Positions 1-64,000 of a stretch of 64,000 nucleotides of DNA are shown here, piece after piece. Each line of letters opens with the position of its first letter. Positions within the stretch are counted from its first letter, which is position 1. The stretch is from an uncultured Anaerolineae bacterium (GTDB lineage Bacteria > Chloroflexota > Anaerolineae > Anaerolineales > Villigracilaceae). A program made the position numbers and the translations under genes. The stretch lies in the NCBI GenBank assembly GCA_903875215.1, contig CAIQVH010000038.1, positions 1 through 64,000 on the forward strand, given 5' to 3'. The notes beneath the pieces were generated by a model. That model ran no database searches. It saw only the letters and a list, made by a program, of their open reading frames with translations, and was not told the origin of the DNA.

Positions 1-1
1 C

Positions 2-154
2 CCGGCGGATATGTTCACCAACTGGGCGGATGTCTCCAAAGCCCGCGAGCTGCTCGGCTGGAGCCCCGCGTACGACATGCGCGCCGGGACGCAGAAGCTG
101 ATCGAGTGGTACCTGGCCGAGCGCGATTGGGCGCAGGAAATTGAGACGGCATAA
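2..154 (+). CDS. NAD-dependent epimerase/dehydratase, C-terminal end (partial)
   Basis: This is the last 50 codons of a gene that begins before the window. The tail reads PADMFTNWADVSKARELLGW and then a 'W-Y' helix. That pattern (an 'AD..KA..LLGW.P' block, then a helix ending in a conserved Trp-Tyr) is typical of the C-terminus of extended SDR sugar-nucleotide epimerases such as UDP-glucuronate or UDP-glucose 4-epimerases. A GT4 glycosyltransferase starts 21 bp downstream in the same direction, so both probably belong to a polysaccharide or glycoconjugate locus. The substrate cannot be told from this fragment. Confidence 0.7.
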   Translation, partial: PADMFTNWADVSKARELLGWSPAYDMRAGTQKLIEWYLAERDWAQEIETA

Positions 155-175
155 GTTGCGGCTTAGAAAATCTCA

Positions 176-1285
176 ATGAAAATTATATTTCTGACCATCA
201 GCCTCAATCTAGGAGGTTCAGAACGCCGGGCAATCACCCTGGCCAAATATTTCAAACAGAAGGGCGACCAGGTTGAATTATGGGGTTTTAATGGGCCTGG
301 CATCCTTTCCCAGATTTGTGACGAAGCCCATATTCCCTGGAGATTGGTATCTTTTACCTGGCATCAGAATCCGGGAAAACGGCTGATCGATCTATTTCGA
401 ATAATGACGCTCCTAAGAAAAGCCAGACCAGATATTCTCTTGCCCCATACCCTTGTACCAAACACAGTATGTGGTCTGCTTTGGCGCTGGAGCAGAGCTA
501 AAAAGTGTATTGGGTATGAAGGCGGTTACGAGTTTGGCCTGGTAGACCCAGGATGGGAAAAAATTGCGGCCGGACAAATGACATCGATGATATGTAATGC
601 ACGGCACCTTGCCAAGGCCCTGCTTGACACGTATGCCTTGGATCCCAAAAAGGTCAGAATAATTGCCAACGGGGTTGAATTGCCCCAGCCCGCACAATCC
701 CGTGCAGAGTGGCGCGCAAGGCTGGGCGTGAGCCAGGAGGCTTTCCTGGCAATCATGGTTGCAAACCTGAGTGAATTTAAAGACCATGAAATCCTGATTC
801 GGGCCTGGCGGCTGGTGATCAATCAGCAGGTTATGGGAGGGCAAAATGCAAAATTATTATTGGCCGGTAAAAATTTTGGCACAGAACCCAGGTTGAAACT
901 ACTGGTGAGCGAACTGAATCTGGTAGAGGATGTGCTCTTCCTGGGGCAGGTCGAGGATGTCTCAGGCTTACTCCAATCTGTAGACCTGGGCGTCTATAGC
1001 TCCAAGAGCGAGGGGAGTCCTAATGGAGTACTGGAATGTATGCAAGCCGGCCTTGCCATAGCGACAACAAATTTTACCGGGATCAAGGAAGTATTGGGTA
1101 AAGACCAAATTCCGTGGGTATCAGCACAGAATGATGTGGAACAGTTTGCACAGAATATCCTGACCTTACAACAGGATATCGTGTTGAGAGAGAGATTGGG
1201 CAAATACAACCAGGCCAGAATTATGCAAGAATATTCGCTTGAACAGTTGTGCGCCATGACTGAAACTCTCATTTCGGAACCATAG
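176..1285 (+). CDS. Glycosyltransferase family 4 protein
   Basis: A 369-residue GT-B fold glycosyltransferase that probably moves a sugar from a nucleotide donor onto a growing glycan at the inner membrane face. The N-terminus carries the GT4 signature (FLTISLNLGGSERRA, with the Gly-Gly loop). The C-terminal half has the donor-binding EX7E motif in SKSEGSPNGVLEC, followed by a GIKEVL helix. Length fits the family. It follows the epimerase tail by 21 bp. Its base composition is visibly more AT-rich than genes downstream, which is common for surface-polysaccharide genes acquired by transfer. Donor and acceptor are unknown. Confidence 0.85.
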   Translation: MKIIFLTISLNLGGSERRAITLAKYFKQKGDQVELWGFNGPGILSQICDEAHIPWRLVSFTWHQNPGKRLIDLFRIMTLLRKARPDILLPHTLVPNTVCGLLWRWSRAKKCIGYEGGYEFGLVDPGWEKIAAGQMTSMICNARHLAKALLDTYALDPKKVRIIANGVELPQPAQSRAEWRARLGVSQEAFLAIMVANLSEFKDHEILIRAWRLVINQQVMGGQNAKLLLAGKNFGTEPRLKLLVSELNLVEDVLFLGQVEDVSGLLQSVDLGVYSSKSEGSPNGVLECMQAGLAIATTNFTGIKEVLGKDQIPWVSAQNDVEQFAQNILTLQQDIVLRERLGKYNQARIMQEYSLEQLCAMTETLISEP

Positions 1286-1350
1286 CGCCCTCTTTTTTTT
1301 TCACCCCGTATATGTGGATAAAGCAAAAATCGACCGGGCCGGCGCCAGCA

Positions 1351-1555
1351 CGTGGGGGCATCCAGCCGCAGCGCAATATGTCGGCGATATTGCAGCGGTT
1401 TCAGCGCCGAAAGCGGCACCCATCTCCTGCGCAGGTCACCTTTTTCGGGCTAAAGCAGGCGCGCCAGCGTCGGAAGCAGGCTGCTTTAGCCGGTCGTCCA
1501 TAAGGGCGCTCCGAGGAGGATGGCGCATTCAAATTCAACTTGGTTGGTTTTTAAG
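1351..1555 (-). pseudogene. Decayed duplicate of tupC/tupB (tungstate ABC transporter) sequence
   Basis: This gap between two genes is not random. Bases 1351-1365 match 4639-4653, about 1369-1497 match about 4904-5030 (both inside tupC), and about 1501-1555 match about 5211-5265 (inside tupB). All are in the same order and orientation as the intact operon 3 kb away, with point changes, small indels and large internal deletions. No reading frame of useful length survives. It is the scar of a second copy of the transporter, or of a tandem duplication that later shrank. A run of nine T's just after the upstream glycosyltransferase (about 1291-1300) has no clear stem. Confidence 0.7.
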
Positions 1556-1571
1556 GCCAGCGGCGGGGTGC

Positions 1572-4133
1572 TCAGCGGCAGGCGCCGTTGCCATCGCAGA
1601 CTGGTTCGGGCAGCGGGCAGGCCAGCCGGGCGGAGGGGTGGCGAAGCAGCAGCGTCCGGCTGGACTCGACAAACACAGCCCAGGCTTCCACCTGTTCTCC
1701 GGTCTGGCAGCCCAACACCAGCACGTCAGACGCATGCGGAAAATCCAGTTCGCCGCCGCTGACGGGCAGCAAGACCGCAAAAGCGCCAGGACGGCCCAGC
1801 AGCATAAAACTCAGGCGCGCATACGGTTTGACCTGCAGCAGCGCGCCAGGGATCAGCGCGTTCACCTCGCGGCCGATCAAGCGGGGATAAAGGGCGCGTC
1901 CCTCAAGCGCCACCGCACCCGATTGCTCCAGGAAGCTCCGCAGTTCTGGCGCGGCAATCGGGAGTGGGGTGGCGGCTTCCAGCCGGGCGGCGACCTGGCT
2001 TTTGTCCAGGGCTTCGAAATGCAGCGGATGCAGGCTTCCCGCCAGGGGAATCAGGCCGCCCAGCCCGCCCAGCAAGGCCAGAACGACCAGGGCTCGCCAG
2101 CGAGCTGGAGAAGGCGGATCAGCGGGTGAACGGGGTGGGGCAGAGGCGGATAGAAAGCCCAGGGCAGCCAGTTCGCAGAGTGCCGCCAGGCCGAGCGCAT
2201 AATACAGGATCACGATCCAATCCGCCGGGACAAGGTACCGTCCTCCCGAAGTCCGCGCCAGGCTGTTGACCAGGTTGTAGAATAACAGCCCGAAGAGCGG
2301 AAAAAGGCCGATGGCGCGATACCGCTGCCAGGCAGCGCCCAGCCCCAGGGAAATCAACGCCAGGTTAATCGGCAGCAGGAAGCGGGCCGGGCGGGTCAAT
2401 TCTCCCTGCCAGTAGGGTTTCCAGTAACTGCCTGATGTTTTGATCAAGGCCGCCAAATCTTCATTGCGCAGGGTGGTGGGCAGCGCCAGGACTGATTGCG
2501 CCAGGTTATTTAAAAAATGCCTGATCACAAACACCGTAACCGGCTCGGCCGCGCGCACAGCAGGGGCCTGCAGCGGCCCGGTGACCGGGATGATCGTTTC
2601 GACGGGCTGGACTGGAACGGGAGTCGGATACCGTTCACTGATAATGCGCTCCACCCGCACAGAGTACAGGCCAAACAGAGAAATCGAGCTGCCGCTGCCC
2701 TGCATCCAGGGCAGCACGGCCGCCAGGTAGGCCGCCAGCATCAGGCCGGCCACGGCTGCCAGCCGGCGCCGGTCACGGAAGTACAGTGCCAGCGCCAGGA
2801 TCGCAACCGCAGGTAACAGGAAAACCAGGTGCGGACGCACCAGGCCCCACAGACCGATGCAGCCGCACAGCCAGCCAGCCTTCAGCCAGCCGGCGCGCGG
2901 ATTTTGCGCCCAGCCAATGGCCAGCCACAGGATCAGCGCCAGCCCAACGGCGGTGGGAAAATCCGTCATAATCATCTTGGGGTTGGAATTTTCGAGCAGG
3001 GCGCCCGCATTCAGGCCGTTCAGGCCGCGCATGGCCAGAAGCACCGCCAGCCCGGCTCCGGCGCCGCGGCTGTGCAGGGCCTTGCCGATCAGGTAAGCCA
3101 GCGCTGGAAGAACTGCCAGCACGCCTGCCTGCAACGCAAACAGCAATTCGTAGTCCTGTCCTGCCAGCAGGTGCAGATAGAGTAAAAAAGCCACATAAAG
3201 CGGCCGCTCAAAATAGGTGTACATCTGGCCACGATTGAACAATCCCTGCCCGAGCAGCGCCGCCTGGCTGGCAAGATCGTAATTTTGCCCGTCAGCGGCC
3301 GGGTAATAGGCAAAATTGGGGGGATACGGCGCCGAGACCATGAAATTTGCCGCCACGGGGATGCGCGCCCATAACGCTCCAGTGATTATCCACAACGCCA
3401 CGAAGACCGCCGCATCGAACAGCGCCGCGCGGCGATCTCCTGTTGCGCCGCGCAGGTACAATTTCTCAACCCAGGCGCTGATCAGCCCGGCTGCCAGCGC
3501 CGCCAGCCCCTGCCAGGCCAGCACCGGCACACCTGCCCCATACCAATAATCCTCCTGCTGCGGGGTGACGCCCAGAATCCAGCGCGCTGCCAGCCCAGCC
3601 ATGACCAGGCAAACCAGCCCGGCCAACCCGGCAGCAAGCCATACCGGGCGCCAGGCCTGCAGCAGCGCCAGCCAGCGCGCAGTCCTTACACCCGGCTGGG
3701 CCGCCAGCACAAAGAGCGCCGCCGTTCCGCTGGCAAAAGCCAGCCAGCCGGCCAGCGGCAGCAGGCGCTGTGCATAATAATATCCCATCCCAAAGCGCGC
3801 GGCCGGTGTCCAGGCAACCAGCCATCCAGCCAGAAACAGCCCCGCCCACAGCCACAACCATTGCGCCGGAAGCTGCAACTCACCGGCCTGGCGGGTACGC
3901 CAGGCGCGCTGCGCCAGCAACAGCAGGCCAGCCGCCCCGGCCAGAGTCAACGCCACCAGCAACAGGCTGGCAGCAGACAATCCGAACAGCACCGCCCGGG
4001 CGCTTCCGCTCGATACGTGGAAAATCTGTCCAGCCACGCCAAACAGGCCGAGCGCATCGGCCAACAGAAGGATTCCCTGCCAGCGCCGCAAGCCCTGCCC
4101 AGGAAGGGAGAGTTTTAAAGAGATACGCTTCAT
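1572..4133 (-). CDS. Large multi-pass membrane protein, glycosyltransferase family 39/ArnT-like
   Basis: About 853 residues from the Met of MKRISLKLS; an upstream in-frame Met at 4175 is possible but lacks support. The protein has more than a dozen hydrophobic segments rich in Leu, Ala and Trp. The middle contains DGQNYDLASQAALLGQG and a following aromatic/Arg stretch, resembling the loop of polyprenyl-phosphate-dependent glycosyltransferases (GT39/GT83-like), which move sugars on the outer membrane face. A non-membrane C-terminal domain of about 180 residues ends with two Cys (VCDGNGAC). No close neighbour fixes its substrate. The assignment rests on topology and one loose motif, so it could be another polytopic membrane enzyme. 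Confidence 0.6.
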   Translation of the reverse strand: MKRISLKLSLPGQGLRRWQGILLLADALGLFGVAGQIFHVSSGSARAVLFGLSAASLLLVALTLAGAAGLLLLAQRAWRTRQAGELQLPAQWLWLWAGLFLAGWLVAWTPAARFGMGYYYAQRLLPLAGWLAFASGTAALFVLAAQPGVRTARWLALLQAWRPVWLAAGLAGLVCLVMAGLAARWILGVTPQQEDYWYGAGVPVLAWQGLAALAAGLISAWVEKLYLRGATGDRRAALFDAAVFVALWIITGALWARIPVAANFMVSAPYPPNFAYYPAADGQNYDLASQAALLGQGLFNRGQMYTYFERPLYVAFLLYLHLLAGQDYELLFALQAGVLAVLPALAYLIGKALHSRGAGAGLAVLLAMRGLNGLNAGALLENSNPKMIMTDFPTAVGLALILWLAIGWAQNPRAGWLKAGWLCGCIGLWGLVRPHLVFLLPAVAILALALYFRDRRRLAAVAGLMLAAYLAAVLPWMQGSGSSISLFGLYSVRVERIISERYPTPVPVQPVETIIPVTGPLQAPAVRAAEPVTVFVIRHFLNNLAQSVLALPTTLRNEDLAALIKTSGSYWKPYWQGELTRPARFLLPINLALISLGLGAAWQRYRAIGLFPLFGLLFYNLVNSLARTSGGRYLVPADWIVILYYALGLAALCELAALGFLSASAPPRSPADPPSPARWRALVVLALLGGLGGLIPLAGSLHPLHFEALDKSQVAARLEAATPLPIAAPELRSFLEQSGAVALEGRALYPRLIGREVNALIPGALLQVKPYARLSFMLLGRPGAFAVLLPVSGGELDFPHASDVLVLGCQTGEQVEAWAVFVESSRTLLLRHPSARLACPLPEPVCDGNGACR

Positions 4134-4349
4134 CGCTCGAGGGATTGGGTCGGGAACCACCGGCCCGCCATCCACGCAATCCTTTGCCTGACTCCTTGTC
4201 CGGCAAAAACCTGATCAACAAACTCTAAAGTGTCATGTTGTGCTGCAATGCCCGTGAAAAAATCCACCCCTGGCAACCAACTTAAACTGTGATGATTTAC
4301 TGATTTTACATCAGGCCCTGCCCCCTGGCATTCCACCCATAGTCCTACG

Positions 4350-4368
4350 GCCCGCCGGGCAGGCGGGC
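4350..4368. terminator. GC-rich hairpin between tupC and the membrane glycosyltransferase
   Basis: A perfect 7-bp stem (GCCCGCC / GGCGGGC) with a 5-base loop lies in the 298-bp gap 4134-4431 downstream of tupC. There is no T-run on the minus strand, so it would be a weak or factor-assisted stop. I saw nothing else in this gap. Confidence 0.3.
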
Positions 4369-4431
4369 TGGGGCGCAATCATTTGTCTGGGTGGGGGAAG
4401 GGTGCCCGGCGCATCCGCGCACCGGGGCCGG

Positions 4432-5148
4432 CTAAAGCCCCAGGAAAGCGGCAATGTCGGCGCTGGCCGGGTTGGCAAAGACTTCCTGCGGGCTGCCGAT
4501 CTGCACAATTTTGCCCTGGAGCATGACCGCCACGCGGCTGGCCAACCTGGCGGCTTCTTTTAGATCGTGGGTGATCAGAACCGTCGTGGTGTTGGTCTCG
4601 TTCAGGATGGATTTCAAATCGTCAAGCAGGCGCAGGCGCGTGGGGGCATCCAGTGCGCTGAAAGGTTCATCGAGCAGGAGCAGCTCTGGATTTAAGACGA
4701 AAGCGCGGGCCAGGCTGACGCGCTGCGCCTCGCCCCCGGAGAGTCGCGCACCGGGGCGTTTGCTCAGAGATTCGATCCCCACCCGTGCCAGCCACTTGTT
4801 GACCCGTTCACGAATCTCATCTGACGGGAGTCCGCGGTAGCGCAGGCCGATGGCGATGTTCTCGAAGACCGAAGCATCCAGCAGCAGCGGTTCTTGCAGC
4901 ACCAGCGCAATGCGGCGGCGGTAGTCCAGCGGGTTCAGCGCCGAAAGCGGCATCCCATCCCAGCGCAGGTCACCCTTTTCGGGCTGGAGCAGGCGCGCCA
5001 GCGTCAGCAGCAGGCTGCTTTTACCGGTTCCGTTGGGGCCAATGATCGCCAGCACCTCGCCTTTTTCCACGCTGAGGGCGTTTATTTCCAGCACCTGGCG
5101 ATTATCGCGGCAGACGGTTAAATCGCGGATTTCGAGTAGGGCTGTCAT
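4432..5148 (-). CDS. tupC: Tungstate ABC transporter ATP-binding protein TupC
   Basis: A 238-residue ABC ATPase that powers import of an oxyanion, most likely tungstate. Walker A is GPNGTGKSS, the signature is LSGGEAQR, Walker B is LLLLDEPFSALD, and the H-loop is in LITHDLKEA. Its start overlaps the stop of the permease gene in an ATGA, so the two are translationally coupled. The operon order binding protein, permease, ATPase and the TupA-type binding protein argue for tungstate over molybdate or sulfate. A decayed copy of part of this gene lies at 1351-1497. Confidence 0.88.
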   Translation of the reverse strand: MTALLEIRDLTVCRDNRQVLEINALSVEKGEVLAIIGPNGTGKSSLLLTLARLLQPEKGDLRWDGMPLSALNPLDYRRRIALVLQEPLLLDASVFENIAIGLRYRGLPSDEIRERVNKWLARVGIESLSKRPGARLSGGEAQRVSLARAFVLNPELLLLDEPFSALDAPTRLRLLDDLKSILNETNTTTVLITHDLKEAARLASRVAVMLQGKIVQIGSPQEVFANPASADIAAFLGL

Positions 5149-5822
5149 CGCTGTTTGGCTCCCCGCTGCTGAATCCAGGTCAGCGCGTAATTGATCAGAA
5201 AAGTGATCGTTAACAAGAGTGCCCCGAGGATGATGGCGCGTTCAAATTCGCCTTTATTGGTTTCCAGGACAATGGCGGTGGTCAGCACGCGTGTTTGCCC
5301 TTTGATGTTGCCGCCCACCATCATGGAGGCGCCCACTTCGGAGATGACGGAGCCAAAACCGGCCATCAGCGCGGCCAGCAGCGGCAGGCGCGCTTCGCGC
5401 CAGAGAGTCAGCACCATCTGCGGGGTTGAAGCGCCCAGGCCGAGCAGCTGCAGCTGCAGGCGCGGATCCAGCTGTTGGAGCGCGGCGGCGGTCAGCCCGG
5501 TCACGACCGGGGCGGCGATGATTGTCTGGGCGATGATGATGGCTGCTGGTGTGTAAATGAGACGCAAATCACCGAGCAACCCGGAGCGCCAGAGCGTCAT
5601 GGCGACTGCCAGCCCGACCACGACCGGCGGCAGCGCCATACCCGTATTGATGATGCTCAGCATGAACGACCGACCGGGGAATTTGGCCAGCGCGAGCAGC
5701 GTTCCCAGCGGCAGGCCAATCACCAGGCTGATCAGCGTGGCAATTCCTGAGACTTTCAAGGAAAGCAGGGTGACTTCGAGAACTTCAGGATCAGAGAAAA
5801 GGCTGTTGAATAATTCCATCAT
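5145..5822 (-). CDS. tupB: Tungstate ABC transporter permease TupB
   Basis: A 225-residue inner-membrane permease with about five or six membrane spans. It has the EAA-type loop (LGLGASTPQMVLTLWREARLPLL, Gly spaced from the Glu-Ala region) that docks on the ATPase. The family is the TupB/WtpB-like group of oxyanion permeases. Two adjacent Met codons offer starts at 5822 or 5819. It is separated from the binding-protein gene by 94 bp carrying a hairpin, and overlaps tupC by 4 bp. Confidence 0.85.
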   Translation of the reverse strand: MMELFNSLFSDPEVLEVTLLSLKVSGIATLISLVIGLPLGTLLALAKFPGRSFMLSIINTGMALPPVVVGLAVAMTLWRSGLLGDLRLIYTPAAIIIAQTIIAAPVVTGLTAAALQQLDPRLQLQLLGLGASTPQMVLTLWREARLPLLAALMAGFGSVISEVGASMMVGGNIKGQTRVLTTAIVLETNKGEFERAIILGALLLTITFLINYALTWIQQRGAKQR

Positions 5823-5854
5823 GGGGCAAAGTATACGAGAAAGCGGTTAAAAAT

Positions 5855-5896
5855 AGAAAGTGGAAAGCAGCTGATTTCATCTACTTTCCACTTTCT
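5855..5896. terminator. Hairpin between tupA and tupB (13-bp perfect stem)
   Basis: AGAAAGTGGAAAG at 5855-5867 pairs with CTTTCCACTTTCT at 5884-5896 around a 16-base loop. It lies in the leader of tupB inside the operon. Such intercistronic stems often protect or attenuate transcripts so that the binding protein is made in excess of the membrane parts. A partial terminator is equally possible. Confidence 0.5.
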
Positions 5897-5916
5897 TGAT
5901 TCTCACAGAACGGCTG

Positions 5917-6876
5917 CTAGTTCAAGCCCAGATCGGCGTCGGTCTTGTCGGCATCGGGGGTGAAGAGCACCTCGCCGTATTTATCAACACCGAATTTGCC
6001 AATCACTTCCTGGGTGGCGGGATCGGTCATGAATTTGGCAAAGGCGGCGGCGCCTTCGTAATTGACTTTGGGCCACTTGGCCGGGTCAACGGTGATGACG
6101 TGGTAGACGTTCAACAGGGCGTTGTTGCCTTCGAGCAGGATTTCCAGCTGAAGATTGGCTTTGTTGGCCAGGAAGGTGGCGCGATCGGTGAGGGTATAGC
6201 CGCCTTTTTCGGAAGCAATCGTCAGCGTGGCGCCCATGCCCTGGCCGGTTTCCACATACCAGGCGGGTTTTGTCCCGGCCGGGTCGATGGCGGCTTTCTT
6301 CCAGAAATCGAGTTCCTTGGTGCTGGTGCCCGATTTGTCGGCGCGCGCGATGAAGATGGCTTTGCCTTCGTCCCCGGCTTTGGCAATGGCCACAAAGGAA
6401 TCCTTGGGCCCCAGTCCTTTGATCGCGGCCGGATCGGCAGCCGGGCCAACGATGATGAAATCGTTGTGCATGACAAGCAGGCGTTCTTTGCCCCAGCCGT
6501 CGCTCATGAAAGTCTTTTCAGTGGCGGGTGAGTGAACCAGCAGGACATCGGCATTGCCTTCCTGGCCCATCTGGATGGCGGCGCCAGAACCGACCGCAGT
6601 GGTCTTGACCTTGAATCCGGTCTGCTGTTCGAAGAGCGGAATCAGCACGTCGAGCAGGCCTGAATCCTGGGTGGAGGTGGTGGTGGCCAGGATCAAATCA
6701 GGGTTGGCCGGGCCAGCCGGGACAGCGGTGGGCGGGACAGCGGTCGGTTCGGCGGTGGGTGGGACTGCTGTCGGCGCGGCAGTTGGTTCCGGGGTGGCGG
6801 CCGGTGCGCAAGCGGAAAGCGCCACAGCCAGAACCAGGAACAGGGTTAGCAGCAAATTACGGGGGGTGAGTTTCAT
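5917..6876 (-). CDS. tupA: Tungstate-binding lipoprotein TupA
   Basis: A 319-residue extracytoplasmic solute-binding protein. It begins with a signal peptide ending in a lipobox (LSAC), followed by a long Pro/Thr/Ala linker of about 35 residues, then the mature domain opening with LATTTSTQDSGLL. The TTTSTxDSG block is the oxyanion-binding motif characteristic of TupA and separates it from ModA. It is the first transport gene of the minus-strand operon and lies 15 bp after a small membrane protein gene. It probably captures tungstate with high affinity for tungsto-enzymes. Confidence 0.9.
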   Translation of the reverse strand: MKLTPRNLLLTLFLVLAVALSACAPAATPEPTAAPTAVPPTAEPTAVPPTAVPAGPANPDLILATTTSTQDSGLLDVLIPLFEQQTGFKVKTTAVGSGAAIQMGQEGNADVLLVHSPATEKTFMSDGWGKERLLVMHNDFIIVGPAADPAAIKGLGPKDSFVAIAKAGDEGKAIFIARADKSGTSTKELDFWKKAAIDPAGTKPAWYVETGQGMGATLTIASEKGGYTLTDRATFLANKANLQLEILLEGNNALLNVYHVITVDPAKWPKVNYEGAAAFAKFMTDPATQEVIGKFGVDKYGEVLFTPDADKTDADLGLN

Positions 6877-6891
6877 CTTTTCTCCTTTTAA

Positions 6892-7464
6892 TCAACTCTT
6901 TGGTGTTGTCCGACGGATGCCGAGCACGAATAAGGCTCCGAGCAATCCGCCAATTAATCCGTAAAGGATGTGGCTGGCGATCGGATAAACCACTCCATAG
7001 CGGAAGGAGCCGTACGACCAACCGGAAAGAATGGTGATGGCGAGCCGGATGACGGGTTTGGTGGCATGCGCCAGCCCGCCGAGAATCATCAGGAACCAAA
7101 GTTTATCCGCGTAGCGCGGCAGGTAGCGGAAGGCGAGATCCATCAGCGGGCCGGGCACTAAATAAATCAGCCAGATGAAAGGATCGTTTGCGGCGCCCCA
7201 ACCCGGCAGCATTGACATCCCGACTGCGCCGAGGCTGGCGAGGCTGCCCGCGCCGCGGAAGCGGGAGAGGGAGCGGCCCATGATCAGCAGGGCCATCCAT
7301 TCAATGCCGTGGTGGCCGGGCAGGCCCAACGCAAGGTCAAAGCTGCGATGGAACACCACCGCCAGCGCGCCGCTGCTGACAAGCAGCAGGGCTTCCCACC
7401 AGGTCAGCTCCCACTCAGTTGGAAAGGCTTTTGATGCGGTCTTTTGAGAGAATGCACCATTCAT
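6892..7464 (-). CDS. Small polytopic membrane protein in tungstate operon (ECF S-component-like)
   Basis: About 190 residues, starting at the Met of MNGAFSQKTASK. That Met is preceded by a good GGAGG ribosome site at 7474-7478, which decides the start over a longer upstream Met at 7602. There are about five hydrophobic helices. Motifs such as MLPGWGAANDP and YLVPGPLMDLAF resemble substrate-capture (S) components of ECF transporters, but I do not recognise the ligand. The start overlaps the end of the TiaS-like gene by 50 bp in another frame. Being sandwiched between regulator genes and tupA suggests a role in tungstate or pterin-cofactor supply. Confidence 0.6.
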   Translation of the reverse strand: MNGAFSQKTASKAFPTEWELTWWEALLLVSSGALAVVFHRSFDLALGLPGHHGIEWMALLIMGRSLSRFRGAGSLASLGAVGMSMLPGWGAANDPFIWLIYLVPGPLMDLAFRYLPRYADKLWFLMILGGLAHATKPVIRLAITILSGWSYGSFRYGVVYPIASHILYGLIGGLLGALFVLGIRRTTPKS

Positions 7465-8143
7465 GATTTTGTTCCTCCACAAACAAGATAGCCTGGCCGC
7501 CGCGCAAAATGGGACGCACCCATTCGCCCACGTTGACCAGAGTTTCGGGGGATAAATTCTCACCGTCAAGCGGACGGATGCCATCGATATGCCCGTGTGC
7601 ACATATTTCAGTTACCGCTTGGATGCCGCTCAGGTCGCGCAGACCGGGCAGCCACAAAAAACGGCCGTCATTGCCCGCGTGGTGCAAGCCCACCGCCGCC
7701 AGCGCGCCGATGATGCCGCCGTGCGTGCCCGTCAGCCCTTGCAGACGGATTTCATTATCAAGGGCGGTTTGCTCGGCTTCAAGCTGAGTCAGAACAACCA
7801 GTTTGGCGCGCGCTCCAAAAGCGCGGATGGGTGCGCTGACCGCCTCCCACTTTGCCAGGCACAGACCGGCGTCAGAGCCGGGGGCGCTTTCGCGCAGCAG
7901 GAACTCGCAGCAGGCATTCCACAGGGCGGTCTCGTTTTCGGGTTCGACCTCCACGTGCAGACAGGCCGAGCTGTTGTGCGAGGTGTATGGAATTTCGGGC
8001 GAGACGAGCAATTGGTGACGGGTGATGCCCAAAGGCCGCGCCAATCCATCCGCGCTGAGACTTTCAGCCAGCTGACGGGCGCGATGCCCGGTGCCGCGGC
8101 TTTCGAGATTATCTGTATCGTCCACGCCGATTAAGTAGCGCAT
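7415..8143 (-). CDS. TiaS N-terminal-like protein (DDTD-motif)
   Basis: A 242-residue protein starting MRYLIGVDDTDNLESRGTG. The 'GxDDTDxxxxxGT' opening and a later GTHGGIIGALAAVGL block resemble the N-terminal catalytic region of archaeal tRNA-Ile2 agmatinylcytidine synthetase (TiaS). The RNA-binding C-terminal domains of TiaS are missing, so it is unlikely to act on tRNA. Such short homologues are seen in bacteria without known function. It starts one base inside the stop of the lipoprotein gene (TAATG) and sits in the tungstate operon, hinting at a nucleotide- or cofactor-linked job. Function unassigned. Confidence 0.6.
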   Translation of the reverse strand: MRYLIGVDDTDNLESRGTGHRARQLAESLSADGLARPLGITRHQLLVSPEIPYTSHNSSACLHVEVEPENETALWNACCEFLLRESAPGSDAGLCLAKWEAVSAPIRAFGARAKLVVLTQLEAEQTALDNEIRLQGLTGTHGGIIGALAAVGLHHAGNDGRFLWLPGLRDLSGIQAVTEICAHGHIDGIRPLDGENLSPETLVNVGEWVRPILRGGQAILFVEEQNHEWCILSKDRIKSLSN

Positions 8144-8619
8144 TATTTGACCTTGATCTCGCTGACATCCTTGGTCCAGTTGGCTTTGGGGATGTAGGAG
8201 CTGGCGAGTTTGACGGTGCCGTGATTGTTAAAATCGAGGATGGTGTTATCGTCCACCTGGGCCTTGGTCAATGTGGCCGGGCTGGAACTGCCGTTCAGGC
8301 TGACTTCGCTGAAGTCGGTCACCCCGGCGGCTTTTAGAACGTCGCTGAGCTTGGGGCCTTCCTCCACCTTGCCATCGACCGTCAGATTTGCCAATGGGAG
8401 CTTTTTGAGATCGTCCCAGGTCATTCCAACGCTCGAGCCATCGGCTTTGACCACCTGAAACAGGGCAGTCGAGGCGGGAGTGGGCTGAAGGGCTTGGGGC
8501 GTCTTGGGAGTATTGTCAACGGGCGTGGCTTGAGGGTCAACCGGTGCGACTGCTGGCGTGGCAGTACAGGCAGAGATGAAAACAGAAAATATAAGGAAGA
8601 GTGTAACAAGATGTTTCAT
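8143..8619 (-). CDS. Lipoprotein with molybdopterin-oxidoreductase-like fold domain
   Basis: About 158 residues from the Met of MKHLVTLFLIF. A signal peptide ends in a lipobox (FISAC), and a Pro/Thr linker follows. The mature domain (residues about 45-158) contains GMTWDDLKKLPLANLTVDG, reminiscent of the sulfite-oxidase/YedY-type molybdopterin-binding fold, but it is far too short to hold the cofactor and lacks the usual Cys ligand. It lies 13 bp after the regulator gene. A surface protein that senses or scaffolds metal-pterin material is a guess from context only. Confidence 0.55.
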   Translation of the reverse strand: MKHLVTLFLIFSVFISACTATPAVAPVDPQATPVDNTPKTPQALQPTPASTALFQVVKADGSSVGMTWDDLKKLPLANLTVDGKVEEGPKLSDVLKAAGVTDFSEVSLNGSSSPATLTKAQVDDNTILDFNNHGTVKLASSYIPKANWTKDVSEIKVK

Positions 8620-8632
8620 TTTTTCCCTGGCT

Positions 8633-9607
8633 TCAGATTGGGATTTGTTCACCGCTGTGGGCGGTGTTATAACCTGTCAGTGTGTTGAGCTCGCGGCGGA
8701 AGGAGGCGGTTTGCAGATGATCGAGCAGCGGCCCAACCAGTTTGGCTCTTTCCTCCGGGATGATCAAGTCGTAGCGTTCTTCAAATAAGGGAATAAAATC
8801 CAGCTGATATTCCCGCGCCGCGGCCTGGATACCGATCGTGACGTCGGCTGCGCCTGTGTGGACGGTTTTGGCTGATGCGCTGTGGGTGTGGACAAAATGC
8901 TCGTAGCCTCGGATCAAGCTGCCGGGGAGGCGAATCCGGCTGAGTTCTTTGTCGAGCCAGAGTCGTGTCCCGGAGCCGGGATTCCGGTTGATGAAGGTTA
9001 TGTTTTCGCGGGTCAAGTCTTCCAGTGTTTTGATGCCTTTGGGATTGCCCGGCGCGAGAATTAATCCTTGTGTTCGATATGCCAGTGTGACCATCGAAAC
9101 GGGGCGATCGGGGAACAGGTGACGCACAAAGGGGGTGTTGTATTCGCCACTCGTGTCGAGCAGGTGCGCCCCGGCGATGTGGCACAAGCCCTGGCGCAGG
9201 TTGACCAGGCCATCGAGCGAGCCGACCGGCAGGGAGAGTACGGTGATATGCCGGGCGAGTTGGCTGGCGATATGTTCCAGGGCGGTATCGTGACTGCCGG
9301 AGAAGATGATGACGGGTTTGTCGCTCTGGGGCAGGATGAGTTCCTGTAAAAGCAAGGCCGAGGCCCTGGCGCGATAGAATTTTTCGGTGACGCCGTTTGT
9401 TATCTTAATTTCGCTGATTTCAATCAGGCCGGCGGATTCGAGCATTTTGATGTGATGCCGCACCCAGGCCGGGGATTCTCCCAGAACGGCGCCAAGCTGG
9501 GTGAGCGTGGCTGCGGATCCCATCAGCATCCGCAGGATGGTCATGCGATGCGAATCGGCCAATATTTTGATCTGATCAAAGGCATGCAGAGCTTGTATTT
9601 TTTCCAT
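8633..9607 (-). CDS. One-component regulator: ArsR/MarR-type HTH fused to PBP-like sensor domain
   Basis: A 324-residue protein. Residues about 10-75 form a winged helix (ILADSHRMTILRML, then a recognition helix around SPAWVRHHIKMLES). Residues about 95-310 resemble a periplasmic-binding-protein-like domain (the PF12727-type, with NRNPGSGTRLWLD). Regulators of this build sense small anions or cofactors in the cytoplasm. As the first gene of the tungstate operon, it most likely controls tup genes in response to tungstate or molybdate. The divergent gap 9608-9750 would hold its operator, but I could not define a convincing palindrome there. Confidence 0.75.
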   Translation of the reverse strand: MEKIQALHAFDQIKILADSHRMTILRMLMGSAATLTQLGAVLGESPAWVRHHIKMLESAGLIEISEIKITNGVTEKFYRARASALLLQELILPQSDKPVIIFSGSHDTALEHIASQLARHITVLSLPVGSLDGLVNLRQGLCHIAGAHLLDTSGEYNTPFVRHLFPDRPVSMVTLAYRTQGLILAPGNPKGIKTLEDLTRENITFINRNPGSGTRLWLDKELSRIRLPGSLIRGYEHFVHTHSASAKTVHTGAADVTIGIQAAAREYQLDFIPLFEERYDLIIPEERAKLVGPLLDHLQTASFRRELNTLTGYNTAHSGEQIPI

Positions 9608-9750
9608 TTTTCGCCGAAAAGGAAAAACTTAATGGATTTTTAGTGTAGCATGGAGGTGGGATGCGAGTCAAGATGCACCCGCAAATTTTTCTTTTCCAGC
9701 ACATCGGGATGAAATTTGACAATACTTACCCCCCATGATAAAAGTTTGGG

Positions 9751-10179
9751 GTGATTTGCCTTGAATGTGGCGCGCCAGAAATGAGCTGCCAAACCCATTT
9801 CGATGAGTTCCTCGTGCTCGAATTCAGCGATCCCGGCTACGGCGCAGTCCACCACCTGACGGTGGCTGCCTACCTGCTGCAGCACTCCAGCCAGCTGACA
9901 AGGGAAGGCTGGCTGTATGAACGTGATCTGTTAAGAGCCTTCATCATCGAAAACAAGCCGCCCTCCTTAATCCGCAAACAGAACCGTGACAAAGTTGACA
10001 GCGGCAAACGCGATTTCAAGATCAAATCCAAAACCGGCCAGCCCGTCATCGCCAAAACAACCTGGGCGAAAACGATTTGTGATGTCCGCGCCGAAAACGC
10101 CGAAACCTACTGCGCGGATGTGACCGAATGGGCCAAATCCGCGTTTGGTGAAAGTGAAAAAATCGTAATTGACGGGTAG
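9751..10179 (+). CDS. DUF5946-like protein
   Basis: A 142-residue cytosolic protein with a GTG start (MICLECG...). A Cys pair near the start (C-x2-C), then Cys13 and His16, and later His residues (AVHHLTVAAY) could bind a metal. The pattern 'ECG...C..F...L..E......H..T..AY.LQH' fits the small DUF5946 family of unknown role. It faces away from the tungstate regulator and opens an accessory stretch rich in toxin-antitoxin genes. No ribosome site is obvious, so the start is less certain than the frame. Confidence 0.6.
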   Translation: MICLECGAPEMSCQTHFDEFLVLEFSDPGYGAVHHLTVAAYLLQHSSQLTREGWLYERDLLRAFIIENKPPSLIRKQNRDKVDSGKRDFKIKSKTGQPVIAKTTWAKTICDVRAENAETYCADVTEWAKSAFGESEKIVIDG

Positions 10180-10287
10180 GGGCGACCCTTCAAAGCCATC
10201 CCGCATCCTGTTATGCCAGACTTCCTTGCCAGACAGTTTAATTTTTACGCCCGGACGGGCACCCTGCGGGTATGATATCGCCCCTAC
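10176..10287. repeat. Palindromic repeat, GTAGGGGCGACCC family, split arms
   Basis: GTAGGGGCGACCC at 10176-10188 faces TCGCCCCTAC at 10278-10287 in inverted orientation, enclosing about 90 bp with no coding potential. The right arm runs into the broken toxin copy. The same core recurs at 11062, 21118 and 61691. Confidence 0.55.
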
Positions 10288-10382
10288 TTGCTATAATGAT
10301 ACCTGGCCTGCAAAAAGTCGATGCGCTCATCGCGCACAAGATAAACAATCTGGTGTTCTTGCGTCAACCGCCGCGACCAGCA
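10284..10382 (-). pseudogene. Truncated YoeB-type toxin remnant
   Basis: Bases 10281-10382 align without gaps to 11071-11172, the downstream flank and C-terminal third of the intact yoeB gene. They encode the tail (RRLTQEH..IVYLVR, then RYHYSK stop) with a few substitutions. The upstream two thirds, including the start, are absent. It is a dead partial copy, probably left by recombination between repeats, since both copies share the CGCCCCTACTTG flank. Confidence 0.75.
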
Positions 10383-10427
10383 ACGAAGCCTTGACTCTTA
10401 GTGATAGAATCGAATAAAGAGGTGACT

Positions 10428-10658
10428 ATGGAACGAATTATTGTTAATCCAAACATCCATTTTGGCAAACCAGTCATCAAGGGCACACGAATCACCGTCC
10501 AGAACGTGCTGGAGTTGATTAACGAAGGTTTGACCTTTGAACAAATCATCCGTGATTATTATCCCGATTTGAAAATCCAGGATATTCACGCCTGCCTGCA
10601 ATATGCCATCGCGCTGGTGGCGGCAGAAGATATTCACATTTCATCGGTAGCGGCATGA
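10428..10658 (+). CDS. DUF433 antitoxin
   Basis: A 76-residue protein starting at the Met of MERIIVNPNIHFG; the ribosome site AAAGAGGTGA sits about 8 bp upstream and decides this start over the Met at 10401. The DUF433 pattern is clear: 'NPxIxxGKPxIKGTRITVxxVLELI' followed by 'I..YP.L...DI.ACL.YA'. Members act as DNA-binding antitoxins paired with PIN-like DUF5615 toxins, and the next gene is exactly that, overlapping in an ATGA. The complex probably represses its own promoter. Confidence 0.85.
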   Translation: MERIIVNPNIHFGKPVIKGTRITVQNVLELINEGLTFEQIIRDYYPDLKIQDIHACLQYAIALVAAEDIHISSVAA

Positions 10659-11011
10659 AGTTTTTGCTCGACCAGGATGTGTACGCCGTGACCGTTCGTT
10701 TTTTACGGGAAAGCGGGCATGATGTTGTGACGGCATCTGAATTGAACCTGTCTCGCGCCAAAGATGCCGAATTGCTCAAAACCGCGGCAAAAGAAAACCG
10801 AATTTTTATCACCCGCGATCGGGATTATGGCAATCTCGTCTTTGTGCATGGCGCAGGAAGTGGTGTGATTTATCTCCGTATGTTGCCATCCAGTATGGTG
10901 GATGTCCATGCCGAACTAAAAAAGGTGCTGGAAACCTATCGCGAAACGGATCTGGCAACGTCATTTGTGGTGGTTGAGCAAAAGCGCCATCGCATCCGGC
11001 GCATAGAATAA
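10655..11011 (+). CDS. DUF5615 PIN-like toxin
   Basis: A 118-residue protein with the DUF5615/Mut7-C-like pattern: an N-terminal MKFLLDQDV (acidic pair), a central 'A..E.RIFITRDRDYGNLVF' with the second acidic cluster, and a C-terminal strand. These residues form a PIN-type nuclease site that would cut RNA. It is translationally coupled to the DUF433 antitoxin through a 4-bp overlap. The pair is a common mobile toxin-antitoxin module. It converges on yoeB, with a hairpin between them. Confidence 0.85.
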   Translation: MKFLLDQDVYAVTVRFLRESGHDVVTASELNLSRAKDAELLKTAAKENRIFITRDRDYGNLVFVHGAGSGVIYLRMLPSSMVDVHAELKKVLETYRETDLATSFVVVEQKRHRIRRIE

Positions 11012-11017
11012 ACAACC

Positions 11018-11043
11018 AGCCCGTTTTCACTCGAAAACGGGCT
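11018..11043. terminator. Bidirectional terminator hairpin
   Basis: AGCCCGTTTT at 11018-11027 pairs with AAAACGGGCT at 11034-11043 around a 6-base loop, between the convergent DUF5615 and yoeB genes. The A/T pairs at the loop end and the ATTT tail support weak termination in both directions. Confidence 0.6.
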
Positions 11044-11061
11044 GAAATTTAGAATGGCGGC

Positions 11062-11077
11062 GTAGGGTCGCCCCTAC
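11062..11077. repeat. Short GTAGGG(T)CGCCCCTAC palindrome
   Basis: GTAGGGTCGCCCCTAC overlaps the last codons of yoeB. It is a compact member of the GGGGCGACCC repeat family found four times in this window. Confidence 0.5.
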
Positions 11078-11343
11078 TTGCTATAATGATAGCGGGCCTG
11101 TAAAAAATCGATGCGTTCCTCGCGCACAAGATAAACAATGCGATGCTCCTGCGTCAACCGCCGCGACCAGCAGCCCGGAGCGATGTATTTGAGCGGTTCA
11201 GGCTTGCCAATCCCATCGAATGGATCGCGCAGGATGGCGTCAATCAGTTCAAAAACACGTATCGCCAGCTTACGGTCGGTTTCCACCCAGTAGCGCAAAT
11301 CCTCGATAAACTCCGGCTGGAAAACCGCCTCACGCTTTTTCAT
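11074..11343 (-). CDS. yoeB: Txe/YoeB family toxin (mRNA interferase)
   Basis: An 89-residue RelE-fold ribosome-dependent mRNA endonuclease. The C-terminal half has the YoeB pattern 'G.PEPLKYIAPGCWSRRLTQEHRIVYLV' and ends ARYHYSK; the His-Tyr pair near the end is the catalytic signature of YoeB. Length is normal. It overlaps the antitoxin gene by 14 bp in the usual antitoxin-first order. A truncated copy lies at 10284-10382. Confidence 0.9.
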   Translation of the reverse strand: MKKREAVFQPEFIEDLRYWVETDRKLAIRVFELIDAILRDPFDGIGKPEPLKYIAPGCWSRRLTQEHRIVYLVREERIDFLQARYHYSK

Positions 11344-11617
11344 CCAGCCCCACTTGACGGCGTAAATCTTCTGGACTTTGGGATTGTCCCTCGTTTTTCA
11401 ACGCCCGCCCCAGCGCCGAGAGCAGCCTTTCGGCATTTTCCGGCGAGCGCAGCAGGTAGGCGCTCTCGGTCAGGCTGGCGAGTTCATCGGCAGAAATCAT
11501 GGCAACATCCTCGCCGCCGCGCCGGTGAATGATAACAACCTCGCGGTCTTGCGTTACCCGGTCAAGCAGGCTGGCAAGCTGCTCACGGGCGCTGGAGTAG
11601 GTGAATTCAATGGTCAT
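11330..11617 (-). CDS. yefM: YefM/Phd family antitoxin
   Basis: A 95-residue antitoxin starting at the Met of MTIEFTYSSAREQLASLLDRV. AAAGGAG just upstream supports this start over the Met at 11671. The N-terminal Phd/YefM fold binds DNA and dimerises, and the acidic, flexible tail (ending GLDEKA) wraps the toxin. It precedes yoeB in a bicistron. Two TGTACA operator cores lie 15-33 bp upstream of the start, fitting autorepression. Confidence 0.9.
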   Translation of the reverse strand: MTIEFTYSSAREQLASLLDRVTQDREVVIIHRRGGEDVAMISADELASLTESAYLLRSPENAERLLSALGRALKNEGQSQSPEDLRRQVGLDEKA

Positions 11618-11631
11618 AAAGGCTCCTTTTC

Positions 11632-11650
11632 TGTACAGGAATACTGTACA
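11632..11650 (-). promoter_or_regulatory. Candidate YefM operator: two TGTACA cores
   Basis: TGTACA occurs at 11632-11637 and 11645-11650, spaced 13 bp centre to centre, within the promoter region of yefM. From recall of the E. coli system, YefM binds adjacent palindromes with the same TGTACA core about one helical turn apart, so the match in sequence and spacing is notable. Confidence 0.65.
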
Positions 11651-11714
11651 ATAAAAGAGAGAAAATGTCAAGAAACGGTCTCATCCCATCGATCAACAAG
11701 AAAGTTAAGACTTC

Positions 11715-12515
11715 ATGTTCGATTACCAATTAATCTTTAAAAATATTGAATTAACGCTGATTTCCGAAGGTTCCAAAAACCTTCCTTTAGAAAAAATTCG
11801 CGAAAATCTGGAGCCTTTCAAGCACTTTGAAGGCAGGGTATTAGCAGATAGCGAATATTTTCGTATTCTTGTCGAAGTGATTTTTTATTCTGGCTTTCGC
11901 GCAGCGACAGTTACTGCAAAACTTGTAACAATTCATGCACATTTTCCAGATTATGCAACAGTAGCGAAATATAGTGATGACGACATCAGGCGTGTTCTTT
12001 CTGATGATGCGATGATAAAGAATCATATCAAGATAAATGCTTGCGTAAGAAACGCCCAAATCTTTCAGGGAATAATTCGACAACATGGTTCATTTCAGAA
12101 ATATATTGATGGATTTCTGCCCACGGTGTCTTTCGAAAACTTGATGCTTTTGAAAGAAGAACTCGAATATCTTTTTGAGGGCTTGGGCAGAATTACCACT
12201 TATCATTTCCTGACAGAAATCGGTCTGCCTGTTCTCAAGCCCGATAGAGTGATAAGCCGAATATTCAAGAGACTGGCGTTAATTGAAAACGAAGAACAGT
12301 TGTTAAAAACGGTGATTCAGGGCAGAAAATTTGCAGAATCAACTGGATATCCGATTCGATATATCGATATTGTTTTGGTAGCATATGGTCAGGTTCAATC
12401 AGTAGAGTTTGGAATTGAACGTGGTATATGCTTGGAAGCAAAACCATCTTGCTCAATCTGCAAAGTATCGGAGTTTTGCAAGTTTTATTCTCGAAATTTA
12501 CAAACCATCTTATGA
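11715..12515 (+). CDS. HhH-GPD DNA glycosylase with C-terminal Cys cluster
   Basis: A 266-residue base-excision repair protein. Residues about 45-150 resemble helix-hairpin-helix glycosylases. The HhH is around FEGLGRITTYHFLTEIGLPV, followed by KPDRVISR with the family Asp. The end carries four Cys in a C-x6-C-x2-C-x5-C arrangement (residues about 242-258), like the iron-sulfur loop of the endonuclease III/MutY group. The exact lesion is unclear. The gene is strikingly AT-rich compared with its neighbours, with many A/T third positions, so it was probably acquired recently together with the nearby toxin-antitoxin modules. Confidence 0.75.
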   Translation: MFDYQLIFKNIELTLISEGSKNLPLEKIRENLEPFKHFEGRVLADSEYFRILVEVIFYSGFRAATVTAKLVTIHAHFPDYATVAKYSDDDIRRVLSDDAMIKNHIKINACVRNAQIFQGIIRQHGSFQKYIDGFLPTVSFENLMLLKEELEYLFEGLGRITTYHFLTEIGLPVLKPDRVISRIFKRLALIENEEQLLKTVIQGRKFAESTGYPIRYIDIVLVAYGQVQSVEFGIERGICLEAKPSCSICKVSEFCKFYSRNLQTIL

Positions 12516-12532
12516 AATTTATAGCTATCGAT

Positions 12533-12605
12533 TTAGTAGTAACCCTTAATGACCCATCGCACCTACCCCAACCGCCGCTACCTCGACACCCTCGAAAAGA
12601 AAATC
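12533..12605 (+). pseudogene. Duplicated 5' fragment of metH
   Basis: About 70 bp match the ribosome-binding region and first codons of metH (13266-13337). They cover the AGGAG region, the ATG and the codons for TxRTYxNRRYLD..EKK, with roughly 85% identity. The frame then breaks and runs to a stop. The AGGAG is mutated to AGTAG. The fragment sits 660 bp upstream of the true start, and the orphan gene 12639-13283 lies between the two copies, which therefore form direct repeats around it. Confidence 0.75.
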
Positions 12606-12638
12606 CGTTGTTCCTGAACAACGCCCACAGGATATGAA

Positions 12639-13283
12639 ATGGCTAAAAAAGCCGAAAGCATTTTGATTAAACTTGCCATTTTCATCCTTTTCTGCGCGGT
12701 TGGCATCGCAATCGGCTTCGCGGCGGCTGGATATTGGACAAATCTGAACCATTCGGGCGCGTTCGTCAAGTGGCAACTGCTGGATAGCCCGCTAAAATTC
12801 AAGCACCTGGTGGCTACCAGCGCCAGCGAAATTTGGGCTTACGCCGAAGACGGGTCCTTCTACATGTACAAATCCGATTTTTGCAACGACACCCCCGGAA
12901 AAACTTGCGGCCAATGGTTGGAACTGGACCCGGAAAGCGAATTCGGCCCCGAAATGAAAAAGCTGATCCGTTCTGGCTGCGAGGCCGTTTACGATTATTA
13001 TTCGGTTGAATCCAGGTACCCGCCCCAACCGGAAGCCAGCCCGACTGAATGTGCCATTACGCAAACGAATGATCCGTTTTTTGGCACAACAACACTAACT
13101 TATTATGTCCTGCTGGATAACGGCAAAGTCTGGATGTGGAAACACAAACCAGATATCGAAAAAGAAATCATCTTATCTTTATTCATAAACTTGAGTGGAT
13201 TGATTCTTGGAATTATCGTTTGGTTTATTTTCCGCCAGAAATTCGCGCATTTCATCGATAAACATTTAGGAGTAACCCAATGA
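12639..13283 (+). CDS. Hypothetical two-helix membrane protein
   Basis: A 214-residue protein I do not recognise. A first membrane helix spans about residues 8-32 and a second about residues 175-197, with an extracytoplasmic domain of about 140 residues between. That domain contains four or five Cys (for example CNDTPGKTCG and a lone CEAVYDYY), which could form disulfides. The C-terminal residues LGVTQ are encoded by the metH ribosome-binding region, and its stop overlaps the metH start (ATGA). The natural C-terminus may therefore have been replaced when this segment landed here. It is flanked by direct repeats of the metH 5' end. Confidence 0.5.
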   Translation: MAKKAESILIKLAIFILFCAVGIAIGFAAAGYWTNLNHSGAFVKWQLLDSPLKFKHLVATSASEIWAYAEDGSFYMYKSDFCNDTPGKTCGQWLELDPESEFGPEMKKLIRSGCEAVYDYYSVESRYPPQPEASPTECAITQTNDPFFGTTTLTYYVLLDNGKVWMWKHKPDIEKEIILSLFINLSGLILGIIVWFIFRQKFAHFIDKHLGVTQ

Positions 13284-16200
13284 CCCCTCGCACCTACACC
13301 AACCGCCGCTACCTCGATGCCATCGAAAAGAAAGTCCTCGTTTTCGATGGCGCGATGGGCACCAGCCTGCAAAACCAGCATCTCACCGCCGAGCATTTTG
13401 GCGGCGAAAAATACAACGGATGCAACGACTTCCTCGTCATCTCGTATCCCGAAGCCGTTGAAAAAGTCCACCGCTCGTTTATGGAAGTCGGCGTGGATGT
13501 GCTGGAGACGGATACATTCCGCTCCAACCGCCTGACGCTGGGCGAATACGGCCTGGGCGAGCGCACCAACGAAATCAACGTGGCCGCCGCATCCCTCGCC
13601 CGCCGCGTAGCGGATGAATTCGCCGCCAAGACTGGTCAGGCGCGCTTTGTGGCGGGCTCCATCGGCCCCTCCGGCAAACTCCCCTCCGCCGATGATCCCG
13701 AACTCTCGAACATGCAATTCGACGAACTGGCCGACATTTTCCGCGAGCAGGCCGTCGGCTTGATTCAGGGCGGGGTGGATGTGATTCTCATCGAGACATC
13801 GCAGGACATTCTCGAAGTCAAGGCTGCCATCCACGGCGTAACCAAAGCCTTCGCCAAGACCGGCGTCTGGCTGCCGATTCAGGCCCAGGTCACGCTCGAC
13901 ACCAGCGGGCGCATGCTGCTTGGCACCGATGCAGACGCCACCATCGCCATCCTCGAAGATTTGCCGATTGATGTCATCGGCCTGAACTGCTCCACCGGCC
14001 CGGAGCACATGCGCGAGCCCATCCGCATCCTTGGCGAAGGCACGCGCCTGCCGGTTTCGTGCATCCCCAACGCCGGGCTGCCGCTCAATGTCGATGGTCA
14101 GGCCGTCTACCCGCTGGAGCCGGAGCCGTTTTCAGCGGCGCTGGTCGAATTTGTCACCAAAAATAACATTTCCGTGGTCGGCGGCTGCTGTGGAACAACC
14201 CCCGCCCACCTCGAACTTCTTGTCAACAAACTACGCAACACGCAACACCCCCCTCGCCCCGACTCCGGCCTTCCACGCCTCGCATCGGGCATCAAGGCGA
14301 TGAACATGCAGCAAGACCCCGCGCCCTTCCTGATTGGCGAGCGCTGCAACGCCCAGGGCAGCCGCGCTTTCAAACGCCTGCTGCTGGCCGAAGATTGGGA
14401 CTCCGTCCTGACCGTGGCGCGCGACCAGGTCGATAACGGCGCGCACGGGCTGGATATTTCGGTGGCGGTCACCGAGCGCGGCGACGAGCCGTTCCTGATG
14501 CGGCAGGTGGTGCGCAAGCTGGTCACGGCGGGCATCGACCTGCCGCTGGTCATCGACACGACCGAAGTGGACGTGCTGGAAGTGGCGCTCAAAACCGCGC
14601 CGGGGCGCTGTCTCATCAACTCGACCCATTTCGAGTCGGGCCGCGCCAAAGCCGACAAGATTTTCGCGCTGGCGAAGGAGCACAACGCCGCCGTCATCAT
14701 CCTGACCATCGACGAAGCAGGCATGGCCAAGACCCGCGAGCGCAAGCTGGAAGTGGCCCAGCGCATCTACGATGTGGCGGTCAACGAGCACGGTCTGGCC
14801 CCATCTGCGCTGGTGTTCGACGACCTGACCTTCACCCTCGCCACCGGCGACCCGGAATTTTCCGCGTCTGCGATTGAAACCATCGAAGGCATCCGGCTGA
14901 TTAAGCAATCCCTGCCCGGTGTGCTGACCTCGCTGGGCGTCTCGAACCTGTCCTTTGGTCTCTCGGCCAACGCCCGCCCGACCCTGAACTCGGTCATGCT
15001 CTACCACTGCGTCAAAGCCGGGCTGGATATGGCCATCGTCAACCCCGCGCACATCAAACCCTACAGTGAAATCCCCGCCGACGAAAAAGAACTGGCCGAA
15101 GACCTGATTTTCAACCGCCGCCCCGATGCGCTCCAGCGCTATATCGAGCACTTTGAAGGCAAAACCGAAAATACCAGCAGCGCCAAAGCCGACCCCACCG
15201 AAGGCATGACCGTCGCCCAGCGCCTGCACTTCCGCATCCTGGCGCGCTACAAAGATGGCATCGAAGCGGATGTGGATGAAGCAATAAGCTCCCTCACCCC
15301 TAACCCCTCTCCCGAAGGGAGAGGGGAACTGCTCCCTTCCCCCACCGGGGGAAGGGTTGGGGATGAGGGCGAACCTCGCCATTACAATCCCCGTCTCCCT
15401 GAAGAACTCAAAGAACGCATTCGCGGCCTTCGCAAAAATGCCACCGATGCCGAATCTTTCCTCTGGCACATCCTCCGCAACCGCGCCTTCCACGACGCCA
15501 AATTCCGCCGACAGCATCCTGTCGCTGGCTATATCCTCGATTTTTATTGCCACGAAGCCAAATTCGCCATCGAACTGGACGGCAGCCAGCACAACGAAGA
15601 TGAACAGGTCAAATATGATGAAGAACGCACCCAAATTCTGCGCGAACAGCACGGAATTCAGGTTATTCGTTTTTGGAATAGCGACCTGCTCAACAAAACC
15701 GAGGAAGTTCTCAATACGCTCTGGGAGATTCTCGACGAGCGCCTCGCTCCCTCATCCCCGGCCCTTCCCCCGCAGGGGGAAGGGAGCAATCCCCATCTCC
15801 CCCCGGGAGAGGGGTTAGGGGTGAGGGCGCGTTCCCAACACGAAGCCGCCGTCCACGTCCTCAACACCGTCCTGCTCCCCGCCATGAAAGAAGTCGGCGA
15901 CAAATTTGGCGCGGGCGAACTCATCCTGCCTTTCGTGCTCCAATCCGCCGAAGTGATGAAAAAAGCCGTCGCCCACCTCGAAACCTACCTTGAGAAGGTC
16001 GAAGGCGTCACCAAGGGCACCGTCGTGCTCGCCACCGTCTACGGCGACGTGCACGACATCGGCAAAAACCTGGTCAAAACCATCCTCGTCAACAACGGCT
16101 ACACCGTCATCGACCTCGGCAAACAGACCCCCGCCGAAACCATCATCAGCAAAGCCGTAGAAGTCAACGCCACTGCCATCGGCCTTTCCGCCCTGCTCGT

Positions 16201-17323
16201 CAGCACCTCCAAACAGATGCCGCTCATCGTCAACGAACTCCAGCGCCGCGGACTGAAATTCCCGGTGCTCATCGGCGGCGCGGCCATCAACCGCCGCTTT
16301 GGCCGCCGCATCCTGCAAACCGAGGACGGCAGCTTCTACGCGCCCGGCGTTTTCTACTGCAAAGACGCCTTCGAAGGCCTCGAAACGATGGACAATCTCA
16401 TCGACGAGCAAAAACGCCCCGCCATGCTCGAACAACTCCAAAAAGATGCGGATATGGAACTCGGCCGGACAACCGCCAAACCGGAAAACCGGTCAACCGG
16501 TCAACGAAGTTCAATCGCCCCGCAGCCGATTTCGCTCCCGAACAGTATTTCCTTTGGCTGGAAACTTGTCCGCGCCATGCCGCTCGAGATGGTTTTCCAG
16601 CACCTGAACATCAACGAACTCTACCGCCTGTCCTGGGGCGCCAAAAACACCCACGGCGACGAGTGGACCAAGCTCAAAGCCGATTTCGACGCCCGCCTCG
16701 ACAAAATGAAGCGCGAAGCCCTCAAAACCGGCTGGCTCAAACCGCAAGCCGTCTACGGCTACTTCCCCTGCCAAGCCGATGGCGATAACCTGATTATCTA
16801 CAATCCCCAATCGCCAATTACCAATTACCAGGAACTGACCCGTTTCCACTTCCCCCGCCAACCCTACGACGAACACCTCGCCCTCAGCGACTACTACGCC
16901 TCGGTCGACTCCGGCAAAATGGATGTGGTCGCCTTTCAGGTCGTCACTGTCGGCCTGGAAGCCACCGAAAAATTCGACAAACTCCAGGCCGCCGGCGACT
17001 ACTCTGAAGGCTACTTCACCCACGGCCTCGCCGTCCAGACCGCCGAAGCGACCGCCAACTACCTGCACGAGCACATCCTCCGCGAGCTGGGACTCCCCGC
17101 CGGGCAGGGCAAACGCTACTCCTGGGGCTACCCCGCCATCCCTGAGCTGGAAGACCACCGCAAGGTCTTCGACCTGCTGCCAGTCGAGAAAGAGCTTGGG
17201 ATGCAGTTAAGTCCCGCTTACCAGCTCATCCCCGAACAATCCACCGCGGCGATCATCGTCCACCATCCGCAGGCCAAGTATTACAGCGTCGGCGAAAGCC
17301 GCGTAGAACAGTTGATGCGCTGA
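13280..17323 (+). CDS. metH: Cobalamin-dependent methionine synthase MetH with in-frame DUF559 insertion
   Basis: A 1347-residue enzyme that moves the methyl group of 5-methyltetrahydrofolate to homocysteine through cobalamin. In order: homocysteine domain (about 10-320; zinc ligands Cys237, Cys303 and Cys304 in GLNCS and GGCCG), pterin-binding domain (about 335-620), the start of the cap domain (to about 670), an inserted segment (671-850), the rest of the cap (about 853-905), the B12 domain with DVHDIG (His925 would be the cobalt ligand), and the C-terminal reactivation domain with RYSWGYPAIP. Without the insert the length is about 1168, near normal. The insert keeps the frame and sits in a loop of the cap. 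AGGAG precedes the start. Confidence 0.95.
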   Translation: MTPRTYTNRRYLDAIEKKVLVFDGAMGTSLQNQHLTAEHFGGEKYNGCNDFLVISYPEAVEKVHRSFMEVGVDVLETDTFRSNRLTLGEYGLGERTNEINVAAASLARRVADEFAAKTGQARFVAGSIGPSGKLPSADDPELSNMQFDELADIFREQAVGLIQGGVDVILIETSQDILEVKAAIHGVTKAFAKTGVWLPIQAQVTLDTSGRMLLGTDADATIAILEDLPIDVIGLNCSTGPEHMREPIRILGEGTRLPVSCIPNAGLPLNVDGQAVYPLEPEPFSAALVEFVTKNNISVVGGCCGTTPAHLELLVNKLRNTQHPPRPDSGLPRLASGIKAMNMQQDPAPFLIGERCNAQGSRAFKRLLLAEDWDSVLTVARDQVDNGAHGLDISVAVTERGDEPFLMRQVVRKLVTAGIDLPLVIDTTEVDVLEVALKTAPGRCLINSTHFESGRAKADKIFALAKEHNAAVIILTIDEAGMAKTRERKLEVAQRIYDVAVNEHGLAPSALVFDDLTFTLATGDPEFSASAIETIEGIRLIKQSLPGVLTSLGVSNLSFGLSANARPTLNSVMLYHCVKAGLDMAIVNPAHIKPYSEIPADEKELAEDLIFNRRPDALQRYIEHFEGKTENTSSAKADPTEGMTVAQRLHFRILARYKDGIEADVDEAISSLTPNPSPEGRGELLPSPTGGRVGDEGEPRHYNPRLPEELKERIRGLRKNATDAESFLWHILRNRAFHDAKFRRQHPVAGYILDFYCHEAKFAIELDGSQHNEDEQVKYDEERTQILREQHGIQVIRFWNSDLLNKTEEVLNTLWEILDERLAPSSPALPPQGEGSNPHLPPGEGLGVRARSQHEAAVHVLNTVLLPAMKEVGDKFGAGELILPFVLQSAEVMKKAVAHLETYLEKVEGVTKGTVVLATVYGDVHDIGKNLVKTILVNNGYTVIDLGKQTPAETIISKAVEVNATAIGLSALLVSTSKQMPLIVNELQRRGLKFPVLIGGAAINRRFGRRILQTEDGSFYAPGVFYCKDAFEGLETMDNLIDEQKRPAMLEQLQKDADMELGRTTAKPENRSTGQRSSIAPQPISLPNSISFGWKLVRAMPLEMVFQHLNINELYRLSWGAKNTHGDEWTKLKADFDARLDKMKREALKTGWLKPQAVYGYFPCQADGDNLIIYNPQSPITNYQELTRFHFPRQPYDEHLALSDYYASVDSGKMDVVAFQVVTVGLEATEKFDKLQAAGDYSEGYFTHGLAVQTAEATANYLHEHILRELGLPAGQGKRYSWGYPAIPELEDHRKVFDLLPVEKELGMQLSPAYQLIPEQSTAAIIVHHPQAKYYSVGESRVEQLMR
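15291..15369 (+). repeat. Left 79-bp arm of the metH element
   Basis: A compound palindrome with two internal stems (CCCTCTCCCGAAGGGAGAGG and CTTCCCCCACCGGGGGAAG), opening CCCTCACCCC and ending GGGGATGAGGG. It is nearly the same sequence as the solo copy in elp3, which differs by a 3-base deletion and some substitutions. Confidence 0.85.
15749..15827 (-). repeat. Right 79-bp arm of the metH element (inverted copy)
   Basis: The reverse complement of the left arm, with 70 of 79 positions identical. It ends GGGTGAGGG at the junction with the MetH cap-domain coding sequence. Confidence 0.85.
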
Positions 17324-17338
17324 CGATATGGAATCACG

Positions 17339-19261
17339 ATGTCCCTTCTCCGCCTGAAACGGCACTGGCCGGTGCTGGCGCTGTTGGCCGTGAATCTGCT
17401 GATCGGATTGCTGGTGGTCAGAGATTACGGTCTCAGCGCCGACGAGCCACGCTTTATTGAATATGCTCACCAATCCTTGCAGGCCTATCGCAGTTGGATT
17501 GACCCACGCGTCGTGCCATCCTTTGGCCGGGACGATTTGCGCTATTACGGCCCGGCGTACGCCATCCTGACCGCCCTGGCAGAATCGATTGTGCGCCCGG
17601 TGCTGCCCGGTTTTTTTGAGCCGGCTTTCTGGCATTTCAGTTATTTTGTGCAATTTCAACTGGCAGGCCTGTGCCTGTATTTTCTGGCCCGGCGCTGGTT
17701 CTCTGGGCAGACGGCTTTTGCGCTGACCGCGTTGTTCCTTTTTCAGCCGCTGCTGTGGGGGCATGCTTTCATCAATCCCAAGGATATTCCGTTCCTGCTG
17801 GCGTTCTCGGCCTGTGTGACGGTGGGCTTGTGGGCGGTTGACCGGCTGCCGGTGGAGGGTGAGCCGTGCGGGCAGTGGACATGGTCAGAACGCTGGAGCC
17901 AGGCCGGGGCCCACCTCAAGCGCATCGCCCTGGGCGGGACGGCAGCCTGGGTGCTGGTCACGGCGGGAATCTGGCTCGGCTGGGGTGAAATCATCCGCCT
18001 GGTGGAGGCCGGGGTGCGGTTGGCGGTTTCCGGGGAGAATCGGGCACTTTCCAGATTGTTGCATCTGTTCGTAAATGGCGCCCTGCTCCAGCCGGTGGAA
18101 AATTACGTCTCCAAGGCGCTCCGTCTCAGCGCCTGGATGCGCACGGGCGGGCTGGCTCTTGCAGCGCTGCTGGCGCTTTTGCTGTATCACCCGATTTTCC
18201 CGGAGTTGTTTGGCTGGCTGCGGCCTGCTTCCGTGAAGAATTTTCTGCGCCTGTGCCTGCGCCTGATGAAAAATCCGGCCTGGCTGCTGGCCGGGCTGAC
18301 TCTGGGGCTGGCCACCGCCACGCGTGTGTTAGGCCCCTGGGCCGGGGCGCTGGTGATGGTGAGTCTGCTTGCCCGGCTGCGGGACAAAGCCCTGCCAGCC
18401 CTGGCCGTCTATATCCTGACGGCGGCGCTAACGGCCACCCTGGCCTGGCCCTTTTTGTGGCCCGACCCGCTGGGCCGGTTTTTGGAGAGCCTGAACATCA
18501 TGTCCGCGTTTCCGTGGCAGGGCAAGGTGCTGTTTGACGGGGTGCAATATGGCGCCGATCAACTGCCGTGGCGCTACCTGCCGGTACTGCTGGCGCTCCA
18601 GCTGACCGAGCCGGTCTTGATTTTAGGCGGACTGGGGCTGTTCGGGCTGGGAATTGCGCTGTACCGGAAGAAGCTCCCGGCCGGGCTGGCGGGGCTGATT
18701 TTCGGCTGGAGCCTGCTTCCGTTGCTCCTGATCATGCTGACGCGCAAACCGTTGTATGATAATTTCCGCCAGTTGTTGTTTCTCCTGCCGCCGCTTTTTT
18801 TGCTGTGCGGCGTGGCGCTGGAGCTGATTCCCACCCGTCGGTGGGTGTACCCGCTGCTGCTGGCGGCCGCGCTCGTCCCGGGGCTGATTCCGCTGGTACA
18901 CTTGCACCCGTACCAATATGTTTACTACAACCACCTGACCGGCGGACTGGCTGGCGCAGCAGGCCGCTTCGAGACTGATTATTGGGCGACATCGTACGCC
19001 GAAGCCCAACGCTTTGTGAACCAGGTCGCGCCGGCCGGGGCCTCCGTCCTGGCATGGACCTTCCCCGAGGCGGCCAGTCCCTACGCCCGGCCCGATCTGC
19101 GGATCGGTTCGCAAACTTCCGGGCCGGCTGAAAGTTTTGATTACGCCGTTCTCTCCTCGCGCGGCGATAAACATTTAACCGTTTTCTCCCAGGCGGCGGT
19201 CATCTTCTCGGTTGGCCGCGATGGAGTGGTTTTCAGCGTTGTCAAGGAGCTTGACCGGTAA
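17339..19261 (+). CDS. Polytopic membrane glycosyltransferase (GT39-like)
   Basis: A 640-residue protein with about eleven to twelve hydrophobic spans. The first loop after helix 1 holds SADEPRFIEYA, the acidic site typical of dolichyl/polyprenyl-phosphate-sugar-dependent glycosyltransferases. INPKDIPFLLAFS further on is another recurrent motif of this group. A small extracytoplasmic C-terminal domain follows (about residues 545-640). It would glycosylate a lipid or protein on the outer face of the membrane. It lies 16 bp after metH and 3 bp before the next gene, so it is probably co-transcribed with methionine and folate genes although its role is unrelated. Confidence 0.7.
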   Translation: MSLLRLKRHWPVLALLAVNLLIGLLVVRDYGLSADEPRFIEYAHQSLQAYRSWIDPRVVPSFGRDDLRYYGPAYAILTALAESIVRPVLPGFFEPAFWHFSYFVQFQLAGLCLYFLARRWFSGQTAFALTALFLFQPLLWGHAFINPKDIPFLLAFSACVTVGLWAVDRLPVEGEPCGQWTWSERWSQAGAHLKRIALGGTAAWVLVTAGIWLGWGEIIRLVEAGVRLAVSGENRALSRLLHLFVNGALLQPVENYVSKALRLSAWMRTGGLALAALLALLLYHPIFPELFGWLRPASVKNFLRLCLRLMKNPAWLLAGLTLGLATATRVLGPWAGALVMVSLLARLRDKALPALAVYILTAALTATLAWPFLWPDPLGRFLESLNIMSAFPWQGKVLFDGVQYGADQLPWRYLPVLLALQLTEPVLILGGLGLFGLGIALYRKKLPAGLAGLIFGWSLLPLLLIMLTRKPLYDNFRQLLFLLPPLFLLCGVALELIPTRRWVYPLLLAAALVPGLIPLVHLHPYQYVYYNHLTGGLAGAAGRFETDYWATSYAEAQRFVNQVAPAGASVLAWTFPEAASPYARPDLRIGSQTSGPAESFDYAVLSSRGDKHLTVFSQAAVIFSVGRDGVVFSVVKELDR

Positions 19262-19264
19262 CCT

Positions 19265-21112
19265 ATGAACAAATTCCTTTCCCTGCTCGCAAATTCCACC
19301 CCGCTGCTGGCCGATGGCGCCATGGGGACGCTGCTCCATACTCACGGCGTGGAACACAGTCACTGCTTCGACGAACTCAATCTCACCGCCCCGGCCCGCG
19401 TGGCCGATGTCCACCGTCAATACATCGAAGCAGGCGCGCAAATCATCCTGACCAACACCTTTGGCGCGAACCGCTTCAAACTCACCCGCCACGGACTGGA
19501 GGGCCAACTGACGGAAATCAACCGCGCCGGGGTGGAACTGGCGCGCCGCGTGGTCAGCGCCTCCTTCAAGGATGTGCTCATCGCCGGCGATATCGGCCCG
19601 CTTGGCGTGCGGATCGCCCCCTACGGGCGCGTCCAGCCGCTCGAAGCGCGCGAGGCCTTCGCGGAGCAGGTGCGGGCGCTGGCCGCCGCCGGGGTGGATT
19701 TAATCGTCATCGAAACCATGACTGATCTCTATGAAACGGTCGAAGCCATCCACGCCGCCAAAGCCTTCAACAATATCCCCGTCGTCGCCACGATGACCTT
19801 CACCCGCGACGACCGCACCCTGCTGGGCGACGAACCCGCCAAGGTAGCGCTGGCCCTGCGCGAGGCCGGCGCAGATGTGATCGGCGTCAACTGCTCCGGC
19901 GGCCCGGCCCAGCTCATCCGCATCCTGCGCCAGATGCGCCAGGCCGCGCCCGATGCCCGTTTGTGGGTCAAGCCCAACGCCGGCTGGCCCGAACACGTCG
20001 GCGGGCGCGTGATGTACGCCGCCGCGCCCGAATATTTTCGCGATTATGTGCTGGAATTCTGGAAAGCCGGCGCAAACGTGATCGGCGGATGCTGCGGCAC
20101 CACGCCCGAGCATATCGCCGCCATGCGAAAAACGCTGGATACCGCCCCGGCGGTGACGGTCGAACCCGTCAGCGTGGTCGCCGCCAAATTGACGGATAAC
20201 GAACCCGCCGAAGCTCCCTCCGAGCTGGCGCAGAAACTGGCCGCCGGGAAATTTGTCTACGCTGTAGAGATGGATCCGCCCCGCGGCCTGGCCACCCAAA
20301 AACTGGTGGCGGCTGCCTCGCTGCTCAAGGAATCCGGCGCTGACGTGATCGACGTGGCCGACAGCCCGATGGCGCGCATGAGAATGTCGGCCTGGGCAGT
20401 TTGTGATGTCATCCAGCGCCGGGTGGGCATTGAAACCACCCTGCACTTCCCCACGCGCGGGCGCAATCTCCTGCGCGTGCAAGGCGACCTGCTGGCGGCG
20501 CACGCCCTCGGTCTGCGCAACATCTTCGTTGTGATGGGCGACCCGACCTCGATTGGCGATTACCCCGAAGCCACCGACAACTACGATCTGGTTCCCTCCG
20601 GCCTGATCAAGCTGATCAAGCAGGGCTTCAATACCGGCGTGGATCACTCCGGCACCTCCATCGGCCAGCCGACCAGCTTTTTTGCCGGTTCCGCGCTCAA
20701 CTTGTGCCCGCCGGATGTTGAAGCCGAGATCAAGAACCTGAAACGCAAGCTCAAAGCCGGGGCAGACTTTTTCCTGACCCAGCCGATCTACGAACCGGAG
20801 ACGGCCAAAGCCTTCCTCGATCAATTTGCCGAAAGCAATGGCGCGCCGCTGGAAAAACCCGTGCTGGTCGGCATCCTACCGCTTGTCAGCGTGAAACATG
20901 CTCACTTCCTGCAAAACGAGGTGCCGGGGATTGTGATTCCCGAAGCCAGCCTGCAGCGGATTCAAAAAGCCGGTGAAACGGCCTCCGCTGAAGGCGTGAA
21001 AATCGCCGTCGAATTGATCCAGAAAATAAAAGCCTGGGGCCAGGGCGTCTATCTCATGCCGCAGTTCCACCGCTACGACGTGGTGGCGGAGATTATCGAA
21101 AGTTCAAAGTAA
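19265..21112 (+). CDS. Bifunctional homocysteine S-methyltransferase / methylenetetrahydrofolate reductase
   Basis: A 615-residue fusion. Residues about 1-290 are a homocysteine methyltransferase domain with the zinc ligands in GVNCSGG and GGCCGT. Residues about 325-610 are a methylenetetrahydrofolate reductase TIM barrel (EMDPPRG near its start, then DVADSPMARMRM, MGDP, and FFLTQPIYE). This layout is the YitJ type. One half makes 5-methyltetrahydrofolate and the other uses a methyl donor to make methionine, so with MetH close by the locus covers the methyl branch of one-carbon metabolism. It begins only 3 bp after the membrane glycosyltransferase. Confidence 0.92.
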   Translation: MNKFLSLLANSTPLLADGAMGTLLHTHGVEHSHCFDELNLTAPARVADVHRQYIEAGAQIILTNTFGANRFKLTRHGLEGQLTEINRAGVELARRVVSASFKDVLIAGDIGPLGVRIAPYGRVQPLEAREAFAEQVRALAAAGVDLIVIETMTDLYETVEAIHAAKAFNNIPVVATMTFTRDDRTLLGDEPAKVALALREAGADVIGVNCSGGPAQLIRILRQMRQAAPDARLWVKPNAGWPEHVGGRVMYAAAPEYFRDYVLEFWKAGANVIGGCCGTTPEHIAAMRKTLDTAPAVTVEPVSVVAAKLTDNEPAEAPSELAQKLAAGKFVYAVEMDPPRGLATQKLVAAASLLKESGADVIDVADSPMARMRMSAWAVCDVIQRRVGIETTLHFPTRGRNLLRVQGDLLAAHALGLRNIFVVMGDPTSIGDYPEATDNYDLVPSGLIKLIKQGFNTGVDHSGTSIGQPTSFFAGSALNLCPPDVEAEIKNLKRKLKAGADFFLTQPIYEPETAKAFLDQFAESNGAPLEKPVLVGILPLVSVKHAHFLQNEVPGIVIPEASLQRIQKAGETASAEGVKIAVELIQKIKAWGQGVYLMPQFHRYDVVAEIIESSK

Positions 21113-21117
21113 CGCGG

Positions 21118-21177
21118 GCAGGAGCGACCCGCCCGGCGCGAAAAACCGTGATTGTATGCCCTGAAGGGTCGCCCTGC
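21118..21177. repeat. Palindromic repeat, GCAGGxGCGACCC family
   Basis: GCAGGAGCGACCC at 21118-21130 faces GGGTCGCCCTGC at 21166-21177, with about 35 bp between. It lies between the MTHFR fusion and coaX and could fold into a long stem that ends or stabilises the upstream transcript. Confidence 0.55.
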
Positions 21178-21190
21178 AAAGGATGGCATT

Positions 21191-21958
21191 ATGCTCTTGA
21201 CGATCGACATCGGCAACACCAACTTAACCATTGGCCTGTACGAAGGCGAAAAACTGGCCTGGCACTGGCGGCTGGCTACCGATCACAACCGCATGCCCGA
21301 CGAATACGGCCTGCAGCTGCTCGGGCTGCTGACCCACGCCGGCTATCAAGCCCGCGACCTGACCGGTATCGTGCTCGATTCAGTCGTCCCGCCACTGACG
21401 GGGCGCGTCACACAGGCCTGCCGCGAATATCTCGGCCAGGAGCCGCTGGTGGTGGATGCGGGCATCAAAACCGGCATCCGCATCCGCTACGAAGATCCGC
21501 GCTCGGTGGGCGCGGACCGCATCTGTGATGCCGTGGCGGTCATGCATCTGTACGGCGGCCCGGCCTGCATCATCGACTTTGGCACCGCGACCACCTTCAA
21601 CGCCCTGACGCAGGAAGGCGACTACCTGGGTGGCGCCATCACCGCCGGGATCAACCTGGCGGCCGAGGCCTTGTTTGCGCGCGCCGCCAAACTGCCGCGC
21701 ATCGACTTGCAGCGTCCGCCCAACGTCATCGGGCGCAACACCACCCACGCCATGCAGTCGGGGCTGCTCTTCGGATACGTCAGCATGGTGGAGGGCATGG
21801 TAGCGCGCTTCCGGGCCGAACTCGGCCCGCAGATGAAGGTCGTCGCCACCGGCGGGCTGGCAGAAGTCGTGGCCAAGGAAACGCAGGTGATTCAGCACAT
21901 CGCCCCCTGGCTGACGCTGGACGGATTACGCATCCTCTGGGAGATAAATCATGTTTGA
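21191..21958 (+). CDS. coaX: Type III pantothenate kinase
   Basis: A 255-residue ASKHA kinase for the first step of coenzyme A synthesis (pantothenate to 4'-phosphopantothenate). The start is the Met of MLLTIDIGNTNLTIGLYEG, the phosphate-1 loop with the essential Asp. GADRICDAVA and DFGTATTFNAL are the pantothenate and phosphate-2 motifs. An earlier in-frame Met at 21152 would add 13 residues encoded by a repeat and is unlikely. It overlaps the LysE-type gene by 8 bp. Confidence 0.93.
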   Translation: MLLTIDIGNTNLTIGLYEGEKLAWHWRLATDHNRMPDEYGLQLLGLLTHAGYQARDLTGIVLDSVVPPLTGRVTQACREYLGQEPLVVDAGIKTGIRIRYEDPRSVGADRICDAVAVMHLYGGPACIIDFGTATTFNALTQEGDYLGGAITAGINLAAEALFARAAKLPRIDLQRPPNVIGRNTTHAMQSGLLFGYVSMVEGMVARFRAELGPQMKVVATGGLAEVVAKETQVIQHIAPWLTLDGLRILWEINHV

Positions 21959-22574
21959 AACCGCCCGCCTGCCCTTTTTCGTGGTCGCCGCACTGATGCT
22001 TTTACTGACCCCCGGCCCAGCTGTGCTCTACATTGTGGCGCGCAGCATGGATCAGGGCCGGATTGCCGGGCTGGTCTCGGTGCTGAGTGTTGAGATCGGC
22101 AACTTTATCCACGTCCTGGCGGCCACGCTGGGGCTTTCGGCGCTGCTGTTATCCTCGGCGCTGGCCTTCAGCATGGTGAAATACCTGGGCGCGGCTTACC
22201 TGATTTACCTCGGCCTGTGGCGGCTCTTCAGCCGCCAGGCGCTTCACGCGCCCGAGCAACTGGAGCACCAGAGTCTCTGGCGCATTTTCTCGCAGGGGAT
22301 TGTTGTGGCGGTGTTCAACCCGAAGACGGCGCTGTTCTTCCTGGCTTTTCTGCCGCAGTTTGTGGAACCGACGCACGGCGCAGTGGCGCTGCAATTCTTC
22401 ACCCTGGGCAGTCTCTTTGTGCTGATGGCCATCATCACAGACGGAATGTATGCCTTGCTGGCGGGCACGATTGGAAGATCATTGAAAGAGGCGCGGGGTT
22501 TCCCCAAGCTCGAGCGGTATCTCATTGGCGGGTTGTACATCGGGCTGGGGTTGATGGCGGCTTTTGCTCGATAA
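21951..22574 (+). CDS. LysE/RhtB family amino-acid exporter
   Basis: A 207-residue inner-membrane protein with five to six helices. The N-terminal [20 protein letters not shown] and [17 protein letters not shown] are the diagnostic block of the RhtB/LysE family. It would export an amino acid or related compound with the proton gradient, but the substrate is not predictable. It is translationally coupled to coaX and followed by a hairpin terminator. Confidence 0.88.
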
Positions 22575-22606
22575 AGAACTTTGCAGCGCCAGTTGCGAAG
22601 TTCTTT
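22574..22606 (+). terminator. Rho-independent-type terminator after the LysE-family gene
   Basis: AAAGAACTT(T)GC at the left pairs with GCGAAGTTCTTT at the right around a short GC-rich loop, followed by TCTATATA. It begins at the stop codon of the upstream gene. Confidence 0.6.
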
Positions 22607-22672
22607 TCTATATATTGCAGAAGATGCGGCTTGATAGTATCCTTATCTGAAATTTTCCAAAGGATAAAACCC

Positions 22673-23440
22673 ATGCTCCATACCCTGGATTTTGTGTGGA
22701 TTGGCCTGGCGGCGCTGGCTGCCGGGATGATTAATGCCCTGGCTGGCGGCGGCACGCTGATCACATTTCCTGTGCTGACGGCGGTCGGCGTCCCGGCAGT
22801 AATGGCCAACGTGACCAATACCCTGGCGCTGCTGCCGGGCTATATCGGCGGGACGCTGGCGCAGTGGCAGGACATGAAGACGCAGACGCGCCGCCTGGGG
22901 TACATCCTGCCGGCCAGCGTGGCGGGCGGCTTGCTCGGCGGGATTTTGCTGCTCAGCAGCGGGGAAAAACTCTTTCGTCAGCTGGTACCTTTTCTCATCC
23001 TGCTGGCCTCGCTTTTGCTGGCAGTGCAGGATCCCGTCCGCGCGTTCTTAATGCGGCGCGCTGAAAAACACGGCAACGGGAAAGTCTCCGAGCTGTGGAG
23101 CACCCTGCCGATCGGGCTGGCGGCTGTCTATGGCGGCTATTTTGGGGCCGGGTTGAGTGTCATCGTGCTGGCGGCGCTCGGCCTGACGATGGATGAATCG
23201 CTGACGAAGCTGAACGCGCTCAAGCAGGCGGTTTCCTTCAGCGTCAACCTGGCCGCGGCGCTCTTTTTTGTCTTTTCGGGGCAGGTGGTCTGGCCGGCGG
23301 TGCTGGTAATGGCGGTTTGCGCCCTGTTGGGCGGCTGGCTGGGCGGCCGGCTGGCCGGGAAAGTAAAACCAGCCACACTGCGCTGGCTGGTGGTGACGAT
23401 TGGGGTGACGGTGGCTGTGCTTTACCTGCTGCGCGGGTAA
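22673..23440 (+). CDS. TSUP (TauE/SafE) family membrane transporter
   Basis: A 255-residue protein with about eight helices. [20 protein letters not shown] near the start and the second-half repeat [17 protein letters not shown] are the duplicated Gly-rich motifs of the TauE/SafE group, which exports sulfur-containing anions. The start is the Met at 22673, preceded by CAAAGGA; the frame stays open much further upstream but only overlaps the exporter gene. Its 3' end overlaps the convergent Dus gene by 19 bp. Confidence 0.85.
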
Positions 23441-24423
23441 ATGCGCCGGGCCGGGTCTGTGCCCGTTTCCGGGTTGATTTCAAGCTGAATTCGTTCCAAA
23501 ATCTGCGCAAACTCGCCGGCCGGGTGTTTGCGCAGAATGTTTTTGCGCGCCTCGCGGTCGAGCTGGTGCAGGCCAAGGTATTGCATGGCGTGTTTGCGGA
23601 ACAGCCGCTCGCCGTCTTCGGGGCCGTAAAAGGCGCTGTTTTTCTCGAGGTGCAGGCGCATGGTGGCGCGGATCTGTTCGGGGGAGACTTGTTCCCGGTC
23701 GAGCCGGGAGAAAATCCACGGGTTGGCAATGGCTCCGCGCCCGATCATGACGGCGTCGCAGCCGGTCTGGTCTTTCATGCGCTGGATGTCGGCCACCCGG
23801 CGCACATCCCCGTTGCCAATGACCGGGATCTTGAGCATGGCCTTGACCTCGGCAATGGCCTCCCAATCGGCCTGGCCGCCGTAACCCTGATTTTTTGTCC
23901 GGCCGTGAATGGCGACCAGCGCACCTCCTTCGGCTTCGATGATGCGCGCAATCAGCTTGTAACTGCGGCAATCCTCCCAGCCGAGGCGGATTTTGCCGGT
24001 GACAGGGATGCTCAGGCGCGAAGTCAGGCTGCGAAACATGCGCGCCACGACCAGCGGCGTGCGCATCAGCCCGACTCCGGCTCCGCGGCTGGCGACGGTT
24101 TTAGCCGGGCAGCCCAGGTTGATATCAATTATGTCGGGGCCCAGTTCCTGCGCGATCAGCGCGGCTGTGAGCATTTCAGCCGGGTCATCGCCGTAGAGCT
24201 GGAAAACGACCGGGCGTTCGGCCTCCGTATAGGTCAGCTTGGCTTTGACGCGGCGGAAGGAGTGGATGATATGTTCGGCTTTGACAAATTCCGTGTAGCT
24301 CATGGCCGAGCCGAGTGAGCGGCACAGTGAGCGGAAGGGCCAGTCGGAGTAGCCATCCATCGGGGCCAGCACCAGGTCGCCGTAGACGGGGAGGTTACGG
24401 ATGGAAAACAGGGGTTCAGACAT
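23422..24423 (-). CDS. tRNA-dihydrouridine synthase
   Basis: A 333-residue FMN enzyme that reduces uridines in the D-loop of tRNA. It opens with [14 protein letters not shown] (FMN phosphate loop). It has [16 protein letters not shown] with the catalytic Cys, [23 protein letters not shown] and a GNGDV strand. The order and length fit the DusB-like group. The C-terminal domain ends at the overlap with the TSUP gene. A GC-rich stem (CCCCCG / CGGGGG, about 24461-24478) lies between it and the kinase gene. Confidence 0.92.
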
Positions 24424-24481
24424 GAGGGAATCATATCATCGCCGGGCGATTTTTTGGCCCCCGAAAAAGAAACGGGGGAGG

Positions 24482-27400
24482 TTAGTGGTCGTGCAGCAGG
24501 CGGTGGATGATTTGTCCCAGGAGGTTGAGCTGGATGGGTTTGCTGACATATTCGTTGGCGCCAGCCGCCAGGCAGCGTTCGCGGTCGCCGGTCATAGCCA
24601 TGGCGGTGAGAGCCACGATGGGCGTTGCGGCCAGGCGCGGATTGGCCCGCAGCCGCTGAATGGCTTCGATGCCGTTCATTTCGGGCATCTGGATGTCCAT
24701 CAGGATCAGGGCGGGGAAAATGGCTTCGGCCTGGCGCAGCGCTTCCAAGCCGGTTTGGGCGACCACGACTTTGTATCCCTGGCTGCCCAGGTAATCGCTG
24801 ATGATCAGGGTGTTGACCTCCGAGTCTTCGGCCAGCAGCAGAGTGACGGGAGAGTCAGGGTCTTTTTTGGTCAAGTGCTGGTTGTTTTCAACCGAGGCAT
24901 CGCTCGCCAGGCTGTAGGCGGTGGATTGATCGTCGGCCTGATGCGCGGCCAGGGCGCTTTTCCAGGGCAGGAAGACCAAAAAACAGCTTCCATGATCTGG
25001 TTGGCTGGTAACCGAGACGCTGCCACCGTGCATTTCAGCCAGTTGTTTGACCAGGACCAGGCCCAGGCCGGTGCCTTCATACTGGCGCGTCAGGCTGCTG
25101 TTCAGCTGGGTGAAGGGTTGGAACAGGCGTGGCAGATCTTCAGGCGAGATGCCAATGCCGGTATCCGTGACCCGAAATTCAACACAATCCCGTTCCTGGT
25201 TGGCGTGGGTTTCGAGCAGGATGCTGCCCAGCGGCGGGGTGAACTTGATGGCGTTGCTGAGCAGGTTGACCAGGATCTGTTTCAGGCGCAGCGGGTCGGC
25301 CCACAGGCGGGTAACGGCCACATCGGAGGTGTAATCGAGCCGCAGGCCTTTCTTCCAGGCCTGTTCTTTGACCAGTCCCAGGCTGGATTGGCAGATCTCG
25401 GCGACGAGCACAGATTTGGGGTGGATTTCCAGCAAGCCGGCATTCGTTTTGGAGAGATCGAGGATGTCATTAATCAGGCTGAGCAGGTGCCGCCCGCTGG
25501 TCTCAATGCCGCGGACATATTTGAGTTGATGGACATTTAGAGCCCCGCGGCGCTCGGTGAGCAGGATTTCGGATAAGCCGAGGATGCCATTCAGCGGGGT
25601 GCGCAGTTCGTGACTGATATTGGCCAGGAATTCGTCTTTGGCGTGCAGGGCTTTTTCGGCGATGGCATAGGCCCGAGCCAGCTCATCGCGGCTCTGGCGC
25701 AGGCTCATTTCGATTTTTTTTCGTTCCGTGTTATCAAAGAGGGTGGAGCGGCTCATCAGATAGGCGCCATCCTTGCCATAGATGGCGGTGGCGCTGGCCA
25801 GTACAGGAAAAGTGCTGCCATCGCGGCGGATAATATCGAGTTCGATGTCTTTGATCCAGCCTTGCTGTTTGAGGACGGGAAACTGTTTTTGGAACTCGCG
25901 CTGACTTTCGGCTGTAATAAATCGTATCAGTGGCTGGCCGATTATTTCCGGGTGGGTATAGCCTATCCAGTTCAACTCTGTCTGATTGACCTGGACGAAA
26001 CAACCCGCAGCATCCAGCGAGTGATAGCCGGTCGGGGCGTTGTCGTACAGATCCTGCACTTCAGCAGTGCGCTCGACCACACGCTGTTCAAGTTCCTGGG
26101 CCAGCAGGCGGTATTTTTCTTCGCTCAGGTGCAAATCCTGCTCGGCCTGCTTGCGTTCGGTAATATCGCGCGCGATCAATACTATCCTTTTAGCGCCGGC
26201 TTCCCAAAAGCGCGAGGCCATGACATGGAACCAGGTCAGCTGGCGTTGCGGACCGACGGCGCGGAATTCAATTTCTCCCAAACCACCCGCATCCAGAATC
26301 CCGCGAATGATTTCAAGCGCGCGGGGCTGGTCTTCAACTGACAGCCAGTCCAGCCAGGCTGAGTTGAGAACTTCCTCTTCCGTCAGCCCCGGCGAAACAT
26401 GGTTAATGTAACGGATGCGCATGTCTTCATCGAGCGTGACGACATTGTCGATCAGGGAGACCAGAATGGTGCGGTGCCGTTCCTCCAGGGCGCGCAGGGT
26501 ATCTTCAGTGCGTTTACGCTCAGTGATATCCTGGACAATCCCGCTCAGGCGCAGGAGTTTCCCAGTTTCATCCGTCATTTTTTCGCCGGGCTGGGCCCAG
26601 ACGGTATGCTCGGATCCATCCGGCCAGATGACGCGGTATTCCAACGCGGCCGGCTGCGAAGCTTGACTGGCCGCCAGGTTGGCGCGCAATACTTTCTCGC
26701 GGTCGGCGGGGTGAATCGTCCTGCTGATGACTTCCTGCAGATCGCCGTTGAAGTGCTGCGGATCAAGGCCAAAAATACGGTGCATCTCCTCCGACCAACT
26801 GACCCGGTTGGTCTGCACATCCCAATCCCAATTTCCAACGTGCGCCAGTGCCTGTGACTTTCTCAGGCTGGACTCGCTCTCGCGCAGTCTGGTTTCAACC
26901 TGCTGGCATTCCACTTCAGCGGCGAGCTTGTCCAGGGCCAGCGAAAGTTCCATGTGGATATCCTGAAGCAGTTGTTGCTCGTCGGCGCAAGCAAAAGAAT
27001 TCGGTTCAGCGGCATAAAGGGTGAACACGCCGATCAACTGCCCCTGCTGGCGGAAGGGAATTGCCGCCGCTGAGTGGATTCCGAGCCGGACAGCGGTGGA
27101 GCGCCAGTGAACCAGGCCCGGATCGGCTTGCAGGTCATGGCTGAATTCCACCTGCCCGGAGCGCAGCGCCCGGGCGGGCAGGTCATCACGAAAAAGTTCT
27201 TCCCTGGTGTTGAGCGCCGCCACCGGCAGCCCGGCCTCACCGCCACCCTGTTCTGCCACACAGATCAGGGCACCACTGCCAGGTTCCCATAACCCGACCC
27301 AGGCCAGGCGAAATTCACCAACCCGGAGCGCAAGCTGGCAGATACTCTCAAAAAGCTCCTGTCGCTCATGGACCCGGGCTGCGGTCTGATTGATCTGGCT

Positions 27401-27520
27401 CAGGATGGTATAGGCGCGCCGTAAACGGGAAAGGGTGGAGGCTCCGTTTTGCTCTTCCAATGCGCTCAAACGCTGGCGCAAGACTTCATTTTCCTGTTTC
27501 AATTCATGGACGGAGTTCAT
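24482..27520 (-). CDS. Hybrid sensor histidine kinase (GAF, three PAS, HK, receiver)
   Basis: A 1012-residue cytosolic kinase. In order: a short coiled coil (1-25), GAF domain (about 45-195), PAS/PAC units (about 215-340, 345-465 and 485-605), dimerisation domain with phospho-acceptor His637 in FLANISHELRTPLNG, an ATP-binding domain (about 690-850, with DTGIGI and GTGLGLVLVKQL), and a C-terminal receiver (about 885-1005) with Asp942 in LILMDIQMPEMNG. There are no membrane helices, so it senses an internal signal. No partner regulator is adjacent. The upstream gene is divergent across a 294-bp gap. Confidence 0.93.
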   Translation of the reverse strand: MNSVHELKQENEVLRQRLSALEEQNGASTLSRLRRAYTILSQINQTAARVHERQELFESICQLALRVGEFRLAWVGLWEPGSGALICVAEQGGGEAGLPVAALNTREELFRDDLPARALRSGQVEFSHDLQADPGLVHWRSTAVRLGIHSAAAIPFRQQGQLIGVFTLYAAEPNSFACADEQQLLQDIHMELSLALDKLAAEVECQQVETRLRESESSLRKSQALAHVGNWDWDVQTNRVSWSEEMHRIFGLDPQHFNGDLQEVISRTIHPADREKVLRANLAASQASQPAALEYRVIWPDGSEHTVWAQPGEKMTDETGKLLRLSGIVQDITERKRTEDTLRALEERHRTILVSLIDNVVTLDEDMRIRYINHVSPGLTEEEVLNSAWLDWLSVEDQPRALEIIRGILDAGGLGEIEFRAVGPQRQLTWFHVMASRFWEAGAKRIVLIARDITERKQAEQDLHLSEEKYRLLAQELEQRVVERTAEVQDLYDNAPTGYHSLDAAGCFVQVNQTELNWIGYTHPEIIGQPLIRFITAESQREFQKQFPVLKQQGWIKDIELDIIRRDGSTFPVLASATAIYGKDGAYLMSRSTLFDNTERKKIEMSLRQSRDELARAYAIAEKALHAKDEFLANISHELRTPLNGILGLSEILLTERRGALNVHQLKYVRGIETSGRHLLSLINDILDLSKTNAGLLEIHPKSVLVAEICQSSLGLVKEQAWKKGLRLDYTSDVAVTRLWADPLRLKQILVNLLSNAIKFTPPLGSILLETHANQERDCVEFRVTDTGIGISPEDLPRLFQPFTQLNSSLTRQYEGTGLGLVLVKQLAEMHGGSVSVTSQPDHGSCFLVFLPWKSALAAHQADDQSTAYSLASDASVENNQHLTKKDPDSPVTLLLAEDSEVNTLIISDYLGSQGYKVVVAQTGLEALRQAEAIFPALILMDIQMPEMNGIEAIQRLRANPRLAATPIVALTAMAMTGDRERCLAAGANEYVSKPIQLNLLGQIIHRLLHDH

Positions 27521-27753
27521 GGCAGGCTCTCTTGGAAGCCCAAAGTTTTCCAGCTGGCAGGTTGTAATGTCATCAGAGATTCGTGCCTGGCTATCCCCCC
27601 CACCTGAAAAATGTCAAACCGGCATTCCGCCGGCAAAAGCCAGGCCCATTCATTGTTTGGACTTTATACAATGGTAGTCCAGAAAGGAAAAGGATTATAT
27701 AGGACTTTTGTGTGATTGGCCGGCGGTACAAATGCAGGCTGAGCGGCTTGATG

Positions 27754-27759
27754 TATAAT
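27754..27759 (+). promoter_or_regulatory. Candidate -10 element for the first oligopeptide-binding protein gene
   Basis: TATAAT lies 56 bp upstream of the start codon in the 294-bp divergent gap 27521-27814. No good -35 is present at the usual spacing. The rest of the gap shows no other clear feature. Confidence 0.35.
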
Positions 27760-27814
27760 CATTCTGGAAGCTAATAATGGGCTTCCTTTTTTATTCTTTC
27801 CAAAGGAGAATTTC

Positions 27815-29506
27815 ATGTTGAAAGCCAGAAGTTTATGGAGCCTGTTCGCCTTGCTGGCGATTGCCAGCCTGGCGCTGGCCGCCTGCGGGCAGGCCACAAC
27901 GCCCGCCCCTCAGCCGCCTGCTGCGACGGAAGCCCCCGCTGCTACCGCCGCCCCGACCGCCACGGAAATTCCGGCCCCCACCGCCACCCCCGACCTGAAC
28001 GGCGGCGAACTGACCATCGGCGTATCCGTTGAACCGGAAACGCTCGACCCCGGCGATGCCGTCTACGTCCAGGAGCAGTTCATCCTGCAAAGCCTGTTCG
28101 ACTCGCTGCTCTCGATCTCAACGGATGGCGAACTGCATCCCGGCCTGGCCACCCAATGGGAGCCGAATGCCGATTATTCTGAGTTCACCTTCACCCTGCG
28201 CCAGGATGTGACCTTCCACGATGGCACACCCTTCAAAGCGGATGCGGTCAAGGCCTCCTTCGATCACATCGTCAGCGACGCGGTGCTCGAATCGGGCGGA
28301 AAATCGCTGCTGCAAGACCACAAGTATGTCGAAACCAGCGTGGTGGACGATTACACCGTCAAGGTCAAGTTCGGCGGCTCTTATCCGCTCTTCCTGCGCG
28401 ATGCCGCCCGCCAATGGCTGGCCATTTCCTCGCCCGCCGCGCTGGAAAAATACGGCGCAGATTATGGCCGCAATCCCGTCGGCACCGGCCCGTTCAAGTT
28501 CGTGCAGTGGGATGCCCAGTCGCAGATTGTGATTGAGCGCAACCCCGATTACAACTGGGCGCCCGAATTTGCCTCGCACGCCGGCCCGGCCTACCTGGAT
28601 AAAGTCACCTTCCGCATCCTGCCCGAAGCTGCCACCCGCCTGACCGCCTTCGAGACTGGTGAAATCCTGCTGGCCAGCGAACCGCCTGCCCTGGATGCGG
28701 TTGCGATGGTCGATGCCGGCAAAGCCAGCCTCCAGAATTTTGCCCAGCCTGGCATTCCCGCCATCCTGATGATCAACGCCACCAAGGCCCCCACCGATGA
28801 CATCAACGTCCGCAAGGCCATGATCCTGGCCGTCAACCAGGATGAACTGGCCAAGACCGCCTTCCAGAGCCTCGGCCTGCCCGCCCACAGCGTCATCTCC
28901 CCGAGCACCTGGGCCTATGACGAGAAAGCCGCCAGCCTGTACAGCTACAACCTCGACGAAGCCAAAAAGCTGCTGGAAACTGCCGGCTGGGTCGACGCCA
29001 ACGGCGACGGCATCCGCGAGAAAAACGGCGAGAACCTGACCATCGACTGGCCCGATAATCCCGCCTGGTCTGAAGCCTTCAACGAACTGCTGATTGGCTA
29101 CCTGGCCAATGCCGGTTTCGATGTGCAATACCGCTCCATGGATGATGGCGCCGCCTACGAAGAACTGCTGGCCGGCAACTACACCCTGGTCTACATGTAC
29201 TGGACCCGTCCCGACCCGTCCCCGCTGCGCTATTTATTCCACTCTGAAAATGGCAACGGCGGCGGCGCCTGGACAAACTTCGTCAACGCCGACCTGGATG
29301 CCGCGCTGGCCGATGCCGACACCAACATCGACGAAGCCGCCCGCAAAGCCGACTATGCCACCGCTCAGAACATCATCATGGAAAATGCGCTCGTCCTGCC
29401 GATGTTCAGCGTCAACACCTCCTACCTCGTCGCACCCGCCGTCCAGGGCTTCGCCTTCGATATGGAAGGCTACCCACAACTGTACGACATCAACCTGACC
29501 AAGTAA
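27815..29506 (+). CDS. ABC transporter substrate-binding lipoprotein (oligopeptide/dipeptide type), locus 1
   Basis: A 563-residue family-5 solute-binding protein. It has a signal peptide with lipobox LAAC, then a Pro/Thr/Ala linker to about residue 60. The mature domain opens with LTIGVSVEPETLDPGD. It contains the family pattern 'F.LR.DVTFHDGTPFKADAVKASF' and NPVGTGPFKFVQW. It would deliver peptides, sugars or other organics to the two permeases that follow. AAAGGAG precedes the start. The gap to the permease (102 bp) holds an inverted repeat. No ATPase genes are nearby. Confidence 0.9.
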   Translation: MLKARSLWSLFALLAIASLALAACGQATTPAPQPPAATEAPAATAAPTATEIPAPTATPDLNGGELTIGVSVEPETLDPGDAVYVQEQFILQSLFDSLLSISTDGELHPGLATQWEPNADYSEFTFTLRQDVTFHDGTPFKADAVKASFDHIVSDAVLESGGKSLLQDHKYVETSVVDDYTVKVKFGGSYPLFLRDAARQWLAISSPAALEKYGADYGRNPVGTGPFKFVQWDAQSQIVIERNPDYNWAPEFASHAGPAYLDKVTFRILPEAATRLTAFETGEILLASEPPALDAVAMVDAGKASLQNFAQPGIPAILMINATKAPTDDINVRKAMILAVNQDELAKTAFQSLGLPAHSVISPSTWAYDEKAASLYSYNLDEAKKLLETAGWVDANGDGIREKNGENLTIDWPDNPAWSEAFNELLIGYLANAGFDVQYRSMDDGAAYEELLAGNYTLVYMYWTRPDPSPLRYLFHSENGNGGGAWTNFVNADLDAALADADTNIDEAARKADYATAQNIIMENALVLPMFSVNTSYLVAPAVQGFAFDMEGYPQLYDINLTK

Positions 29507-29526
29507 TCTGTTTCCCAATTCTTCTA

Positions 29527-29591
29527 ACCACAAAGTCACCAGGATACAAAGTTTTTGGCGAAAAACCAACAACCCTTGGTGACTTTGTGGT
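29527..29591. repeat. Inverted repeat with ACCACAAAGTCACC arms
   Basis: ACCACAAAGTCACC at 29527-29540 is perfectly complementary to GGTGACTTTGTGGT at 29578-29591. Similar ACCACAAAG-CACCAAG palindromes are, from general recall, dispersed in many environmental bacterial genomes. Here it fills the space between a binding-protein gene and its permease. Confidence 0.75.
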
Positions 29592-29608
29592 GAAATTTTC
29601 TTCCCATC

Positions 29609-30535
29609 ATGTTCAACTACCTCGTCCGGCGCATCTTCACTTCCATCCTGGTGCTTTTTGGCGTCTCGATTCTGGTCTTTTCCGTCATCCACCTCGTTCC
29701 CGGTGACGTGACCATGGCCATCCTCGGCCGCCAGAAAGTCACCGCCGAAAAAGTAGCCGCGCTGCGCGAGCAGCTTGGCCTGAACGACCCGCTCTACGTG
29801 CAGTACGGGCGCTATCTTGGCAACGCCCTGCACGGCGACCTGGGAAAATCCATCCGCACCAACCTGCCGGTTGCCAAATCCATTGCCGACCAGATGCCCA
29901 GCACCTTCGTGCTCTCGATGGCAGCGCTGCTGGTCGCCCTGAGCATCGGCGGCATCCTGGGGATGCTGGCCGCCCTGCGGCACGGCACCTGGCTCGATAC
30001 GCTGGTGATGGGTCTGTCGGTCAGCGGGCTTTCCATTCCCACTTTTTGGATGGGACTGCTGCTCATCCTGTTATTTTCGGTCAAACTGGGGCTTTTTCCC
30101 AGCATCTCCAGCGGCAACACCCCCGCCCAGCTTTTCCTCCCGGCCCTGACGCTCGGCCTGCCCGAAGCCGCCGTCGTGGCCCGCATGGTGCGCGCCAGCA
30201 TGTTGGATGTGCTTGGCCGCGAATACATCACCACCGCGCGCGCCAAAGGCCTGCCGCGCGCCACCGTCATCCTGAAACACGCCCTGCGCAACGCCCTCAT
30301 CCCGGTCGTAACCTTCCTCGGCCTGCAAATGGCCTACCTGCTGGGCGGCGCAACCATCGTCGAGACCATGTTCGCGCGCCAGGGCATCGGGCGGCTGGCA
30401 GTGCAATCCATCTTCAACCGCGACTATCCGTTGGTGCAGGGCGTGGTGCTCGTCACCGCCACCATCTACGTGCTCATCAACACCCTCACCGATGTCACCT
30501 ACGTCCTGGTAAATCCAAAGATTCGGCTCAAATGA
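29609..30535 (+). CDS. ABC transporter permease, DppB/OppB type, locus 1
   Basis: A 308-residue inner-membrane permease with six helices. MFNYLVRRIFTSILVLFGVS is the classical start of the DppB family. The EAA loop is REYITTARAKGLPRATVILK, which contacts the ATPase. It pairs with the next gene, overlapping in an ATGA. No clear ribosome site precedes it, which fits coupling to the upstream message or regulation by the repeat. Confidence 0.92.
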   Translation: MFNYLVRRIFTSILVLFGVSILVFSVIHLVPGDVTMAILGRQKVTAEKVAALREQLGLNDPLYVQYGRYLGNALHGDLGKSIRTNLPVAKSIADQMPSTFVLSMAALLVALSIGGILGMLAALRHGTWLDTLVMGLSVSGLSIPTFWMGLLLILLFSVKLGLFPSISSGNTPAQLFLPALTLGLPEAAVVARMVRASMLDVLGREYITTARAKGLPRATVILKHALRNALIPVVTFLGLQMAYLLGGATIVETMFARQGIGRLAVQSIFNRDYPLVQGVVLVTATIYVLINTLTDVTYVLVNPKIRLK

Positions 30536-31413
30536 TTGCCAAACTTTCCCCGTTCCAGGCCAATTCTCCCGGTTTGCGCATGTTGCGGCAAATCCTGCGT
30601 AACCGCAGCGCGCAGATTGGCGGGATTCTGCTCCTGCTCCTGATTTTTGCCTCCTACGCTGCCCCGCTCTTCACCGATAGAGACCCCAACAAAACCGCCC
30701 CGCCGCTGGCTCTCAAAGCCCCCAGCCTCGACCACCCGATGGGCACCGACGGCATCGGGCGCGACAACTTCACCCGCTTTCTCTACGGCGGACAGCTCTC
30801 CCTGCGCGTTGGCCTGGTCGGCATCACTATCGGCGCGCTGATTGGGATTACGCTCGGGCTGGTTTCCGGCTACTTCGGCGGCTGGCTCGATTCGCTGCTC
30901 TCCTGGTTCACCGATGTACTGATGTCTTTCCCCGACATTTTGCTGGCCCTGGCCATCATCGCCATCCTCGGCCCTGGCATTGCCAACGCCATGCTCGCCA
31001 TCGGGATTTCCTTCGTCCCCTCCTTCATGCGCCTGACGCGCGGCAGCGTGCTCTCGCTGCGCGAGATGACCTACATCGAAGCCTCGCGCGCCCTCGGCAG
31101 CTCCGACTTTCGAATTTTATCGCGCCACATCCTGCCGAACTCGGTTCGCACTCTGCTGGTTTTGCTCACGCTCGGGATTGGTTCCTCCATCCTGGCCGGG
31201 GCAGCGCTTAACTTCCTCGGCCTGGGTGCCGAGCCTCCCACCGCCGAGTGGGGAGCCATGCTCAACGCCGGGATGAAATATGTCCGCCAGGCCTGGTGGC
31301 TGACCGTCTTCCCCGGCGCAGGCATCTTCCTGGCTGTGCTCTCCATCAACCTGATTGGCGACGCCATCAGCGACGCCGTCGCCGGGACGGTTGTCTCGGT
31401 CGAGAAAAAATAA
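30532..31413 (+). CDS. ABC transporter permease, DppC/OppC type, locus 1
   Basis: A 293-residue second permease. It has an N-terminal OppC region (RNRSAQIGGILLLLLI), then HPMGTDGIGRDNFTRFLYGG (the conserved 'GTDxxGRD' loop), and the EAA motif TYIEASRALGSSDFRIL. The start overlaps the DppB stop. The frame is open upstream to 30046, but that part only shadows the DppB gene. Together with the preceding gene it forms the membrane channel, and the ATPases must be encoded elsewhere. Confidence 0.92.
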   Translation: MIAKLSPFQANSPGLRMLRQILRNRSAQIGGILLLLLIFASYAAPLFTDRDPNKTAPPLALKAPSLDHPMGTDGIGRDNFTRFLYGGQLSLRVGLVGITIGALIGITLGLVSGYFGGWLDSLLSWFTDVLMSFPDILLALAIIAILGPGIANAMLAIGISFVPSFMRLTRGSVLSLREMTYIEASRALGSSDFRILSRHILPNSVRTLLVLLTLGIGSSILAGAALNFLGLGAEPPTAEWGAMLNAGMKYVRQAWWLTVFPGAGIFLAVLSINLIGDAISDAVAGTVVSVEKK

Positions 31414-31425
31414 TCGCATAGAACC

Positions 31426-32463
31426 ATGAGTACAACCATCTTGAGCATTTTATTGGGAATAGGCGGTATGTTTGGATGGGGAATTTATGATTTCTTGGGT
31501 GGCGTCTTTTCCAAACAGATTGGCTCGTTCAAATCTTTATTTTGGTCGCAGCTGGCAGGCCTCGCCTTCCTTTTCCTGTTGAGCATAGCCCTGAAAGCAG
31601 AAATCCATTTTCCCACGCTGGCATTTATCCTGGCTCCCATTGCCTCCATGGTTTATTCCGCTGGGTATTTGTTTTTCTTCAAAGGCTTCGAAAAAGGAAA
31701 TGTTTCAATCGTCGCCGCAACCATGAATTTATGGGCAGTTTTTACCATGCTGTTCGCCTTTCTTTTTATGGGACAGCGCCTCACCCTGATACAGACCACT
31801 GGCGTTTTGATGATTATTTCTGGCGCGACCCTGGCCTCGCTGGATTGGGGTGCGATAAAAAGCCAGCAGTTCCAGCTTTCATTGGGCGTCAGGGAAGCTA
31901 TCCTGGGCGCTTTCTTCTTTGGAGTTTTTTGGAACATCAGCGAAATGATTTCCGAAGAAATTGGCTGGCTGTTCACAACCCTGCTCGTAAAACTTGGTAT
32001 CACCATCTTCCTGTTAATTTATTCCTTTGCAGCAAAACAAGAAATCAGATTAATCGGGCTCTCCGAGAATCTCCGTGATAGGAATTTTTTAGACGCGGAA
32101 AACGCGGAAAAAACGGATGAACACGGAAAAACCAGCATTTATAAAGCTCTTTCCGCGTTTTTCCGTGAATTCCGTGTGTTCCGTGTACGGGTTTTCACGC
32201 TAATTCCTGGAGAGCCATTAATCGGAAGCGCCACCAAAACAAAATCTATGATTTTCTTGATGGGCCTGATTGAAGTTGGCGCAGTAGCGCTCGTCAATTA
32301 TGGCTTGACTATTGGGGACGCAATCTTGATTACGCCCATCGCATCCGCTTTGTCAATCGTAACCATTACACTGGCTGTTATTTTCTTGAAAGACAAGATT
32401 TCAAAATTTCAAGGATTTGGATTCATCATGGCAATTGCCGGTATCATCGCAACTGCATTCTGA
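31426..32463 (+). CDS. EamA/DMT-family transporter with in-frame palindromic insertion
   Basis: A 345-residue transporter of the drug/metabolite type, about ten helices in two EamA halves. The first half (about 1-140) ends with a FLFMGQRLTLIQTTGVLMII block. The second half resumes at SMIFLMGLIEVGAVALVNYG and ends with ISKFQGFGFIMAIAGI. Between them, residues about 212-265 are hydrophilic, out of character, and encoded by a mobile palindrome with target-site duplication. Removing it leaves about 289 residues, the usual EamA size. The insert sits in a loop between helices and keeps the frame. The gene is AT-richer than neighbours. Substrate unknown. Confidence 0.85.
   Translation: MSTTILSILLGIGGMFGWGIYDFLGGVFSKQIGSFKSLFWSQLAGLAFLFLLSIALKAEIHFPTLAFILAPIASMVYSAGYLFFFKGFEKGNVSIVAATMNLWAVFTMLFAFLFMGQRLTLIQTTGVLMIISGATLASLDWGAIKSQQFQLSLGVREAILGAFFFGVFWNISEMISEEIGWLFTTLLVKLGITIFLLIYSFAAKQEIRLIGLSENLRDRNFLDAENAEKTDEHGKTSIYKALSAFFREFRVFRVRVFTLIPGEPLIGSATKTKSMIFLMGLIEVGAVALVNYGLTIGDAILITPIASALSIVTITLAVIFLKDKISKFQGFGFIMAIAGIIATAF
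32057..32216. mobile_element. 160-bp MITE-like palindromic element with 8-bp target-site duplication inside the EamA gene
   Basis: The ends GGCTCTCCGAGAAT and ATTCCTGGAGAGCC are inverted copies (12 of 14 match). Inside, GACGCGGAAAACGCGGAA-type and TTCCGTGTGTTCCGTGT-type tracts pair. The element is flanked by ATTAATCG on both sides (32049-32056 and 32217-32224), a clean 8-bp duplication. Element plus duplication is 168 bp, or 56 codons, so the host frame is kept. No transposase is encoded. A related palindrome lies at 36643-36720. Confidence 0.85.
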
Positions 32464-32479
32464 CACAAAATAAAACCCT

Positions 32480-34090
32480 ATGCCCACTCCCGCCCACTTC
32501 CTCTTCGAAAACGCCCACATCTTCACCGCCGACCCGTCCCAGTCCTCCGCTGAAGCCGTGGCCGTGACTAACAATCGCATCACCTTCGTCGGCAGCCGCG
32601 CCGAGGCCCTGGCCTTCAAAAGCCCTGGCACGCGCGTGATTGACGCCAGCGGCGGCACGCTCCTGCCCGGATTCATCGACAGCCACTTCCACATGCTCTA
32701 CGGCGCGCTGAATCTCGATGGGATGCAGCTTGAACCGGCCACCAATTACGAAGAACTCTCGCAAATCATCCTGGCCTACGCCGCCGAACACCCGGACGAT
32801 GCCTGGCTGCCCGGCACCGGCCTGCGCTACAACGTCGGGCCGGGACACACACCGCTGAACCGTCACCACCTCGATGCGCTGGTGGCCGACCGGCCCATCT
32901 ACATCAACGCCTTTGACGGGCACACCTCCTGGGCCAATACCCTGGCCCTGAAAATGGCCGGGATTTTCAACGGTGGTGAGTGCGGCCCCAACAGCGAGAA
33001 CGTGCTCGACGAACACGGCGAATCGACCGGCGAGCTGCGCGAACCGGGCGCCTACCAACCCGTCAGCGACATGGTTCCCAAACCGGATGCCGCCCGCAAG
33101 CGCGCCCTGCTGCAAAAAGCCCTGCGTCTGACCGCCTCGCTGGGCGTGACCAGCGTCCACAACATGGACGGCGACAGTGAAAGAGCCGCCATCTACGCCG
33201 CGCTGGAAGACCTGGGCGAGCTGACCTGCCGCATTTACCTGCCCTACAGCGTTTCACCCGAAACCACGCCTGAGACTCTCAAAAAAGAAATCCTGGCGCT
33301 GAAACAGGCTTATAACGGCGAGATGCTGCGCGCTGGGGCAGTCAAGTTTTTCATCGATGGTGTCATCGAAGGCTTTACCGGTCTGTTGGTTGACCCCTAC
33401 ACTGATAATCCATCTACCTGCGGGGCCGCCAACTACGAGACGGAGCATTTCAACCGTCTGGTGGCGGAGGCTGACCGGCTCGGGATGCAGATTTTCACCC
33501 ACTCGGTCGGGGATATGGGCGTGCGGTGGGTTCTGGATGCCTACCAGCAGGCGCAAAAGCTGAATGGCAGGCGCGACTCCCGGCACCGCATCGAGCACAT
33601 CGAGCTGGTACATCCACAGGATTTGCCGCGCTTCAAAGAGTTGGGCGTGCTGGCCTCCATGCAGCCACTGCACTCACCGATGGTGGTGGACGAAAACGAC
33701 ATCTGGCCGCAGCGCGTGGGGCGCGAGCGCTGGCCGCTCAGTTTTGCCTGGCAAACCCTGCGCGAAGCGGGCGCGACGCTCATTTTCGGGTCAGATTGGC
33801 CGGTCGTCACGCAAAACCCGCTAAGGGGCGTCTCCAATGCCGTCACGCGCCAGCCCTGGGCCGAGGGAATGCCCCAGCAGCGGCAAACGCTCACAGAGAC
33901 ATTAATCGCCTATACCCGCGACGCCGCCTACGGCGAGTTCCAGGAGCACCAGAAGGGCCAAATCCGCGCCGGTTACCTGGCCGACCTGGTGCTGCTGCCG
34001 AAAAACCTTTTCGAAATCCCGCCCGCTGACATCGCCAGCCTGAAACCCGCGCTGACCATGGCCGATGGGCGTGTGGTCTACGAGGCCTGA
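32480..34090 (+). CDS. Amidohydrolase family protein (YtcJ-like)
   Basis: A 536-residue metal-dependent hydrolase. The N-terminal metal motif is DSHFHMLYG (H-x-H). A central block HSVGDMGVRWVLDAYQQA and then HRIEHIELVHPQDLPRF give further His ligands, and GSDWPVVTQNP is the final Asp motif. This order is the YtcJ/exoenzyme-regulatory AepA group, amidases with poorly known substrates. It ends in TGATG with the SDR-like gene, and both lie between two peptide-type uptake loci, so the set may catabolise an imported amide. Confidence 0.88.
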   Translation: MPTPAHFLFENAHIFTADPSQSSAEAVAVTNNRITFVGSRAEALAFKSPGTRVIDASGGTLLPGFIDSHFHMLYGALNLDGMQLEPATNYEELSQIILAYAAEHPDDAWLPGTGLRYNVGPGHTPLNRHHLDALVADRPIYINAFDGHTSWANTLALKMAGIFNGGECGPNSENVLDEHGESTGELREPGAYQPVSDMVPKPDAARKRALLQKALRLTASLGVTSVHNMDGDSERAAIYAALEDLGELTCRIYLPYSVSPETTPETLKKEILALKQAYNGEMLRAGAVKFFIDGVIEGFTGLLVDPYTDNPSTCGAANYETEHFNRLVAEADRLGMQIFTHSVGDMGVRWVLDAYQQAQKLNGRRDSRHRIEHIELVHPQDLPRFKELGVLASMQPLHSPMVVDENDIWPQRVGRERWPLSFAWQTLREAGATLIFGSDWPVVTQNPLRGVSNAVTRQPWAEGMPQQRQTLTETLIAYTRDAAYGEFQEHQKGQIRAGYLADLVLLPKNLFEIPPADIASLKPALTMADGRVVYEA

Positions 34091-34782
34091 TGGATAAACA
34101 AGCTTTACACGGCATGGCCGCCCTGATTACCGGCGGCAGCACCGAAGTGGCCGGGGCAACCGCCCTGGCGCTGGCGCGTGAAGGCGTGCAGGTTTGCCTG
34201 TGCGGCCGCCAGGAAGATTTGCTGGAGCTGGCCGCCGCGAAAATTCGGGCGGAGGGCGGAACCTGCCTGACCATCGTCTCCGAGCTGGATAGCCTGGAAG
34301 CGGCAGAATTCGTGCGCGAACAGGCCCTGGCCGCCTTTGGCCGCCTCGACCTCCTGATTTTGGTCTCGCCTTTTTGGGCGGGGGGACAAATTCACAGTCA
34401 CAGCGTCAAAACCTGGGATCTGGTGCTCAACGCCAACCTGCGCGAACCCTTCCTGGTGGCGCGCGCCATCCTGCCGCATTTCCGTGCCCAAAAACACGGC
34501 GAAATCCTGGCGATTGGCTCCGATTCGGCCCTGGGCTTTTATCCGCAGGATGGCGCCTACGGCGTCGCCATGCACGCCCTTTCCACGCTGATGGAGTTGA
34601 TTCGCGTTGAAAATGCGGATTTCGGCATCCGGACTCATCTCCTGGCCCCCGGCGTGGCCCTGACCCTCGACACCGACTCCGAAGGCAAACCCGCCCTGAC
34701 TGTTGCTCACGTTGCCGATTGGGTGCTCTGGCTGCTGCAACGTCCCGCCCACCTGCGCGGCAACGGGCCGATTCTGATCTAA
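34090..34782 (+). CDS. SDR-fold protein lacking canonical catalytic residues
   Basis: A 230-residue Rossmann-fold protein of the short-chain dehydrogenase family. The overall pattern is right (ALITGG.., a CGR at the second strand, GRLDLLIL, then AIGSDSALG with the Ser). However, three key motifs are off: TGGSTEVAGA replaces TGxxxGxG, LVSPF replaces NNAG, and YGVAM replaces YxxxK, so the catalytic Lys is missing. It may bind a nucleotide without normal redox chemistry or be a regulator. It is translationally coupled to the amidohydrolase gene (TGATG overlap). Confidence 0.75.
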   Translation: MDKQALHGMAALITGGSTEVAGATALALAREGVQVCLCGRQEDLLELAAAKIRAEGGTCLTIVSELDSLEAAEFVREQALAAFGRLDLLILVSPFWAGGQIHSHSVKTWDLVLNANLREPFLVARAILPHFRAQKHGEILAIGSDSALGFYPQDGAYGVAMHALSTLMELIRVENADFGIRTHLLAPGVALTLDTDSEGKPALTVAHVADWVLWLLQRPAHLRGNGPILI

Positions 34783-34917
34783 GCACCTGCCAAGAGAACA
34801 GGGGGAGCACTTCTGCATTAAAATTGATACAATAACTGCAGCATCTATCTGCTGTGTGCAGCACCGGGGAAACCTACCGCATGGGTCTGCCCCAATTCAC
34901 CCAAAGGAGAGAAAATC

Positions 34918-36555
34918 ATGTCTGGCAAGAAAACCTTAATCCAACTTATCAGCCTCCTGGCTGCCCTGAGCCTGCTGCTGGCCGCTTGCGGCTCCCCGGC
35001 GGCTCCCGCGGCTGAAACCAGCGCCCCGCTGCGCTGGAGCCTGGAAGGCATCAACGAACTGCCCGCGCTCGATCCGCCGCTGGCGGGGGCTTCGCAGTCG
35101 GTGGGCGTTATCAGCCTCGTTTTTGAAGGCCTGGTGCGGCTGGATGGCGGCCTGAACATCGCCCCGGCTGGCGCTGAATCATGGGATGTCAAAGATGGCG
35201 GCAAAACCTTCATCTTCCACATCCGCAAGGATTTGAAATTCGCCAACGGCGACCCGGTCACCGCCGAAGACTTTGCCTACTCGCTCAACCGCGCCTTCGC
35301 CCCGGAATACGCCAACGGCAACGCCGGTTACTATCTGTCCAACATCGCCGGTTCGATGGAAGTGCAGCAGGGCAGCGCCCAAACCATCAGCGGCGTGAAA
35401 GTCATCGACGCGCAGACGCTCGAAATCGACCTGCTCAACCCGTCAGTCTACTTCCTCTACCAGTTGACCTTCCCGGCCTCCTTCGTTGTCTCGAAAAAGG
35501 CCGTTGAAGCCAACCCGACCGCCTGGACCGACACCGCTTACGGCACCGGCCCGTTCATGGTCAAGGAATGGAAGCACAACCAATCGATCACGCTGGTGCC
35601 GAACCCCAATTACTGGCTCGGCAAACCGCAGATTTCCGAAATCGACATGCCCTTCATCCAGGACCCGGCCACGGCGCTGAAAATGTACCAGACCGGCGAA
35701 CTCGACATCATGGGCACTTACAACTTCCCCACCGACCAGATTTCGGCAGTCTCCAGCGACCCGGCTTTCCACCAGTTCAACCAGTTCTTTGTCGCTTACA
35801 TCGGCTTCAACAATGCCCGCCCGCCCTTTGACAATGTCAAGGTGCGCCAGGCCTTTGCCAAAGCTGTCGATAAGGCCACGCTGATCAACAAGGTGCTCGA
35901 AGCCGCCGTGGTCGAAGCCGATACCATCATCCCGCCGGGAATGCCTGGTTATAATGCGGATTCAGCCAAAATCCAGGCCTTTGATGCCGCCGGGGCCAAG
36001 CAACTGCTCGCCGACGCTGGTTATCCCGATGGCAAGGACTTCCCCAAGATTGCGCTGTCCATCAACAACCAGGACCCGAACTTCCCCAAAATCGCCGCCG
36101 CCCTGCAGCAGATGTGGAAAGAAACCCTGGGCGTGGAGGTGGAAATCAATACCGAGGAACTTTCCAAGTTCAACGATGACCTGACCGCCACCGCCAACGA
36201 TCCGGCTGCTGCCGGCGCGCTCGATTTCTATATCAGCGTTTGGGGCGCGGATTATCCCGACCCGCAGAACTTCGTCTCGCAGCAGCTGCGCACCGGCGTC
36301 GGCAACAACAACGGCCACTATTCCAACGCTGAATTCGATGCGCTGGTCGACAAGGCCGACGTGGAACCCAACCTGCCCAGCCGCCTGCCGCTCTACCAGC
36401 AGGCCGAAACCATCGCCCTGACCGAAGTGGGCTGGCTGCCGCTCTATTATGGCAAAGCCAACCTGCTGATCAACACCAAGGTCAAGGGCCTGGTCGTCAC
36501 CCCGCAAGGTCTCTTCCCCGAAGTGGACTGGACGAAAGTGACGGTCGGCAAGTAG
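34918..36555 (+). CDS. ABC transporter substrate-binding lipoprotein (oligopeptide type), locus 2
   Basis: A 545-residue family-5 solute-binding protein. The signal peptide ends in LLAAC. The mature part opens around LRWSLEGINELPALDPP. It contains FHIRKDLKFANGDPVTAEDF and TAYGTGPFMVKEW, the family signatures. It is most like peptide-binding OppA proteins. An AAAGGAGAG ribosome site lies 8 bp before the start, and a loose TTGATACAAT-type promoter box sits near 34824-34833. A 12-bp stem follows the stop codon, and 212 bp with a repeat separate it from the permease. Confidence 0.9.
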   Translation: MSGKKTLIQLISLLAALSLLLAACGSPAAPAAETSAPLRWSLEGINELPALDPPLAGASQSVGVISLVFEGLVRLDGGLNIAPAGAESWDVKDGGKTFIFHIRKDLKFANGDPVTAEDFAYSLNRAFAPEYANGNAGYYLSNIAGSMEVQQGSAQTISGVKVIDAQTLEIDLLNPSVYFLYQLTFPASFVVSKKAVEANPTAWTDTAYGTGPFMVKEWKHNQSITLVPNPNYWLGKPQISEIDMPFIQDPATALKMYQTGELDIMGTYNFPTDQISAVSSDPAFHQFNQFFVAYIGFNNARPPFDNVKVRQAFAKAVDKATLINKVLEAAVVEADTIIPPGMPGYNADSAKIQAFDAAGAKQLLADAGYPDGKDFPKIALSINNQDPNFPKIAAALQQMWKETLGVEVEINTEELSKFNDDLTATANDPAAAGALDFYISVWGADYPDPQNFVSQQLRTGVGNNNGHYSNAEFDALVDKADVEPNLPSRLPLYQQAETIALTEVGWLPLYYGKANLLINTKVKGLVVTPQGLFPEVDWTKVTVGK

Positions 36556-36571
36556 TTTGTCCCTGAAAAGC

Positions 36572-36605
36572 AGACCGGACAGGTTCGCAAGAGCCTGTCC
36601 GGTCT
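36572..36605 (+). terminator. Strong 12-bp hairpin after binding-protein gene 2
   Basis: AGACCGGACAGG at 36572-36583 pairs perfectly with CCTGTCCGGTCT at 36594-36605 around a 10-base loop, 16 bp after the stop. There is no T-run, so partial termination or message protection is more likely than a full stop. Confidence 0.6.
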
Positions 36606-36642
36606 TATCTGTCAGGCTTCCGGGGACTTCCCGTAAAAATCT

Positions 36643-36720
36643 GGACACGGAACACGCGGAAAGAGCTCAAAAAACAAGGTATGTCCGTGTTCATCCGCGT
36701 TTTCCGTGTTTTCCGTGTCC
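36643..36720. repeat. GGACACGGAA palindrome between binding protein and permease
   Basis: GGACACGGAACACGCGGAAA at 36643-36662 faces TTTCCGTGTTTTCCGTGTCC at 36701-36720, with 18 of 20 positions complementary. It shares the CACGGAA/TTCCGTG core with the element inside the EamA gene but sits in non-coding DNA. Confidence 0.8.
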
Positions 36721-36767
36721 CAAAAAGGTTTTGAGCGTAGAAATTCCTGAATCCCAGGCCGAATCCC

Positions 36768-37703
36768 ATGTGGCGCATTATCTCCCAACGGCTCTTATCT
36801 CTCATCTTTGTGCTTTTCTCGGTGACGTTCCTGACGTTTATCGTCAGTTCCCTCGCGCCGGGCGACCCCGTGCTTAACATGATGGGCGGGCGGCAGGATC
36901 CCGTCCGTTACCAGTTCCTGCGCCACATGTACGGGTTGGATTTGCCCTGGTACCAGCAATATTTCAATTATCTCGGAAATCTCCTCAGCGGCAACCTGGG
37001 CTACTCGTTCAAATACCCCGAACGCCCGGTCTGGAGCCTGATCGCCAACGGCGTGCCGGTTTCGATGCAGCTCGGGCTGACAGCGCTGACCGTCAGCGTG
37101 CTGCTCGGCGTCCCGGCGGGGGTGCTGTCAGCGCTGTGGCAGAACACCTGGCGCGATACGGCCACCATGACGATCATGCTGGCGCTTTATTCTGTCCCGT
37201 CGTTTGTCATCATTCCGGTTTTGTGGGTGGTGGATCTGGCTTTATACCGCGCTGGATGGCCCTCCCTGCCGGTGGCGGGCTGGGGCAAACCCGAACAGCT
37301 GATTCTCCCCGTCCTGGTGCTGGCCGCCGCCAACATCGGCTTTATTGCCCGGCTGATGCGTTCCTCCATGCTGGAAGTCATGCGCCAGGATTTCGTCCGC
37401 ACGGCGCGCGCCAAGGGCGCCCCCGAAAGCATCGTCATCCGCCGCCATGTGCTGCGCAATGCCCTGCTCCCGCTGCTGACGGTGCTCGGCCCGGCGACCG
37501 CCTTTCTCGTCACGGGCGCGTTTGTGGTCGAGAACCTGTTCGCCATCCCCGGAGTCGGCTACCTGGCGGTGCAATCCATCGGCCAGCGCGATTATCCCGT
37601 CATCCAAGCCACCACGATTTTGCTGGCGCTGGCGGTCGTGGTGATGAATCTCGTCACCGACATCGGTTACACCCTGGCGGATCCCCGCGTGCGGGCGGAT
37701 TGA
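36768..37703 (+). CDS. ABC transporter permease, DppB/OppB type, locus 2
   Basis: A 311-residue permease that starts MWRIISQRLLSLIFVLFSV, with about six helices. The EAA loop is RQDFVRTARAKGAPESIVIR, ending with LADPRVRAD. It is typical of DppB. One base separates its stop from the start of the second permease. It forms the channel for the locus-2 binding protein. Again no ATPase gene follows. Confidence 0.92.
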   Translation: MWRIISQRLLSLIFVLFSVTFLTFIVSSLAPGDPVLNMMGGRQDPVRYQFLRHMYGLDLPWYQQYFNYLGNLLSGNLGYSFKYPERPVWSLIANGVPVSMQLGLTALTVSVLLGVPAGVLSALWQNTWRDTATMTIMLALYSVPSFVIIPVLWVVDLALYRAGWPSLPVAGWGKPEQLILPVLVLAAANIGFIARLMRSSMLEVMRQDFVRTARAKGAPESIVIRRHVLRNALLPLLTVLGPATAFLVTGAFVVENLFAIPGVGYLAVQSIGQRDYPVIQATTILLALAVVVMNLVTDIGYTLADPRVRAD

Positions 37704-37704
37704 C

Positions 37705-38640
37705 ATGGCCGAAATCCCCACCATCGCCGAACAAACCGCTCCCGCCCGCCCCTGGTGGATGTATTTCCTACGCAACCGTGCCGCCACTGCCGGGATGGTT
37801 TTCATCCTGGTGGCGCTGCTGCTGGCACTGGCCGGCCCGACGGTATATCAGCGTTTGCTGCCTGCCGACCAGCAGCGCAGCCGCGACGGCATTTTCCAGG
37901 ATTACGAGTCGATCAACGCGGAAGCATCTCCCGTCCACTGGCTGGGCGCGGATTACCTGGGCCGCGACACGCTGACACGCCTGCTCGTGGCGGTGCGCGT
38001 CTCGCTTTTGGTGGCCTTCGTCGTTGAAGCAATCAACATTGGGCTGGGCGGCCTGCTCGGGCTTTTGGCGGGCTATTTCGGCGGCTGGGTGGATATGCTG
38101 ATCTCCCGCCTGGCGGATATGCTCTTCGCCTTTCCCGGCCTGCTGCTGGCGATTTTGATTTCCGCTGTTTTCGGCTCGACCGCCCGCGAACTGTACGGCG
38201 GCACCGGACGCCTGCTGCTGGTCGCCGCCGCCCTGAGTCTGGTCTCCTGGCCATTGATGGCGCGCCTGATACGCAGTGAGACGCTGGCGCTCAAATCGCG
38301 CGATTTTATGCTGGCCTCGCGCAGCCTGGGCGCTTCGGACTTCCAACTGATTGCCCGCCACCTGCTCCCCAACGTGGCCTGGATCATCACCGTCGCCGCC
38401 ACGCTGGATGTCGCCAGCGTCATCGTGAACGAAGCCACACTCAGCCTGCTCGGGCTGGGCATCGAGGAACCAGGCGCGAGTCTCGGCCTGATGATTTTCC
38501 GCGCGGCGGGCAAAATTGAGCGTTACCCGCTCCAGGTCTTCATCCCGGCGGTGATGATCACGGCGCTGGTGCTGGCTTTTTCTTTCGTTGGCGATGGACT
38601 GCGCGACGCGTTTGACCCGCGCTCGCGCCAATCTGGCTGA
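37705..38640 (+). CDS. ABC transporter permease, DppC/OppC type, locus 2
   Basis: A 311-residue partner permease. It has the N-terminal OppC segment (RNRAATAGMVFILVALLLAL) and the loop WLGADYLGRDTLTRLL, matching the family 'GTDxxGRD' loop. The EAA motif is RDFMLASRSLGASDFQLI, and the C-terminus DGLRDAFDPRSRQ is the family end. It is convergent with the M20 peptidase gene, only 12 bp apart, so termination signals must overlap coding DNA. Confidence 0.92.
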   Translation: MAEIPTIAEQTAPARPWWMYFLRNRAATAGMVFILVALLLALAGPTVYQRLLPADQQRSRDGIFQDYESINAEASPVHWLGADYLGRDTLTRLLVAVRVSLLVAFVVEAINIGLGGLLGLLAGYFGGWVDMLISRLADMLFAFPGLLLAILISAVFGSTARELYGGTGRLLLVAAALSLVSWPLMARLIRSETLALKSRDFMLASRSLGASDFQLIARHLLPNVAWIITVAATLDVASVIVNEATLSLLGLGIEEPGASLGLMIFRAAGKIERYPLQVFIPAVMITALVLAFSFVGDGLRDAFDPRSRQSG

Positions 38641-38652
38641 GGTGCGGCGCGG

Positions 38653-39978
38653 TTAGCGGTTGGCTTGTATGGCGCGGTAGATGGCTTCCACGCCAAAATC
38701 CAGCGCTTCGACGGGGAGTCGTTCATCAGCAGCGTGAATGGTGCGGATGAAGTTGAAATCATCGGGAAGTTTTAACGGGGTAAAGCCGTAGGTTTGAATC
38801 CCGATCAGGGAGAAGAAGCGCGCGTCAGTCACGCCGCTCAGCACCAGCGGCACCGGGCTGCCGCCGGGATCCAGGCTTTTCAGCGTTTCCCCCAGCATAT
38901 TGAACAGGCTCATATCCGGTTCGCGCGGGCCGGGATCGTAACCGAGGACTTCCATTTCGCAATCCGGGCCCAGCAGCGCGCGCAGTTCGCCGAGCAGGTC
39001 TTCGGGGCTGAAGCCAGGCAGCAGGCGCCCATCCAGGCCCAGAGAAACTTCCGCCGGGATGACATTGTTCTTGCTGCTGGCCTGCAGCCTGGTCGGGCTG
39101 ACGGTGTTGTGGAGCAGGGGAAGAAAGGGTTCCGCCTGTTCTCCGAGCAGTTTGAAGACGCTGCTTGCCAGCCAGGGATTGGCCAGCTGGCGCAGGATGG
39201 CCCCTGGCAGGCCGCCGACCGCCACAGAAATGCCCGCAATCATCTGCCAGGCGGCCGGGGTCAGGTGATAGGGCAGGCGATGCTGGTCGAGCAGGGTCAG
39301 CGCCCGGGCGAGTTTTGCCATAGCCTGGCCATTGAGCGGGCTGGAGCCGTGCCCGGCCCGCCCGCGGAAGGTCAGCTTGATCGGGCAGATTTGCTTTTCG
39401 GCGACCATGACCGGGTAGAGACGTTTTCCTGCCATGCGCAGGTTGAAACCGCCAAATTCGCCGAAGGCGTGCCGGACATCCTGAAACAACCCGGCATGTT
39501 CCTGAACCAGGAAGCGCGCGCCAAACTCTCCACCATCCTCTTCATCCGACACCGCGCAGAAGATTACGTCACCGGGCAGGCGGACGCCTTCCGCCTTGGC
39601 CTTCAGCACCGCGGCCAGTAGCATGGCTACTCCGCTTTTCATATCCAGCGCGCCCCGGCCCCAAATATAGCCATCCGCAATTTCCCCGGCAAAGGGCGGG
39701 TGCTGCCAGGTCTGGTTTTCGGTGGTGACCACATCCACATGCCCGTACAAGAGCAGGGGCGCCGCGCGGCCTTCGCCCTTTAACCGTGCCACCAGGTTGG
39801 TGCGTTGCGGAGTTTTCCCCAGGATGATGGTCTCAAGCCCGGCTGAAGTCAGCAAGCCATTAATGTACTGGATGCACGCGGCCTCGTTCCCAGGCGGATT
39901 GGTGGTATCAAAGCGAATCAACTCCTGCAACAGGCGCGCCGGAGTCTGGTAGATTGGAGTAGCGAGCGAGTCGGACAT
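38653..39978 (-). CDS. M20 family metallopeptidase (ArgE/DapE/carboxypeptidase-like)
   Basis: A 441-residue zinc peptidase or deacylase. LYGHVDVVT holds the first His and Asp metal ligands, WGRGALDMKSGVAM the bridging Asp, and AVSDEEDGGEFGARF the catalytic Glu-Glu pair. A dimerisation domain (about 185-300) follows, and HAADERL near the end gives the last His. It cleaves an amide or terminal peptide bond, fitting the peptide-uptake genes next to it, though it points the other way. It is followed downstream only by the convergent permease gene. Confidence 0.88.
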   Translation of the reverse strand: MSDSLATPIYQTPARLLQELIRFDTTNPPGNEAACIQYINGLLTSAGLETIILGKTPQRTNLVARLKGEGRAAPLLLYGHVDVVTTENQTWQHPPFAGEIADGYIWGRGALDMKSGVAMLLAAVLKAKAEGVRLPGDVIFCAVSDEEDGGEFGARFLVQEHAGLFQDVRHAFGEFGGFNLRMAGKRLYPVMVAEKQICPIKLTFRGRAGHGSSPLNGQAMAKLARALTLLDQHRLPYHLTPAAWQMIAGISVAVGGLPGAILRQLANPWLASSVFKLLGEQAEPFLPLLHNTVSPTRLQASSKNNVIPAEVSLGLDGRLLPGFSPEDLLGELRALLGPDCEMEVLGYDPGPREPDMSLFNMLGETLKSLDPGGSPVPLVLSGVTDARFFSLIGIQTYGFTPLKLPDDFNFIRTIHAADERLPVEALDFGVEAIYRAIQANR

Positions 39979-40005
39979 GGGATTTCTCTTCTTTCAGATA
40001 TGCGG

Positions 40006-41070
40006 TTAATAAGCCCGCAAATATTGCGGCGGGATCGGGCCGGGCTGGCTGAGCGCGCGGGCCGCCAGGATGGGCCAGGTTGGGTTGCGGAGCATCTCGC
40101 GGCCCAGCAGCACCAGGTCGGCCTGGTCCTGGCGCAGGATCGCATCGGCCTGGGCCGGCTCGGTAATCAGGCCAACAGCCGCAGTCGCGATTCCGGCTCC
40201 CTGTCGCAACGCTGCCGCGATGGGAACCTGGTAACCCGGGCTGGTGGGGATTTTTGCCAGCAGGGATGTGCCCCCCGAAGAACAATCCACCAGGTCAACC
40301 CCCGCCGCCTTCAGCCGCCTCGCCAGCTCGATAGAGTCAGGCACGCTCCAGCCGCCCTCCAGCCAGTCAGTGCCGGAAATGCGCACGGTCAGCGGCAGAT
40401 GCTCCGGCCAGACCGGTCTGACCGCCTGAACTGTTTCCAGCACGAAGCGGATCCGGTTCTCAAAGCTGCCGCCATACTCATCAGTGCGCTGGTTCGAGAT
40501 CGGCGAGCAAAAGCTGTGCAGCAGGTAGCCATGCGCGGCATGCACCTCCAGCCAGTCAAACCCGGCTGCCAGCGCGCGTTCGGCGGCGGCTCGAAACGCC
40601 TGCTGAATTGCGTGGATCTCTGCCACACTCAGTTCATGTGGAATGGCATACCCTTCGTGGTAGGCAACCGGGCTGGGGCCGACCACCTGCCACCCGAGCG
40701 GCGCGCCCGGCAGAATAGGGCCTCCGCCCTGCCAGGGACGCCCGGTGCTGGCCTTGCGCCCGGCATGCGCCAATTGCACGCCGGCCACTGCGCCATTGTC
40801 CCGAATGACGCGCGTCACACGCCTGAGCGGTTCCACCTGGTCGTCAGACCACAACCCAACATCGAAAGGCGTGATGCGTCCGCGCGCTTCAACAGCCGTC
40901 GCCTCGGTGAGGATCAAACCAGCCCCGCCCGCGGCGCGCGCGCCAAGATGGATCACCTGCCAATCGTTGGAAAAACCGTCCGTATAACTGTACATGCACA
41001 TCGGCGAGAGGCCGATGCGGTTACGCAAGGTGACTCCGCGCAGAGTCAGGGGGTCAAAAAGATGGGACAT
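40006..41070 (-). CDS. Old Yellow Enzyme family NADPH:flavin oxidoreductase (YqjM-like)
   Basis: A 354-residue FMN ene-reductase. LRNRIGLSPMCMYS near the start carries the Cys that tunes the flavin in the YqjM subgroup. VQLAHAGRKAS and WLEVHAAHGYLLHSFCSP hold the substrate-binding His pair. NQRTDEYGGSFENRIRF is the family's hallmark. It reduces activated C=C bonds, and the true substrate is unknown. It is 27 bp upstream of the M20 gene on the same strand, so they are likely co-transcribed. Confidence 0.93.
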   Translation of the reverse strand: MSHLFDPLTLRGVTLRNRIGLSPMCMYSYTDGFSNDWQVIHLGARAAGGAGLILTEATAVEARGRITPFDVGLWSDDQVEPLRRVTRVIRDNGAVAGVQLAHAGRKASTGRPWQGGGPILPGAPLGWQVVGPSPVAYHEGYAIPHELSVAEIHAIQQAFRAAAERALAAGFDWLEVHAAHGYLLHSFCSPISNQRTDEYGGSFENRIRFVLETVQAVRPVWPEHLPLTVRISGTDWLEGGWSVPDSIELARRLKAAGVDLVDCSSGGTSLLAKIPTSPGYQVPIAAALRQGAGIATAAVGLITEPAQADAILRQDQADLVLLGREMLRNPTWPILAARALSQPGPIPPQYLRAY

Positions 41071-41229
41071 GCGAATCTCCGTGAGGGGTAAGGATAGGCA
41101 AGCTGCAAATCCAGTGTCTGTGAGGCCGAAATGCGCCTGACCGAAACATAGGCCAGAGAGTGCTTTCAGATTTCACAAAAACACCATCCAGTTCAATGCC
41201 GCCCGGGCAGTCCCACTCAGCCTGGAGCG

Positions 41230-41760
41230 CTAGCGGATCATGGCAACTTTGACGCTGACGTTCATGCGGTCGCCGATTTCTTCCAGGGTATCGCTCCACT
41301 GGTGGTAGGGCAGACTGGGCGGTACGAGCACAGCGGCCTGCATGGTAAAGAGCGGTGCGCCGCTCATCGGCGCCGGCACGGTGGCCGTTTCCATGCTTTC
41401 AATGTTGATGCCCTGCTGGGCCAGGTGCAACGCCAACCCATGAATAATGCCCTCGTGGTCAGCTCCCAGCACCTCGATCTGATAGGGCAGCCAGCCCGCA
41501 TATTTGTGCGCGTGGTCATCACTGGTCGGCAGGAGCGTAATCTGAAAACCGGCACTGCGCAAATTCCCCAGGTCAGCTTCCAGCGTGGTCAACTCCCCTT
41601 CGCCCAGCGAGATCAACGCCAGCATCGCAAATTCACCGCCCAGGCGCGCCATCCGGCTGGCCTCCACGTTCCCGCCATATTTAACAAAAATTTCCGTGAC
41701 TGCTTCAACGATCCCAACCCGGTCTTGCCCGGTCAGAGTAAGAACAACCTTCTTTTCCAT
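41230..41760 (-). CDS. ACT-domain protein, glycine cleavage repressor-like (GcvR type)
   Basis: A 176-residue protein starting at the Met of MEKKVVLTLTGQDRVGIVEAV. AAAGGAAG just upstream decides this start over the Met at 41916. Two ACT domains are visible: one at about 4-80 (GQDRVGIVEAVTEIFVKYGGN) and one at about 95-175 (LGADHEGIIHGLALHLAQQGIN). Such double-ACT proteins sense amino acids, with GcvR binding glycine. No DNA-binding domain is present, so it would act through a partner protein. Confidence 0.85.
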   Translation of the reverse strand: MEKKVVLTLTGQDRVGIVEAVTEIFVKYGGNVEASRMARLGGEFAMLALISLGEGELTTLEADLGNLRSAGFQITLLPTSDDHAHKYAGWLPYQIEVLGADHEGIIHGLALHLAQQGINIESMETATVPAPMSGAPLFTMQAAVLVPPSLPYHQWSDTLEEIGDRMNVSVKVAMIR

Positions 41761-41945
41761 GATGACTTCCTTTCTGCGCCCACACAAGGGTAATTTTTCC
41801 CAGTATAGCACGGCTGAACAAGTTGGGAAGCCTCCCTGCAAAAAATGGCAAACCTGCAGTGCCCAAAAACCCTGATAGTTTTCGACAGGCTTTGCCCCTA
41901 GAATGAAACCCAGCACCCAACTTTATCGGAAAAATGGAGACCCTC

Positions 41946-42701
41946 ATGAATAAAAACACCCTGCGCCAGTTAGCCAACAGCCTCTCAGTCGTGATCGCGC
42001 TGACCGTCAACATTCTCGCCAGCACCCTGCCGCTCAACGGGCAAAACACCGGCGAAATCTCAGACCGCTTCCAGGTCTACTTTGTCCCGGCCGGATACGT
42101 TTTCGCCATCTGGGGCATCATCTACATCGGTTGGATCGCCTTCGCCATTTACCAATTCCAACCCGCCCAAAAAGACAACCTGCGCCTGCAAAACCTGGGC
42201 TATCTGTTCGCGCTGAGCGGCCTCTTCAACGCCGCCTGGCTGTTTTGCTGGCACTACAACCAGTTCGGGTTGAGCGTGCTGGTGATGCTGGCTCTGCTTG
42301 CCACCCTGATCGCCAGCTATTTGAAACTGGAAGTGGGACACCGCCCGGTGAGCGCAGCCGAACGCTGGTGCGTCGACCTGCCCTTCAGCATTTATCTCGG
42401 CTGGATCACCGTTGCCACGGTTGCCAATCTCAGCGACTGGTTGTTTTCCATCAGCTGGAATGGTTGGGGGCTGCCGGCCCAGGCCTGGGCGGCAGGAATG
42501 ATTGGGGTCGCCTCCTTGCTCGGGGTGCTGATGGCACTCACCCGCCGTGATTCGGGCTACCTGTTCGTGCTGGTCTGGTCATTTGCCGGGATCGGAGTCA
42601 AACAGGCCGGGTTTCCGCTCGTGGCCAACAGCGCCTGGGCGGCCTGCGCGCTGGCGCTGGGGCTGGCCATCTACAGCATCGTGGCACGCCGCCGGTCATA
42701 A
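41946..42701 (+). CDS. TspO/MBR-like tryptophan-rich membrane protein
   Basis: A 251-residue inner-membrane protein with six or seven helices and more than ten Trp. Motifs such as YVFAIWGIIYIGWIAFAIYQ, FNAAWLFCWHYNQ and YLGWITVATVANL resemble the TspO-related branch of longer Trp-rich proteins. TspO proteins bind porphyrins and affect stress responses, but these longer homologues have no set role. GGAG at 41936-41939 favours the start at 41946 over 41934. It ends at a bidirectional terminator. Confidence 0.7.
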   Translation: MNKNTLRQLANSLSVVIALTVNILASTLPLNGQNTGEISDRFQVYFVPAGYVFAIWGIIYIGWIAFAIYQFQPAQKDNLRLQNLGYLFALSGLFNAAWLFCWHYNQFGLSVLVMLALLATLIASYLKLEVGHRPVSAAERWCVDLPFSIYLGWITVATVANLSDWLFSISWNGWGLPAQAWAAGMIGVASLLGVLMALTRRDSGYLFVLVWSFAGIGVKQAGFPLVANSAWAACALALGLAIYSIVARRRS

Positions 42702-42720
42702 ACTGCCAGCCGCGCACAAA

Positions 42721-42750
42721 AAACCGGTGACGGGGTTCCGTCACCGGTTT
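42721..42750. terminator. Bidirectional rho-independent terminator
   Basis: AAACCGGTGACGG at 42721-42733 pairs perfectly with CCGTCACCGGTTT at 42738-42750 around GGTT, with A-rich sequence before and TGGTTT after. It serves the convergent genes on both sides. Confidence 0.85.
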
Positions 42751-42770
42751 TGGTTTAAGGGCAGGATCCA

Positions 42771-43406
42771 CTAGTGGGCGAGGGGCACCTGGCGCAGGCG
42801 ACGCGCCAGCAAAATAACCGCCACCAGGACGACTGAGACAATGAACAGTCCGGGCAAGCCAACTTCATCGGCAAAACCGGTTTTGGAGAGTGATGCAGTG
42901 GCCGAGGAGGTGGGCAGACTGGTGCCCAGTGCCGCCTGGGCAGTGGTGGTCAGATTAACCTTGGCCAGCTGTGTTTCGAGAGCCTGGACAGTGGCCGTCG
43001 CCGGGTCGGAGGTGGGCGAGGCGGCAGGCGTTTCGGTGGCAAAGATGATCACCAACGTGGGGGAGGGGGCCAGGGTGGGTGTATCGCTCGGCAGGAGGGT
43101 GGGTGTGGCGGCCTGGGCAGTGGCCGTTTGCATCTCAACAAAAGCAGCCTGGGTGGCGTTGGTGTTAAGCACAGCCTGGGTCTGGGTGGCATTTGCGCTG
43201 ATGCGAGGAACATAGAAAAAGGCGATGCCCGCCAGGCAGATCAGCGTCAGCAGGACGATGCCGCCCAGGATGACCGCGGCAATCAGAAAATTGCGATTGC
43301 CTGATTCGCCTTCCTCTGCGCCTTCTTCTTCGGCAGGGGCTTCTTCGGGGTTTTCAAGATCGGTCTGGGGCTGATCATCATCGTCGAAAATAAAAGCGTT
43401 GGCCAT
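42771..43406 (-). CDS. Hypothetical membrane protein with Thr/Ala-rich ectodomain
   Basis: A 211-residue protein I do not recognise. The cytosolic N-terminus is very acidic (a run of Glu/Ala from about residue 15 to 35). A membrane helix follows at about 38-65 (FLIAAVILGGIVLLTLICLA), then a Thr/Ala/Pro-rich extracellular stretch of about 110 residues with repeated 'TQA..' and 'TPT' units, and a second helix near the C-terminus (GLFIVSVVLVAVILLA) ending with basic residues. This build suits a surface or spacer protein. It lies 30 bp after the MutL operon on the same strand. Confidence 0.55.
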   Translation of the reverse strand: MANAFIFDDDDQPQTDLENPEEAPAEEEGAEEGESGNRNFLIAAVILGGIVLLTLICLAGIAFFYVPRISANATQTQAVLNTNATQAAFVEMQTATAQAATPTLLPSDTPTLAPSPTLVIIFATETPAASPTSDPATATVQALETQLAKVNLTTTAQAALGTSLPTSSATASLSKTGFADEVGLPGLFIVSVVLVAVILLARRLRQVPLAH

Positions 43407-43436
43407 GATTGTTCTCCTCGCGTAATAGGGTCTATT

Positions 43437-44489
43437 TTACCCCAGCACTTCCAGATTGGTGAGTGGAGTCAGGATTTCTTCGCCGCTCTCCAGGCGAACT
43501 TCGGCTGCGCTGGCGATAATTCCGCTTGGCAGCGTGCTGATTCCGCACAACCGGGTGAGGGTGCCAAGGCGGGCTGGTTTCGAAAGAGAGATGACGCGCA
43601 CCATCTGTCCGGCTGTGAAGGTGTCGGCTTGGCTGGGGCCGGGTGGCTCCTGGCTGACAGGCAGGGGGATGAAGGCTTCAGGGTGCAGATCTTTTTGCCG
43701 GTCAGCGAATTCGGCATTCAGGGAGATTTCGCGTTTGACGTTGGTGCTGAGAAGTTTGTAGGTGCTGGAGTTTATCGGGCGGCGTCCAAAACCTTCGAGT
43801 ACAACGACCGGGTAGGCAGCTTGCAGGGCCAGCGGCAGCAGGGCCGGCGCCAGGCTGGCGATGAGCAGGCCGCGCACTGGCAGCTCGGCGGCGTTATGGA
43901 AGACTTTCGGGCTTTCGACATGCCCGCCCAGCAATATGGAGCCGCGCAGGCTGACTTCGATCCGGCCTGGGTCGAGCACTTCATCGGGAGCATCCATCAG
44001 GCTGTGCAGCTGGCCAAAATCGAGCCGGCCATTTCCCCACAGGCCCTGGATGATGGCGCCAGTGGCGCGGATTACTACACCGCGCGTACCAATCAATTGG
44101 ACGACTACACCGGGCAGCCCGGCGGCCAGCTCAAAGATGGCGCCACCGGTTTCGAGAACAATCTTGCCGCTGCCGATGGCGACGACGAGGCCATCCATGG
44201 GCGAGGTGGCTTCCCGGCCAAAGAGCCCCGGTGACTCGGCCAGGACTTCGTCTTTACTGACTTGCTGGCCTTTTTTTACTTTGAGCAGCCTGGCAACCTG
44301 GCTCTGCGACACGCCCAGCTTTTGCGCTAGATCAACAACCAGGTGTTTTTTACCGACCACCGCCTCAGCGACGATATCAGTCGGATTGACCTTTTGGCCC
44401 ACGTTGACCAACAGGCGGCCTTCTTCGGGGAGCAGGCGCGTACGCAGCAGGGTGGTAAGCGGAAGGATGTGAATCAGGGGTGCCAGCAT
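43437..44489 (-). CDS. Hypothetical protein with lipoyl-like hybrid motifs and KOW-like tail
   Basis: A 350-residue protein starting at the Met of MLAPLIHILPLTTLLRTRLL, just 1 bp after the previous stop; the frame opens further upstream but overlaps the ASKHA gene. Repeated 'V.VGQ.V...D..AEA', 'VKKGQQVSKDEVLAE' and 'SPMDGLVVAIGSGKIVLE' strands recall biotinyl/lipoyl-like beta-barrel hybrids. GQMVRVISLSKPARLGTL near the C-terminus resembles a KOW fold. No signal peptide or helix is seen. It is the last gene of a tightly packed minus-strand operon, so it probably binds or bridges its membrane partners. Confidence 0.55.
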   Translation of the reverse strand: MLAPLIHILPLTTLLRTRLLPEEGRLLVNVGQKVNPTDIVAEAVVGKKHLVVDLAQKLGVSQSQVARLLKVKKGQQVSKDEVLAESPGLFGREATSPMDGLVVAIGSGKIVLETGGAIFELAAGLPGVVVQLIGTRGVVIRATGAIIQGLWGNGRLDFGQLHSLMDAPDEVLDPGRIEVSLRGSILLGGHVESPKVFHNAAELPVRGLLIASLAPALLPLALQAAYPVVVLEGFGRRPINSSTYKLLSTNVKREISLNAEFADRQKDLHPEAFIPLPVSQEPPGPSQADTFTAGQMVRVISLSKPARLGTLTRLCGISTLPSGIIASAAEVRLESGEEILTPLTNLEVLG

Positions 44490-44490
44490 C

Positions 44491-46242
44491 TTAGCCTCCC
44501 ACCGTTTTGTACCATTTTTTGAGCAGTTTGATGCGCTCGGCGGAGTTTTCGGGCAAGTGCAAGGGGCGCCCGCGCGCATCGATGACCACACCCAGCGAGG
44601 AACCGATCACGTCCAACGCCCCGGCGCGCCCCGCCCCCAGGCCGACATCGGCGCGATGAAGCGGACGCAGTTCCAGCCGCGCGCTCTGACCATTTTCCAG
44701 CGGCAGGATCTGCAGCTCGCCCTGGCAGACTTCTTCGCTCATTTCGCTGCCATCCTGGCGCAGCAGTTTGACGCGCAAAATTGGGGTTCCATAGCTGGCG
44801 CTGCTGATTGGGGCGACGACGGTGGCAAGGTACGTCAGTGCGCCGGCATCCATCACCTGCACGGGCAACAGGCTGTTCACTTCAGCGGCGGCGCCCAGCA
44901 TGGCAAGCAGGTTGTTCTGGTCGAGCACGAGAGTGGTGATTCCGGTTGGTTGCAGGCCATCCAACAGCATGAGCAATTTTTGTCCGAGCGAGGGCGCGCC
45001 AGTGAGGGCCGCGCCTGAGGCCAAAATCGGTTCAAAGGACGGCAACAGCCCGTCGCGCCCGCGCAGGCGCCCGGGCAGTCGTTGACCCAGGAATTGGGCT
45101 GCCAGGAACAGGTTTTGGCGCACGATGGCCTGTTCAATGGCCAGGTCTTCCAGACTGGCCGGGATGGCTTGCGGATAGAGTGCCTTTTGATAAAGATAAT
45201 TGCGTACGCTTTCGGCGGAAATTTCAAGAGGCAGCCAGCGGACAATCTCCTCCAGCGAGGTGTGCTTGAGCAGGCCGGAGAGTGATTCGCCCAACCCGAA
45301 CTGGGGAAAAACGTTCAGATGCAGGTCGCCAGCAAAGGAGGCGGCCAGCGTCAGGGCTCCCGCGCCAGCATCTACGCTCAAAACCGAGTTGTTTTCACCA
45401 TAATAGCGCGCCAGGAAGCGCACCATGCGCCCCTGCCCATAAGCGGAGGGAAAGATCAGCCCGCCTGAAAGGATGCGCAGTTCTTCGATTTCCGGCATTT
45501 GACGCTGGCGCAGATGAATGGTCAGGTCAGCCAGGGCGCGCTGGGCCGGGCCGAGATCTTCCAGTTCCAACGTCGGGCGCACATTGGCCGCAAAGGTGAT
45601 CTCAGAAGCCAGCTGGCCGAGCGAGGCGCGGACGCTCCCTGCCAATTCCTTATTCCCGGCATAAAGGATGGCCGGGCGTTTATCTTCCGGCAGCAGGTAA
45701 GCGGCCAGGCCAAGCGTATCGACCAGGGTTTTGATTGAACTAACAGCCCCGCCATCCACGCCGCCGGCAACCAGCGCCAGTTCGGGGTGATGCTGCACCA
45801 GGTCGTTGATCTGCTCATCGAGGCTGCGCGTGTCATTCTGGCCAATCTCAGCCACGATTCTCGTGTAGGTGGTGTGGGCCAGTTTTTCTACCGATTTGAG
45901 CGAGATTTCAGGCAAAAGGCCCATCAACAGTGTCCTGATTGGCTTGCCAACCGACAGCGTGGAGACCATGCCGTCCACTCCCGAGCCATCCGGCTGAGTT
46001 GGGATGATCAACTGCCCTTTGTCATCCAGCAGGGATTTGCCGATCAGGTTTTGCAGATTATCGACCGCCAATTGCAGGCCGAGCACCACGTTCCGGCCAG
46101 CCCCAAAGTTGGTGGTGGGGCACTGCCCCATGCCGATGAACCGGTATTGGCCCTCGACCACATCAAAATAAGCTGCGCGGGTGGTGATCGCACCGATATC
46201 AACGGCCAGCAGGGAATTGCCTTCTATGAGCGAAGTGGGCAT
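44491..46242 (-). CDS. MutL/GlmL-like ASKHA ATPase-fold protein
   Basis: A 583-residue protein with the actin/Hsp70 fold. The phosphate-1 loop is LLAVDIGAITTRAAYFD, a second nucleotide region is around SVDAGAGALTLAASF, and an adenosine-type loop is ILASGAALT. It is closest to proteins named after GlmL (MutL), the accessory factor of glutamate mutase. No glutamate mutase lies here, however; the neighbours are membrane proteins and a zinc-ribbon protein. It could instead energise or scaffold a membrane complex, as ASKHA proteins such as PilM do in pilus systems; that is inference. The stop is one base from the next start. Confidence 0.75.
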   Translation of the reverse strand: MPTSLIEGNSLLAVDIGAITTRAAYFDVVEGQYRFIGMGQCPTTNFGAGRNVVLGLQLAVDNLQNLIGKSLLDDKGQLIIPTQPDGSGVDGMVSTLSVGKPIRTLLMGLLPEISLKSVEKLAHTTYTRIVAEIGQNDTRSLDEQINDLVQHHPELALVAGGVDGGAVSSIKTLVDTLGLAAYLLPEDKRPAILYAGNKELAGSVRASLGQLASEITFAANVRPTLELEDLGPAQRALADLTIHLRQRQMPEIEELRILSGGLIFPSAYGQGRMVRFLARYYGENNSVLSVDAGAGALTLAASFAGDLHLNVFPQFGLGESLSGLLKHTSLEEIVRWLPLEISAESVRNYLYQKALYPQAIPASLEDLAIEQAIVRQNLFLAAQFLGQRLPGRLRGRDGLLPSFEPILASGAALTGAPSLGQKLLMLLDGLQPTGITTLVLDQNNLLAMLGAAAEVNSLLPVQVMDAGALTYLATVVAPISSASYGTPILRVKLLRQDGSEMSEEVCQGELQILPLENGQSARLELRPLHRADVGLGAGRAGALDVIGSSLGVVIDARGRPLHLPENSAERIKLLKKWYKTVGG

Positions 46243-46248
46243 AAGAGT

Positions 46249-46905
46249 TTATCGCAGGAAAGAATCCAGGAACAGGACGAGAGACTGAATACGGTCGACA
46301 AAGGCAGTCAGCGCGGCGGCAAGCACCCCGGCAAAAAGCACTCCCAACGTCATGGCAATGAAAATCTGCCCGAGCAGGGCCAGGAAAGCCGCCAGTTTTC
46401 CGCGCTTTCCGGAGACGTTTTTCTTGCTGACACTGAACTGGAAATACGCCAGGCTGACGACCGTCCCGAACAGGACAAAACCACCGCTCAGCAGGCTGCC
46501 GAAACCATCGGAAAACATCCCAGCGGAGGCCTCAATCTGCGGGAGCAGGGTGCCCATGACAGCGCCGGCAATCGCCGCGGCGGCTCCAACGCCCACCAGG
46601 AAAGCCACCACCGGGCCTCCCAGCCACTCCAGCCGCGCGGACATTTTCGTCAACAGCAGCAGGCTGAAGAGCAGCGGAAGAATCATGATCACACGCTGCC
46701 AGGTGTCTCCATTCAGCAACGGTATAAAAAGTTTGTCCACCACCACCTGGCGGAAGACAGTCGCGGCCACATAGCCAGCCGCCGTGCCGATGAACGCGTG
46801 GATGGCCACCCGGAAACCCGGATTATCCCCGACGAGATAGCTCAAAACAAGCACGGTAAACAGGAAACTCAGCAGGCCGGTAAGAAGCTCATTGGATACA
46901 ATCAT
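46249..46905 (-). CDS. Hypothetical polytopic membrane protein
   Basis: A 218-residue protein with about six hydrophobic helices (for example LLTGLLSFLFTVLVLSYLV and VVAFLVGVGAAAAIAGAVMG). Short charged loops include KKNVSGKRGK, so the positive charges mark the cytosolic side. No family was recognised. It sits 6 bp before the ASKHA gene and 1 bp after the zinc-ribbon gene, so strict co-expression is likely. Confidence 0.6.
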   Translation of the reverse strand: MIVSNELLTGLLSFLFTVLVLSYLVGDNPGFRVAIHAFIGTAAGYVAATVFRQVVVDKLFIPLLNGDTWQRVIMILPLLFSLLLLTKMSARLEWLGGPVVAFLVGVGAAAAIAGAVMGTLLPQIEASAGMFSDGFGSLLSGGFVLFGTVVSLAYFQFSVSKKNVSGKRGKLAAFLALLGQIFIAMTLGVLFAGVLAAALTAFVDRIQSLVLFLDSFLR

Positions 46906-46906
46906 G

Positions 46907-49900
46907 CTACGCCTCGTCCTGTTTTGCGTTGCTGCGGCGCGCGCGGAGTTTCGACACCACGCTCCAGGCCCCGCCGATTACGATCGACAGCCCGGCGATC
47001 AATACTGCCGCCCCGTACCCATCCCAATACAAAGCCTTGGCCCGCCCCGCATACAGGGGCGCGAGTTGCTCCGCGGCATTCCGGGTTTCATAGAGCACAC
47101 CGCCATCCAACCCGCTGACCAGCCCGCTCAGCTGCCCAGAGGCGCTGTACGGCTGAAGCATCGGCGCAGCCTGGGCGCTGGCCACCATCAGCAGCGGCTT
47201 GCCTGCCAGCGCAGCAGCCGTCTGTTCGATCCACATGCGGCCGTTATCGGGGTCGTCCGTCAGCACCAGCACCGCGTCAAATCCGGAAATCTTCTCAATC
47301 CCGCCATTCCCCAGGAGGGCCGACTGCCACAAATTCCCGTTGAGCGAATCGCGGCCGGTCGTCTGCTGCGGGCGTTCGGCAAATGCCTGCACACCAGCTG
47401 CCCCACCCGGCAGATATCCCAGGAAAAGAAACTGCTTTTCCTTTTCATAGATCGGCGCACCGCCTTGATTCTGCACAAAGAACGCGTTGGCCTGCTCCAC
47501 CAACCGCTCGCCCAGCTCGGTGCTGACGGTGGAAGTTGAGAGAAACGCCAGGCGCGAATTTTTATGCATCAAATGGACCATAACCGGCCCAGCCACTTGT
47601 TCCATTTCACCCGCAAAACCCGGCTGATAATCCGTCACCACCAACAACACCGCGCCTTCCGGCAGGCCGCTGATCGTCGCAGCAAAACGATTGAAAGGAT
47701 CTTCGGCTGCCGCAGGCAGCACAGGCGCCGGCCACCAGCTGGAACCGAGCACAGCCGGCAGAAGCACAGCCAGACTCAACATAGCAAAAATGACCCAACG
47801 CAGCGGACGCAACACCACCGATTCCTTCAGCTGGCCGGCATTTTTCGGTTGGCCTTCTGCCCGAATCAGCTTCTCCAGCAGGTCAGCCTGCGTGCGCTGG
47901 TTTTCATTAGCCTGCAGCTTGATCGAATACATCTTCGGCTTGCGGATGTCCTGCAGGCTGGCCGGAATCGGAAGCACGCTGTAGAACCCGGCCAGCGGCC
48001 CCTGCTCCTCGCGCGCCTCGCTTTCTTCCCCATCCGCATTTTGCCCCCCGGAAAGCATCGACTCCACCGGGCGCATTGCCTGCACCCAGGAAGGCAAGTC
48101 CGCCGGGGGTAAATTGGCCGCATCTGGTCCGGGCGCGGCAGCGGAATCTTCGGCCGCATCAACCGGCTTCAGCCCGGACAACCATTCCGGAATCTCCATG
48201 GCAAGAAATGGGTCCGCATCCTCGTCTTCTTCAATGGGAGCCGAAAAAGGAACCGCGCCCTTTTCGAGGCCGGAATCAGCCAACGCCGCCGGGTCCGTTT
48301 CGACAGGTTTTTCCGACTCCGCCGGCGCCGGTTGTTGAGCCCCGAACGAAAACATCTCACTCTCGGGCGAGGCGCTCTTCATCCAATCTGGCAGATCCGA
48401 CTTTGTTTCATCCGTGAGCAGCCCGGACATGAAATCCGGGATGCTCTCTGCAGTGCTCAACGCCTCAATCTCCCCCAGCGAGCCGGTCGCAAATGGTTTG
48501 AACTCAGTGCTGGAGGCATCTCCTGGAGCGGGTACTTCGGACCCGGTTTCGCTCAAACCGGCCAGCCAGTCTGGCAGGCTGCCGGCAGTGGAGAGTTCCG
48601 TTTCCGGCGCAGCGCGATCGACGCCGCCGGGCGCGGGCGTGGAAAGATCGGCGATCCAGTCGGGCAGGGCGGCCTCGCTGGCGGGGTTTTCCGTTTCCGG
48701 CGCAGCGCGGTCAGCGCCGCCGGGCGCGGGCGTGGAAAGATCGGCGATCCAGTCGGGCAGGGCGGCCTCGCTGGCGGGGTTTCCCGTTTCCGGCGCAGCG
48801 CGGTCAGCGCCGCCGGGCGCGGGCGTGGAAAGATCGGCGATCCAGTCGGGCAGGGCGGCCTCGCTGGCGGGGTTTTCCGTTTCCGGCGCAGCGCGGTCAG
48901 CGCCGCCGGGCACGGGCGTGGAAAGATCGGCGATCCAGTCGGGCAGGGCGGCCTCGCTGGCGGGGTTTCCCGTTTCCGGCGCAGCGCGGTCAGCGCCGCC
49001 GGGCACGGGCGTGGAAAGATCGGCGATCCAGTCGGGCAGGGCGGCCTCGCTGGCGGGGTTTCCCGTTTCCGGCGCAGCGCGGTCAGCGCCGCCGGGCGCG
49101 GCCAACCCCTGCATCCAATCCGGCAAATCAGCAGCGGGAATCTGGATAGGCGTGGTTGGGCCGGGTAGGTTTTCTGCGGGGGCGGCTTCATTGGATTCAA
49201 AGCCACCACCCAGTTCGCTCAGCCAATCGGGCGCGGAGCCAAAATCGCCGCCCGGCGGGGTGGGAAACGCTTCGCTGGCAGAGGCCGGGGTCAGCGAAGC
49301 AGTGGTTTCCTGGGCTTGCAGGGTTGCCAGCCAGTCTGGAACCTCGCCGGCTGGCGGGAGCGGGGGTTCGAGGTCATCATCAAAGTTGTAGGTTGCCTGG
49401 CTTGAAAAACCCCAGTCTTCGGGCTGGGGGGTCGGTTCGGCTGGGGCGGGCGGCCCCTGCAATTCTTCGAGCCAATCAGTGGCTGATGAGGGGGCGGCAG
49501 GCGGCTCGGCAGCAGGAGAAAGTTCGGGGGTGTTGCCGCGCAGGCTGAGCAGCCACTCGGGGGCGGCTTCTTCCTCGTCTGCGTTGGTTTGCGAGAGGCC
49601 GGCCAGCAAATCAAGCGGGGCAGCGGCGATATTCGCCGAAGGCGGCTCAGGCGCAGAGTCAACGGGGGTGGAGTCGGCCGGGGCGGGGGTGTTTTCATCC
49701 GCCGCGCGGCGGGCATCGCGCAGCCAGCCAGGCAGGGTGCGTTCCAGTTCGGCGGTATCTTTTTTCACCGGCAGTTCGCCGGGGGTGAGCGGATCCAGCG
49801 GTTCGGTAGGGGCCAGCTGGAGGCCTGTGCCGCAGTACTGGCAGAGTTCCAGCGTCTCGGGATTGATCTTTCCGCAGGAGGGGCATTTGATCTCGGCCAT
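46907..49900 (-). CDS. Zinc-ribbon, repeat-rich membrane-anchored protein with PDW motifs
   Basis: A 997-residue protein. Residues 1-25 form a zinc ribbon (Cys6, Cys9, Cys20, Cys23). Residues about 50-640 are low-complexity, acidic, rich in Pro/Ala/Glu, and carry about 17 copies of a short motif of the form hydrophobic-Pro-Asp/Glu-Trp-hydrophobic-x-x-Leu (LPDWIADL and relatives). Five of them lie in a 31-residue tandem repeat (269-423). A membrane helix lies near residue 710 (WVIFAMLSLAVLLPAVL). The C-terminal extracytoplasmic domain ends with another helix (AAVLIAGLSIVIGGAW) and a basic tail. It looks like a long cytosolic docking arm on a membrane anchor. No function known. Confidence 0.65.
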   Translation of the reverse strand: MAEIKCPSCGKINPETLELCQYCGTGLQLAPTEPLDPLTPGELPVKKDTAELERTLPGWLRDARRAADENTPAPADSTPVDSAPEPPSANIAAAPLDLLAGLSQTNADEEEAAPEWLLSLRGNTPELSPAAEPPAAPSSATDWLEELQGPPAPAEPTPQPEDWGFSSQATYNFDDDLEPPLPPAGEVPDWLATLQAQETTASLTPASASEAFPTPPGGDFGSAPDWLSELGGGFESNEAAPAENLPGPTTPIQIPAADLPDWMQGLAAPGGADRAAPETGNPASEAALPDWIADLSTPVPGGADRAAPETGNPASEAALPDWIADLSTPVPGGADRAAPETENPASEAALPDWIADLSTPAPGGADRAAPETGNPASEAALPDWIADLSTPAPGGADRAAPETENPASEAALPDWIADLSTPAPGGVDRAAPETELSTAGSLPDWLAGLSETGSEVPAPGDASSTEFKPFATGSLGEIEALSTAESIPDFMSGLLTDETKSDLPDWMKSASPESEMFSFGAQQPAPAESEKPVETDPAALADSGLEKGAVPFSAPIEEDEDADPFLAMEIPEWLSGLKPVDAAEDSAAAPGPDAANLPPADLPSWVQAMRPVESMLSGGQNADGEESEAREEQGPLAGFYSVLPIPASLQDIRKPKMYSIKLQANENQRTQADLLEKLIRAEGQPKNAGQLKESVVLRPLRWVIFAMLSLAVLLPAVLGSSWWPAPVLPAAAEDPFNRFAATISGLPEGAVLLVVTDYQPGFAGEMEQVAGPVMVHLMHKNSRLAFLSTSTVSTELGERLVEQANAFFVQNQGGAPIYEKEKQFLFLGYLPGGAAGVQAFAERPQQTTGRDSLNGNLWQSALLGNGGIEKISGFDAVLVLTDDPDNGRMWIEQTAAALAGKPLLMVASAQAAPMLQPYSASGQLSGLVSGLDGGVLYETRNAAEQLAPLYAGRAKALYWDGYGAAVLIAGLSIVIGGAWSVVSKLRARRSNAKQDEA
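48632..49096 (-). repeat. Five 93-bp tandem repeats encoding PDW motifs
   Basis: Five copies of a 93-bp (31-codon) unit starting PGGADRAAPET and containing LPDWIADLSTP, followed by a partial sixth. The copies differ only at a few positions (GN/EN, PV/PA), showing recent expansion or gene conversion. All keep the frame. Confidence 0.95.
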
Positions 49901-50517
49901 TATTTGCCTCCATACGGCCGGTCGGCGCCGAGCAGGATGCGCAGGCCAGTGGTGAGAGTGCCAAGCGCCACGCCGATCAAGATCCCGCGCGCGCCGCCAG
50001 CGGCCAGCAGGTTGGTCAGGGCCGGGCGGATCAGATCATTGACAGCCGGGAATTGCGCGAGTACGGGCAGCAGCAAGGCGGCCAGCGCAGTTGTCAGAAA
50101 TATCAGGGTTGGCAGGTCAGTGCGCGTGCGCAGCATGCGGATCAGGGCGTATAGGAGGGTGACGGCCAGCAAGGCCAGCAGGCTGATCTCGGCCGGGAGG
50201 ATGATGCCGTTCAAAAAAACGGTTTTGAAGGCGGAGAATTCGGTAACGCTGCTGAAGAGCAGGGAGAGCAGCATGAAGAACAGCAGAATCAGGCTGTAGA
50301 GCGATCCTGGCTGGCGGGTGCGAATTTTCTGCAGGTGAACGGAGAATAGATTCCAGATACCCACCAGCACCGCGACACCGGCCAGGATGACGGCCCATTG
50401 GAAGAACAGCAGACGTGTTTCGCGCATGCCCTGCAGGTTAAAAAAGGTGCCGATCAGGACGATCAGTCCGCAGCCCATGGCGATGACGGCGTTAAGGATG
50501 GAGAAGATGCGTTTCAC
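49900..50517 (-). CDS. Hypothetical polytopic membrane protein
   Basis: A 205-residue protein with about six helices and a GTG start. The first helix is IFSILNAVIAMGCGLIVLIG, and later helices are rich in Leu/Ala. The C-terminus (GIALGTLTTGLRILLGADRPYGGK-like) is cytosolic and basic. No family recognised. Its stop overlaps the zinc-ribbon start by one base, and its GTG start lies in a GTGA overlap with the preceding gene. Confidence 0.6.
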   Translation of the reverse strand: MKRIFSILNAVIAMGCGLIVLIGTFFNLQGMRETRLLFFQWAVILAGVAVLVGIWNLFSVHLQKIRTRQPGSLYSLILLFFMLLSLLFSSVTEFSAFKTVFLNGIILPAEISLLALLAVTLLYALIRMLRTRTDLPTLIFLTTALAALLLPVLAQFPAVNDLIRPALTNLLAAGGARGILIGVALGTLTTGLRILLGADRPYGGK

Positions 50518-51266
50518 AACAGGCCTGCCACTTTCAGGGTTGCGCCGCCCAGCAGGGCCAGGATGACAATCCAGCGCAGGATGTCCTGGACGAGCAGGCT
50601 GGCGGCATGGCTGGCGCCGGCCTGGGTGTACGCTCCAGCGGCAAAGGCTTCTTCCCCGAGCAGGGGTTCCTGCGTGGTGGCAAACAGGACGGCCTGGGCC
50701 GGGAGGCTGTCGCTGGCGGCGATGATGGGCGCGTCCTGGCGGTCGGCGGCTTCGGTCAGCAGGGCAACTTCGGGGCCGAAGTTTCCGATCAACAGGCTGG
50801 TGGAGATATTTTCATCGCGAATGGCGGTCATGACGCCGCCGGCGTAGGAGAGCGGGGTCAGGCCGGTCAGACGGCCATTGTGGATATTGAAGGTTTGCTC
50901 GGCGGTCAGGGCGTCGTGCGCGCTGCGCAGGGTGTCCTGGGCCAGCAGGTTGAGGGTGGCGCTGCCGGTGGTGGAGATCGGCGGGTAATCGCTTAGTGAG
51001 GTGTTTTCAGCAAGGCGACGCAGGACAGCCAGCCCTGCCAGGGCGGAGGCTGAGGTGGAGGAGAGCAGGTTGGCGCTGCCAAGGGAAATATGCAAGCGCG
51101 TGCCCGCTTCCACGACCAGACTGGCCGCGCGGCGCACGCGCACATAGGCAGGGATGTTTCGAAAAGTAAGGGGGGAACGTCGATGGAGCAGGGAAAAGAT
51201 GGTCAACAATACCCCTGCGACGATGACTGTGCCGATCCCGATCATTCCGGCAAGGTCTGAATTCAC
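50514..51266 (-). CDS. DUF6754-like membrane-anchored protein
   Basis: A 250-residue protein with a GTG start. An N-terminal helix (about 8-28) is followed by a soluble domain with VRVRRAASLVVEAGTRLHISLGSANLL, SASALAGLAVLRRLAE and DRQDAPIIAASDSLPAQAVLFAT, and a C-terminal helix (about 228-247). The central block looks like a DUF6754-type domain, an uncharacterised group I recall from Chloroflexota. The tight GTGA overlaps with both neighbours place it firmly in the operon. Confidence 0.55.
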   Translation of the reverse strand: MNSDLAGMIGIGTVIVAGVLLTIFSLLHRRSPLTFRNIPAYVRVRRAASLVVEAGTRLHISLGSANLLSSTSASALAGLAVLRRLAENTSLSDYPPISTTGSATLNLLAQDTLRSAHDALTAEQTFNIHNGRLTGLTPLSYAGGVMTAIRDENISTSLLIGNFGPEVALLTEAADRQDAPIIAASDSLPAQAVLFATTQEPLLGEEAFAAGAYTQAGASHAASLLVQDILRWIVILALLGGATLKVAGLL

Positions 51267-51511
51267 AGTTGCTGTCCTTTCAGGAGGGCTGCAAACGTCT
51301 CTGCTTCGTTTCCCTGTTCCAGTAAATGGGCCATGGCGCGCAGTTGGGCGCTGGCCGCGGGGGAGGCAAAGGGTTGACCGATGTAAAGCAATTGTGCGAC
51401 GATCGCGTTCAGCGGCCCGGCGGCTTCAAGCAGCCGGAGGACGAATCCATCCAGGTTGTGGCGGCGCAGGGAATCTATCCAATTGGGCCAGTACGCGCGC
51501 GTCGAGTCCAT
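51263..51511 (-). CDS. Small hypothetical protein, first gene of the ASKHA operon
   Basis: An 82-residue helical cytosolic protein starting MDSTRAYWPNWIDSLRRH; the Met at 51541 is a poorer start. No family recognised. It ends in a GTGA overlap with the DUF6754-like gene. An AT-rich region (TATACT on the minus strand at 51518-51523) just upstream may be its promoter. Confidence 0.5.
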   Translation of the reverse strand: MDSTRAYWPNWIDSLRRHNLDGFVLRLLEAAGPLNAIVAQLLYIGQPFASPAASAQLRAMAHLLEQGNEAETFAALLKGQQL

Positions 51512-51831
51512 AAATAAAGTATAGCATACAATATAGAACAAGCGTTAAACTTTACCTTCGCCAATATCGGGCCTGCGGAGAGGGGATTATCAGATTATGA
51601 CCCATCCTGGCAGGAATTGCCCCAGGACAACAACAGACCAGCGCCCTGGAAGCCTCTTGTGCTGAAGATTGGCAACCTGATCGTCTGTCGCTCTGGTCTC
51701 CTCTGCGAATGAGAAAAATAGGCTGCTGAAATTTTAAATGGCCTGCCTGATAACCGGCAAGGCGGACTTTTGGTGGATAGAGCCTGCACGGGCATAGTAT
51801 AATTTCGTCAGGTTCCTGTTCTGGAGGAAGA
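51512..51831. other. Divergent intergenic region (320 bp)
   Basis: The space between the minus-strand ASKHA operon and the plus-strand cobalamin-binding gene. The left end is AT-rich and may drive the operon. On the right, TATAAT at 51798-51803 lies 28 bp before the plus-strand start, with no good -35 at standard spacing, and a strong GGAGGAAG ribosome site precedes that gene. No structured RNA, such as a cobalamin riboswitch, was recognised between them. Confidence 0.4.
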
Positions 51832-52239
51832 ATGACTGAACGAAAAATTCGTGTTCTGGTTGCCAAGCCTGGTCTCGATGGCCATGATCGCGGCGCCAAA
51901 GTAGTTGCCCGGGCCTTGCGAGATGCCGGGATGGAAGTAATCTATACCGGATTACGTCAGACGCCCGAGATGATTGCCGAGGCGGCTTTGCAGGAGGATG
52001 TGGATGTGGTCGGCCTTTCCATTCTTTCCGGGGCGCATATGGCCCTCGCGCCGCGCGTCCTGGAGCTGCTCAAGGGCAACGGGCAGGAGAATGTCCGGGT
52101 TTTTCTGGGCGGCATTATTCCAGATGAAGACCTACCCCGGCTGAAGGCGCTGGGGATTGCCGGTGTCTATGGGCCGGGCGCGCCTACCGAGCAAATCGTC
52201 GCCGAAATTCGCGCGGCGGTCAGCGGTGCGACAGAGTGA
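51832..52239 (+). CDS. Cobalamin-binding domain protein (methylmalonyl-CoA mutase small/C-terminal domain)
   Basis: A 135-residue B12-binding protein. [20 protein letters not shown] carries the DxHxxG cobalt-ligand motif, followed by [12 protein letters not shown] and [14 protein letters not shown], the family's Ser/Gly loops. It is the free-standing cobalamin domain of mutases of the methylmalonyl-CoA, isobutyryl-CoA or ethylmalonyl-CoA type; the catalytic subunit is not in the window. The next gene is the mutase chaperone MeaB, as is common. Confidence 0.9.
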
Positions 52240-52273
52240 GCCCCGAGAGTTTCCGCTGTTTTCCTCCCCTTCC

Positions 52274-53275
52274 ATGACTTTTCTGACCCAGTCCGTCCTT
52301 TCTGGCGATCGGTTGGCGCTGGCACGTTTGCTGTCTCAGGTGGAAAATGACACCCCTGCGGGCCGCGCCGCGCTGGATGCGCTTTTTGCGCACACCGGCC
52401 AGGCGCACCTGATTGGCGTGACCGGCGCGCCGGGCACGGGCAAGTCTTCGCTTGTCAACCAGCTGGCACTGCACTTCCGCCGGGCTGGAAAACGGGTGGC
52501 AATTGTGGCAGTCGATCCTTCCAGCCCGTTCACGGGCGGAGCGGTGCTGGGTGACCGGGTGCGGATGCGCGATCTGGCCGGCGATCCTGGCGTTTTCATC
52601 CGCTCGATGGCTTCGCGCGGGTCGTTGGGTGGGCTGGCCGCCGCAACCGCCGCCGCCACGCAAGTCTTTGATGCGGCGGGATTCGAGGTCATCCTGATCG
52701 AAACCGTCGGCGCCGGACAAAGCGAAGTGGATATTGCCCGGCTGGCGCATACCACGCTGGTAATCGAAGCACCCGGGCTGGGCGACGATATCCAGGCCAT
52801 CAAGGCCGGTATTCTCGAAATCGCCGATCTGCTGGTGATCAATAAGGCCGACCACCCGGGCGTGGAAGCTACCGAGCGGGCACTGAAAACCATGCTGGAG
52901 CTGGCGCATCCTGTCCGCAAGGTTTTTCTACACCACGGGCAGAAGTTCGAACTGAATGGGGAGGCCGCCCCCGGAACCGCATTGTGGATTCCGCCCGTCT
53001 GCCGGACAGTGGCCCTCAGCGGGCAGGGCCTGCCAGAATTGCTGGAAGCGATTGAGCGGCATGCGGCGCACCTGCGTTCCAGCGGAGATTGGGCCCGGCG
53101 CGAGCGGGCGCGGCTAGAGGCAGAGTTTGATCTGCTCTTCCAGGAAACGCTCGTCGCCCGCTTTCTAGCCCAACTTCCGGCCGGGAGGCTGGACAGCCTG
53201 CTGGCCGCCCTGCAGGAACGGAAGCTCGCGCCGCGCGCCGGAGTGGAGCAGTTATTGAATGGAGATGGAACATGA
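52274..53275 (+). CDS. meaB: Methylmalonyl-CoA mutase-associated GTPase MeaB (ArgK family)
   Basis: A 333-residue G3E-type GTPase that protects and reloads acyl-CoA mutases with adenosylcobalamin. The start is the Met of MTFLTQSVLSGDRLALARLL; an open frame upstream overlaps the previous gene. The motifs are GAPGTGKSSL (Walker A), VAVDPSSPFTGGAVLGDRVRM, ETVGAGQSE (switch) and VINKAD (base specificity). It lies 34 bp after the B12-domain gene and overlaps the GNAT gene in an ATGA. Confidence 0.93.
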   Translation: MTFLTQSVLSGDRLALARLLSQVENDTPAGRAALDALFAHTGQAHLIGVTGAPGTGKSSLVNQLALHFRRAGKRVAIVAVDPSSPFTGGAVLGDRVRMRDLAGDPGVFIRSMASRGSLGGLAAATAAATQVFDAAGFEVILIETVGAGQSEVDIARLAHTTLVIEAPGLGDDIQAIKAGILEIADLLVINKADHPGVEATERALKTMLELAHPVRKVFLHHGQKFELNGEAAPGTALWIPPVCRTVALSGQGLPELLEAIERHAAHLRSSGDWARRERARLEAEFDLLFQETLVARFLAQLPAGRLDSLLAALQERKLAPRAGVEQLLNGDGT

Positions 53276-53817
53276 TCTACGGTGACCGGATCCGCCTGCG
53301 GGCGGTGGAACGCGAGGACATCCCGCGGTATGTGGAATGGTTGAACGACCCCGAAGTGACGGCCGGGTTGCTGATCAACCTGCCGCTGGCCAGTTGGGAT
53401 GAAACCCGCTGGTTTGAAAACCTGGCTGAGCGCGAAGCCATCGACCGCCCGCTGGCAGTGGAAGCGCGCCTGCCGGAAGGCGGCTGGAAGCACATCGGCA
53501 ACGTGGGGCTGCACCAGTTTGAGAAAATCCACCGCTCGGCAGAGTTTGGCATTTTCATCGGCGATAAAAGCTGCTGGAACCAGGGCTATGGTACCGAAGC
53601 TACCCGTCTGACCGTGAAACATGGTTTCGAGACGCTCAATCTCAATCGCATCTATCTTTCCGTCTACAATACTAATCCGCGTGCGGTCTGCGCTTATGAG
53701 AAGGCCGGTTTTGTGCACGAAGGAGTGCAGCGCCAGGCAATTTACCGCAACGGGCGCTATCTTGATCTGATTTTTATGAGCATCCTGCGCTCAGAGTGGG
53801 AAGCCCTGAAAGGTTAA
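53272..53817 (+). CDS. GNAT N-acetyltransferase (RimJ/RimL type)
   Basis: A 181-residue acetyltransferase. It starts IRLRAVEREDIPRYVEWLND, the RimJ/L opening. The acetyl-CoA loop is around GDKSCWNQGYGTEATRLTV (Q/R-x-x-G-x-G/A). LNRIYLSVYNTNPRAVCAYEKAGF is the terminal GNAT hallmark. The target (protein N-terminus, antibiotic or metabolite) is unknown. It is coupled to meaB by an ATGA overlap and lies 3 bp before prs. Confidence 0.9.
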   Translation: MIYGDRIRLRAVEREDIPRYVEWLNDPEVTAGLLINLPLASWDETRWFENLAEREAIDRPLAVEARLPEGGWKHIGNVGLHQFEKIHRSAEFGIFIGDKSCWNQGYGTEATRLTVKHGFETLNLNRIYLSVYNTNPRAVCAYEKAGFVHEGVQRQAIYRNGRYLDLIFMSILRSEWEALKG

Positions 53818-53820
53818 ACA

Positions 53821-54810
53821 ATGACTCAACCCGATCACCATCACATGAAAGTCTACGGGGGCATCAAGCTCTACGCCGGGACCGGCTCGCCTGAACTGGC
53901 CCAAAAGGTTGCAGATTATGTTCATGCGCCTCTCGGCGGGCGCGATATCATCCAGTTCCCCAATGAAAACCTGTTCGTCAAGCTGCATTCCAGCGTGCGC
54001 GGGCAGGACGTATACGTCGTCCAAACCACCTCGACACCGGTGCATCGCAATCTGATGGAACTGCTGATTCTGCTGCAGACGCTCAAACTCGATTCAGCCG
54101 GCCGCATCACAGCCGTGATTCCGTACCTGGCCTACGGGCGTTCCGATAAAAAAGACCAGCCGCGCGTGCCCATCACCGCCCGGTTGATTGCCGATATGAT
54201 CGAAGTGGCCGGCGCTGACCGGTATATCCTGCTCGATCCGCATGCCGGGCAGGTGCAGGGCTTTTTCTCTGTCCCCGGCGACGTATTGACCGGTTTCTAC
54301 CTGATTTCTGGCCACCTGAAAGCGCTCCAGAAACAGATGAAAGACCCGGTGGTGGTGACGGTAGACCTGGGATTTGCCAAAAAAGGCCGCAACATCGCCG
54401 CCGATATTGACGCGCCGATCGCTTTCATCGAAAAGCGCCGCATGGCCAACGACGCCAAGGCGCAGGCGCTGACCGTCATTGGCGACGTGGAAAATCGCGA
54501 TGTCATCCTGGTGGATGATGAAATCGACACCGGCGGCTCGATCAGCCAGGCCGTCAACCTGGTCAAAGAAAAAGGCGCGCGTGATGTCTACGTCATCTGC
54601 GTCCACCCGATTTTCTCCTCCAACGCGGTTGACCGGCTGGCGACCCTGCCGGTCAGACAATTCATCACCACCGACACCGTGCCGATTCCGCCCGAAAAGC
54701 AGGCCCTGCTCAAGGAACGCCTGATGGTGCTGTCGGTCGCTCCGCTGATCGGGGAGGTCATCCTGCGCGCGCACGAAGGCCGCAGCGTGGGTGAGATGTT
54801 CAACGAGTAA
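53821..54810 (+). CDS. prs: Ribose-phosphate pyrophosphokinase (PRPP synthetase)
   Basis: A 329-residue enzyme making PRPP from ribose 5-phosphate and ATP. Two phosphoribosyltransferase-like halves are seen: the N-terminal SPELAQKVADYV...NENLFVKL and LAYGRSDKKDQPRVPITARLIADMIEVAG, and the C-terminal PRPP loop VILVDDEIDTGGS. The usual VDxGGxxRA stretch reads VTVDLGFAKKGRNIA, an unusual variant. The start may also be the Met nine residues in (MKVYGG). It lies 1 bp before mutM. Confidence 0.92.
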   Translation: MTQPDHHHMKVYGGIKLYAGTGSPELAQKVADYVHAPLGGRDIIQFPNENLFVKLHSSVRGQDVYVVQTTSTPVHRNLMELLILLQTLKLDSAGRITAVIPYLAYGRSDKKDQPRVPITARLIADMIEVAGADRYILLDPHAGQVQGFFSVPGDVLTGFYLISGHLKALQKQMKDPVVVTVDLGFAKKGRNIAADIDAPIAFIEKRRMANDAKAQALTVIGDVENRDVILVDDEIDTGGSISQAVNLVKEKGARDVYVICVHPIFSSNAVDRLATLPVRQFITTDTVPIPPEKQALLKERLMVLSVAPLIGEVILRAHEGRSVGEMFNE

Positions 54811-54811
54811 T

Positions 54812-55612
54812 ATGCCTGAACTGCCCGAAGTCGAGACTTTTGTCCGCAGCCTGCGCCCGGAACTGGTCGGGCGCACAATCCTTGCGGCCAACTTGTTGTG
54901 GAAACGCACCCTGGCCGCGCCCTCGCCACCGGAATTTGCCGGGCAAATCACCGGGCAAAAGATCAACGGTCTGACGCGCCGCGCCAAGTATCTCCACTTG
55001 GAACTGACCGGCCTGCACCTGTTCATCCATCTGCGCATGAGCGGTGACCTGTGCATGCGCCCACTGCCGCACACCCCAGCGCCACACGACCGGCTGATTC
55101 TGGAACTTTCGGATGGGCGCGCACTGATCTTCAACGACGCGCGCAAATTTGGGCGTGCCTGGCTGACCGCCCATCCGGAGGACGTGACCGGCCACCTCGG
55201 CCCGGAACCCTTCGACCCGGCTTTCACACCCGAGGTTTTGCACGCCAACCTGCATCAACGCCGCCGCCAGATGAAAGCCCTGCTGCTCGACCAGGGCTTC
55301 CTGGCCGGGCTGGGAAATATCTACACCGACGAGGCATTACATTTGTCCGGGGTGCATCCGCTGCGGCTTTCAGATACAATCAGCCCTGCCGAAGCAGAAG
55401 GCTTGCACCAGGCAATTCAAACCGTTTTGCTCACCGGAATCAAGAACAACGGCGCCAGCATTGACTGGGTCTATCGCGGCGGCAATTTTCAAAATTACTT
55501 TCGTGTCTACGGTCGCGCCGGGCAGCCCTGCCCCGTCTGCGGCACAGCCATTAAGCGGATTGTAGCAGGCCAGCGCGGTACGCATTTTTGCCCCAACTGT
55601 CAGGTGATATGA
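54812..55612 (+). CDS. mutM: Formamidopyrimidine-DNA glycosylase
   Basis: A 266-residue bifunctional repair enzyme that removes 8-oxoguanine and nicks the backbone. It begins MPELPEVETFVRSLRPEL; Pro2 is the nucleophile and Glu3 the acid. LGPEPFDP, MKALLLDQGFLAGLGNIYTDE (the helix-two-turn-helix region) and a C-terminal zinc finger (CPVCG to FCPNC) are all intact. The frame opens 21 bp earlier inside prs but MPELPE is the only sensible start. The stop overlaps the next start. Confidence 0.96.
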   Translation: MPELPEVETFVRSLRPELVGRTILAANLLWKRTLAAPSPPEFAGQITGQKINGLTRRAKYLHLELTGLHLFIHLRMSGDLCMRPLPHTPAPHDRLILELSDGRALIFNDARKFGRAWLTAHPEDVTGHLGPEPFDPAFTPEVLHANLHQRRRQMKALLLDQGFLAGLGNIYTDEALHLSGVHPLRLSDTISPAEAEGLHQAIQTVLLTGIKNNGASIDWVYRGGNFQNYFRVYGRAGQPCPVCGTAIKRIVAGQRGTHFCPNCQVI

Positions 55613-56340
55613 TGGCACTCACACTCACTCCCGGCACTTTTCTCATCATCCTGGCGATCACCATCGCCATCTCCCTGGGCGCAGGCTACGCAGTCAGCAA
55701 GTTTGAAGAGCACCCAGCCCTCGCGCCTAAAGATTCAGCCGATCCCACCACCCAGCTGCCGGTCGTGCCCGAGGAACACACCATTCTCAACGTCACGATT
55801 GATAAAAGCCTGGCCTGGCACCTAGAACTGGACGGAGTCCGGGTGCAGGTTGGAAATCTGACAGCGGAACAGCGCACCCGGCTGGTGAATGTCCTCGTCC
55901 AGATTCGGCCGTGGGTGGAGGGAAAACCCGCCCCGGCACTGGCTTCTCCCGCCCCCACTCCCGCCGCGCCCCGTCAAACCGGCCCACTGCCGCCCCTGGC
56001 CACCAGCGCCACGCGCACCCAACCGCTGCCAGGCCTGCCGCCCGGCGAAGCGCCCAAAATTGATATCGGGCGCGGCTTCCGCAGCCTGATGACCAGCGAT
56101 CTGAAAAAACTGGACAAAGTCGCACCCGTTTCCATCGTGGCCCTGATCGACGACTTTTTGCAAAAACGGCTGGAAGTCTCGCCACTGACCGACCGGCAGA
56201 TTCGCCTTGAAGAAGGCGCTCTCGGCGAAGTGATCGTGCTGATCGGCAAACAGCGCTACCCCGGGGTAGAGGCCGTTCCCGACCCGCAGGTGCAGACCAT
56301 CATCCGCGCCGCCATCGCCGACTGGGAAAAAAGCGCCTGA
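55609..56340 (+). CDS. Hypothetical membrane-anchored protein
   Basis: About 243 residues, starting at one of two adjacent Met codons overlapping the mutM stop. A single N-terminal helix (about 8-28, FLIILAITIAISLGAGYAV) anchors a cytosolic or external part. First comes a conserved-looking region (about 55-110, VTIDKSLAWHLELDG), then a Pro/Ala/Thr linker (about 110-150), and then a helical domain (about 155-243, SIVALIDDFLQKRLEVSPL). I do not recognise the family. A palindromic terminator follows 22 bp after the stop. Confidence 0.55.
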   Translation: MMALTLTPGTFLIILAITIAISLGAGYAVSKFEEHPALAPKDSADPTTQLPVVPEEHTILNVTIDKSLAWHLELDGVRVQVGNLTAEQRTRLVNVLVQIRPWVEGKPAPALASPAPTPAAPRQTGPLPPLATSATRTQPLPGLPPGEAPKIDIGRGFRSLMTSDLKKLDKVAPVSIVALIDDFLQKRLEVSPLTDRQIRLEEGALGEVIVLIGKQRYPGVEAVPDPQVQTIIRAAIADWEKSA

Positions 56341-56361
56341 GCGACCATCGTAAGAGTAAAA

Positions 56362-56388
56362 AAAACGGCGAGTTCAACTCGCCGTTTT
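56362..56388. terminator. Bidirectional terminator overlapping the end of the stress-protein gene
   Basis: AAAACGGCGAGTT at 56362-56374 pairs with AACTCGCCGTTTT at 56376-56388, a nearly perfect stem with an A-run before and a T-rich run after. The left half lies just past the plus-strand gene, and the right half encodes the last codons and stop of the convergent stress-protein gene. Confidence 0.8.
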
Positions 56389-57225
56389 CGTTTCTTGCGC
56401 CACAAAACGCGCTGTCAGGATTGGACATTCTGCGCTTTCGGCCACCTCGGCGGTGACATTCGGGCCGACCATTTGCCGCAGGCCGTGAGCGCTGTACGGC
56501 GAGCCCATGCAAACCAGGTCATAGCCGCCCGCTTTCATCTCCGCGCGGATTTCCTCGACGGCATTGCCCTGACGGGTGATCACTCGCACCGTCACCTGCG
56601 ATTGCAGCGCAGCCTGAATGGCCTTGCGCAGCGTCCGCCCGGGCAGGGTGTCGCTTTCAGCCAGGGTTTTCCAGTGGGCGCGAATGTTCTGAGATTCGGG
56701 ATAGTCCCGCTCCACTTCGGGAACAACAGTCAGCAGGGTGACGGATGCGCCCACCATGCGCGCTACACTGACGCCAAGGTGCTCGGCTGTCAGACCGTAT
56801 TCCAGCCCGCCCAGGCAGATCAGCATCTTCTGCAGCGGGATGCGCGCCACTGGAATGTACAGGATCGGCTGGCTGATTTCGGCCATCAGGTGCCGGAAAG
56901 AGCGCCCAACCAGGAAGCGCTTCAGCGCCGGGCGCCCGAGCGGGCCGACAATGATCAGGGTTGGAGTCTGTTCAGCCGCCTTGCGCGGAATCACGTCTTC
57001 GGCCAGGCCGGTTTCCAGCTGCAGGGTGTAGCTCAGCCCGCTTTCCTGGAACAGGCTGACAGCGCGGCCAAATATCTCTTCCACATTGGACTCAGCCTCG
57101 GGCGTTTCGAGCAGGCCCACCAGGGTCAGCCGGGCCTGCATCCGGGTTGCCATCCAGGTGGAGTATTCGATCGAGGGCCAGGTGCTTTCATGGCCATTGG
57201 TAAAAAGCAGCAGATTGGGTGTCAT
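56374..57225 (-). CDS. Tandem-domain universal stress protein
   Basis: A 283-residue protein with two UspA folds. In the second half, VCMGSPYSAHGLRQMVGPNVTAEVAESAECPIL fits the 'G.......GS....V......PVL' ATP-binding pattern. In the first half, LIIVGPLGRPALKRFLVGRSFRHL shows the same pattern. It probably binds ATP and aids survival under stress. It overlaps the chromate-transporter gene upstream by 4 bp. Its last residues and stop codon are part of a terminator hairpin. Confidence 0.9.
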   Translation of the reverse strand: MTPNLLLFTNGHESTWPSIEYSTWMATRMQARLTLVGLLETPEAESNVEEIFGRAVSLFQESGLSYTLQLETGLAEDVIPRKAAEQTPTLIIVGPLGRPALKRFLVGRSFRHLMAEISQPILYIPVARIPLQKMLICLGGLEYGLTAEHLGVSVARMVGASVTLLTVVPEVERDYPESQNIRAHWKTLAESDTLPGRTLRKAIQAALQSQVTVRVITRQGNAVEEIRAEMKAGGYDLVCMGSPYSAHGLRQMVGPNVTAEVAESAECPILTARFVAQETKTAS

Positions 57226-57758
57226 TGGAACAGGATCACTCCCATAACGCCCGCACCCAGCAGAACCAGCGGAGCGGGCAGATCAAACCAGAAGGCCACA
57301 GCGGCCAGCGCGGCAATCAGCAGGGTACGCCTGCGAATTTTTTTATTGGCGCCAGTGCGGAACAATTCCCAGGAGACGGTGACCAGCAGCGCGGCCACGG
57401 CAGGGCTCATCCCACCGACAAAACGGTTCAACCATTCTTCATGCTGAAAATACTGCAAGATGGCCGCCAGGATGAGCATCATGACCGTCGGCGGCAGGAT
57501 GGCTCCCAGCAGGGCGGCCAGCACACCGGGGATGCCCGCGGCAGCATGGCCGACGAACATGGCCAGCTTGAGGGCCTCACTGCCCGGTAAAACATTGGAC
57601 AGGCCCACGGCTTCCACGAAGAGTTCCTCGCTCATCAATTTGCCCGCGGCCTCGTCGTACAGCAGGCCGAGCGAAGCCGGCCCTGAAGGCGAGAGCAGGT
57701 TGATCTTCAAAAACATCCAGAACAGCTTAAGCCAGGTGGAAAGGTTGGGCCGGTTCAT
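57222..57758 (-). CDS. Chromate transporter-type protein, subunit 2 (short ChrA)
   Basis: A 178-residue half-length ChrA protein. The start is the Met of MNRPNLSTWLKLFWMFLKI, in an ATGA overlap with the upstream partner; a longer frame from 57857 lacks support. FLKINLLSPSGPASLGLL and NVLPGSEALKLAMFVGHAAAGIPGVLAALLG are the ChrA motif block (normally 'GP...K...G...G'). Short ChrA proteins work as pairs to export chromate or import sulfate-like anions. Confidence 0.85.
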   Translation of the reverse strand: MNRPNLSTWLKLFWMFLKINLLSPSGPASLGLLYDEAAGKLMSEELFVEAVGLSNVLPGSEALKLAMFVGHAAAGIPGVLAALLGAILPPTVMMLILAAILQYFQHEEWLNRFVGGMSPAVAALLVTVSWELFRTGANKKIRRRTLLIAALAAVAFWFDLPAPLVLLGAGVMGVILFQ

Positions 57759-58270
57759 TTCAACAACAACACTCCCGCCAGGCCAGCCACCAGCACGACG
57801 ATACGCGCCGGCGCATCGAGAAACATGGCGACAAGACTCAAGCCTCCGATCGCCCAACCGAGCGGGGTGGTTTGTCCACCCTTGGAGAAGATTTTCCAGG
57901 CCGCAAACAGCATCAAAACCGATATGGCGGGCGTCAGCCCTTCCACGAAACGCCCCACCCAGGCTTCGCGCCGCAGGCGATGCAATATGGCGACGACGCC
58001 CAGGATGATGACCGTCGGGGGGAGAATGGACCCGGCCAGCGCCACCAGCCCGCCCGGAATGCCGCCCGCCGCGTACCCGATATACATTGCCAGCTGAATC
58101 GCATCGCTGCCGGGCAGGACTGCCGAAAACGCCACCGCCTGGACGAACTGGCCCTCGGTGACAAAGCGTCCGACCGCCTCGCCGTGCAGCAGCCCAACCG
58201 AGGCCGGGCCGGAGGTGCTGAGCAGGTTGACTTTCAGGAAGGTGAGAAAAAGGGAGAGCAGATTATCCAT
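57755..58270 (-). CDS. Chromate transporter-type protein, subunit 1 (short ChrA)
   Basis: A 171-residue partner with five to six helices. FLKVNLLSTSGPASVGLLHGEAVG and AVLPGSDAIQLAMYIGYAAGGIPGGLVAL give the same motif block as its neighbour, so the pair arose by duplication. It would form a heterodimer. The substrate may not be chromate. The usual 'FG' before the GP reads STSGP in both copies. Confidence 0.85.
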   Translation of the reverse strand: MDNLLSLFLTFLKVNLLSTSGPASVGLLHGEAVGRFVTEGQFVQAVAFSAVLPGSDAIQLAMYIGYAAGGIPGGLVALAGSILPPTVIILGVVAILHRLRREAWVGRFVEGLTPAISVLMLFAAWKIFSKGGQTTPLGWAIGGLSLVAMFLDAPARIVVLVAGLAGVLLLK

Positions 58271-58281
58271 AACAGGGTGGA

Positions 58282-59949
58282 TTACAGGTCCTTCACCAGG
58301 TAAAGTTCTCCGCGGCTAAAGCCGCGATCCAGGTAGTATTGGCGCGTTCCGACCGCCGAAATGACCGCCAGCCGCCTGAAACCGCGCGCGCGCGCGGTGT
58401 CTTCGGCCTGTTGCAGCAGGCGGGTTCCCAGGCCAATATGCTGGGCCGCGCCACTGCCCTCCACGCCAACCGGCAACGACTGGCCATAGACATGCACTTC
58501 GCGGATCAGCGCGGCACCTTCCAGGTCAGCCAGGCCGGTGGCGGGAGCCGCGGCGGTAGGCAGGGAAAGGCGGATAAATCCGGCTACGTGGTCGGTGGGG
58601 GTGACGAAGGAAAGGAAATGTTCCTCGGCGCAGGCGGCGGCGTAGGTCAGGTCGTCCAGGCGCAGGGTGGGGGCTTGCACCTGCGTTCCGCGCACTTCGC
58701 GGCAGCGCAGGCAGTTGCAGTGCGTCCCGCGTTTTTTCATCTCGGCGTGAATATCCTGCCGCAGGCTGGTGCGTTTGTTGCCTTCGACGACGTTGGTGGA
58801 CGGGATGTCCCGAATGACACGGTTGATGCGGCAATAGCGCGGGACGGTCGGTTTGATGTCAGCGATCAGGTCAATCAGCTGGGCGGTAGTGTACGGTTGA
58901 AACTGGCCGCGCTGCCAGACTTCGTACAGTTCGGCGTTGGCGAGCAGTTGATTGGGGTAAATTTTGATCTCGTCGGGGCAGAAATCCGTCCACAGGCGGG
59001 CAAAATCGAGACGGTCGCTTTCGGGGCTGGCGCCGTGCAGGTTGGGCATCCAGTGCAGGACGATCTTGAATCCGGCGGCACGCAGCAATGCCACGGCCCG
59101 GCGCGTGGCGGCCACGTTGTGGCCGCGCTTGTTCATCTCAAGGATGCGGTCATCCAGGCTTTGCGCGCCCATCTGCACCTTGGTGACGCCTAGGTGGCGC
59201 AGCCAGGCCAGTTCGCGGGGCGTGATTTCGTCGGGGCGGGTTTCGATGACCAGTCCCACGTTGCGATGCGGGGCGGTTTCGTTGAGGGCCTGGGCGGCGG
59301 CCAGGTCGCCCTCACCCGTACTCCCTCTCCCGGTGGGCGAGGGGAACTCCCTTCCCCCTTGGGGGGAAGGGTTGGGGATGAGGGTTTCGTTCATCGCGTC
59401 AAAACAGCGTTTGATGAACCATTCCTGGTAGTCGCGGCGGTAGGCGCTCCAGGTGCCGCCCAGGATGAGCAGTTCTATTTTATCGGTCGGGTGGCCGAGG
59501 TTTTCGAGCGCTTCGAGGCGCGAGCGCACCTGGGTGTAGGGGTCAAAGTTATGTTCCAGCCCGCGCATGGCGCCGGGTTCGTCGGGCAGGTAGCTTTTGG
59601 GCATGCGCACATCGGTTGGGCAGAAAATGCACTTGCCGGGGCAGGGATAGGGCTTGGTCAAAACGGTGACAGTGGTTACGCCTGAAAGAGTACGCACCGG
59701 CTTCATGCGGATGCGTTCCAACAAGCCGGGATCCGGTTGAATGACCCCGCTGGCCGTCATCTCGTGATAGGCAGCCACCAGCGCCGCCTTGGAGAGCACC
59801 TGCCCCCCCGGCTGCGGATGTTCGCGCAGGGCGTCCATCGGATCGGCGCCATGAATGACATCATCCAACACGATTCGCGCAACGCTGAGTTTTTGCGGCG
59901 TGAGGGTATTTTGCTGTCTCCAGCGCTGTTGGCGTTCGGAAAGTTCCAT
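58282..59949 (-). CDS. Elp3-type radical SAM/GNAT tRNA-modifying enzyme with in-frame repeat insertion
   Basis: A 555-residue Elp3 homologue that builds the cm5U-type modification at U34 of tRNA. The radical-SAM Cys motif is in PYPCPGKCIFCP (Cys103, Cys107, Cys110), with DVRMPKSYLPDEPGA and FDPYTQVRSRLEAL downstream. ETRPDE and HNVAATRRAV follow. The C-terminal domain (about 420-555) is a GNAT acetyltransferase ending with HIGLGTRLLQQAEDTARARGFRRLAV-type strands. Residues about 189-214 are encoded by a palindromic repeat placed in a loop after CFDAMN. Otherwise it is normal length. Confidence 0.92.
   Translation of the reverse strand: MELSERQQRWRQQNTLTPQKLSVARIVLDDVIHGADPMDALREHPQPGGQVLSKAALVAAYHEMTASGVIQPDPGLLERIRMKPVRTLSGVTTVTVLTKPYPCPGKCIFCPTDVRMPKSYLPDEPGAMRGLEHNFDPYTQVRSRLEALENLGHPTDKIELLILGGTWSAYRRDYQEWFIKRCFDAMNETLIPNPSPQGGREFPSPTGRGSTGEGDLAAAQALNETAPHRNVGLVIETRPDEITPRELAWLRHLGVTKVQMGAQSLDDRILEMNKRGHNVAATRRAVALLRAAGFKIVLHWMPNLHGASPESDRLDFARLWTDFCPDEIKIYPNQLLANAELYEVWQRGQFQPYTTAQLIDLIADIKPTVPRYCRINRVIRDIPSTNVVEGNKRTSLRQDIHAEMKKRGTHCNCLRCREVRGTQVQAPTLRLDDLTYAAACAEEHFLSFVTPTDHVAGFIRLSLPTAAAPATGLADLEGAALIREVHVYGQSLPVGVEGSGAAQHIGLGTRLLQQAEDTARARGFRRLAVISAVGTRQYYLDRGFSRGELYLVKDL
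59309..59384 (+). repeat. Solo 76-bp palindromic repeat in the Elp3 gene (same family as the metH element arms)
   Basis: It opens CCCTCACCCG and ends GGGGATGAGGG. Against the left arm of the metH element it shows one 3-base deletion and a handful of substitutions. The host gene reads it on the complement as IPNPSPQGGREFPSP, without a stop. No DUF559 core is present, so this is the minimal element. Confidence 0.88.
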
Positions 59950-59988
59950 TGGGTAATAGGTAAAGGGTATTCGGTCTTCGAAGCCCGA

Positions 59989-60336
59989 TCAGCCCATGGG
60001 GTAGCGCAGAGGCTGGCCGCCGATGAGATGCATGTGCAGGTGGAAAACCGTCTGACCGGCGTGGGCATTGGTATTGACGATCAGGCGGTAGCCGCCCAGG
60101 GCAATGCCCTCCTGCGCGGCGATTTTCCCGGCTGCGAGAAACAGGCGCCCGAGTACGGCTTCGTCCTCGGCGCTGGCCTGGTTGACCGAGACGATGTGGC
60201 GCCTGGGCACGATGAGAATGTGGGTGGGCGCCACGGGGTGAATATCCCGAAAGGCAGTCACCTGCTCGTCCTGGTAGACGAGGGCAGCGCTGGCTTCGCC
60301 GGCGGCAATTTTGCAAAAAATGCAAGCCGACTCCAT
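59989..60336 (-). CDS. HIT family protein
   Basis: A 115-residue nucleotide hydrolase of the Hint group. The start is the Met of [30 protein letters not shown] and the terminal HLHMHLIGG (His-x-His-x-His) form the catalytic triad, here complete. It cleaves AMP-linked phosphoramidates. CxxC near the start (CIFC) is one half of the usual zinc site, while the other half is not complete. It sits 2 bp after the deacetylase-like gene. Confidence 0.92.
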
Positions 60337-60338
60337 GC

Positions 60339-61634
60339 TCACGGCCCCACAACCGGCATCGGCCCGTATTTGGGGGCGCAAACGATGTCGTAGTATTCAA
60401 TTTCATCGGCGCGGGCCATTTCGGCATGCGCGGCGGCCTGGCTGCCTATGTTGCGGATTTTATCCAGCTCAGCGCTGAGCTGGCTGGGCCAGTAGCGCGG
60501 CAGGGTCAGCAATGGGTCGCCTGCCGGGCCTTCGGGCAGGTAAACCGGGCGCTGCGGGTCGCTCTGATCGGCCTGGGGCACCCAGTTGAACATGACCGGG
60601 CCGCGCGGGTTGATGGTGAAGCCGATCCGATAGCCAGCAGCGCGCGCGAACTGGACGGGTTTTTTGCCAAAGCCACCGCCGGGCCAGATGATGGCGACCG
60701 GTTTGCGGCCAAAATGTTCTTGCAGGGTTTGCATGGAGAGATCCAGTTCCTGGTGCAGGTATTCGTCGCTGGAGTTGTCATCCATGGGGATGTTGTGGAA
60801 GTAGCCGTGCGATTCGACTTCGAAGTAGCCGCTGGAGTAGTAATGTTCGATCTGGGCCCACAGGTTGGGGTAGGTGCCGGCCTGTGGGTCGCCGGCGACG
60901 TTGGTGGCCGGTTTTTTATCGGTGGTATCGTCGCCGTAGCCAATGGGCCAGGCCAGGGTCATTTTCCAGTTGTTGTCCTCCAGGATGGGCTGGAAGATGC
61001 CGTAGGCGGTGCCGGGGCGGCGGTCATCGAGGATCATGACGAAAGAGCGCGGCGGGATTTTGGTGTTGAATTCGAGGAAGTCGGCCAGCTGGCTGGCAGA
61101 GATGGCTTCAAAGCCCTGGTCTTTCAGGTCTTTGATCAATTTTTTGAGCTGCGGCTTGGTGATCTCGTTGGGGTCGGAGATGTTTTCATCGGGGATGCCG
61201 TGGAACATGATCGGGATGACGATGGTTCCGGGGGCGGCGTTGGCGGGATCCCATTTGGAGCGCAGGTATTGGCAGGTGTCGGCCAGGTAGGTGTGGGGAG
61301 TGTCTATCGGGTTGAGCAGTTCGGTGGTGAAGGCAGCCGGCAGAGGCGGAGGCGTGCGGTTAGGGTCGAGGGTCGGGCTGGGCAGAGGCGTCGGCGTGGC
61401 GGTGGGCAGGGCGGCCTGGGCGGTCTGCGAGGCGCCGGCGAAGATGGTGGCGACGGCCTGGGTGCTGGCGGCGCTGATATCCACGGTGGGAGCGGTTGGC
61501 TGGGATGCGCCCCCATTCGGGGCCAGGCAGGCGGCCAGGGTAACGGTCAGCAGGCCGATGAGGAGGCTGGGGATCCACCTGGAAAAGATTGGGGCGGGTG
61601 GGCAAGCCGGAGTTTGTCTGGAGTGTGAAGTCAT
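60339..61634 (-). CDS. Polysaccharide deacetylase-like lipoprotein
   Basis: About 431 residues from the Met of [11 protein letters not shown] signal peptide ends in LAAC, and a Thr/Pro linker extends to about residue 100. The domain (about 130-400) follows the NodB order: [13 protein letters not shown], then MILDDRRPG at the place of the usual FDDG, ESHGYFH (His-x3-His metal ligands), and [25 protein letters not shown]-type strands near the end. It may deacetylate a surface glycan or cell-wall sugar. DRR replaces DG after the Asp, so activity may differ. Confidence 0.8.
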
Positions 61635-61690
61635 GCGTTCGATTTTAACCGATAAAACCATTCTACCCGCAGGCACTGCTCTCGAAAATG

Positions 61691-61719
61691 GCAGGGGCGA
61701 CCCGATGGGTCGCCCCTGC
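61691..61719 (-). terminator. Hairpin terminator of the GGGGCGACCC repeat family
   Basis: GCAGGGGCGACCC at 61691-61703 pairs perfectly with GGGTCGCCCCTGC at 61707-61719 around GAT. It follows the stop of the inositol-phosphate synthase gene, with CATTTTCG after the stem on that strand, and belongs to the family seen at 10176, 11062 and 21118. Confidence 0.65.
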
Positions 61720-61727
61720 TGCCGGAT

Positions 61728-62813
61728 TTATTCGTTGCTTTCGCCGCGAATGAAGGCTTCGGTTTTGGCGAGGCACAGATCGTCTTTGTATTGTCTGGGC
61801 GGGGTTTTGAAGAAGTAGGAGGAGGGGCCGAGGATGGGACCGGCCAGGCCGCGGTCGAGAGCCAGTTTGGCGCAGCGCACAGCATCGATGATGACCCCTG
61901 CGCTGTTGGGGCTGTCCCAGACTTCGAGCTTGGCTTCCAGGTTGAGCGGGACGTTGCCAAAGGTGGTGCCTTCCATGCGAATGTAGCACCACTTGCGGTC
62001 AGTGAGCCAGGGGACGTAATCGGAGGGGCCGACGTGGATATTGTCGGGGGCCATTTCATAGGGAATCATGCTGGTGACGGCGCCGGTCTTGGAGATTTTT
62101 TTGCTTTCAAGGCGCTCGCGTTCGAGCATGTTCATGAAATCGGTGTTCCCGCCAAAGTTGAGCTGGTAGGTGCGGTCGATGCGCACACCGCGGTCGACGA
62201 ACAGGCTGGTAATGACGCGGTGCAGGATGGTGGCTCCGACCTGGCTCTTGATGTCGTCGCCCAGGATGGGCAGTCCGGCGTCTTTGAAGCGTTTGCCCCA
62301 ATATTCGCTGGAGGCGATGAAAACCGGGATGGCATTGACGAAGGCGCAGCCGGCTTCGATGACCTGTTCGGCGTACCACTTGGTAGCCATTTCGGAACCA
62401 ACCGGCAGGTAGCTGACGACGACATCCGTTTTGGTCTCTTTAAGCAGCCTGACGATATCGGCGGTGGAACCGGGGGCTTTTTTGATGACCTGTGACAGGT
62501 ATTTGCCCAGGCCATCGTGGGTCATGCCGCGCACGACGGGCACGTTCATATGCGGCACTTCGCAGAATTTGTAGGTGTTGTTCGGTTCGGCGAAGATGGC
62601 CTCGCTCAGGTCTTTGCCAACCTTGGTGATATTGACGTCGATGCCAAGGGTGAATTCGATGTCACGGATGTGGTATCCGCCCAGGTTGACGTGCATGATA
62701 CCGGGAACGGTTTCATGCTCTGGCGTGTTCTTGTAAAATTCCACTCCCTGAACCAGGGAGGAAGCACAGTTTCCTACGCCGATAATGGCGACGCGGACTT
62801 TATTCTTGCTCAT
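61728..62813 (-). CDS. Inositol-3-phosphate synthase, short type
   Basis: A 361-residue enzyme converting glucose 6-phosphate to 1L-myo-inositol 1-phosphate with NAD. The start is the Met of [20 protein letters not shown], whose GxGNCAS is the NAD loop of the actinobacterial/archaeal type. Other marks are [46 protein letters not shown] and [18 protein letters not shown]. Such enzymes feed phosphatidylinositol or inositol-phosphate solutes. Single gene with its own terminator. Confidence 0.92.
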
Positions 62814-62911
62814 ATGGGTGGGGTCTCCTTGCATGGCTTAAGATATTCGCCTTCCGGCTGGGCGGTGGGCATGGGAAAGAGGCGGGGTATCGGCTGGGAA
62901 GGCGGATGAAG

Positions 62912-62917
62912 TATAAT
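62912..62917 (+). promoter_or_regulatory. Candidate -10 element for the terminal kinase gene
   Basis: TATAAT 43 bp before the start codon of the kinase gene, in the divergent gap after the inositol-phosphate synthase gene. No convincing -35 was found. Confidence 0.35.
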
Positions 62918-62959
62918 TTTAGGGTAATTTACTCGCCAAAACTATCGGGTTGGGATTTC

Positions 62960-64000
62960 ATGGACGCACAACTGGAACGGCTTCAACGATTGATCGAGGT
63001 AGGACGAAAACTCAGCATGGTGCCCGAGTTAAGTTCGATGTTGCAGCTCATCATCGGAGTGGCGCTCAGGCTGACTGATTCGGCCGCCGCCTCCATCCTT
63101 GAGCTGGATCTTGATGGAAAGAACCTGCATTTTAAGGCCAGCCTGCCCGTTCAGGAGGCCCTGAACAGCCTGGTCATCCCGGTGGATGAAAGCATCGCCG
63201 GGCTGGCTTCCAAACAAAAACAAGCTGTGGCTGTGACTCACGTGGCGGCCTCGCCCGTGCATTATAAGATTGCCGACGAATTGAGCGGTTTTCATACCCA
63301 CTCGATCCTGGCCTGCCCGATCCTGTTCCGCGGAGAACTGCTGGGAATCATCGAGGTAGTCAACAAGCTTGGTGGTGCCGATTATAACGGCGAAGATGTC
63401 ACTATTCTAGAGACTCTTTCGGCGCACGCGGCACTGGCCCTGCAAACTGCCCGCTTGCAAACCCTGTTGGAAACAACCCGGCAAGAAGCTGAACGCCTCG
63501 ATAAAATGAAAACAGATTTTGTGGCGATTACTTCTCACGAACTGCGCACTCCGCTGGGGCTGATCCTCGGCCATTCCACATTTTTGCGTGAAATGGCCAG
63601 CACAGAATACCAGGCCCAACTGGATACCATCATCCGCAACGCCATGCGCCTGAAGGAGATCATCGACAGCATGACCGTGGTCGACAACTTTCAGAGCGGC
63701 ATGGCACTCGTGCGCCGCCGGACGGTCTCGATACGCGCACTGATCAGCGCGGCCTTTACCGCCATTCAAAAAGAAGCCGAAACCAAGCAGCTGACTCTGA
63801 CCTTCGAAAACGACGAAAGCGAGCTGATGATCGAGGGCGACGCCGGGAAAATCGGCATCGCCATTCACAACCTGATCAAAAATGCCGTCGTCTTCACCAA
63901 TGCCAGCGGCAGCGTGTCCGTCCTGGCCGAGGAAGTGCCCGGCTACGTCAAAATCACCATCAAGGATACCGGCATCGGCATCCCGGCCAGGGACCTGCCG
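62960..64000 (+). CDS. Sensor histidine kinase with GAF domain (cut by window end)
   Basis: The first 347 residues of a soluble kinase. A GAF domain spans about 20-165 (DSAAASILELD, then ILACPILFRGELLGIIEVVN). A short coiled coil precedes the dimerisation domain, with phospho-acceptor His193 in FVAITSHELRTPLGLIL. The ATP-binding domain begins with the N box (IAIHNLIKNAV) and reaches DTGIGIP as the window ends. No membrane helices are seen. The partner regulator is not in view. The start Met is 43 bp after a TATAAT. Confidence 0.92.
   Translation, partial: MDAQLERLQRLIEVGRKLSMVPELSSMLQLIIGVALRLTDSAAASILELDLDGKNLHFKASLPVQEALNSLVIPVDESIAGLASKQKQAVAVTHVAASPVHYKIADELSGFHTHSILACPILFRGELLGIIEVVNKLGGADYNGEDVTILETLSAHAALALQTARLQTLLETTRQEAERLDKMKTDFVAITSHELRTPLGLILGHSTFLREMASTEYQAQLDTIIRNAMRLKEIIDSMTVVDNFQSGMALVRRRTVSIRALISAAFTAIQKEAETKQLTLTFENDESELMIEGDAGKIGIAIHNLIKNAVVFTNASGSVSVLAEEVPGYVKITIKDTGIGIPARDLP

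Follow-up and report, generated by a model that had tools for sequence, protein, structure and literature searches.

In REPIN-RAYT (TnpA-REP) systems, palindromic units are dispersed as inverted pairs, and the gene of an HUH Y1 nuclease is flanked by like units. Inteins lie in frame in essential genes, at one site across many species and with sporadic presence. The intrastrand-triplex motif TM/PIT, found in >260 genomes including E. coli, consists of a hairpin and a mirror third strand, has a TTA loop in type A and a CCG loop in type B, and forms inverted A+B pairs (PMC4666352). According to that account, the E. coli repeat (TM_ECO) always lies between genes and no mobility activity was found nearby; its single strand formed a triplex in vitro, a stable triplex in vivo was unsupported, and neither endonuclease nor DUF appears as a word in the main text. 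Rickettsia palindromic elements are ∼150 bp long, and the word endonuclease is absent from the review text considered here (PMC10969869). On the nuclease side, I-Bth0305I-type homing endonucleases form the EDxHD family and have the Vsr fold (PMC6083498), and a YcjD profile finds Vsr (PMC1189080). Caulobacter VsrA contains DUF559; it is a predicted mismatch-repair endonuclease on which an SOS response depends in cells without a cytosine methylase (PMC12907096).

The insert in metH

The window, a stretch of 64,000 nucleotides from an uncultured Anaerolineae bacterium, contains metH, the gene of a cobalamin-dependent methionine synthase of 1347 amino acids (positions 13,280 to 17,323, plus strand; profiles including TIGR02082). 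Its open reading frame is free of stops over this whole length, including an in-frame element of 537 bp, or 179 codons, built as arm, DUF559 domain, arm (15,291 to 15,827, plus strand); the unbroken frame described in an earlier note on this DNA is thus borne out. In a profile search the insert was flanked by matches to S-methyl_trans, Pterin_bind, B12-binding and Met_synt_B12 on either side. The cap profile (B12-binding_2) was broken by the insert and its downstream match covered only positions 24 to 74 of 74, which is consistent with an insertion site in a loop of the MetH cap domain, where the earlier note had also placed it. An intein was considered and rejected: no self-splicing (HINT) domain was found in the insert, where the only Pfam matches at an E value of 0.001 were DUF559 and MTES_1575.

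The arms are near-palindromes of 79 bp (15,291 to 15,369 and 15,749 to 15,827). As the note had said, they are inverted copies of each other (70 of 79 positions agree, and on one side the match is perfect over the outer 24 bp); in the first, the metH frame reads LTPNPSPEGRGE...GDE. Each arm matches both strands and is also similar to its own reverse complement (60/79 and 52/79), which makes the arms copies of a dispersed repeat rather than a private inverted repeat. Openness on both strands holds for two frames per strand (four of the six), not for all. The peptide encoded by the repeats in the window is rich in Pro, Gly and Ser.

Judged by its sequence, each arm consists of two inverted units of TM, the intrastrand-triplex repeat described in PMC4666352 (Holder et al. 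2015). A unit comprises a tail, CCCTCACCC, and CCCTCTCCC-n-GGGAGAGGG, that is, a hairpin with a mirror third strand. In arm 1, a type A unit with second loop TTA (CCCCTCTCCC-TTC-GGGAGAGGGG-TTA-GGGGTGAGGG on the minus strand, 15,291 to 15,326) is paired with a plus-strand unit with second loop TTG (15,334 to 15,369); in arm 2, a minus-strand type B unit with second loop CCG (15,749 to 15,784) is paired with a plus-strand type A-like unit with second loop TTA (15,792 to 15,827). Three of these four half-arms passed a triplex finder for stem, short loops and mirror third strand, while the fourth, the type A-like unit, has a stem mismatch and was not passed. Arm 2 therefore shows the inverted TTA and CCG pairing of TM, and arm 1, with TTA and TTG, a near variant. 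The motif is the same as TM/PIT; what differs is that the repeats here are found on the flanks of DUF559 genes and in frame within coding sequences.

Repeats of this kind are found well beyond metH. Its own genome contains 54 arm-like matches (both strands counted), one of them a solo pair without nuclease, found by sequence match in the window at 59,309 to 59,384, in frame in a minus-strand radical-SAM reading frame (58,285 to 59,988). Seven of 15 solo sites inspected in this genome were in frame inside reading frames with profile matches, the pattern of short palindromic inserts in unrelated genes by which MITEs and Rickettsia elements are recognized. We read the gene-less unit pairs as the dispersed, non-autonomous (REPIN/MITE-like) form. 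Palindromic repeats in frame in unrelated genes are thus shared with the Rickettsia elements, but, unlike those as far as they are described in PMC10969869, the element here encodes a nuclease and occurs in several phyla. No near-identical empty allele was found from which a target-site duplication could be read, and the flanking linkers vary.

Between the arms lies a DUF559 domain (PF04480; 15,407 to 15,733, plus strand), by profile, alignment and model a Vsr-like PD-(D/E)XK nuclease domain with E, D and E-x-D-G-x-x-H residues. It matched PF04480 with an E value of 3.1e-32 at amino acids 710 to 817 of the full MetH protein. E18, D47, E58, G61 and H64 were present in all 55 aligned DUF559 sequences and D60 in 54 of 55, and the window copy has all six, in agreement with the complete domain reported earlier. 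An AF2 model of the domain (pLDDT 92.6) retrieved 3hrl (4e-7) and I-Bth0305I (3r3p, E=3.6e-4) in Foldseek, so that, as modelled, its fold matches that of this homing endonuclease; the match to 1vsr was weak (E=0.19), and ranks 4 to 6 were mitochondrial ribosomal proteins. AF2 on the metH linker plus insert (12 sequences) gave a poor model (pLDDT 54.6) and was not used as evidence. The dN/dS ratio was 0.12 for embedded DUF559 (from 48 of 190 pairs, the others being saturated or unusable; median dS 2.1), 0.09-0.115 for the host and 0.47-0.63 for the arms, indicating from sequence comparison that the embedded domain is under purifying selection.

We give a probability of roughly 0.6 to the reading that the insert represents a copy of a selfish nuclease-repeat mobile element, with DUF559 between inverted triplex units; its cleavage and movement are what we infer.

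Triplex repeats at DUF559 genes

We asked whether DUF559 genes elsewhere are flanked by such arms, a check that the earlier note had proposed. The first set comprised 143 distinct near-full domains among the matches listed, 127 of them with 200-bp flanks and 124 with 300-bp flanks; five of the 143 came from genomes of relatives outside the 201-genome sample, and the order sample alone comprised 138 domains, of which 122 had flanks. The cross-phylum set consisted of the best 80 loci, of which 79 entered the flank-match analysis and 64 the triplex-motif analysis. Because 11 of its 21 Chloroflexota loci duplicate contigs of the first set, the 64 loci leave these out, together with loci with short flanks.

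Upstream and downstream flanks matched in inverted orientation at 59 of 127 DUF559 domains among the matches listed (46%), compared to 3.3% for shifted windows (n = 2342) and 11.6% for mispaired flanks (n = 629); for standalone DUF559 genes among these matches the proportion was 27% of 88, against 2.7% of 222 other genes. The triplex motif was present on either side of 104 and on both sides of 50 of the 127 domains among the matches listed, versus 15 of 1175 control windows. When the order sample was taken by itself, 99 of 122 domains among the matches listed had the motif within 200 bp (both sides 46; controls 15/1109), with 76 of 97 standalone and 23 of 25 embedded copies contributing. Across phyla, 60 of the 64 domains drawn from the best 80 loci had it, 46 on both sides (controls 20/826). 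Where a purine-stem hairpin existed, a third strand accompanied it in 80% of DUF559 flanks and 15% of controls. The 23 motif-free domains (of 127, among the matches listed) count against a nuclease-repeat reading. By these sequence counts the association of DUF559 with triplex repeats is general and extends to other phyla. The outcome by which the earlier note would have been refuted, DUF559 genes elsewhere without such arms, was thus not observed, and its view of DUF559 as the element's own candidate mobility nuclease is partly supported; the movement of repeats by the nuclease is still putative. In the open-access literature, judged by title, abstract start or passages and including the literal string GGGAGAGGG, we found, among the papers listed, none linking DUF559 to the repeat.

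Judged by eye, the repeat variant differs between DUF559 subclades; the assignment of clades A and B and of the repeat classes was likewise visual. Class-A hairpins numbered a median of 30 in the 16 genomes with clade-A DUF559 and 0 in the other 185 of the 201. A within-family permutation gave p=5e-5, the lowest value this test can return, and the result was unchanged when four hairpins per clade-A genome were subtracted. Six of 45 genomes with at least 10 class-A hairpins had no DUF559 match, three of these six being 62-80% complete. A corresponding copy-number specificity for class B was weakened, since p rose to 0.37 when two flanking copies per gene were subtracted (0.024 with one).

The arms resemble REPINs, being inverted palindromic units, and they could in principle be ordinary REPINs that a Y1 (TnpA-REP) transposase mobilises, with DUF559 as cargo. 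Y1_Tnp is present in 146 of the 201 genomes and class-A counts rise with its presence too (p=0.008). In a joint fit of class-A counts, however, DUF559 had t=5.0 and Y1 t=1.5, and two genomes with 54 and 65 class-A hairpins (G087 and G215) had no Y1_Tnp match. Moreover, the triplex motif lay within 300 bp of none of 20 hand-chosen Y1_Tnp loci (two of these loci with flanks cut by contig ends), compared to 104 of 124 DUF559 domains among the matches listed, and at the three Y1 loci of the window's own genome the best arm match reached only E=0.098. We therefore strongly disfavour this explanation and reject it. The selfish nuclease-repeat element shares with REPIN-RAYT the dispersed inverted palindromic pairs and a candidate cognate nuclease gene between like units; it differs in that the nuclease is PD-(D/E)XK/Vsr-like and not HUH Y1, the repeats are predicted to form triplexes, and copies lie in frame in essential genes.

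Host genes and the history of the metH site

DUF559 of the window's clade and its relatives was found in frame in metH, valS, metG, leuS, hrpA, HMG-CoA reductase and restriction genes, and another clade in uvrA (hosts identified by profiles). This fits the earlier suggestion of an element adapted to sit inside essential genes: the enzyme-repeat pair also occurs in other vital genes in several phyla, and has the appearance of a new type of mobile element. The restriction-type hosts (HsdM, HsdR, HsdS, Eco57I/MmeI-like, N6_N4 methylase and type ISP) are numerous, as they would be if DUF559 were fused to its hosts as a defence nuclease and restriction genes were its real niche. We consider this improbable, as the domain lies equally in metH, valS, metG, leuS, uvrA, hrpA and HMG-CoA reductase, and alaS and ABC transporters contain solo repeats in frame that lack the nuclease.

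Copies that lie in frame in vital genes usually have no ATG nearby and are thus probably translated as part of the host protein. In a non-redundant count, however, an ATG, GTG or TTG was present in the 30 codons preceding 58 of 90 embedded copies, and separate translation may therefore also occur. Intergenic copies with their own ATG were common. The earlier note had missed such standalone copies, as well as the fact that the arms are paired units of a triplex repeat already known and widespread, the match of repeat variants to DUF559 clades, and the partly homing-like histories at one site described below.

At the metH site itself, 6 of 27 aligned loci, the window's own included, had a DUF559 insert (41 genomes searched); insert-free orthologues, for which the note had proposed to look, thus exist. 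An assembly artefact might be suspected because the genome that contains the window is a 38-contig draft and many comparison genomes are metagenome bins. Yet diverged versions of the insert recur in other assemblies, one of them on a 1.16-Mb contig (G073), and named isolates, among them Nitrosomonas nitrosa, Methylococcus capsulatus, Luteimonas and Stagnimonas, carry DUF559 in other host genes. We reject assembly error, which the note had named as grounds for refutation, with near certainty.

Occupied, repeat-only and empty metH alleles (five repeat-only labels were set by eye) interleave on the host tree and need at least nine changes. A single clade of metH inserts was rejected (p-AU 0.003), a result that became borderline without one sequence, L064 (p-AU 0.0499). 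The insert tree rejected seven of ten host groups tried and agreed with three, among them the window's own; this comparison used ∼111 columns and nested groups chosen after seeing both trees. Sporadic presence and insert/host tree conflict, the homing-type pattern, were thus both found at the metH site, the latter with post hoc groups. Recombination could also cause such conflict, and no gain within a species was seen. The sequences at this one site suggest histories that are partly homing-like. A wide separation of L123/L124 from L030/L212 in a first FastTree of clade-A DUF559 was dropped, as a careful tree joins them.

These data also bear on the idea that DUF559 adds a new activity to MetH and is retained for it. 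The low dN/dS and the presence of the insert in many members of one family would suit such a domesticated domain, but the insert is absent among close relatives, had more than one origin at the metH site, and has counterparts in unrelated hosts, which leaves domestication very improbable. A mobile nuclease-repeat element resembles inteins and EDxHD homing endonucleases in its in-frame place in essential genes, shared site, sporadic presence and a nuclease of similar fold. Unlike inteins, it has no splicing domain, and the passenger appears to be retained between repeat-encoded linkers. The best reading is an element that operates in the manner of REPIN-RAYT and of an intein without splicing and belongs to neither.

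A possible mobile cycle and E. coli ycjD

For such an element, the DUF559 nuclease would recognise the repeat, perhaps as a folded single strand or triplex at replication forks, and cut or nick it. Repair from a nuclease-bearing copy would then convert repeat-only or empty sites to occupied ones (homing), and aberrant repair would give rise to further solo repeats. By residing in an essential gene, the element would be expressed and its imprecise loss would be costly, as for inteins; nothing would be spliced out, as flexible arms would allow the host protein to accommodate a folded passenger.

Alternatively, DUF559 could be a Vsr-like repair enzyme that tends the repeats, resolving triplexes, hairpins or stalled forks and so protecting the cell, while the repeats spread by slippage or another agent. 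Co-occurrence of DUF559 and repeats fits this equally, purifying selection on the embedded domain agrees with it, and VsrA offers a precedent in its predicted mismatch-repair activity and SOS role (PMC12907096). It leaves unexplained why the nuclease sits between matching inverted repeats at many unrelated loci and in essential genes, and why nuclease and host-gene trees conflict at one site. We regard it as unlikely.

The selfish nuclease-repeat reading can be extended to a new cross-phylum class, in which a Vsr-fold nuclease targets and spreads triplex repeats and homes, unspliced, into essential genes, with TM/PIT as non-autonomous offspring and ycjD as what remains of the autonomous form in E. 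coli; on this wider proposal we are evenly divided. The Vsr-like nuclease family is shared with YcjD/DUF559, and the link to triplex repeats, mobility and in-gene residence is absent from the accounts of YcjD and VsrA as given in PMC1189080 and PMC12907096. Our findings suggest that a whole folded nuclease can be accommodated, unspliced, in housekeeping enzymes (methionine synthase, valyl-, methionyl- and leucyl-tRNA synthetases, UvrA), and that an unspliced in-frame passenger is a further way of life for a selfish gene in an essential gene. In annotated proteins, tracts resembling 'LTPNPSPxGRGE' and apparent DUF559 'fusions' may represent mobile-element sequence and not domain architecture.

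E. coli ATCC 25922 lacks ycjD at its locus, where an efflux gene cluster, described in PMC12817139, is found and no clean empty allele. In E. coli K-12, a half motif lies at the stop codon of the DUF559 gene ycjD, with a complete one close by. The finding names DUF559 as a candidate for the triplex repeats, a question testable in K-12.

The metH insert and its arms

In the window, reading of the frame placed an in-frame insert of 537 bp (15291-15827) in the metH ORF (13280-17323, 1347 aa). The insert gave a DUF559 profile match of 3.1e-32, MetH domain profiles matched on either side of it, and the cap-domain profile was interrupted by it. The two arms are 79 bp each, agree in inverted orientation at 70 of 79 positions (perfectly over the outer 24 bases) and have two open frames per strand. 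Each is a near-palindrome that matches both strands and has solo relatives, i.e. repeats that carry no nuclease gene, elsewhere in its own genome (54 arm matches, with both strands and partial matches counted).

Each arm consists of an inverted pair of one unit, a hairpin (CCCTCTCCC-loop-GGGAGAGGG or a variant) followed by a mirror third strand (e.g. GGGTGAGGG). Judged from its sequence, the unit is an intrastrand triplex motif, and three of the four arm units passed a triplex-motif finder. It is the TM motif as characterized in the relevant sections of Holder et al. 2015 (PMC4666352), where the motif is 37 nt long, has 23 copies in E. coli K-12 and occurs as type A (loop TTA) or type B (loop CCG), and where each of the five inverted pairs is A + B. 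The same sections report that no mobility activity was found near TM and that there was no evidence for a stable triplex in vivo. Arm 2 of our insert has TTA and CCG loops, and arm 1 has TTA and TTG loops.

Three further features of the region were noted. A second low-complexity stretch in metH (CCGGACAACCGCCAAACCGGAAAACCGGTCAACCGGTCAACG, 16463-16507) lies where the B12-binding and activation domains are joined and resembles a further in-frame repeat insertion. Downstream of metH, the protein at 19265-21112 has a homocysteine S-methyltransferase-like N-terminal part (39% identity to MetH aa 19-315). Small ORFs next to each other at 10655-11671 appeared by eye to be toxin-antitoxin-like.

Association of DUF559 with the repeats

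PF04480 was present in at least 101 of 201 genomes of the order. Among the matches listed we gathered 143 distinct near-full DUF559 domains, 127 of them with usable flanks; five of the 143 came from outside the 201-genome sample, and the main counts were repeated without them. Upstream and inverted downstream flanks matched each other for 59 of the 127 domains (46%); the rate was 3.3% in 2342 shifted windows and 11.6% in 629 mispaired flanks. For standalone DUF559 genes the match was found in 27% of 88, versus 2.7% of 222 other genes at the same loci. The triplex motif was found in at least one 200-bp flank of 104/127 domains and in both flanks of 50/127 (controls, 15/1175 windows); without the five domains these values were 99/122 and 46 (controls, 15/1109), divided into 76/97 standalone and 23/25 embedded copies.

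The association extended across phyla. The set used here comprised 79 of the best 80 loci, selected for their resemblance to the metH-type nuclease (Anaerolineales, Gallionella, Nitrosomonas, Methylococcus, Acinetobacter, Nevskia, Luteimonas, Kapabacteria, Nitrospirae, Phycisphaeraceae and others). Inverted flank matches were present at 20/21 Chloroflexota loci, 11 of which repeat the first set (shifted controls, 2.0% of 511), and at 48/58 other loci (5.5% of 1545). The triplex motif accompanied 60/64 non-repeated loci versus 20/826 control windows.

When loci were ordered by the DUF559 tree, repeat variants appeared by eye to be clade-specific: class A repeats went with the metH/valS clade (clade A), class B repeats (CTCCCCCA..TGGGGGAG) with a mostly standalone clade (clade B), and other variants with the uvrA clade. 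The median number of class-A hairpins was 30 in the 16 genomes with clade-A DUF559 and 0 in the other 185. Permutation within families associated class A with clade A (p=5e-5) and found no association of class A with clade B (p=0.16) or of class B with clade A (p=0.81). Class B was associated with clade B (p=1e-4) before flanking copies were subtracted, more weakly after subtraction of one copy per gene (p=0.024), and no longer after subtraction of two (p=0.37).

Class-A counts were also higher where Y1_Tnp, the RAYT-type transposase, was present (p=0.008). A joint fit with family terms gave t=5.0 for DUF559 and t=1.5 for Y1, and the triplex motif lay within 300 bp of 0/20 Y1 loci, picked from the Y1 match list with weight on genomes with class-A repeats, versus 104/124 DUF559 domains. 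Six of the 45 genomes holding 10 or more class-A hairpins had no DUF559 match, and three had no Y1 match. One Y1 gene of the window's own genome (locus C14:18349-21693) is flanked by different repeats of its own, with GGGCTTCAGCCCG on either side, which suggests that this genome harbours two or more repeat systems.

In-frame residence and site history

DUF559 domains lay in ORFs of 200 aa or more in 38/143 cases and, in the cross-phylum set (best 80), in ORFs of 250 aa or more at 52/69 non-repeated loci (42/58 outside Chloroflexota). Profile searches, in which part of the long ORFs was scanned, identified as hosts metH, valS, metG, leuS, hrpA and HMG-CoA reductase, uvrA (two loci, with four more by eye), restriction or methylation genes (HsdM/HsdR/HsdS, Eco57I/MmeI-like, other methylases), a DUF1156 protein and Mur-ligase proteins, which we take to be cyanophycin-synthetase-like. 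In the 30 codons before the domain, 14/90 embedded versus 99/122 standalone copies have an ATG in frame (ATG/GTG/TTG, 58/90 versus 117/122). The embedded nuclease is, judging by codon changes, under purifying selection, with dN/dS of 0.12 (48/190 pairs, high dS), compared to 0.09-0.115 for the host and 0.47-0.63 for the arms.

Solo repeats were in frame in profile-matched ORFs at 7/15 own-genome sites inspected, with hosts including alaS, ABC transporters and a radical-SAM protein (window 59309-59384). In L003 and L015, which are similar ABC ATPases of this genome, the in-frame solo repeats occupy the same position. In the gammaproteobacterial MetH of Stagnimonas aquatica (L239), DUF559 sits elsewhere in the protein, between the B12-binding and activation domains.

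On the insert-free host tree, 20 occupied, five repeat-only (by eye) and 16 empty metH alleles were interleaved, with 10 changes in occupancy, 9 of them forced by well-supported branches. A single clade of metH-borne nucleases was rejected (p-AU 0.003; 0.0499 without one locus, L064); one clusters with metG inserts and one with an HMG-CoA reductase insert. The nuclease data rejected 7 of 10 host groups (p-AU 4e-6 to 0.03) and agreed with three, including the window's own, the groups being partly nested and picked after both trees were seen. Homing or repeated lateral replacement would produce such a pattern, and recombination could also have caused the conflict between nuclease and host trees.

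Among 12 genomes of one family, valS was occupied in four and carried an apparent repeat remnant in one (G069); five linkers lacked it, although three of those contain short inserts of another kind, and the remaining two were outside the reach of the linker motif used. The metH linkers of G022 and G012 and the valS linkers of G044, G090 and G106 carry short, repeat-like inserts that are unrelated (e.g. QSLVTSPQSLV, STTYQSTNYQ), and the linker loops may therefore be insertion hot spots shared by several types of repeat.

Proposed mechanism, relation to known systems and E. coli ycjD

We favour the reading of the DUF559-repeat insert as a mobile element, with a probability of roughly 0.6: the nuclease would cut the triplex repeat, and repair would then copy the element. 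The data themselves show what the element is made of, that nuclease and repeats go together, that copies reside in frame, that the nuclease is constrained, and that insert and host histories are in part discordant. The nuclease model (predicted structure, pLDDT 92.6) matched NGO0050 (3hrl) and the homing endonuclease I-Bth0305I (3r3p), and Vsr weakly. The element resembles REPIN-RAYT in combining a repeat with a candidate cognate nuclease but has no Y1 gene, and it resembles inteins in its putative in-frame homing into essential genes but has no splicing domain. Because it thus belongs to neither, we rate it as new as a system, with known parts.

Half a motif is located at the stop codon of ycjD, the DUF559 gene of E. 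coli K-12, and a full one follows ∼170-200 bp further on; the 10 kb scanned contained no other triplex site. By eye in the alignment, strain TC_EC10 appeared to have a complete motif at this stop codon. At least 80% of the length of the ycjD stretch was held by 3365/5426 E. coli genomes. ATCC 25922 has an efflux cluster in its place, and an efflux cluster at this locus is described for eef-positive lineages in the relevant part of PMC12817139. Upstream, at the ycjD start codon, lies a long AT-rich palindrome (CACCTCATTCTGACA...TGTCAGAATGAGGTG; L306, the K-12 locus, 4755-4835) that is unlike the triplex motif.
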